A stretch of 22,183 nt of DNA from a virus: positions 1 to 22,183 of the IMG/VR virus record IMGVR_UViG_3300040801_002604; one strand, 5' to 3'. Position 1 is the stretch's first letter. Each line of letters opens with the position of its first letter. The notes under the pieces were generated by a model, which was not told the origin of the DNA, did not search any database, and worked only from the letters and a program-made list of their open reading frames with translations. The position numbers were made by a program, and so were the translations under genes. Of the stretch, positions 1 through 22,183 are shown piece after piece.

Positions 1-339
1 TACACCATACTCCAGTGCAGTGGCCAGAGCACTTCCGTGTGGAATGCCATCAGGTAAGCCCACATTAGCTTCCATCGAAATAGATTCAATTTTGTTATCA
101 CTATCAACATAAACCGTTATGCGCCCCCGCTGAGCATCCAATGTCTCGGCCCCGCCACCTTTAATTACTCTGATATTGCATGGAGCAAAATGATATAAGT
201 ATGCCAGTGTAATATCATCCCATTCCTTGCCGATTAATTCTGGTGCAATTCCTATACATAAAGAAGAACGAGCCTCGAAACTTCCGTCCTCGAATTTAAC
301 ACCCTGTCTATGGTAAAATTTATCAGCTAACTTAGTCAT
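1..339 (-). CDS. Unknown protein, 3' end cut by window edge
   Basis: An open frame of 113 codons runs from an ATG at 339 off the left edge without a stop. The visible protein begins MTKLADKFYHRQG and includes a GGGAETLDAQRG stretch; no domain is recognised. The ATG lies inside the end of the upstream gene (stop at 332-334), an 8-nt overlap typical of translationally coupled phage genes, which supports both start and frame. No signal peptide or membrane segment is visible in the part seen. Function unknown. Confidence 0.7.
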   Translation of the reverse strand, partial: MTKLADKFYHRQGVKFEDGSFEARSSLCIGIAPELIGKEWDDITLAYLYHFAPCNIRVIKGGGAETLDAQRGRITVYVDSDNKIESISMEANVGLPDGIPHGSALATALEYGV

Positions 340-553
340 AATAATCCAGAATCATTTGGGTTTCGCCGTGTTCCCAATTAATGGGAAATGTTTGTTTTCC
401 GCTTAGTGAGGGGCATGATATAACCTCTCCGCGCTCTACAGCAACCTCAAACCATTCATGCATGCCCTGCTCACCAGATTCGGAAAACCATGTGATGAAC
501 TCTTCGGCCTCTGCCTCATTAGCAAACCCCTTTACAACAACATTAAAACTCAT
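332..553 (-). CDS. Small unknown phage protein, 73 aa
   Basis: Starts MSFNVVVKGFANEAEAEEFI and is acidic; the first half looks like a small alpha/beta domain and the end is WEHGETQMILDYYD. A good ribosome binding site (GGAGAA, about 6 nt before the ATG) supports the start. It overlaps the next gene by 8 nt, so the two form an operon. It lies just downstream of the tRNA cluster in the same direction. I do not recognise a family. The plus-strand open frame over the same bases is a shadow. Confidence 0.75.
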   Translation of the reverse strand: MSFNVVVKGFANEAEAEEFITWFSESGEQGMHEWFEVAVERGEVISCPSLSGKQTFPINWEHGETQMILDYYD

Positions 554-624
554 TTCATATTCTCCAGTTTATAAACTAGTGTAATAATATTACAGTACAT
601 TACCTGCTTTGTCAAATAAATTAT

Positions 625-748
625 TTGCGGTATCGGATTTGAACCGATGCTAACAGTCTTATAGAAGCTTATTCCGGATTCGACTTCATGCTGTCCCATT
701 ACAGTGACAGGGCTTCCGCCCCCGCTCTCCCGACTGAGCTAACCGCAA
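625..748 (-). tRNA. tRNA-like gene with over-long interior (about 50 extra nt)
   Basis: The outer parts are those of a tRNA. The 7-bp acceptor stem is TTGCGGT/ACCGCAA, followed by TA at positions 8-9. The D arm is GCTC-AGTCGGGA-GAGC. The T arm is ATCGG-TTCAAAT-CCGAT, joined directly to the 3' acceptor strand. No CCA is encoded. Between D arm and T arm there are about 74 nt instead of about 22. This segment contains a small hairpin with a GGAA (GNRA) loop (GGGC-GGAA-GCCC) and a hairpin CTGTC/GACAG with a 10-nt loop that includes CTGTAAT. I cannot place a standard anticodon arm. It may be a tRNA with an insertion, a decaying tRNA, or a tRNA-derived RNA. Confidence 0.5.
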
Positions 749-750
749 AA

Positions 751-837
751 AAATAAAGCGCACCCGTAAGTCGCTCAAGCTTACTGTCTGCGTTCCCTTG
801 GGCATCAAATCCCACTCTGCTCGGTGCGCTTTTATTT
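751..837 (-). ncRNA. Structured element closed by a 14-bp inverted repeat
   Basis: AAATAAAGCGCACC at 751-764 pairs with GGTGCGCTTTTATTT at 823-837 (one bulged base). The interior of about 58 nt can form GTAAG/CTTAC and TGGG/CCCA hairpins. The size and closed multi-arm form resemble a tRNA, but no canonical D, anticodon or T arm is present. The A-rich and T-rich flanks mean it could also act as a terminator in either direction. Strand is assumed from the neighbours. T4 has two stable non-tRNA species (RNA C and D) in its tRNA cluster, which is a possible analogy only. Confidence 0.35.
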
Positions 838-890
838 GGTGGTGAGTAAACACAAGCTCATGAAACCTGTGCCCTGTACAGTAGCTCACC
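837..890 (-). ncRNA. 54-nt tRNA-like element ending in ACCA
   Basis: On the minus strand, GGTGAG at the 5' end pairs with CTCACC, followed by A and CCA, as in a tRNA acceptor end. After one unpaired base comes TA (tRNA positions 8-9), then a small CTG-TA-CAG hairpin. A 17-nt arm CAGGT-TTCATGA-GCTTG follows, with CAT in the anticodon position after a T. Two of its five pairs are G-U. There is no T arm; about 6 nt replace it. It lies between two other tRNA-like genes. It may be a shortened or degenerate tRNA(CAT), or chance structure. Confidence 0.3.
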
Positions 891-896
891 ATTGTT

Positions 897-1195
897 TGGC
901 TTCGTAGATCAGGCTCGAACTGATGTCCCCGGCTCATAATCGCATTGTGCTGGTGCCGGTGCTTTACCACGTACTAAGTACACTCTAGTCCTATTAACTG
1001 CATTATCCCAACCGTTCATCTATACGTTCCACAAAAGTTTCTCCTCAATGCCTGTCGGGCCTTTAACCCGCTCATGGTTTCTATAGCCTATGCGATGTTA
1101 CATTGTGTGTCCACTAGTGTGTACTAATATCCATTACTAGATTGTCTTAGCTCAGCGTTCAGAAAAGATTACCCTTTCCTTTAAGCTACTACGAA
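897..1195 (-). tRNA. Putative tRNA interrupted in the D loop by about 210 nt
   Basis: The 3' half is clear: T arm ATCAG-TTCGAGC-CTGAT, acceptor strand CTACGAA, discriminator G and encoded CCA (897-899). The matching 5' acceptor strand TTCGTAG lies at 1189-1195, directly followed by TA and GCTT as expected for positions 8-13. The D-stem partner AAGC, preceded by TGGTA, appears only about 220 nt later, next to a strong CCGGC/GCCGG anticodon stem. CTTA occurs at both ends of the inserted segment. Removing one copy plus the insert restores a normal D arm. The anticodon loop is also long (21 nt); ATTATGA beside the 3' stem would give anticodon TAT. No conserved group I intron core was recognised. 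It could instead be two unrelated fragments or a decaying gene. Confidence 0.5.
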
Positions 1196-1202
1196 ATAAA
1201 TT

Positions 1203-1287
1203 TGGTGGGAGTGGAAGGATTCGAACCTACTCAGCCGAAGCACCGGTTCTACAGACCGGCCCAGTTCGCCGTCACTGGAGCACTCCC
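1203..1287 (-). tRNA. tRNA-Tyr(GTA)
   Basis: Acceptor stem GGGAGTG/CACTCCC, discriminator A and encoded CCA. Anticodon arm CCGGT-CTGTAGA-ACCGG gives anticodon GTA. It has a long variable arm (class II), as bacterial tRNA-Tyr does, and T arm TTCGAAT loop. The 85-nt length is normal. It lies between the interrupted tRNA and the PD-(D/E)XK nuclease gene, whose stop codon is 2 nt from its 5' end. Confidence 0.93.
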
Positions 1288-1288
1288 A

Positions 1289-1672
1289 TTATATTCTGTA
1301 TTGATTATATTTTTTACCTAAATTTATTGAATTTCTAGGCAATTCAGATTCCGGTATAGACCAACATTCACCCGAATCTGCTAAAACAAAAAGTAAATCA
1401 TAATCATCATCTTCTCTTTTTCTGATCGTATTGTATGATTGATTTCCGCCACATGTTTTTAAACCACACATGTATATACCATAATCGCTTTTTGATGCTG
1501 TAGTCTTAACCTGAACCCGTTTCAAACTTTCCCCGTCATCTACGATTAAATCATATTTTTCACTATCGAAAAGTGTACGGGAGACGCTATGCCCCATTTT
1601 AGAATATTCATAAATGGCCCTAGCTTCACCAAGATCGCCTTGCTTTGTAGTATTTTTACAATTTTCAAACAT
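1289..1672 (-). CDS. PD-(D/E)XK nuclease, I-Ssp6803I homing-endonuclease type
   Basis: A 127-aa protein with the signature of small PD-(D/E)XK endonucleases. E16 is in QGDLGEA, D41 in EKYDLIVDD, and Q54/K56 in RVQVKTT. The order and spacing (25 residues, then 15) match what is known of I-Ssp6803I, a PD-(D/E)XK homing enzyme of a cyanobacterial tRNA-fMet group I intron. The C-terminal part has CGLKTCGGNQS and then a hydrophobic strand (YDLLFVLADSGECWSI), also typical of the family. An AGGAG ribosome binding site precedes the ATG. A late-promoter-like GATAAATA lies about 25 nt upstream. It sits inside a tRNA cluster, next to a tRNA that appears interrupted, so a role in spreading or guarding that locus is likely. 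A free-standing nuclease with another target is possible. Confidence 0.8.
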   Translation of the reverse strand: MFENCKNTTKQGDLGEARAIYEYSKMGHSVSRTLFDSEKYDLIVDDGESLKRVQVKTTASKSDYGIYMCGLKTCGGNQSYNTIRKREDDDYDLLFVLADSGECWSIPESELPRNSINLGKKYNQYRI

Positions 1673-1696
1673 GATAAATCTCCTATTATTTTGAAG

Positions 1697-1704
1697 TATT
1701 TATC
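1697..1704 (-). promoter_or_regulatory. Late-promoter-like GATAAATA before the nuclease gene
   Basis: GATAAATA on the minus strand differs from the T4 late octamer TATAAATA only in the first base. Transcription would start near 1691, upstream of the AGGAG and ATG at 1672. The same variant precedes gp20, which makes both more credible. Confidence 0.4.
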
Positions 1705-1741
1705 AGTGCACCGGTATAATATACCGTTGCTATTTAATTTT

Positions 1742-1817
1742 TGGGGTGACTAGAGAATTTTGAAATCTCGTCCTTCCGGATCACAACCGGACGCTCTGCC
1801 TCTGAGCTATAGCCACC
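1742..1817 (-). tRNA. tRNA-His(GTG)
   Basis: Anticodon arm TCCGG-TTGTGAT-CCGGA gives GTG. The histidine-specific extra G at -1 faces discriminator C73, followed by encoded CCA. Acceptor stem GTGGCTA/TAGTCAC has a G-T pair, the D arm is GCTC/GAGC, and the T arm is GAGAT-TTCAAAA-TTCTC with one mismatch next to the loop. 76 nt. Confidence 0.93.
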
Positions 1818-1851
1818 ATTGTTTTATAAATTATTGATAATTAAAGATTTT

Positions 1852-1926
1852 TGGCGGTGCGACGGGAAGTTGAATCCCGATCCCCACCCGTGACAGGGGT
1901 GTACTCTACCGTTAAGCTACCGCACC
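1852..1926 (-). tRNA. tRNA-Asp(GTC)
   Basis: Acceptor stem GGTGCGG/TCGCACC with discriminator G and encoded CCA. Anticodon arm CACCC-CTGTCAC-GGGTG gives GTC. The T arm CGGGA-TTCAACT-TCCCG is perfect. The D stem contains G-T pairs. 75 nt. Confidence 0.93.
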
Positions 1927-1957
1927 CCAAAAATCTCTAAAGATATTCTAAAAAAAT

Positions 1958-2039
1958 GAGGAAGCGGAGCAAATCCATATTCACCTGTTTACCTACTGCT
2001 CATGCCTAAGCACAGCGAGACCCTCTCGCACACTTCCTC
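1958..2039 (-). ncRNA. 82-nt multi-arm element closed by a 7-bp acceptor-like stem
   Basis: GAGGAAG at 1958-1964 pairs perfectly with CTTCCTC at 2033-2039. Inside are a strong hairpin GCGAGA/TCTCGC, a small TGC/GCA hairpin and a GAGC/GCTC pair, giving a cloverleaf-like fold. No T-loop consensus or CCA is present. On the minus strand it is followed by a run of seven T, so it could also terminate transcription. It lies next to tRNA-Asp. It could be a stable RNA, a degenerate tRNA or a processing or termination signal; strand is assumed. Confidence 0.35.
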
Positions 2040-2311
2040 TGAATTTTTTCACGGGGAGCGCTTTCGCATGTTAACCCCATACCTATACACTAACAGATAC
2101 CGTTCTGTAGTGGGTTGCGTGACTAGGAGCCGGGGCATTTCAGCACTTGCGGTGATCCTAACACATGGGACAGTAAACTGACCCACTTCGACTTTACCGT
2201 AATCACGTTACATTTAGTTGATGTAACTCTTTGAAAAGTCAACCATTTCTGGTCTTTATTCCTTGTAGGGTATAAACCCGTTTTATTCCTTCTAGGGTAT
2301 ATTTCACCCAT
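2040..2311 (-). other. Hairpin-rich stretch without a convincing gene
   Basis: This stretch holds several good hairpins. At 2053-2078, GGGG/CCCC encloses an inner GC-GAAA-GC tetraloop as read on the minus strand. At 2088-2112, CACTAACAG pairs with CTGTAGTG. At 2166-2185, TGGG and CAGT arms pair around a two-base loop with one mismatch. Two 20-nt repeats lie at 2255-2301. A 62-codon minus-strand frame spans 2123-2311, but it starts inside a terminator T run and reads through the repeats, so I do not call it a gene. A structured RNA downstream of the terminator at 2312 is possible. Confidence 0.3.
2255..2301 (-). repeat. Two tandem 20-nt repeats, 27-nt period, each with a hairpin
   Basis: TTTATTCCTTGTAGGGTATA at 2255-2274 and TTTATTCCTTCTAGGGTATA at 2282-2301 differ at one base. 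On the minus strand each reads GGGT, a short loop, ACCCT, then ASAAGGAATAAA, so each copy has a 4-bp GGGT/ACCC hairpin followed by a single-stranded AAGGAA. They could be protein-binding sites on RNA (the AAGGA resembles a CsrA or ribosome-site motif) or a simple duplication. Confidence 0.6.
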
Positions 2312-2336
2312 AAAAAAAGCGGTCCTTTTGGACCGC
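2312..2336 (-). terminator. Rho-independent terminator after the 85-aa gene
   Basis: On the minus strand GCGGTCC-AAAA-GGACCGC is followed by TTTTTTT: a perfect 7-bp stem, 4-nt loop and seven T. It ends the transcript from the tandem promoters at 2664-2762, so the tRNA cluster beyond it must rely on read-through or another promoter. Confidence 0.9.
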
Positions 2337-2364
2337 TTCTTTGTCTTGAATCTTTTGTACTAAT

Positions 2365-2622
2365 TTAGAAACCTTCTTTATTAGTACCTCGCTTTGACAA
2401 AGAAGCGGTAGGAATCGGGAGCGTATCTACATTATGCAGACGCACGGGTTCCTCGTTAAACGATTTTTGGCTAATATAACCAGCACGTTCGATAACTCCA
2501 CACCAGTCGTCGGAATCTGTCTTGTTTCCACCAAGACCATGGTTCCCATCGACGCGAATGCCGTGATACTTTTCGATAATGTTTGTAATCGTTTCTGTTG
2601 AAGTTTCCATTTCCGTTTCCAT
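2365..2622 (-). CDS. Unknown protein, 85 aa
   Basis: Starts METEMETSTETITNIIEKYHG; the rest is polar with one tryptophan (DSDDWCGVIERAG). No family is recognised. The first ATG has no clear ribosome binding site. The second ATG, four codons in, is preceded by GGAAACGGAA and may be the true start (81 aa). Two well-formed sigma-70 promoters lie upstream and a strong terminator downstream, so this is an independent early transcription unit. Codon-level reality is supported mainly by that context. Confidence 0.55.
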   Translation of the reverse strand: METEMETSTETITNIIEKYHGIRVDGNHGLGGNKTDSDDWCGVIERAGYISQKSFNEEPVRLHNVDTLPIPTASLSKRGTNKEGF

Positions 2623-2663
2623 AAAATTTAAGTTTAAATTAATACTGCTTCCAATGTCTGAGC

Positions 2664-2692
2664 ATTGTATACTTTTATTTAGCAGTTGTCAA
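2664..2692 (-). promoter_or_regulatory. Sigma-70 promoter, proximal (TTGACA-17-TACAAT)
   Basis: Minus-strand -35 TTGACA at 2687-2692 and -10 TACAAT at 2664-2669 with a 17-bp spacer. Reads toward the 85-aa gene. The leader to the ATG would be about 35 nt. Confidence 0.8.
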
Positions 2693-2733
2693 CAACTTTT
2701 AAAAAAAGTTTTTGCTCAGTTCTATTTAGGCGT

Positions 2734-2762
2734 ATCTTAACAGGGTGTATTCCGCGTGTCAA
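2734..2762 (-). promoter_or_regulatory. Sigma-70 promoter, distal (TTGACA-17-TAAGAT)
   Basis: Minus-strand -35 TTGACA at 2757-2762 and -10 TAAGAT at 2734-2739, spacer 17 bp, 70 bp upstream of the proximal promoter. It starts just after the terminator of the secreted-protein gene. Confidence 0.75.
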
Positions 2763-2780
2763 CCCCTAAATCAATTTTTT

Positions 2781-2812
2781 TAAAATAAAAAAGCGGCCCG
2801 AAGGCCGCTTTT
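2781..2812 (-). terminator. Rho-independent terminator after the TSP3 gene
   Basis: Minus strand: GCGGCC-TTCG-GGCCGC followed by TTTTTTATTTTA. The UUCG loop is unusually stable. On the plus strand the same hairpin is followed by TTTTAATT, so it may work in both directions. It starts about 20 nt beyond the stop codon of the 479-aa gene. Confidence 0.9.
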
Positions 2813-2832
2813 AATTAGCATATTATTAATGC

Positions 2833-4272
2833 TTAGTAGAGGTCATCCGAATCATCGAATGCACTTACCGTATCCAACTCACGGAAGTAGTTGTCGGCAT
2901 CAAACACTTCTACGATACCAATACCATCTCCGCCGTCAGCAGAAGTCAGGTGTGCGGTGTAGCCACCGGGAGGTAGGCAAGTGTAAATTCCTGCATCAGT
3001 CGGCTCCATTACATCACCAAATCCACTGTCAATAATGTTGAATGCGTTATCCAGATCATCTTGCCAGTCATTATTGTAATTAATAACCGTCTGTACACCT
3101 TCGATTCTCGTCCAGAGTGTCAGTTGTGGATCAGGTAGAAGAATATCAGAGTTGGGGAGACCTACGCTCTGTCCTCGTCCCCGGATTACAACACAGAGAT
3201 TTTCATCGGGCGCACCAGCAGGCTTTCTGATAATGAACCCACCAACAACCTTTGCTGGACCATCCATAACAAATGCTCTCGTTGAGATGTTACCAAGCAA
3301 TACTGGCTGCTCTGCGGGTGGAGGCGTGACTGGTGGAGCCGGATTAACGATGGCGCAACCATCAAGGTCAACTTCAGTACTGGGCGGGGTTCCCGGACAC
3401 AAATCGTCTCCGTTCGGTACTCCATCACCGTCATCGTCACGTTCACAGCCGTCAGGTCCTACGGCAGTACCTTCGGGCGTGTTAGGACACTGGTCGCCTC
3501 CATTAGGAACGCCGTCATCATCATCATCGCGCTCGCAGCCTTCTTTATCTACTTCTGCGCCGGGAGGAGTGTTCGGACAATGATCGTCGTCATTCGGTAC
3601 ACCGTCATTGTCGTCATCGGGATCGGGGCCGTGATCCGGGACAGAGACTCCAAACTTAATATCATCGATAAACGTTGAACCTTTAGCTTGAAACTCTACC
3701 TTTAGGGCACCCTCGGCATTTACCAACACTGTTTGTAACGAGTTTTGCCAGTTGTTTGTTCCGTCAGGAACAACAGGTACATCTACCATCTTAATTAGAC
3801 CCCGTTCGCCAAAAACTTTAATCTTAGAACCACGGCTTTCATTATCCATTGTTGTAACGGATTCGAAAAACACTGGCTCATCAAAAGTCATTACAAACTT
3901 GTGTGTACTCGCGTACTCACGAACACTACCATTAGGGTGTTGATATTTTGATACAATAAGAACATTTCCCTGCAATGGATTAAAGTGGTCTTGACTTGGT
4001 GATGGGAGGTTGGGGTCAGAAGAATTCTGAATCACCATTGGTCTAGACGATGGTGTATTATCGAAATTAATTCCAAGATTGGAATACTCATCCCCGTTGA
4101 AGATTTGGCCAGCGGTCAGGTCTGTGAAATCAACGACTACATCGTTGTATTCAACAACCTCAACTGACTGAGCCTTGGAAGCCAATAATTCGGCCCCGTT
4201 ATCTGACATTGCATTACTCGGAAGAGCAAAAGCAATGATGATTGCTAACATACTAAAAATTACAGATTTCAT
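2833..4272 (-). CDS. Secreted protein with three thrombospondin type 3 repeats (moron)
   Basis: A 479-aa protein. It has a signal peptide at residues 1-21 (MKSVIF, a hydrophobic core, and the site SNA before MSD). An N-terminal beta-rich domain spans about 45-210. Three thrombospondin type 3 repeats span about 219-306, each with D-rich calcium-binding loops, DGVPN and a C..GC pair. A proline-rich linker (309-322) leads to a C-terminal beta domain (324-461) with the NISTRAFV, GGFII and NDWQ pattern found in many exported proteins of environmental bacteria. Export to periplasm or outside is expected, since there is no lipobox. An AAGGGG ribosome site precedes the ATG. It has its own sigma-70 promoter and UUCG terminator, the usual form of a phage 'moron'. 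It is probably expressed outside the late programme and alters the host surface. A virion role is less likely because of the signal peptide. Confidence 0.85.
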   Translation of the reverse strand: MKSVIFSMLAIIIAFALPSNAMSDNGAELLASKAQSVEVVEYNDVVVDFTDLTAGQIFNGDEYSNLGINFDNTPSSRPMVIQNSSDPNLPSPSQDHFNPLQGNVLIVSKYQHPNGSVREYASTHKFVMTFDEPVFFESVTTMDNESRGSKIKVFGERGLIKMVDVPVVPDGTNNWQNSLQTVLVNAEGALKVEFQAKGSTFIDDIKFGVSVPDHGPDPDDDNDGVPNDDDHCPNTPPGAEVDKEGCERDDDDDGVPNGGDQCPNTPEGTAVGPDGCERDDDGDGVPNGDDLCPGTPPSTEVDLDGCAIVNPAPPVTPPPAEQPVLLGNISTRAFVMDGPAKVVGGFIIRKPAGAPDENLCVVIRGRGQSVGLPNSDILLPDPQLTLWTRIEGVQTVINYNNDWQDDLDNAFNIIDSGFGDVMEPTDAGIYTCLPPGGYTAHLTSADGGDGIGIVEVFDADNYFRELDTVSAFDDSDDLY

Positions 4273-4306
4273 ATAAATTACCCCTTTAGGTTATATTGAA
4301 ATACGG

Positions 4307-4335
4307 ATCATACGTGAATTTCATATCAAAGTCAA
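4307..4335 (-). promoter_or_regulatory. Sigma-70 promoter of the TSP3 moron (TTGACT-17-TATGAT)
   Basis: Minus-strand -35 TTGACT at 4330-4335, -10 TATGAT at 4307-4312, spacer 17 bp. The leader to the ATG at 4272 is about 28 nt and carries AAAGGGG. Confidence 0.85.
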
Positions 4336-4342
4336 TACACTT

Positions 4343-4651
4343 TTATAAATCAGATTCCTTTACGAACACACCGTCAATCATTCGGCCTTTACGATCTGCA
4401 ATATCATCCCACGCTTGTGACATGCATTCTACCATACTCAAACCATTACGCTCTGCAATATTAATTAATACAACAATCATGTCGCCGATATCATCCGACA
4501 CGTCATTGCCCTTAACCACATTACTAGAAAGTTCTCCAAATTCTTCCATAAGCTTACATAATTGCGATTTGTCATCTGAACCGTGGATTAAATTACGGTC
4601 ATGGTGCCATTGAACAATGGCCTGTTCAAAATCTTCTAAAGTTTTAAGCAT
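4343..4651 (-). CDS. MazG-like NTP pyrophosphohydrolase
   Basis: A 102-aa all-alpha protein. The MazG-type metal-binding motifs are EEFGE (residues 36-40) and DDIGD (53-57), with a helix between them. Proteins of this superfamily hydrolyse (d)NTPs to NMP and pyrophosphate, or act on ppGpp-like substrates. Phage versions are common and may sanitise or rebalance nucleotide pools. Its ATG shares one base with the stop of the zinc-ribbon gene (TAATG), so it is the last gene of the four-gene operon that begins at 5645. The exact substrate cannot be read from sequence. Confidence 0.8.
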   Translation of the reverse strand: MLKTLEDFEQAIVQWHHDRNLIHGSDDKSQLCKLMEEFGELSSNVVKGNDVSDDIGDMIVVLINIAERNGLSMVECMSQAWDDIADRKGRMIDGVFVKESDL

Positions 4652-4827
4652 TAATATCTCCCTCTATTCTTAAACCATGTTCCTTTTAAGTGAAAGTTTG
4701 AATGAGATATCTCGACGCGCTTAGCGTTCTTTCCGCATTTACACTTCACTTTCTTGTTCATATCATTGAATGATCTGATCTTTTCAAAAGTCTTACCGCA
4801 AGGGCATTCAAATTCATATATTGGCAT
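4651..4827 (-). CDS. FmdB-type zinc-ribbon protein, 58 aa
   Basis: Begins MPIYEFECPCGKTFEKI, the classic start of FmdB-family zinc ribbons. It has CPCG and CKCG knuckles spaced as a four-cysteine zinc site. I chose the ATG at 4827 over an upstream in-frame GTG at 4839, because the family starts with MPIYEF and a GAGTGG site lies about 8 nt before it. The family is often annotated as regulatory, but its role in phages is not known. Middle gene of an overlapping operon with a MazG-like gene downstream. Confidence 0.8.
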   Translation of the reverse strand: MPIYEFECPCGKTFEKIRSFNDMNKKVKCKCGKNAKRVEISHSNFHLKGTWFKNRGRY

Positions 4828-4831
4828 ACTA

Positions 4832-5170
4832 TTAACCACTCAGTGCTTTAAAATCTAAAGATTCCATAAATTTTGTAAACTCCTCACCTTCAGGTACAGG
4901 CTTCTTACCGATATAGAAATCTACGTTTTTAATTCGCGAAGGTGGAATAAATCTTACCGATCCCACTTCTTCGGTATCTTCCATAGATATTGAGAATCCC
5001 ACTCGGAATATATATTCCCTAAATTCTCTACTTAATACGGGTTTAGGGGAATTGGGGTAAGGTAGTCCAGCTTCTGTAAACAGTCTTTTCAATACCGCAT
5101 CACCCCTAAACACGACTACGCTGGAATCCACTAATGTTACAATTAATGCCTTATAAAGCTTATTATCCAT
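4832..5170 (-). CDS. Unknown protein, 112 aa
   Basis: Starts MDNKLYKALIVTLVDSSVVVF and ends FMESLDFKALSG. The first 22 residues are fairly hydrophobic but look like a beta strand pair rather than a signal peptide. No family is recognised. The start overlaps the end of the deoxyribosyltransferase-like gene by 8 nt and the stop is 4 nt from the zinc-ribbon ATG. It is therefore firmly part of the nucleotide-metabolism operon. Confidence 0.75.
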   Translation of the reverse strand: MDNKLYKALIVTLVDSSVVVFRGDAVLKRLFTEAGLPYPNSPKPVLSREFREYIFRVGFSISMEDTEEVGSVRFIPPSRIKNVDFYIGKKPVPEGEEFTKFMESLDFKALSG

Positions 5171-5645
5171 TATAATTGTTTATCCTTTGATGTATTTTTT
5201 CGATTGCATTATTGAATGAATCAGTTAATTCTATCGCGTATTTATCACATACAATATCGACGTTACCTTTGCGCCAAAACCCATCAGGACAGCATACTAT
5301 AATATCAGTATGCCCTGAAGCCTGAAGTCCTAGTTCAAGCAGTGTAATTGGTGCTTTTGTATCGGGGAGAAAGTTAAAAAAGATCAAATCGGCAACGTCC
5401 ATCCCCCTCATTTCCCATTCAACTTGTTGACGAAACTGGGGGTTGTCAATTGATTGCTCCCAAGAAGAGTCCCAGTCATGTCTTCGGGGGTTTAATAATC
5501 TTACATCATAGTCAGTAAGTTCATTACCTATAAGTTCTTGCCAATTATCAGCTTTCCCCGTCCCAATACTACCAGCCAAAAATATGGTCATTTTATCGTA
5601 TAGCAAGTTTATGTAACTGCAATCTGAGGGGTAAATCATTTCCAT
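5163..5645 (-). CDS. Nucleoside 2-deoxyribosyltransferase-like protein
   Basis: The 160-aa protein has the pattern of the Nuc_deoxyri_tr2 family: IFLAGSIGTGKADNWQ, LLNPRRHDWD, QVEWE, ADLIFFNFLPDT and PITLLELGL. This fold binds nucleosides or nucleotides and cleaves or transfers at the N-glycosidic bond; related proteins include 5'-nucleotide glycosidases. The longest frame starts at 5711, but the ATG at 5645 has GAGG about 8 nt upstream and lies downstream of the consensus promoter at 5683-5711, so I use 5645. First gene of a four-gene operon ending in MazG. A role in nucleotide salvage, modified-base chemistry or depletion of a host nucleotide signal are all possible. Confidence 0.8.
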   Translation of the reverse strand: MEMIYPSDCSYINLLYDKMTIFLAGSIGTGKADNWQELIGNELTDYDVRLLNPRRHDWDSSWEQSIDNPQFRQQVEWEMRGMDVADLIFFNFLPDTKAPITLLELGLQASGHTDIIVCCPDGFWRKGNVDIVCDKYAIELTDSFNNAIEKIHQRINNYNG

Positions 5646-5682
5646 AACTATATCCTCAAGTTTAATACTTTTATTCCATTGT

Positions 5683-5711
5683 ATTATAAATACCCTATAG
5701 AACAATGTCAA
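5683..5711 (-). promoter_or_regulatory. Perfect consensus sigma-70 promoter, leftward
   Basis: Minus-strand -35 TTGACA at 5706-5711 and -10 TATAAT at 5683-5688, spacer 17 bp: a full match to consensus. It drives the operon starting at 5645. Its -10 box shares bases with a rightward late promoter on the other strand. Confidence 0.9.
5685..5692 (+). promoter_or_regulatory. T4-type late promoter TATAAATA, rightward
   Basis: An exact TATAAATA octamer on the plus strand. Transcription would start near 5698, giving a leader with AAGGAGA before the ATG at 5724. The phage encodes the sigma factor that reads such sites (gp55 at 15870). Confidence 0.85.
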
Positions 5712-5723
5712 GGAGATTTTCAG

Positions 5724-6491
5724 ATGAAATTACTATCATCACTAATATGCGAAGGCGAGAAGTTTTCACTTAATGATTTAACACTATTACAGCGCGTAAT
5801 GCTTAAAAAGGTTTACACTGGAAGAATTGATGCTTTTAGTCCTGACCTGTCCGATAGGCAATTAGAAGTACTTGATTCCCTACTCGACCTTGGACTATTG
5901 GATTCGGCCTACGAGGTAACCCCACAAGGCTCCAAGGCTGCGGAGATGCTAGACTCTTACGCGAGGCAAGAAAAAGAAGATATCAGTACAGCAAAACAAA
6001 TTGCTGCCGCCGAAATTAAAGGTAAAAACTTCGAAGACAATGAAGACTACAGTGATGAGTTGGATGATTTTCCTTTTACTGAAGGTGAAGAAATTGCAAT
6101 GAAAGCTAGTGGTTTGAATGAAAAAGAAATTGCAAAACTATTTCTTAGTGAGAGTGATGAGGAATATCATGGACACCCTAGTTATGCTCATTGGAATGCT
6201 GCTCTTTGGGTTAGCAGTAATGAAGGATTATATAATCTAGCAGTTAAGAGTGATCGCGACATGTTCATTGATATAATGAATGGATGGGAAAGCCCGGATG
6301 GGGTGGTATTTGATAAGAATTTAGCAGGGTATGCGTGGGACATGGTTACCGATTCAAAGGTGGAAGAGCCTGAAGACGATTACGATGACTCCTATAGTGA
6401 TGTAAATGATTATTCCGATGATGGTGATGCTCTAGCATCCGCCGGTTGGGGTACCGATGAGGACTATGGCTATTTTGGGGACGATTACTAA
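5724..6491 (+). CDS. Late acidic protein with capsid-targeting-like leader, 255 aa
   Basis: Starts MKLLSSLICE|GEKF, a leader ending in I-C-E like the gp21-cleaved leaders of T4 internal head proteins. Residues about 15-75 look like a winged helix (LLQRVMLKK, LLDLGLL, VTPQG). The middle is acidic, followed by HPSYAHWNAALWVSSNEGLYNLA, a pattern I recall from small phage proteins of unknown function. The last 45 residues are a D/Y-rich acidic tail. The ATG at 5724 is chosen over one at 5679 because of AAGGAGA and because the late promoter lies between them. Probably a virion-internal protein; function unknown. Confidence 0.8.
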   Translation: MKLLSSLICEGEKFSLNDLTLLQRVMLKKVYTGRIDAFSPDLSDRQLEVLDSLLDLGLLDSAYEVTPQGSKAAEMLDSYARQEKEDISTAKQIAAAEIKGKNFEDNEDYSDELDDFPFTEGEEIAMKASGLNEKEIAKLFLSESDEEYHGHPSYAHWNAALWVSSNEGLYNLAVKSDRDMFIDIMNGWESPDGVVFDKNLAGYAWDMVTDSKVEEPEDDYDDSYSDVNDYSDDGDALASAGWGTDEDYGYFGDDY

Positions 6492-6492
6492 A

Positions 6493-6762
6493 ATGAAACT
6501 TAAGGATATTTTTATAGTAGAGGATATGCATAGAGATTTGGACCCTAGGAATTTCAACCCAAACGGAAGACAGGTTGAAAAGGTTTATTCATGGAAAGAG
6601 TTCGAGAAGACTTTACCGGAAATTACTAATGGTGTAGAGCATAAAGAGTCTAGGACTGGGGGTACTGTTTCTATAGCTTACGCAAAAAACCCAAAAACTC
6701 ATATGTCAGTCATAACCGGGGTTTTTAGACATGTTGATAATTATGGAGAGGTTCTAGTGTAA
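6493..6762 (+). CDS. Small late protein with capsid-targeting-like leader, 89 aa
   Basis: Starts MKLKDIFIVE|DMHRDLDP; the leader ends in I-V-E. The rest (YSWKEFEKTLPEI, TGGTVSIAYAKNP, ITGVFRHVDN) suggests a small beta domain of unknown type. The start at 6493 lies 1 nt after the stop of the previous gene; an upstream in-frame ATG at 6457 lies inside it. The stop overlaps the next ATG (TAATG), so the three plus-strand genes form one late operon. Confidence 0.75.
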   Translation: MKLKDIFIVEDMHRDLDPRNFNPNGRQVEKVYSWKEFEKTLPEITNGVEHKESRTGGTVSIAYAKNPKTHMSVITGVFRHVDNYGEVLV

Positions 6763-6902
6763 TGAAGCTTTTAAAAGAGTTGTTATTAGAAGATTACGAC
6801 GAAACACCAGTGATGAAAGAATGTGATTCCTGTGGTGAAATATATAATGGTGATGAGAACGACAAAGAGTGCCCACACTGTGGTGAAAAGTTCGAAGATT
6901 AA
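6762..6902 (+). CDS. Zinc-ribbon miniprotein with capsid-targeting-like leader, 46 aa
   Basis: A 46-codon gene overlapping the previous stop (TAATG). The protein starts MKLLKELLLE|DYDE, a leader ending in L-L-E. It then has CDSCG and CPHCG knuckles 13 residues apart, a four-cysteine zinc ribbon. Its stop codon overlaps the stop of the convergent gene at 6899. It may bind nucleic acid or protein; after leader removal only about 36 residues would remain. Third gene of the late operon from the promoter at 5685. Confidence 0.75.
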   Translation: MKLLKELLLEDYDETPVMKECDSCGEIYNGDENDKECPHCGEKFED

Positions 6903-8167
6903 ACTTCCGCGAACTTAACCCTTGTAAGTACTGTAGTCTTCCTTCCACGGTACTCATCATGCTTCTTGATGGTACCAGTAATATCATAAGTGACGCCTTC
7001 TTCCATTTCTTTCGCACTACTATTCCACCAAGTGAATGAATTGCCCGTGTCAACATCTTCCATTTTGGTTAGCTGGGTGTATCCATATTGAGTTGAAATC
7101 AACTTAACGCTCTTTACTTCAACGCGAGTCGTTGGAAGCTTTCCCTTAACATCTCCTACATGCTCATTGGATTTATTCTTATTAGCTTCTTCTTTGGACT
7201 TGTGATTGTTGTAAGCGGCAAACAGTGCGGCTACAATACCAACATCACGGTATGTTACTCTGGAACTTTTTAGAGCGACATCAAGATTATGGAGGAAATT
7301 ATTATTTTCCTTATCTTCGTCGGGAATGGCATTGAACCAATTTTTGGCTTCATCAACGTATGCTTGTAACTTTTCTTCATTCTGCTTAAGTGCTGCTCTA
7401 ACTTCCTTCCTTTCTCTTATATCTTCGTCGGACGTATCGCTGCCGAATGTGTACCAACGAACCTGATCAGCCGTTGATGGTCCCTGATCTTCTCCCCAGC
7501 TTGATGCTTTTTTGTAACCAAACTTCTTGACAAAATATGCAGCGACAAGAAGTGCGTAGTCAGGGCTTATGGAATATTCTGAGCGGGCGGCTTTAGGCCC
7601 ATCGTAGTCCTCGGCCTTGGAGAATACTTGTTCAATCCTATCACTAAGTGAGAAATAGTACAGTACTGACTTTGGATCAGTTCCACCCAAAAAATCCGCA
7701 AGGCAATTTCTTCCCACTTGACGAAGTTTACCTGTAGATTCTTCTTTTACAATGTACGTATCAATTCTACGGCGAACTTTTTTACAATGGTCACAGTATC
7801 CGGGATCGGCATCATGAAAGTCCTTAAGGTTAGCTTCATTTACTCCCGGAACTGTACGGATAATGTTACCCCCATCCTTGTGTTCGATAGTCGCTAGAAA
7901 CGTATATCCGGGGACATGAGGGGGTTCCCCTGTAACTTTTACAGTAAAATATTTTTCCTGCGTGTTGGAGTCTTTGACATCCTTGTAAAATGTCTTGACT
8001 TTCTCAATTTCAATGGGAGGGGTTCCAAGCTTCGCAGCACGACGATTTAGTTTGGCAATTTCATGCTCAAGAAATGGATATACTCTTGAGCTTACATCTT
8101 CAGTACGTGAATAATCTGCGCTCGTGTTACTTTCGTTAAGCTGTACGTGTAGTTCTGAAAGCTTCAT
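6899..8167 (-). CDS. Zinc-motif and OB-like protein with capsid-targeting-like leader, 422 aa
   Basis: Starts MKLSELHVQLNE|SNTS; the leader ends in L-N-E. Residues about 122-160 carry GYCDHCKKVRRR, then TGKLRQVGRNCLADFLGG, a putative metal-binding module I recall from uncharacterised plasmid and phage proteins. The last 75 residues (VEVKSVKLISTQYGYTQLTK, NSFTWWNSS, YDITGTIKKHDEYRGRKTT) look like an OB-type strand pattern, suggesting nucleic-acid binding. It is encoded after gp21 and the 156-aa gene, about where T4 has gp22/gp23. GGAATGAAAG lies just before the ATG. Possibly an internal head protein injected with DNA; this is inference. Confidence 0.8.
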   Translation of the reverse strand: MKLSELHVQLNESNTSADYSRTEDVSSRVYPFLEHEIAKLNRRAAKLGTPPIEIEKVKTFYKDVKDSNTQEKYFTVKVTGEPPHVPGYTFLATIEHKDGGNIIRTVPGVNEANLKDFHDADPGYCDHCKKVRRRIDTYIVKEESTGKLRQVGRNCLADFLGGTDPKSVLYYFSLSDRIEQVFSKAEDYDGPKAARSEYSISPDYALLVAAYFVKKFGYKKASSWGEDQGPSTADQVRWYTFGSDTSDEDIRERKEVRAALKQNEEKLQAYVDEAKNWFNAIPDEDKENNNFLHNLDVALKSSRVTYRDVGIVAALFAAYNNHKSKEEANKNKSNEHVGDVKGKLPTTRVEVKSVKLISTQYGYTQLTKMEDVDTGNSFTWWNSSAKEMEEGVTYDITGTIKKHDEYRGRKTTVLTRVKFAEV

Positions 8168-8192
8168 TATCTTTCATTCCGTGTGTTAAGAG

Positions 8193-8663
8193 TTATTCTA
8201 TATTATCAGGAGTATTGGGGGTTGTCAAGTCCATATACCGGCTCACGAACTCACGAGAGGGTTTAAAACTAACACCTCTAAAATTTAAAGTTCCTGTTCG
8301 CTGATTACCGTCATTCATAGTATAGGTTACTTCCAAATCAAAGTTTGCAGGAAGTGAGGTTTTTTTCGTGCAATCTTTAGTGCATCTGAAATTCTTAATA
8401 CCCCCGAAGGATATGTCGTTAATCTCGGATACTAGTTGGGGTGATTCATTAATTACTCTTTCGGCAAAACTCTCGGGTGTAATGTTTAGCTTCATTTCCC
8501 CCGCATTATTCACTTCAGCATAATCATACTCTGTCATAATAATTAAATCAGTTACATCGAATACCATCTCTCCGGTCATATCGAATTCACTATTTCTAAA
8601 GTTGAATACTACCGTTTCTCCAGATTCTTCAACGTTTTCATTGAGTATATTACTTAGTTTCAT
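8193..8663 (-). CDS. Unknown beta-rich protein with capsid-targeting-like leader, 156 aa
   Basis: Starts MKLSNILNE|NVEES; the leader ends in L-N-E. The remainder has alternating hydrophobic strands (ETVVFNFRNSEFDMTGEMVF, FDLEVTYTMNDGNQRTG) and two cysteines in CTKDC. No family is recognised. The ATG overlaps the gp21 stop (ATGA), so it is translated with the protease. It takes the place held by the scaffold gene gp22 in T4 but does not resemble it (not helical). Likely a virion-internal protein. Confidence 0.75.
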   Translation of the reverse strand: MKLSNILNENVEESGETVVFNFRNSEFDMTGEMVFDVTDLIIMTEYDYAEVNNAGEMKLNITPESFAERVINESPQLVSEINDISFGGIKNFRCTKDCTKKTSLPANFDLEVTYTMNDGNQRTGTLNFRGVSFKPSREFVSRYMDLTTPNTPDNIE

Positions 8664-9280
8664 TTGTTGAGAATATTTTCCACAATTTTGAGAATCTCAC
8701 TCTTAAAGTATTTTTGGGCAGAATCATCATGCTTTACACTCTCGGCTAGGGACATTAACTTGGTCCCCTCCATTGCTTCCATTACTGTTGTAGGCATGGC
8801 ACCGGGCGCTGATGGGGTTACGACCAAATCAATAGTCACAAGGTTGAATCCCGAAACACTCCCGCTTTCACTTACAACTCCCGCTCCCCTGCTCGATACT
8901 CCGTAGCGAACCCCTGACTTTGATAGTTCCTGAGCTATAAGACCCATTGGCGTATCGAGTAACTGGGCTTTACCCACTACATTGTTACCGTCCATATAAA
9001 GGTCCTTGATTGCATGAGATATTCTATCCATGTTAATGGTTATGGTGTCCGGGTGATCTAATTCACCAAACACTCCACCGAATTCATTGATTTGCTTTCT
9101 AATAGCTTCTACATTCTCAGTCATCTCGGAAAGAGAATAGACCCTACCATTTCGGTTTTCGATTTCCGCCTGCATGAATACACCATTAAGGTAGGTTTTT
9201 CCATCGTTTTTACTGGCTTCAGTAATAATATTACCCTCCCCGGCGGTTACTGTCTCAATTAATAGCTGTTGTTTACTCAT
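8660..9280 (-). CDS. gp21: Prohead core protease, T4 gp21-like
   Basis: A 206-aa serine protease of the T4 gp21/herpesvirus assemblin type, close to the 212 aa of T4 gp21. Visible landmarks are MQAEIENRNGRVY, the histidine in ELDHP (H76), and the nucleophile region GVSSRG (S129/S130). The family matures the prohead by cutting after (I/L)-x-E. Such sites are present near both ends of this protein (LLIE at 6-9, LAE at 178-180), consistent with self-cleavage. The ATG at 9280 follows AGGAAAAA; an in-frame ATG upstream (9364) lies inside the previous gene and is rejected. It overlaps both neighbours. Confidence 0.92.
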   Translation of the reverse strand: MSKQQLLIETVTAGEGNIITEASKNDGKTYLNGVFMQAEIENRNGRVYSLSEMTENVEAIRKQINEFGGVFGELDHPDTITINMDRISHAIKDLYMDGNNVVGKAQLLDTPMGLIAQELSKSGVRYGVSSRGAGVVSESGSVSGFNLVTIDLVVTPSAPGAMPTTVMEAMEGTKLMSLAESVKHDDSAQKYFKSEILKIVENILNK

Positions 9281-10385
9281 GATTTTTCCTGCTTCGTGGT
9301 TCATTATGCGCTTCATATTCCTGATAAGTAAGGTACATATCAGTATCCGGGTCGTAGTACTCACCTTCCTTGGGATCGTAATAGACTACCTTGCCACTTC
9401 TTAGTCTAAATGGCCCCTCTAATCCTTGATCTTCCCTATCTGTATATCTTTCCCTATCAATATCAGGCATTACCGTATAGCCTTCACCCATTATTTCAGG
9501 AATATCAATACCATAATAAGATAGAAGTTGTATCCACTGATCGGCGGTTAATACAATTGAATTTGGCTGTATCGTGCCATGTCTGACATCTGAAAAGTTT
9601 AAAGGTACTGCGTTCATTACCTTTACTACAGCTTTCTTTCTGAGATCATTCGGAAGTTTTTCTTCTCTGTGATTCTTCAATGAAAGCTCAATAAATTCTG
9701 ATCTACCGTTAGAACTTCTGAATCGCGGCTTAGGGATGTTAAGTTTACGTGATAGCATTCTTAATGCTTTGACTGTGGCCTTTTGTTTTAATGTGGCCTC
9801 AGTCAACAATTTAGTACTTTCACTTAACCTGAATTTATCTGTTAGAAATGATACCAAAGCTTTAATGTCATCAAATTCTTGAGGTCTCTCTTCACCGTCC
9901 AATTTAAATAAAATTCCAGTTTTATAATCTTGGAGATCAATGCTAAGTTCACCTACTTTTTTGCCCCCAACTAAAACGTCATCGCCTACAAACTTAATAC
10001 TTCCGGCATTAAGTTCCATTAGTTTTTGAATTTTTGTTTCTATCAGTTTAGAGAGTTTTGAATTGGCCTGTTCTTTGTCACCACTAACAACGGCTAAAAC
10101 TGCATCTTCCATTAAATTGGGGGTGCTTGACTCTTCAAGTCCGAATCTATCAACTGCGTGTTTTTGAACATCTTCAGGTAAATCAGAAAAGGAAATTTCT
10201 TTGTTATACGCAGACATTGAATTCATATCAAAGTCTCCGAACTGAGAAAAACCGTACTGAGGATTTGTGGGGTCATCACTTAGACCCAAAGCACCTTCGT
10301 CGGGGCTATTAGTGAGGAACACGGTGTATCTATCAACCGTTTCTCCTCCATTATCGAATACTCTAAAAACTTCATTATAATTCAT
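9273..10385 (-). CDS. 370-aa protein between core genes and gp21; probable head protein
   Basis: Residues 1-60 (VFDNGGETVDRYTVFL, GLSDDPTNPQYGFSQFG, then DLPEDVQKHAVDRF at about 69-82) match a small recurrent module I recall from phage and bacterial proteins of unknown function. Residues about 100-140 (MEDAVLAVVSGDKEQANSKLSKLIETKIQKLME) are helical and resemble T4-type prohead core proteins. The C-terminus is a Y/D/E-rich tail. It thus looks like a fusion of an unknown module with a core-like segment. It lies between core genes and gp21 and overlaps gp21 by 8 nt. No capsid-targeting leader is seen at its start. Confidence 0.7.
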   Translation of the reverse strand: MNYNEVFRVFDNGGETVDRYTVFLTNSPDEGALGLSDDPTNPQYGFSQFGDFDMNSMSAYNKEISFSDLPEDVQKHAVDRFGLEESSTPNLMEDAVLAVVSGDKEQANSKLSKLIETKIQKLMELNAGSIKFVGDDVLVGGKKVGELSIDLQDYKTGILFKLDGEERPQEFDDIKALVSFLTDKFRLSESTKLLTEATLKQKATVKALRMLSRKLNIPKPRFRSSNGRSEFIELSLKNHREEKLPNDLRKKAVVKVMNAVPLNFSDVRHGTIQPNSIVLTADQWIQLLSYYGIDIPEIMGEGYTVMPDIDRERYTDREDQGLEGPFRLRSGKVVYYDPKEGEYYDPDTDMYLTYQEYEAHNEPRSRKNHE

Positions 10386-10394
10386 AACAATACC

Positions 10395-10568
10395 TTAACC
10401 GTTAGCTGCTCTGGACTTATATAACATGTCCATCATATCCTTCTTCTTACACCACTCTTGCTCTTCTTCAGTAAGATCGTCAAAATTAGAGCAATCAACG
10501 TCTTTAAACTTTTCAGTGTCATCCTTACATTCTTCAGCCTTTTCCGCCAAGAACTCCTTAAACCTCAT
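10395..10568 (-). CDS. Small prohead-core-like protein with capsid-targeting leader, 57 aa
   Basis: Starts MRFKEFLAE|KAEE, strikingly like the T4 internal-protein leader MKTYQEFIAE|A. The rest is helical and highly charged with four acidic clusters. The ATG overlaps the previous gene (ATGAGGTTTAA). Position between gp67-like and gp21 genes matches T4 gene 68. I call it a core or internal protein rather than naming it gp68, because sequence identity is not evident. Confidence 0.75.
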   Translation of the reverse strand: MRFKEFLAEKAEECKDDTEKFKDVDCSNFDDLTEEEQEWCKKKDMMDMLYKSRAANG

Positions 10569-10890
10569 CGGAATCTTCCTTCTTGGTTATTTCGGACAAA
10601 ATATGCATGATGGAATTTTCATCAACCCGCTCACTTAGGTTCTCTAAGTGGTGGATTATCTCATCGCATTTATCAGGATTATCACAAAGATGCTCACTGC
10701 ATTTACCCAAATCAACGTCATCGGAATCTATATTGCATTTTTTGGCTAAGTATTCGTTGAATTTTTCTTTGGTACCCTTATCACACTTCTTGTACAAAAG
10801 TTCGAGATATGTTTTCATCTCTTCCTTTGTCATCATTTTCTCATGATCTTCATTAAGTGCGTCGATCTCTTTGAGTAATTTAAGATTCAT
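10558..10890 (-). CDS. Prohead-core-like acidic helical protein, 110 aa
   Basis: Starts MNLKLLKEIDALNE|DHEK, with a possible gp21 site (L-N-E) at residue 14. The body is helical and acidic with six cysteines, four of them in KKCDK, KKCNI, KCSEHLC order, unusual for a core protein. The start at 10890 has GAGGAAC upstream and overlaps the gp67-like stop by 11 nt; a longer in-frame extension to 10995 is rejected. It sits in the gp67/gp68 position. Confidence 0.7.
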   Translation of the reverse strand: MNLKLLKEIDALNEDHEKMMTKEEMKTYLELLYKKCDKGTKEKFNEYLAKKCNIDSDDVDLGKCSEHLCDNPDKCDEIIHHLENLSERVDENSIMHILSEITKKEDSDEV

Positions 10891-11026
10891 CTTGGTGTTC
10901 CTCTTTTTTGTCTTTGTTGTCAGCTTCTTCCCTGACTCGGGCATAGACTGCATCGGAAAATTCAGATGCTGCTGCTTCCACATCGCCACGCGCAAGTAGT
11001 TTCATTACGTTATTAAACTCATTCAT
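10880..11026 (-). CDS. gp67: Prohead core protein, T4 gp67-like, 48 aa
   Basis: A 49-codon gene directly after the portal gene. The protein (MNEFNNVMKLLARGDVEAAA..., then YARVREEADNKDKKEEHQDES) has the plan of T4 gp67: a short amphipathic helix with a 'xxLLxxGDxxxA' pattern and a highly acidic tail. It has GGAG before the ATG and a perfect late promoter 24-31 nt upstream. gp67 is a small component of the prohead core that is degraded by gp21. The synteny 20-67 matches T4. Confidence 0.75.
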   Translation of the reverse strand: MNEFNNVMKLLARGDVEAAASEFSDAVYARVREEADNKDKKEEHQDES

Positions 11027-11049
11027 AGTTAGACTCCGTTAACTAGGAG

Positions 11050-11057
11050 TATTTATA
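11050..11057 (-). promoter_or_regulatory. T4-type late promoter TATAAATA before the gp67-like gene
   Basis: Exact TATAAATA on the minus strand; predicted start near 11044, followed by GGAG and the ATG at 11026. It would transcribe the core genes, the 370-aa gene, gp21 and the genes beyond, independently of gp20. Confidence 0.85.
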
Positions 11058-11090
11058 GGAACAAGAAGAATTTTATGTAAATGAATGATG

Positions 11091-12776
11091 CTAGATGGTT
11101 TCTTCTTCTTCAGTCGGCTCTTCGCCTTCTTCTCCACCTAAGTCTAGGTCTTCACCCTCTTCGCCCAACTCTCCTTCCATTTCATCGAATTCCCCGTCTT
11201 CTATGTCTAGCATGTCTCCGCCGCCTCCGCCGCCTTCAAAGCCACCTATACCACCTTCAAAGCCTTGCTCTTCCGCTACATCGGGGTTATAGATTTTAAC
11301 TAGGTCTTCTTTACCGCCGTCCACGGGTATGCCAAGCTCCTCCCTCTTGAGCCTTTCATTCTGTGCCATTTCTTCGGGCGTTAGCTGTAAGTATTTTGTC
11401 ATTGCAAAACGCTCAGATAATGTATCAATACCTACAGCACTGGAGAAGTTATTCAGTCTATCTGCATCAATTGCTAATTCTTTATGTTCTATAAAATTGG
11501 ATGGACTGGGTAATCTTACTTTGAATATGCTGGGGTCCACCACTATTTTCATTTTGGCTAAAAATCTTTTGAACTCTTTATCCAAAGTCATTTCAATATT
11601 TGACTGAAGGCGTTTCACGTACTGAGAGAACTTAATTTCCTGCATGTAGGCAATACCAACTCTGCCGTCATTACTGGCAACTCCCCCACCGTCCATCATA
11701 TTATTCATGTAGGAATCGGGCACTCTCATAGCTCTCCACATTTTGGAGAACCAATATTGCAAATCATCTAAGTTACCAAGACCTGCGCCTCCGGGAAGCG
11801 TCTCCACACGAGAGGCCCTACCCTCGGGCCCAACAGCAAAGAAGAAATCTTCTTGTATAGATTGAGGGTCATAAACTGCTTCAACTGAATCTTTCCCTGC
11901 CTGCTTCACGGGAATTTTTTTCTGTCTAAACTCATTCTTAGTTTTACGTAGAATGTTTTCCCTCTCGGATGCGCGAGCTTTGCCTGTATCAATATAAAAC
12001 ACACGGCGTTCAGGGGCTCGCGCAATGCGGTAAATTAATACGGAATCTTCTAATAATTCTTTCTGCTTATAAGTCCTGTAGGCTGCACGTAGAACCGATT
12101 CACCGAAGGGTGCTTCTGCGTTCATCTCGTCAGAAAGGGAAAAATGAATTACGTTATCCGATTGAACCTCACTATAGTTACTATTTTCCGAATCACTATT
12201 CTTAATGTTTACCGGAATCAGTAGTTTATTAGCGTAGCTTGCAGTAGCGTCATTAAAGTTTAAATTGATATTCCATGATTTTATATCGTAAATATCTTCT
12301 ACACTGACCTTTGCTGCATCTACATGCTTGGGGTGTACATGGATATACTTCTTAAATGGGCCGGTATTATTTCTTAAGAAAAAACAATCACCGTATTTTA
12401 TGGTGTTACGAACAACACCGAATAGTCTGTTGTGCCACTCTTGCACCTCACACCAAGTTTTTAAGGCCGCTTTAAGTGTAACTATAGTTGATGTGTTTAC
12501 CTTATAGTGGTCATTTTCCACATGTACTTCTAATGGTATATCTCTCTTACTTCTATTACCAACCATTTCTTCCGCAATAATATCCAGAGCCCTAGCTATA
12601 TCGACATCAGTATCCATTGTATCATACTCCGAATATCGCTTAAGTCTGGTGTATGATCCACGAACGAGTCTAGTGTACCAGTTTATGCCACCATAGCCCA
12701 TAACATCGGCATTAGTTGACATGGACCTGTTTTCATAACCCGGTTTTAATACTTTAAAATAATTGGTAATTGCCAT
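11091..12776 (-). CDS. gp20: Portal protein, T4 gp20-like
   Basis: A 561-aa protein (T4 gp20: 524). Conserved gp20 stretches are visible: LLEDSVLIYRIARAPERRVFYIDTGK, the ETLPGGAGLGNLDDLQYWF segment and the MWRAMRVPDSYM segment that follow it, and the C-terminal helices near LTPEEMAQNERLKREE. It forms the dodecameric ring at the head vertex through which DNA is packaged and leaves, and starts prohead assembly. The last about 60 residues are a glycine- and acid-rich tail (EGGIGGFEGGGGGG, then EEEE runs), longer than in T4. A GATAAATA element lies upstream; the gp67-like gene follows. Confidence 0.93.
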   Translation of the reverse strand: MAITNYFKVLKPGYENRSMSTNADVMGYGGINWYTRLVRGSYTRLKRYSEYDTMDTDVDIARALDIIAEEMVGNRSKRDIPLEVHVENDHYKVNTSTIVTLKAALKTWCEVQEWHNRLFGVVRNTIKYGDCFFLRNNTGPFKKYIHVHPKHVDAAKVSVEDIYDIKSWNINLNFNDATASYANKLLIPVNIKNSDSENSNYSEVQSDNVIHFSLSDEMNAEAPFGESVLRAAYRTYKQKELLEDSVLIYRIARAPERRVFYIDTGKARASERENILRKTKNEFRQKKIPVKQAGKDSVEAVYDPQSIQEDFFFAVGPEGRASRVETLPGGAGLGNLDDLQYWFSKMWRAMRVPDSYMNNMMDGGGVASNDGRVGIAYMQEIKFSQYVKRLQSNIEMTLDKEFKRFLAKMKIVVDPSIFKVRLPSPSNFIEHKELAIDADRLNNFSSAVGIDTLSERFAMTKYLQLTPEEMAQNERLKREELGIPVDGGKEDLVKIYNPDVAEEQGFEGGIGGFEGGGGGGDMLDIEDGEFDEMEGELGEEGEDLDLGGEEGEEPTEEEETI

Positions 12777-12802
12777 TAGTTCTATTCTCTATAGATTATT
12801 GT

Positions 12803-12810
12803 TATTTATC
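12803..12810 (-). promoter_or_regulatory. Late-promoter-like GATAAATA before gp20
   Basis: One mismatch to TATAAATA (first base). Predicted start near 12797, about 21 nt before the gp20 ATG. Same variant as before the nuclease gene. Confidence 0.5.
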
Positions 12811-12830
12811 CTATTTTATCTTAGCAGTTA

Positions 12831-15698
12831 TTAACCCCACTGTAAACCGTAATCTGCTTCGGCGTTACTAATGGCTGAGCCGGTCATATCTTTCCATCCA
12901 GCGGCAGCGGCTTCGGCAGCAGCAAGTTGATCGGATATTCGCTTTTTAGCTCCCTGCCTCTCTTCTTCTTTCTTCTGTTCAGCCTTGACTAGTTTGTCAG
13001 TGTTGCCAGTCTGCTCTCTGAGTATCTCGTTCTGCTCTTCCAGTAGCTGGGTTTGGCTCTTTCCGGTAGAACCTTCCTGCTCAACCAGTTCCGCTTTTTC
13101 CAACTGCTCTTTTCTATACCTTACAAGCTCCCTTTGTACATTTTCTAATTGCTTGTTAGATAAGTTTTTTATTTCCGCTAGAGTGTTATATCCCGCTGTA
13201 TACCTTCCCGCTTCGAGTCGATCTATAAGTCTATTACGGCGATGGGATGCAGTCTGATCTTCTTCAGATTTAGATGGTTTGTCCTCATCATCCCAAAAGT
13301 GAGCTAATGGCCCCATTAAAAGATACTTCATTTTCTTTTTGGTTTCCTCAACTAAATTATCTATGCCATCAGCTATTGCGAGTTGTACTCCTTCAAAGCT
13401 ATAGAGCCAAGTTCCGAAGCTGTGGCCCATTTTAGCTACCTCTGTGGCCAAAAATGCGACACCACCGACGGCGGCTACCTTGGATACTGCCCCCAACTTA
13501 CCTATACTTTTAGTTAAATCTCCACCTATAATACCAATCCCCTGTTTTCTCCAACCCATAATGCCCCCTCCCTTGAACCCCATACGACCCAAAAGAGCAC
13601 TTTGTGCCAGTTGGTTCATTAGTACAGTTTTGGCAAAAATCGCTACGGCCCCACCAAAGGCACCCACTGCTTTACCAAATCCACTCACGCCGATACCAGT
13701 AAAGAAATCCAAACCTTCTAATATTTTCTGAATAAATCCGGGAGCTTCAGGGGAGGCTTCAGTTTTGCCCAGAGCAGTGTCAATGCGTGAAAATAATTCT
13801 TCATTATCCGGGGTTCTTTCCAAAGTACCGGCCATTGCATTAATTACATCCTGATTCGTAAAATTGCTCTCACCTATAAACTTTTGCATGTTCGCAAGAA
13901 CTGCTTCTGACTGCGCCAAGTAGTCAGTGGTTCCCGCCATATCCGAATATTGTCTTATTAATTCCTTCTGGATCGCTGCTTGTCTGGCTAATCCCATTTG
14001 CTGGTTAAAGTTCATACCTTCAGACATTTTAGATATTTCTTCATTATACGCAGCGGGGGCTGCTCTAAGAAACGGCACTACCTGCTCTTGAAATAATTTT
14101 CTTTGTTCATCATTCATTGCCGCAGGATCAAATGCCTGTATTCTCATTGCTTCCTTTGCTTCATCGGAAAGAGTCATACCTGTTGACTTCTCCAACTGTT
14201 TGACCAAATTCTGAACACCGACATCTGCTCTGTATCTCTCGGTTATCGGTGCCCATTTTTTAGCATTTTCAAGCATTATCTGTTCTTTTATCTGCTCATT
14301 GGAAAGGCCCAAAAGTTTATTTGTTTGTGCTCTTAGCTTTATCTCATTGGCTAGTCTTGATTGTAAATCTCCCCCCTGTGATCTTATTACATTGGCTATC
14401 CCTGCCATCGCAGGGTCACTAGATATTTCATTCATAAAGTCCCCGAACTCGGAAACACTCATGTTCATAGTTTTAGCAGTTTCCTTGTACATATCAGTCA
14501 TCGTCCGATATGAATCTCTTGATGCCTCGCTTGATATACCCAACTGCATCGCAGTCTCTCTCATCCTCATGCCGAAATGGAAAGCTTCCTGACCATTAAG
14601 ACCAAAGGCATGGCCCATATCTTGTATTTGTTCAATGGTGTCACCATCAAATACACCTCTCCCTAAAATAGACGCTTCATTCCTGAGTACGTCACGGTAC
14701 TGCATCATTCCCATTTGAAGGTCTCTCATGGACATTCCCATCGACAATGCGGTACCTTTTAGGTCCCATGCAGTAGCATTAAATGCACCAACCGGGGTCA
14801 TATAGTCATATGCCCTAAATGCATCATTAATCATTTGGCCTACGCCCGCTGCTCCTGCTACGGCCACCATTTTCATGGCAGACATGAACTGCTTACGAGA
14901 ATTTAGCATCATGGTTTCATAGTTATTAGCAACAGATTTTGTGGTTTCACTAATTATATCTGCTGAATGTTTCATTACCTCTGATAACTCACCCATGACG
15001 GTAACTTGATTTTTGTATCGATCACTCGTCTTGTCTACTTCTATACCGTGAGTTTTTATATCCATTATCACTTGCTTAGATTCATCATCGAATGCTTCAA
15101 ATAAATCTACGGTATTTCCGCTGGCATCTTTTAAGTTTTGGATATTAGATATAAGGGATTTGAACTCATCACTGAGCTTTGAAGCGTCGTCCGTGCTTTT
15201 TGATAATTCATGTAATTTTATTCTATATCGCTCAATTGCCTGAGGTAAATCGTCGAGTGCGGATATTTTGGTGCCTGAAGCCTCTATATACTCTATAGTT
15301 TTTTGAGCTAACTTATAATACACTGAGTCGGAGTCTTCATTATCTCTTATGTTTTTTGCGTCGGCCACAAAACTATCAAGTAGTCCCTGTCTCAGGTTTA
15401 GGGCATTAAGAAATTTACTCTCACCCATGCCCAATATGGTACCCCCTGCAATTTTACCCATACGGTCTTTTAGCAATTTCACGCTTTTAGTAAGCTCTTG
15501 TACACTCTTAATATCACCCCTGCCGGTGGGGCCACTAGCATTGGGGCTTACCCCGTTAGCATTACCCCCACGACCAACCCTCTCAGGATTGCCCTGATTA
15601 GCCATTTGGGACGATATACTTTTACCAATTTCAGATGCGATACTTTTTCCTATAGCATCTCCAATCTGTCTAATTATGCCGGGGTCTATGTTAGCCAT
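12831..15698 (-). CDS. Large tape-measure-like virion protein, 955 aa
   Basis: Starts MANIDPGIIRQIGDAIGKSI. Much of it is helical. There is a small hydrophobic patch near residues 275-290 (VAVAGAAGVGQM) and a long G/A-rich hydrophobic region at about 665-760 (GFGKAVGAFGGAVAIFAK to VAAVGGVAFLATEVAK). A charged coiled-coil region lies at about 840-940. This layout is common in tape-measure or DNA-ejection proteins, but I see no specific family match and the T4 tape measure gp29 is shorter (590 aa). The ATG at 15698 has GGAGC upstream and follows a perfect late promoter; the longer frame from 15764 would run across that promoter. T4 has tail tube and sheath genes before gp20 instead. Confidence 0.65.
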   Translation of the reverse strand: MANIDPGIIRQIGDAIGKSIASEIGKSISSQMANQGNPERVGRGGNANGVSPNASGPTGRGDIKSVQELTKSVKLLKDRMGKIAGGTILGMGESKFLNALNLRQGLLDSFVADAKNIRDNEDSDSVYYKLAQKTIEYIEASGTKISALDDLPQAIERYRIKLHELSKSTDDASKLSDEFKSLISNIQNLKDASGNTVDLFEAFDDESKQVIMDIKTHGIEVDKTSDRYKNQVTVMGELSEVMKHSADIISETTKSVANNYETMMLNSRKQFMSAMKMVAVAGAAGVGQMINDAFRAYDYMTPVGAFNATAWDLKGTALSMGMSMRDLQMGMMQYRDVLRNEASILGRGVFDGDTIEQIQDMGHAFGLNGQEAFHFGMRMRETAMQLGISSEASRDSYRTMTDMYKETAKTMNMSVSEFGDFMNEISSDPAMAGIANVIRSQGGDLQSRLANEIKLRAQTNKLLGLSNEQIKEQIMLENAKKWAPITERYRADVGVQNLVKQLEKSTGMTLSDEAKEAMRIQAFDPAAMNDEQRKLFQEQVVPFLRAAPAAYNEEISKMSEGMNFNQQMGLARQAAIQKELIRQYSDMAGTTDYLAQSEAVLANMQKFIGESNFTNQDVINAMAGTLERTPDNEELFSRIDTALGKTEASPEAPGFIQKILEGLDFFTGIGVSGFGKAVGAFGGAVAIFAKTVLMNQLAQSALLGRMGFKGGGIMGWRKQGIGIIGGDLTKSIGKLGAVSKVAAVGGVAFLATEVAKMGHSFGTWLYSFEGVQLAIADGIDNLVEETKKKMKYLLMGPLAHFWDDEDKPSKSEEDQTASHRRNRLIDRLEAGRYTAGYNTLAEIKNLSNKQLENVQRELVRYRKEQLEKAELVEQEGSTGKSQTQLLEEQNEILREQTGNTDKLVKAEQKKEEERQGAKKRISDQLAAAEAAAAGWKDMTGSAISNAEADYGLQWG

Positions 15699-15721
15699 TA
15701 TGAGTTGTGCTCCATAGCTAA

Positions 15722-15729
15722 TATTTATA
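15722..15729 (-). promoter_or_regulatory. T4-type late promoter TATAAATA before the 955-aa gene
   Basis: Exact octamer on the minus strand, predicted start near 15716, then GGAGC and the ATG at 15698. Confidence 0.85.
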
Positions 15730-15757
15730 TTTAATACAATGGGTTGAAAATTAAGGG

Positions 15758-15787
15758 TTGACATACGAACTATAATTCTTATATAAT
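15758..15787 (+). promoter_or_regulatory. Sigma-70 promoter of the gp55 gene (TTGACA-18-TATAAT)
   Basis: Plus-strand -35 TTGACA at 15758-15763 and -10 TATAAT at 15782-15787, spacer 18 bp. The leader to the gp55 ATG would be about 75 nt. It allows the host polymerase to make the late sigma factor before late promoters are active. Confidence 0.8.
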
Positions 15788-15806
15788 GTCATACGAATAG
15801 TAATTC
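15762..15806 (+). repeat. 17-nt imperfect direct repeat around the gp55 promoter -10 box
   Basis: CATACGAACTATAATTC at 15762-15778 and CATACGAATAGTAATTC at 15790-15806 match at 14 of 17 positions with a 28-nt period. The copies flank the -10 box, one inside the spacer and one over the start site: a plausible operator pair. Confidence 0.6.
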
Positions 15807-15846
15807 ATGAATAAAAATAATAAATAATTAATCACATAATAATAAC

Positions 15847-15854
15847 TATAAATA
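15847..15854 (+). promoter_or_regulatory. Late-promoter octamer TATAAATA close to the gp55 start
   Basis: Exact TATAAATA on the plus strand. The predicted start (about 15860) would leave only about 10 nt before the ATG at 15870, trimming the ribosome site (AAGAG). So it is either a weak late autoregulatory promoter or chance in AT-rich DNA. Confidence 0.45.
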
Positions 15855-15869
15855 ATAAGAGTGACAGAT

Positions 15870-16382
15870 ATGGCTAAAAAAAGAAGAACTAAGAACTATC
15901 TAAACAATCCCGACATCATTGAACAGTGGAAGCTTAGCGCAGAACAGGATGCGATGAATGATGAGTTTTCCAAAATGATGATGTTACTAACCCGTAAATA
16001 CTCATCAAAAATGCGCTTCAATGTATGTGACTCATTCAGGGAAGATATGGAGAGCTTCGCATTAATGACAGTAAGTAGAGTTTGGCGGAGTTTCAATCCA
16101 GAAAAATCAGACAACCCTTTTGCCTATTTTACACAGGTAATTAAAAGGGCTTTCTATCAATTCCAAAATCAAGAACGCCGCCAAAGAGATATTGGTAATG
16201 AATTATTAGTTGACAAAGGGCATGATCCTTCACATGCATTCATGGTAGAGTATGAATTTAGGGACTACGATCCGGGTGAGGTTGGAGGCGATATCACTAT
16301 AATTGATGGTGAAGGTAGTATATTGGAAGTCATTGATGCTAGTGAATATATCGAAACTCGTGAAGCCGAAAAGGAAGATTAA
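15870..16382 (+). CDS. gp55: Late transcription sigma factor, T4 gp55-like
   Basis: A 170-aa protein close to T4 gp55 (185 aa) in plan: an N-terminal part with IIEQWK, and a sigma region-2-like core with FREDMESFALMTVSRVWRSFNP, KSDNPFAYFTQVIKRAFYQFQ and an ERRQRD basic end. It has an acidic C-terminal tail that in T4 contacts the sliding clamp. gp55 replaces host sigma and directs polymerase to TATAAATA; exact octamers occur in this window at 5685, 11050, 15722 and 15847. The ATG at 15870 is preferred to an in-frame GTG at 15861. The stop overlaps the stop of convergent gp46. It sits beside gp46/gp47, roughly as in T4. Confidence 0.88.
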   Translation: MAKKRRTKNYLNNPDIIEQWKLSAEQDAMNDEFSKMMMLLTRKYSSKMRFNVCDSFREDMESFALMTVSRVWRSFNPEKSDNPFAYFTQVIKRAFYQFQNQERRQRDIGNELLVDKGHDPSHAFMVEYEFRDYDPGEVGGDITIIDGEGSILEVIDASEYIETREAEKED

Positions 16383-18571
16383 CTGAGTTCAACTTCAGTT
16401 AGTCCACCTTTAAGTACTGCCTTTAATTGCTTGTCGAACGATTTCTGAATCTCATCTCTATGAGTTATGACGTACATGCTAAGGTCATTTTCCTTAGCTA
16501 CGTCTTTAATCATTTTAGCGGCTTGCTTAATCCCTAGGTTACTTAGTCCGAGGTCTAAACATTCGTCAAGTATACATAGATTTATTTTCTGGTGCCGTGC
16601 CTGAACTACGTCACGGAAAGCGAAAGCTATGGCCAGATTAATTCTGGCCTGTTGCCCACCAGAAAGATTTGCGTACCCTATATCGTTATTAAACTGTGAT
16701 ATAGATATTGTCATGTCCTTGGTGAACATAACCTTGTGTGGTAATCCTATGAAATCCAGATAATACTGGAGTCGCGTATTAAGCAAGGGGAGGTTCGCAT
16801 CAAGTAAAGCCTGTCGTATAAAGCTATCCTTTTTAGTTAAAAGCTTCAGTAGGAAGTTCTGATGTTTGAGTTCCGACTCCAATTCTTCAATCTTATCAGT
16901 AGGCACTTCATCCATTCCTTTGAATGCCTTCTTCAGTTGTTCTACAGTTTCCTTATGAGGGTTAACCTCGTTTATACGTTCCACTAGGTTTTTATTCAAC
17001 CTCTCAAGCTCAGCTTGCTTCTGATATATTTCATCAAGCTCATACTTAATATTCATTGACTTTATTTGCTCTTCAAGAAGTGACGAAAGCTCATCAAGTT
17101 TTTCCATCTTGTCTTTCATGTCCCTTACTTCCTTTTCAGGCAACATGAGACTAGTGTGTGGGTTTTCTTCCGACTCAAATCTTTGAAGGTCACTAGACAG
17201 CTTGTCAAACTGTGCCTTAGACTCCTGCCATTCCGAAACGGACTCGAACCTACATTCAGTGCTTTCTATTGAGTCCATTGCCGCCTCTCGTAGATTTTTG
17301 TTTTGTTCAAGCTCTTTGCGTTTTTCTTTGTAAAGCTCGGCTTCCTGTCTCTGTTCTGTGACTTTAGCGTCGATAACGCTTTCATTATCATGATATGTTT
17401 GCTCACAGTAAGGACACTTGGATTCCTTAAGAGTTGATATTTCACCCTCCAATTTCTTGACATTATTGATTATTTGCTCTATCTCTCCGTCAAGTTTTTC
17501 CTTTATCTTGTTAAATTCATCATACTCGGATTTAGTTTCTTCGATAAAGTCCAAAGCACTCTTTTCCTTATCGTAGTCTATGTCCTTAAGAACTGAAGCT
17601 AGTGTCTTGACTTTTTCAATATCATTACTGTGCTTGATTTCCCATTCTTTAGATTTTTTAGAATAGGTTTCCTGTCGTTTAAGTTCGGACAAAATATTTA
17701 CAGAATCATCTACCGCTTTATTTCTCTCCTTTTCCAATTCATCTAGCTTTTTTATCTGTTTAATTTCTTCAATGAAATCAATTTTTTCAAGCTCGGCTAT
17801 ATCTACCTTAATTGATTTTATTGATTCGGTTTTATCTTTATCCCATTTATCAATCGACGCTTCCGCAAAATGGAGTTGTTCCTCGTAGCGTTCCCTTTCA
17901 TCACTGATTCTTACGGACAGTTCTCGTAGGCTCTCTATTTCTTCCCGTGTTATTTTTATCAATTCTTTTAGATTCACTGCTACTTCAGTAAGTACCTTGT
18001 GGCCAAATATCTCTTCAAGAATTGACGTTTGACTTACACCGCTCGCACTAGTAACAGGGAGGCTAAGGAAGGAATCTGATTTAGCGCTATAAGTCATTAT
18101 TCTAATAGCAAGATCAAACGGCATGCCATTAAGTATTTCATTCTGTATATAATCTTCCACATTGCTTGACGCTGGCGTTTTGTTGGTTGATATTGTATTG
18201 ATACTTTCTCCAGTAGAAATACGAACTCCGTTGTTACCGGAACCCCCCATCTTCTTATTTTTACGCCAACGCTCTATCTTATAATATACGCCATTATTTT
18301 CAAGTATGAGTGCAACATAAAGATTCTTCTTGTTGATATTATTAATTAGATCATCAAGCTTTACCTTACTCAAAGTCTTATTGTAAAGAACGTAGAGTAA
18401 TGCATTGAGAATGGATGACTTACCTGCACCATTTGCGTCGAATTCACCATTAATCATGGAGTCATGATTTTCACCCACAATAAGAATGGGCTCATCAAAA
18501 TTTAGAGGTATTTTTGTAATCTTGTTACCATATGAGAATATATTTCTCATGTGCAGTTCAATTAATTTCAT
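16379..18571 (-). CDS. gp46: Recombination nuclease subunit, T4 gp46-like (SbcC/Rad50 ATPase)
   Basis: A 730-aa SMC-like ATPase, longer than T4 gp46 (560). The P-loop ends NGAGKSS (residues 47-53) but is separated from VGEN by an 11-residue insert. Long coiled coils flank a central zinc hook, CPYCEQ. The ABC signature LSGGQQARINLA and Walker B CILDECLD follow, then a D-loop and ITHRDE. With gp47 it trims DNA ends to make 3' tails for recombination-dependent replication. The start MKLIELH at 18571 forms TAATG with the gp47 stop; MQI upstream is inside gp47. Confidence 0.95.
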   Translation of the reverse strand: MKLIELHMRNIFSYGNKITKIPLNFDEPILIVGENHDSMINGEFDANGAGKSSILNALLYVLYNKTLSKVKLDDLINNINKKNLYVALILENNGVYYKIERWRKNKKMGGSGNNGVRISTGESINTISTNKTPASSNVEDYIQNEILNGMPFDLAIRIMTYSAKSDSFLSLPVTSASGVSQTSILEEIFGHKVLTEVAVNLKELIKITREEIESLRELSVRISDERERYEEQLHFAEASIDKWDKDKTESIKSIKVDIAELEKIDFIEEIKQIKKLDELEKERNKAVDDSVNILSELKRQETYSKKSKEWEIKHSNDIEKVKTLASVLKDIDYDKEKSALDFIEETKSEYDEFNKIKEKLDGEIEQIINNVKKLEGEISTLKESKCPYCEQTYHDNESVIDAKVTEQRQEAELYKEKRKELEQNKNLREAAMDSIESTECRFESVSEWQESKAQFDKLSSDLQRFESEENPHTSLMLPEKEVRDMKDKMEKLDELSSLLEEQIKSMNIKYELDEIYQKQAELERLNKNLVERINEVNPHKETVEQLKKAFKGMDEVPTDKIEELESELKHQNFLLKLLTKKDSFIRQALLDANLPLLNTRLQYYLDFIGLPHKVMFTKDMTISISQFNNDIGYANLSGGQQARINLAIAFAFRDVVQARHQKINLCILDECLDLGLSNLGIKQAAKMIKDVAKENDLSMYVITHRDEIQKSFDKQLKAVLKGGLTEVELS

Positions 18572-19623
18572 TATTTGCACCTATCCCATAACTCGATCAA
18601 TTTATCACTATCAATATCTTTACCTTCAACTCTGTCGAGTAATTTGCGAATCAAACTTACAACTGACTCACTCTGTATCTCTTCCTCAGTCAACTCGCCT
18701 TCTTCTATGGTTACTTCGGTAATTTCATTGATGTTAAATTCTCGCAATTTGTACTTTTCAATTAATACATTCTTAAGGCTACTATGCTGGTCGTATGTAA
18801 TATCAATATCCCCGTCACATTTAACACGGGCATTAGCCTTAAGCAATTTAGGGTTATCAGCTACTTCTGATAGCTTAAGCCTTTGATATTTCGGACAATC
18901 TTCCCAATTTATGAATTCCAATGCACCAGATTCATAATCATATAGGGCCATACCCCGATCATTATCATTGGCATCACCGAAGTCCATAGGGAATGCATTG
19001 CCTATATAGACAACATTACTCTTTCCCTTTTCGTAGTCATCATGACCTTGGCGTTTATGAAAGTGTCCGCTCATAATGATATCTGGTGCAGTAAAGTTCT
19101 TTGGGTCAGGACCCGACTTTTTAGTTACAGTATCCCCTGTCAATACAAATCCCTTAAACTCGAAATGACCTATCCATACAGGTATGTCGAAATACTTCGC
19201 CAGTATGCCATATTCATCTTCAAATAAGTATGGACATACGAGAGTTTTATGTAGGGTAGTATCAATGACCGTAGGATCATCAATCATGTGGAAATTACTA
19301 AGCTCAGAATAAACATATGTTGCAAATACTTCTCGGTTATCACGATAATATAAATCATGATTGCCAACAATGAAGTATACAGGAATGTCTAAAGCATTCA
19401 GTTTTCGGGCGGCATCAATAGCTAGTTTAGCGGTTAGGGAATCAATAGCTGTACGCTCTTCGAACCAGTCGCCACCAAAGTAAATGTGGTCAACGTCATG
19501 ATCTTGGCATTGTTTACAAAACCAATCTATAAAATTACTGCAATCGTTGTTATGGATTATGCTATTACCCTTTCTGCCGAAATGAATATCCGTAAATAAT
19601 GCGGCCTTTTTTAGTTTTTGCAT
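18571..19623 (-). CDS. gp47: Recombination nuclease subunit, T4 gp47-like (SbcD/Mre11)
   Basis: A 350-aa metallophosphoesterase nuclease (T4 gp47: 339 aa). All motifs are present: DIHFG (D12, H14), GGDWFE (D52), VGNHD (N88, H89) and later SGHFHKR. The C-terminal acidic helical part (ITEVTIEEGELTEEEIQ) would bind the gp46 coiled-coil base. It is translationally coupled to gp46 (TAATG) and lies 12 nt after the helicase gene, making a recombination operon. Confidence 0.95.
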   Translation of the reverse strand: MQKLKKAALFTDIHFGRKGNSIIHNNDCSNFIDWFCKQCQDHDVDHIYFGGDWFEERTAIDSLTAKLAIDAARKLNALDIPVYFIVGNHDLYYRDNREVFATYVYSELSNFHMIDDPTVIDTTLHKTLVCPYLFEDEYGILAKYFDIPVWIGHFEFKGFVLTGDTVTKKSGPDPKNFTAPDIIMSGHFHKRQGHDDYEKGKSNVVYIGNAFPMDFGDANDNDRGMALYDYESGALEFINWEDCPKYQRLKLSEVADNPKLLKANARVKCDGDIDITYDQHSSLKNVLIEKYKLREFNINEITEVTIEEGELTEEEIQSESVVSLIRKLLDRVEGKDIDSDKLIELWDRCK

Positions 19624-19635
19624 GTAAGTTATCTA

Positions 19636-21279
19636 TCAAATAATTTCGAGTCCGTCATTCCACCATTCAGGTATGACGTTTGTTTTTGTTTTATTGTACA
19701 GAAATGTGAAACTAGCATCAAGGATATAAGTTATCCCGTAATCATCATGATGACGGCAAATCCTGCCAGCACCTTGAATCATTTCCTTGAGTGCTTGTCT
19801 CTGGTACCAGCTACCCGATATTTCCATTCTACGCTTAATCCATGCATCACCTAGTGACGGGTATGGCACTTTAACGAAAATGGCAAACCTGCCAAGATCA
19901 TCCTTAAGGTCAAGACCTTCAGTAATACTGGGAGAAATTAGAAGCGTAGGAGTAGTAGATGCTGATTCCATATATTCCGTGATAATGTCATCTCTCTTAA
20001 TAAACTGTCCTTTAACTGGATTATGGTTAAGGATAATGTGGTCACTATTGTGTGAAAGCTCTTGAACTAGCCATTCAGCAAATTTAAAGCTACCGCAATG
20101 GATAATTCCAGATTCGTTTTTATGCAAATCAAGTAGCTTCTTAACCTTGTTAATCATTTTGGCTCGGTCATTTTTGCGGTCAGGCTTATCCCATCCATAG
20201 TTCATCTTTGATGTGGGTGAATATACTACCACCCTTCGTTCACGTTCAAACTCTGAAGTTACCGAAAAGAATGATGCTTGATCTGGGTTAATACCTAAAT
20301 CACGACAGTATGCATCTTTGTTCAGAATAGTTGAACTCATAAATAAAAACTTTTCGGCGTTAGGCTTGATGAAGTTGTTGAAATTCTTACGACCGTATAA
20401 TTGCTTAACATCAAACTTATTGTACCCGTTAACGAGTACGTAGTTTTCAGTAATATCATTACCATCGAGTAATAAGTCATTAACTACATCCGCATGTCTG
20501 GTGTACTTAATGTGATCTTTGATTACCTGTTCTTCGTCTTTTGTGAGGCGTCTACCGTCCGAGTCTCGTTCAATAAAGTAAACGTCATCGCTTAGTTTGG
20601 AAATAAAGGTCGCCAATTTAGGAAAGTAGCTCTCTGAAATCCAATCATATGCCTCCCGTGTACTTTTTGGATTATATAAATCAATACCCAATTTACTGCA
20701 TGACTTTTCGTTAATTGAGACTAGTCCAAAGTTAACAAGAATGTTCTCTAAATTATGACACTCATCAAGTACCATTAGTTTTTTGTCAACCCATCGTTCA
20801 TCATTTGGCTTAATGTAAGCGAACAACATGAGGGCTAAGTGGTAGTTGAGTACCAAGTTTGGGGAGCTTATAGCTCTTCCTTTAGCTGATCTAGCGGGAC
20901 AATTTTCACATTTGGGTTTTATTGAACTACCTATTTCACAATTGGTTTGCTTACCCTTACATGAGTAATTACTTTTACCATAAAGAGAAAAGATATCACT
21001 GAAAGAATCTTCATATTGTCTTTGTAAAATCTTTTGAGGAGTTAACAGGTAGGATGAGCCATGTCCATTGGACAGCCATGAACTCATGGTTAAACCGATT
21101 GGTGATTTACCTCCACCTACAGGCATTTCAAGAAGGAAATACTTTTTATCTTCTGGTTGAGATTGTAACCATTCAAAGGTAGCTAACTGTGAGTCTCGTG
21201 GTTCGAACTGAGGCATAACCTTGTTCCAATGATCAAGGATATCATCACGTTTAGGTACTTGCAGTTTTTGCTTATTCAT
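19636..21279 (-). CDS. DinG/XPD-like iron-sulfur DNA helicase
   Basis: A 547-aa superfamily 2 helicase. It has a Q-like motif FEPRDSQ, Walker A MPVGGGKS (52-59), and four cysteines C107, C114, C124 and C127 placed after motif Ia as in the XPD/DinG iron-sulfur cluster. DECH (172-175) replaces DEAH. Late motifs are SPSITEGLDLKDD and QGAGRICRH. Such enzymes unwind 5' to 3' at forks, R-loops or recombination intermediates. T4 itself uses UvsW and Dda but no DinG. Start 21279 is a choice: the promoter at 21286 would start RNA almost at this ATG. The ATG at 21216 (MPQFEPRDS, with AAGG upstream) is the alternative. The longer frame to 21378 spans the promoter. Confidence 0.85.
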   Translation of the reverse strand: MNKQKLQVPKRDDILDHWNKVMPQFEPRDSQLATFEWLQSQPEDKKYFLLEMPVGGGKSPIGLTMSSWLSNGHGSSYLLTPQKILQRQYEDSFSDIFSLYGKSNYSCKGKQTNCEIGSSIKPKCENCPARSAKGRAISSPNLVLNYHLALMLFAYIKPNDERWVDKKLMVLDECHNLENILVNFGLVSINEKSCSKLGIDLYNPKSTREAYDWISESYFPKLATFISKLSDDVYFIERDSDGRRLTKDEEQVIKDHIKYTRHADVVNDLLLDGNDITENYVLVNGYNKFDVKQLYGRKNFNNFIKPNAEKFLFMSSTILNKDAYCRDLGINPDQASFFSVTSEFERERRVVVYSPTSKMNYGWDKPDRKNDRAKMINKVKKLLDLHKNESGIIHCGSFKFAEWLVQELSHNSDHIILNHNPVKGQFIKRDDIITEYMESASTTPTLLISPSITEGLDLKDDLGRFAIFVKVPYPSLGDAWIKRRMEISGSWYQRQALKEMIQGAGRICRHHDDYGITYILDASFTFLYNKTKTNVIPEWWNDGLEII

Positions 21280-21285
21280 TAAAAT

Positions 21286-21314
21286 ATTATACCCCAAGCC
21301 CCTAGACATTACAA
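21286..21314 (-). promoter_or_regulatory. Sigma-70 promoter of the helicase-gp47-gp46 operon (TTGTAA-17-TATAAT)
   Basis: Minus-strand -10 TATAAT at 21286-21291 is consensus; -35 TTGTAA at 21309-21314 matches 4 of 6, spacer 17 bp. The predicted start lies at or next to the ATG at 21279. Confidence 0.7.
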
Positions 21315-21882
21315 CCCCCAAAGACCGAACGTAGTGAGGGCTCTGAGTCGAAGACGAAGTTATTTTTTTGATTTCCAATTATATAAAAATCTCGTTCCTG
21401 AGGAACTCGCTTTTCATATAATTGTTATAATTTTTAACTTTTTAGTTCATCTGTTTAGTTTACAATTTAGTTTTTAGAATCTTTACAAGACTTACTCCCT
21501 CCCCCATTTTTAATTTACATCAAAGATATAAAGAGAAAATTGCCCAATTCCAAACTCAGTAGAATTCAGTTCCATCTACCATAAGAACCACAATGCATCT
21601 CAGATTACAATTGAAACAAAGTGACTTATCCCTGCCAGTAACTATGTAGGAATCGTTTTTAGTGAGTCTAGTGCCTAGCCGCTATGACTTAACTCCGAAA
21701 GCCAATTTCGCAGCACACTCTCACATGGACCTTGGGTACTTTTATTGATATACCTCAGTTACAGATATACCGTCCTCTCCGATCTTCATTCAACTAAATG
21801 CTAATGTCGATGCAGCCCATTCAGAGTTAACAAATTTTATTGTAATCATTATCATTGTTCGTAGGCATTGTTCGTTAACATT
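21315..21882. other. Gap of about 490 nt (21393-21882) with no convincing gene
   Basis: The stretch is AT-rich with scattered stops in all frames. A short hairpin GTTCC-TGA-GGAAC at 21394-21406 followed on the minus strand by ATTTTTATA could be a weak terminator. On the minus strand, 21556-21681 is open for about 41 codons (containing DKSLCFNCNLRCIVV) but has no start codon, so it may be a gene remnant or chance. No tRNA, strong promoter or long repeat was found, apart from the 10-nt repeat at 21853-21875. Confidence 0.4.
21853..21875. repeat. Short direct repeat CATTGTTCGT, two copies, 13-nt period
   Basis: Perfect copies at 21853-21862 and 21866-21875 lie just beyond the stop codon of the truncated gene at the right edge. 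Function unknown; two copies of 10 nt may be chance. Confidence 0.4.
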
Positions 21883-22183
21883 TTACATTAGACATTTATA
21901 CTTAACTTTCATTAAATCGTCATTACATTCTTCTTTTAGCTCTTTGAGAACCTCGTAAGCGATCTTAACATCGTTTATATCCTCAATAGGCTTTGGAACA
22001 TTTTTCATCTCACTTATTTCTTCGTACAATTCATCTCTTAGCAATTTTACATAAGTATCATTTTTCATCTTATCATTATCAAGCAGACACTTTAATATGT
22101 CTGGCTTTTTAAATCTACCCCCAGTGGTTCCGTCAAAATTACAGCAAGATACTTTCTTACCTTTTTTGTTGAAACGTTCACCA
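21883..22183 (-). CDS. Unknown protein, 5' end cut by window edge
   Basis: The frame stays open from the stop at 21883 to the right edge (about 99 codons), so the ATG at 22068 is probably internal. Upstream residues read GERFNKKGKKVSCCNFDGTTGG and RFKKPDILKCLLDNDK, followed by a charged helical end with KELKEECNDDLMKV. No family is recognised; the CC and GTTGG segment gives no clear motif. It reads in the same direction as the helicase operon but is separated from it by the large gap. Confidence 0.7.
   Translation of the reverse strand, partial: GERFNKKGKKVSCCNFDGTTGGRFKKPDILKCLLDNDKMKNDTYVKLLRDELYEEISEMKNVPKPIEDINDVKIAYEVLKELKEECNDDLMKVKYKCLM

Follow-up and report, generated by a model that had tools for sequence, protein, structure and literature searches.

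Many unrelated proteins of a giant T4-related phage appear to share one short, removable tag for entry into the head

The short N-terminal leaders encoded around the prohead protease gene of a giant T4 relative are probably T4-type capsid-targeting sequences, removed by gp21 and carried by an enlarged, exchangeable set of cargo proteins that may then enter the host. The window analysed here is a whole virus record of 22,183 bases, whose source is related to the jumbo phages XacN1, RAS14 and PA5oct. In the proposed mechanism, newly synthesised proteins would dock onto the prohead core by an amphipathic N-terminal helix of 9-13 residues. Cleavage by gp21 after (I/L)-x-E would follow, and the mature body would be kept in the head alongside the DNA, probably to enter the host when infection begins. 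Within this jumbo lineage of the T4 superfamily, the tag is borne genome-wide by many unrelated bodies, which are gained and lost.

The initial annotation described eight gene starts sharing such a leader, and indeed all eight open reading frames and starts are present, each leader ending in (I/L)-x-E at residue 9-14. Gene starts were called with our own gene finder, which gave exactly the quoted start for six of the eight leader genes at first pass; the start of 10890 was obtained after raising the ribosome-site weight, and that of 6493, placed at 6466 by the gene finder, was moved to 6493 by hand. This loose motif fits 8 of the 10 genes inside 5.7-11.1 kb, the exceptions being 11026 (MNEFNN...) and 10385 (MNYNEV...), and 0 of 15 elsewhere in the window, a comparison that is not relied on because the region had been picked from the data by the initial annotation, which makes its Fisher value of 4e-5 optimistic. 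Eight loose matches were observed in the window against 2.0 expected from residue shuffles of the starts. The loose motif is frequent by chance (~6% of starts by shuffling, about 232 of 3,607 gene starts) and was therefore sharpened with residues known from T4 IPIII genetics, where targeting depends mainly on residues 4 and 7 and processing on residues 8 and 10 (PMC9026906). The resulting register rule, built on these IPIII residues and counted from the cut, demands a hydrophobic residue at -6 and -3, I or L at -2 and E at 0. The features of the region are as follows.

5685..5691, plus strand: TATAAAT, resembling a T4 late promoter, 39 bases upstream of 5724; one stands at -40 in the XacN1 relative
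5724..6491, plus strand: 255-aa protein 5724, with a helical N-terminal domain kept beside gp21 in relatives and a DUF7249 stretch
5724-5753, plus strand: leader of 5724, MKLLSSLICE, full register match
6493..6762, plus strand: 89-aa protein 6493, without detectable relatives
6493-6522, plus strand: leader of 6493, MKLKDIFIVE, loose motif only
6762..6902, plus strand: 46-aa protein 6762, four cysteines, zinc-ribbon-like, every Pfam match under the cut-off
6762-6791, plus strand: leader of 6762, MKLLKELLLE, full register match
6899..8167, minus strand: 422-aa phrog_2319 protein 8167, with a CxxC-type motif and a C-terminal OB-like fold
8132-8167, minus strand: leader and linker of 8167, MKLSELHVQLNE, loose motif only
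8193..8663, minus strand: 156-aa protein 8663, of no known family
8637-8663, minus strand: leader of 8663, MKLSNILNE, full register match
8660..9280, minus strand: gp21-type prohead protease, with Pfam, PHROGs and PDB matches
9254-9280, minus strand: leader of gp21, MSKQQLLIE, loose motif only, equal to the nine-residue self-cleaved propeptide of T4 gp21
9273..10385, minus strand: 370-aa core-region protein 10385, no leader, part of it resembling XacN1 L002:19598-19993
10395..10568, minus strand: 57-aa core-type protein 10568, at the gp67/gp68 position
10542-10568, minus strand: leader of 10568, MRFKEFLAE, full register match
10558..10890, minus strand: 110-aa core protein 10890, aligned with a XacN1 fusion protein
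10849-10890, minus strand: apparent leader of 10890, MNLKLLKEIDALNE, loose motif only, a core cleavage site whose XacN1 counterpart is internal
10880..11026, minus strand: 48-aa gp67-like core protein 11026, no leader, assigned by position and by eye
11091..12776, minus strand: portal protein (gp20), assigned by position and by similarity to the annotated portals of XacN1, RAS14 and PA5oct

The minus strand thus carries a head cluster in T4 order (portal, gp67-like protein, 10890, 10568, 10385, gp21, 8663 and 8167), and the plus strand a compact run, 5724-6493-6762, whose starts overlap or touch, the ATG of 6493 lying 1 base past the stop of 5724. The gp21 protein matches PF03420 (Peptidase_S77, E=1.4e-22), phrog_207 (E=9e-59) and the T4 gp21 structure 5jbl_A in the PDB (E=4e-12), the window protein having His and Ser at positions that are Ala in this chain; as judged from its sequence, the protease is intact at the expected residues. 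No PHROGs match was obtained for 6493, 8663, 10568 and 10890, nor any Pfam match above curated cut-offs, and searching the phage collection by tblastn with 8663 and 6493 gave no match. A second TATAAAT is located at about 11051-11057, at -31 of 11026, the first gene downstream. The number of TATAAAT in the window equals the chance expectation, and late-promoter enrichment ahead of tagged genes, tested overall, was not significant.

The register rule picks out four genes of the window (5724, 6762, 8663 and 10568) against 0.10-0.20 in shuffles; 6493, 8167, gp21 and 10890 carry the loose (I/L)-x-E only. A genome-wide test was made on G001 (317 kb), the nearest of the long relatives, whose gp21 is 80% identical to that of the window. 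Across eight genomes encoding gp21 (G001, G002, XacN1, RAS14, PA5oct, T4, KVP40 and 121Q), 63 register starts were counted against 22.9 expected (2.75-fold, P 4e-12), versus 6 against 6.5 (0.92-fold) in the controls (the gp21-less jumbo phages phiKZ, SPN3US and 201phi2-1, and 50 kb of E. coli), so that enrichment depends on gp21 across the genomes. G001 and RAS14 show it strongly, T4 and XacN1 clearly and PA5oct weakly; among the gp21-bearing genomes, KVP40 and 121Q showed no enrichment and G002 a weak, non-significant one. The leader consensus in this lineage is MKLxxILxE, and few positions of its profile are as well conserved as -2 (I/L) and 0 (E). In T4, eight starts fit the register rule, among them IPII, IPIII and gp24. 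A profile trained only on G001 and applied to the 138 T4 genes placed gp24 1st, gp21 6th, Alt 9th and gp22 10th, with IPII and IPIII only 32nd-33rd; T4 gp24 is known to be shortened by ten residues and gp21 by nine (PMC9958956). Two T4 starts (NC_000866) that fit the capsid-targeting register are that of gp2 (gene 2, 76061-76885; MAIFQIINE before STPQ) and that of gene 61.1 (18966-19130; MKTFKEFIKE before DMVA).

The leader is separable from the body that it precedes. In the 8663 family, M1, K2, L7 and E9 are kept without change by three relatives whose bodies are 24-26% identical to that of the window, one of which has about 190 extra residues immediately after the leader. The 8167 body is widespread; it is present without a leader in seven phages of other lineages, and with a leader and a variable linker only in the window, G001 and G004, the G004 homologue beginning MKLNQLLIE. 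The AlphaFold model of 8167 has a middling mean pLDDT of 69.7, and its OB-fold matches are weak, none with E below 0.001; an alignment-based pattern scan for this family found no conserved blocks to build on. Furthermore, in 13 aligned homologues of a kinase-like protein, an E is followed at once, or nearly so, by P(L/I)P, and the stretch ahead of this E varies from 9 to over 40 residues. The predicted structure of this protein (pLDDT 84.6) falls below 50 only at residues 1-10, and its kinase-fold matches reach probability 1.00 with low TM-scores. The enrichment and the 8663 and 8167 families thus bear out the view, already taken in the initial annotation, of a T4-type modular leader on unrelated bodies in a gp21 phage. 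In G004, a TnpB/transposase-like gene, recognised by eye, lies between the homologues of 8167 and 8663 (L131:1383-2567, minus strand).

The tag had been described as lying near gp21, a restriction that does not hold, since the 16 register-positive genes of G001 are spread over the genome. They include the kinase-like protein and an ADP-ribosyltransferase-like protein, the latter resemblance having been noted by eye only, with no family match; a scan for relatives of this protein returned only itself. Weaker members, with similar starts that fit the looser motif only, are a GNAT domain protein, an AAA_33/polynucleotide-kinase-like protein and a tRNA nucleotidyltransferase (PF01743, E=2.6e-34). 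Two further tagged genes are inserted in the G001 head cluster between the homologues of 10568 and 10385. Virion data come from the PA5oct record, in which an ESI-MS/MS note is attached to 93 genes. Four PA5oct genes score above 8 on the G001 profile. Three of them (gp333, gp249 and gp246) are MS-positive (P 0.04); the fourth, gp330, occupies the place of the scaffold, with gp21 on one side and the major head protein on the other, and would be expected to be digested. By the register rule, 4 of 7 are MS-positive (P 0.05). Several cut-offs were tried in this comparison, which is the small end of the evidence. In PA5oct, the protein at the position of 10568 starts with MKINDIITE and was detected by MS. 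From the leaders, the protease and these data we infer that tagged proteins would dock, be cleaved and be packaged into the virion; injection and action in the host are suggested more faintly.

Part of the set is indeed better explained otherwise. The initial annotation counted gp21 among the tagged cargo, yet this is the protease itself, and its nine residues correspond to the self-cleaved propeptide described for T4 gp21 (PMC9958956). Likewise, MNLKLLKEIDALNE followed by DH in 10890 aligns with an internal ALISE followed by DH in the XacN1 fusion protein, so this apparent cargo tag is a cleavage site of a core protein, once internal and now at the terminus. These two cases (PMC9958956 for gp21), together with 10568 at the gp67/gp68 position and the conservation of tagged bodies beside gp21 in relatives, are what would be seen if all leaders were sites at which gp21 cuts core and structural proteins, serving head assembly and core clearance with no delivered cargo. 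We regard this as unlikely for the set as a whole, because kinase-like and other enzyme folds, encoded at a distance from the head genes, are found among the tagged bodies of relatives, and because the 8167 body occurs leaderless in other kinds of phages, both observations being unexpected for scaffold parts.

That the leaders merely reflect N-terminal bias is very improbable. Lysine-rich, helix-forming starts could often yield (I/L)-x-E, and the cluster was picked by eye; the loose motif is indeed common, and the pattern proposed with the initial annotation, M-(K/R)-x(5-11)-(I/L)-x-E, found 9 starts in G001 against 11.2 after shuffling. The latter lack of enrichment is explained by E standing at residue 9 in most G001 leaders, and against chance stand the excess of the sharp register in gp21 genomes and its absence from the controls, as well as leaders that are conserved where bodies are not. 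We give even less credence to a leader that would dock to the prohead core and stay uncut in most tagged proteins. Targeting and processing are separable, since Asp at position 10 of T4 IPIII stops only processing and still allows targeting (PMC9026906), but the processing residues are among the most conserved of the leader profile, and the kinase-like family keeps the E that adjoins the body. Cleavable capsid-targeting leaders on exchangeable cargo thus remain the preferred reading.

The closest known system is that of T4, where the internal proteins IPI-IPIII (MKTYQEFIAE) and Alt share with the present set a short N-terminal leader, the hydrophobic spacing, (I/L)-x-E, gp21 and unrelated bodies (PMC9026906, PMC9958956); Alt is an ADP-ribosyltransferase present in the head (PMC9026906, PMC9958956). 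The exact T4 sequence is reported only for IPII and IPIII (PMC9958956), whereas here the consensus is a variant one, the tagged genes are more numerous and the bodies are others. According to the suggestion of a review, the capsid-targeting sequence is an evolutionary mechanism by which T4-like phages package various proteins (PMC9026906). In T-even phages, the injected Ip proteins inhibit GmrSD restriction enzymes, and many were found via their N-terminal signal (PMC12373910). As here, their diverse bodies have only the packaging signal in common (PMC12373910), but no sequence relation was seen between Ip bodies and those of the present set. Signal-bearing internal proteins were thus already known in T-even phages (PMC12373910), and so was the principle of packaging by a leader. 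For the variant consensus and the genome-wide tagged set of this lineage, no description was found in the open papers searched, among which most subscription journals and preprints are missing. In SPN3US, a phiKZ-type phage, the prohead protease strips N-terminal propeptides off many inner-head proteins (PMC5694885), but these mostly exceed 100 residues and have another cut motif, compared with leaders of 9-14 residues here. The gp21 of the window, the leader length and the lack of register enrichment in phiKZ, SPN3US and 201phi2-1 speak against such a system; a search of phiKZ with the window gp21, and of SPN3US and 201phi2-1 with PF03420, gave no match.

Proteins of a related branch start with a leader MRAxEFIxE that runs straight into a twin-arginine-like signal, such as DMSRRGFLGALGAGAMAASGVAQA, and their bodies match GH19, M48 peptidase or LysM/SLT. 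They are encoded at the following loci.

Minus strand: L180:4042-4701, L187:10501-11127, L196:10380-11045, L198:11690-12376, L164:11404-12042
Plus strand: L189:1257-1928, L209:3557-4198, L214:7906-8592, L179:413-1294, L163:3728-4402

The signal occurs in 18 to 20 of 60 IMG/VR pattern matches, which is not a frequency because the pattern demanded two arginines or lysine/arginine-type codons there. At L163:296-6420 and L164:9916-12980, consecutive genes bear a near-identical leader, MRA[NSK]EFI[TVA]E, on unrelated bodies and have the look of cargo islands. Among contig fragments mostly from this branch, gp21 was detected in only 1 of 12 (PF03420) or 2 of 13 (phrog_207); one such twin-arginine contig (G020) encodes a T4-type Gp23, and gp21 was not found in it. 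A literature search on twin-arginine signals of injected phage proteins returned nothing pertinent. A bolder reading is put forward only tentatively: jumbo and environmental phages of the T4 superfamily might possess a genome-wide delivery system, in which one to two dozen exchangeable enzymes (kinase-like, ADP-ribosyltransferase-like, perhaps acetyltransferases and tRNA-end enzymes) are directed by a short tag to the head, to be injected. In the MRAxEFIxE branch, cell-wall hydrolases might bear the tag in front of a twin-arginine export signal; cleavage in the prohead would then expose this signal and direct the injected enzyme to the periplasm.

To our knowledge, the proteins that giant phages inject with their DNA are mostly unknown. 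A large set of candidates for delivery into bacteria on infection could become predictable from sequence: if the leader predicts head cargo, candidate first-minute effectors could be listed in gp21-bearing phages and tried for counter-defence and host take-over, and the leaders would enlarge the set of tags for packaging proteins into phage heads.

Elsewhere in the window, a 479-aa protein with a signal-peptide-like start (2833-4272, minus strand) contains acidic repeats of the type DDDNDGVPNDDDHCPNTP, read by eye as thrombospondin type 3-like, and three tRNA genes (Tyr, His and Asp) are located at 1203-1926 on the minus strand, with a small ORF (1289-1672) between the first two.
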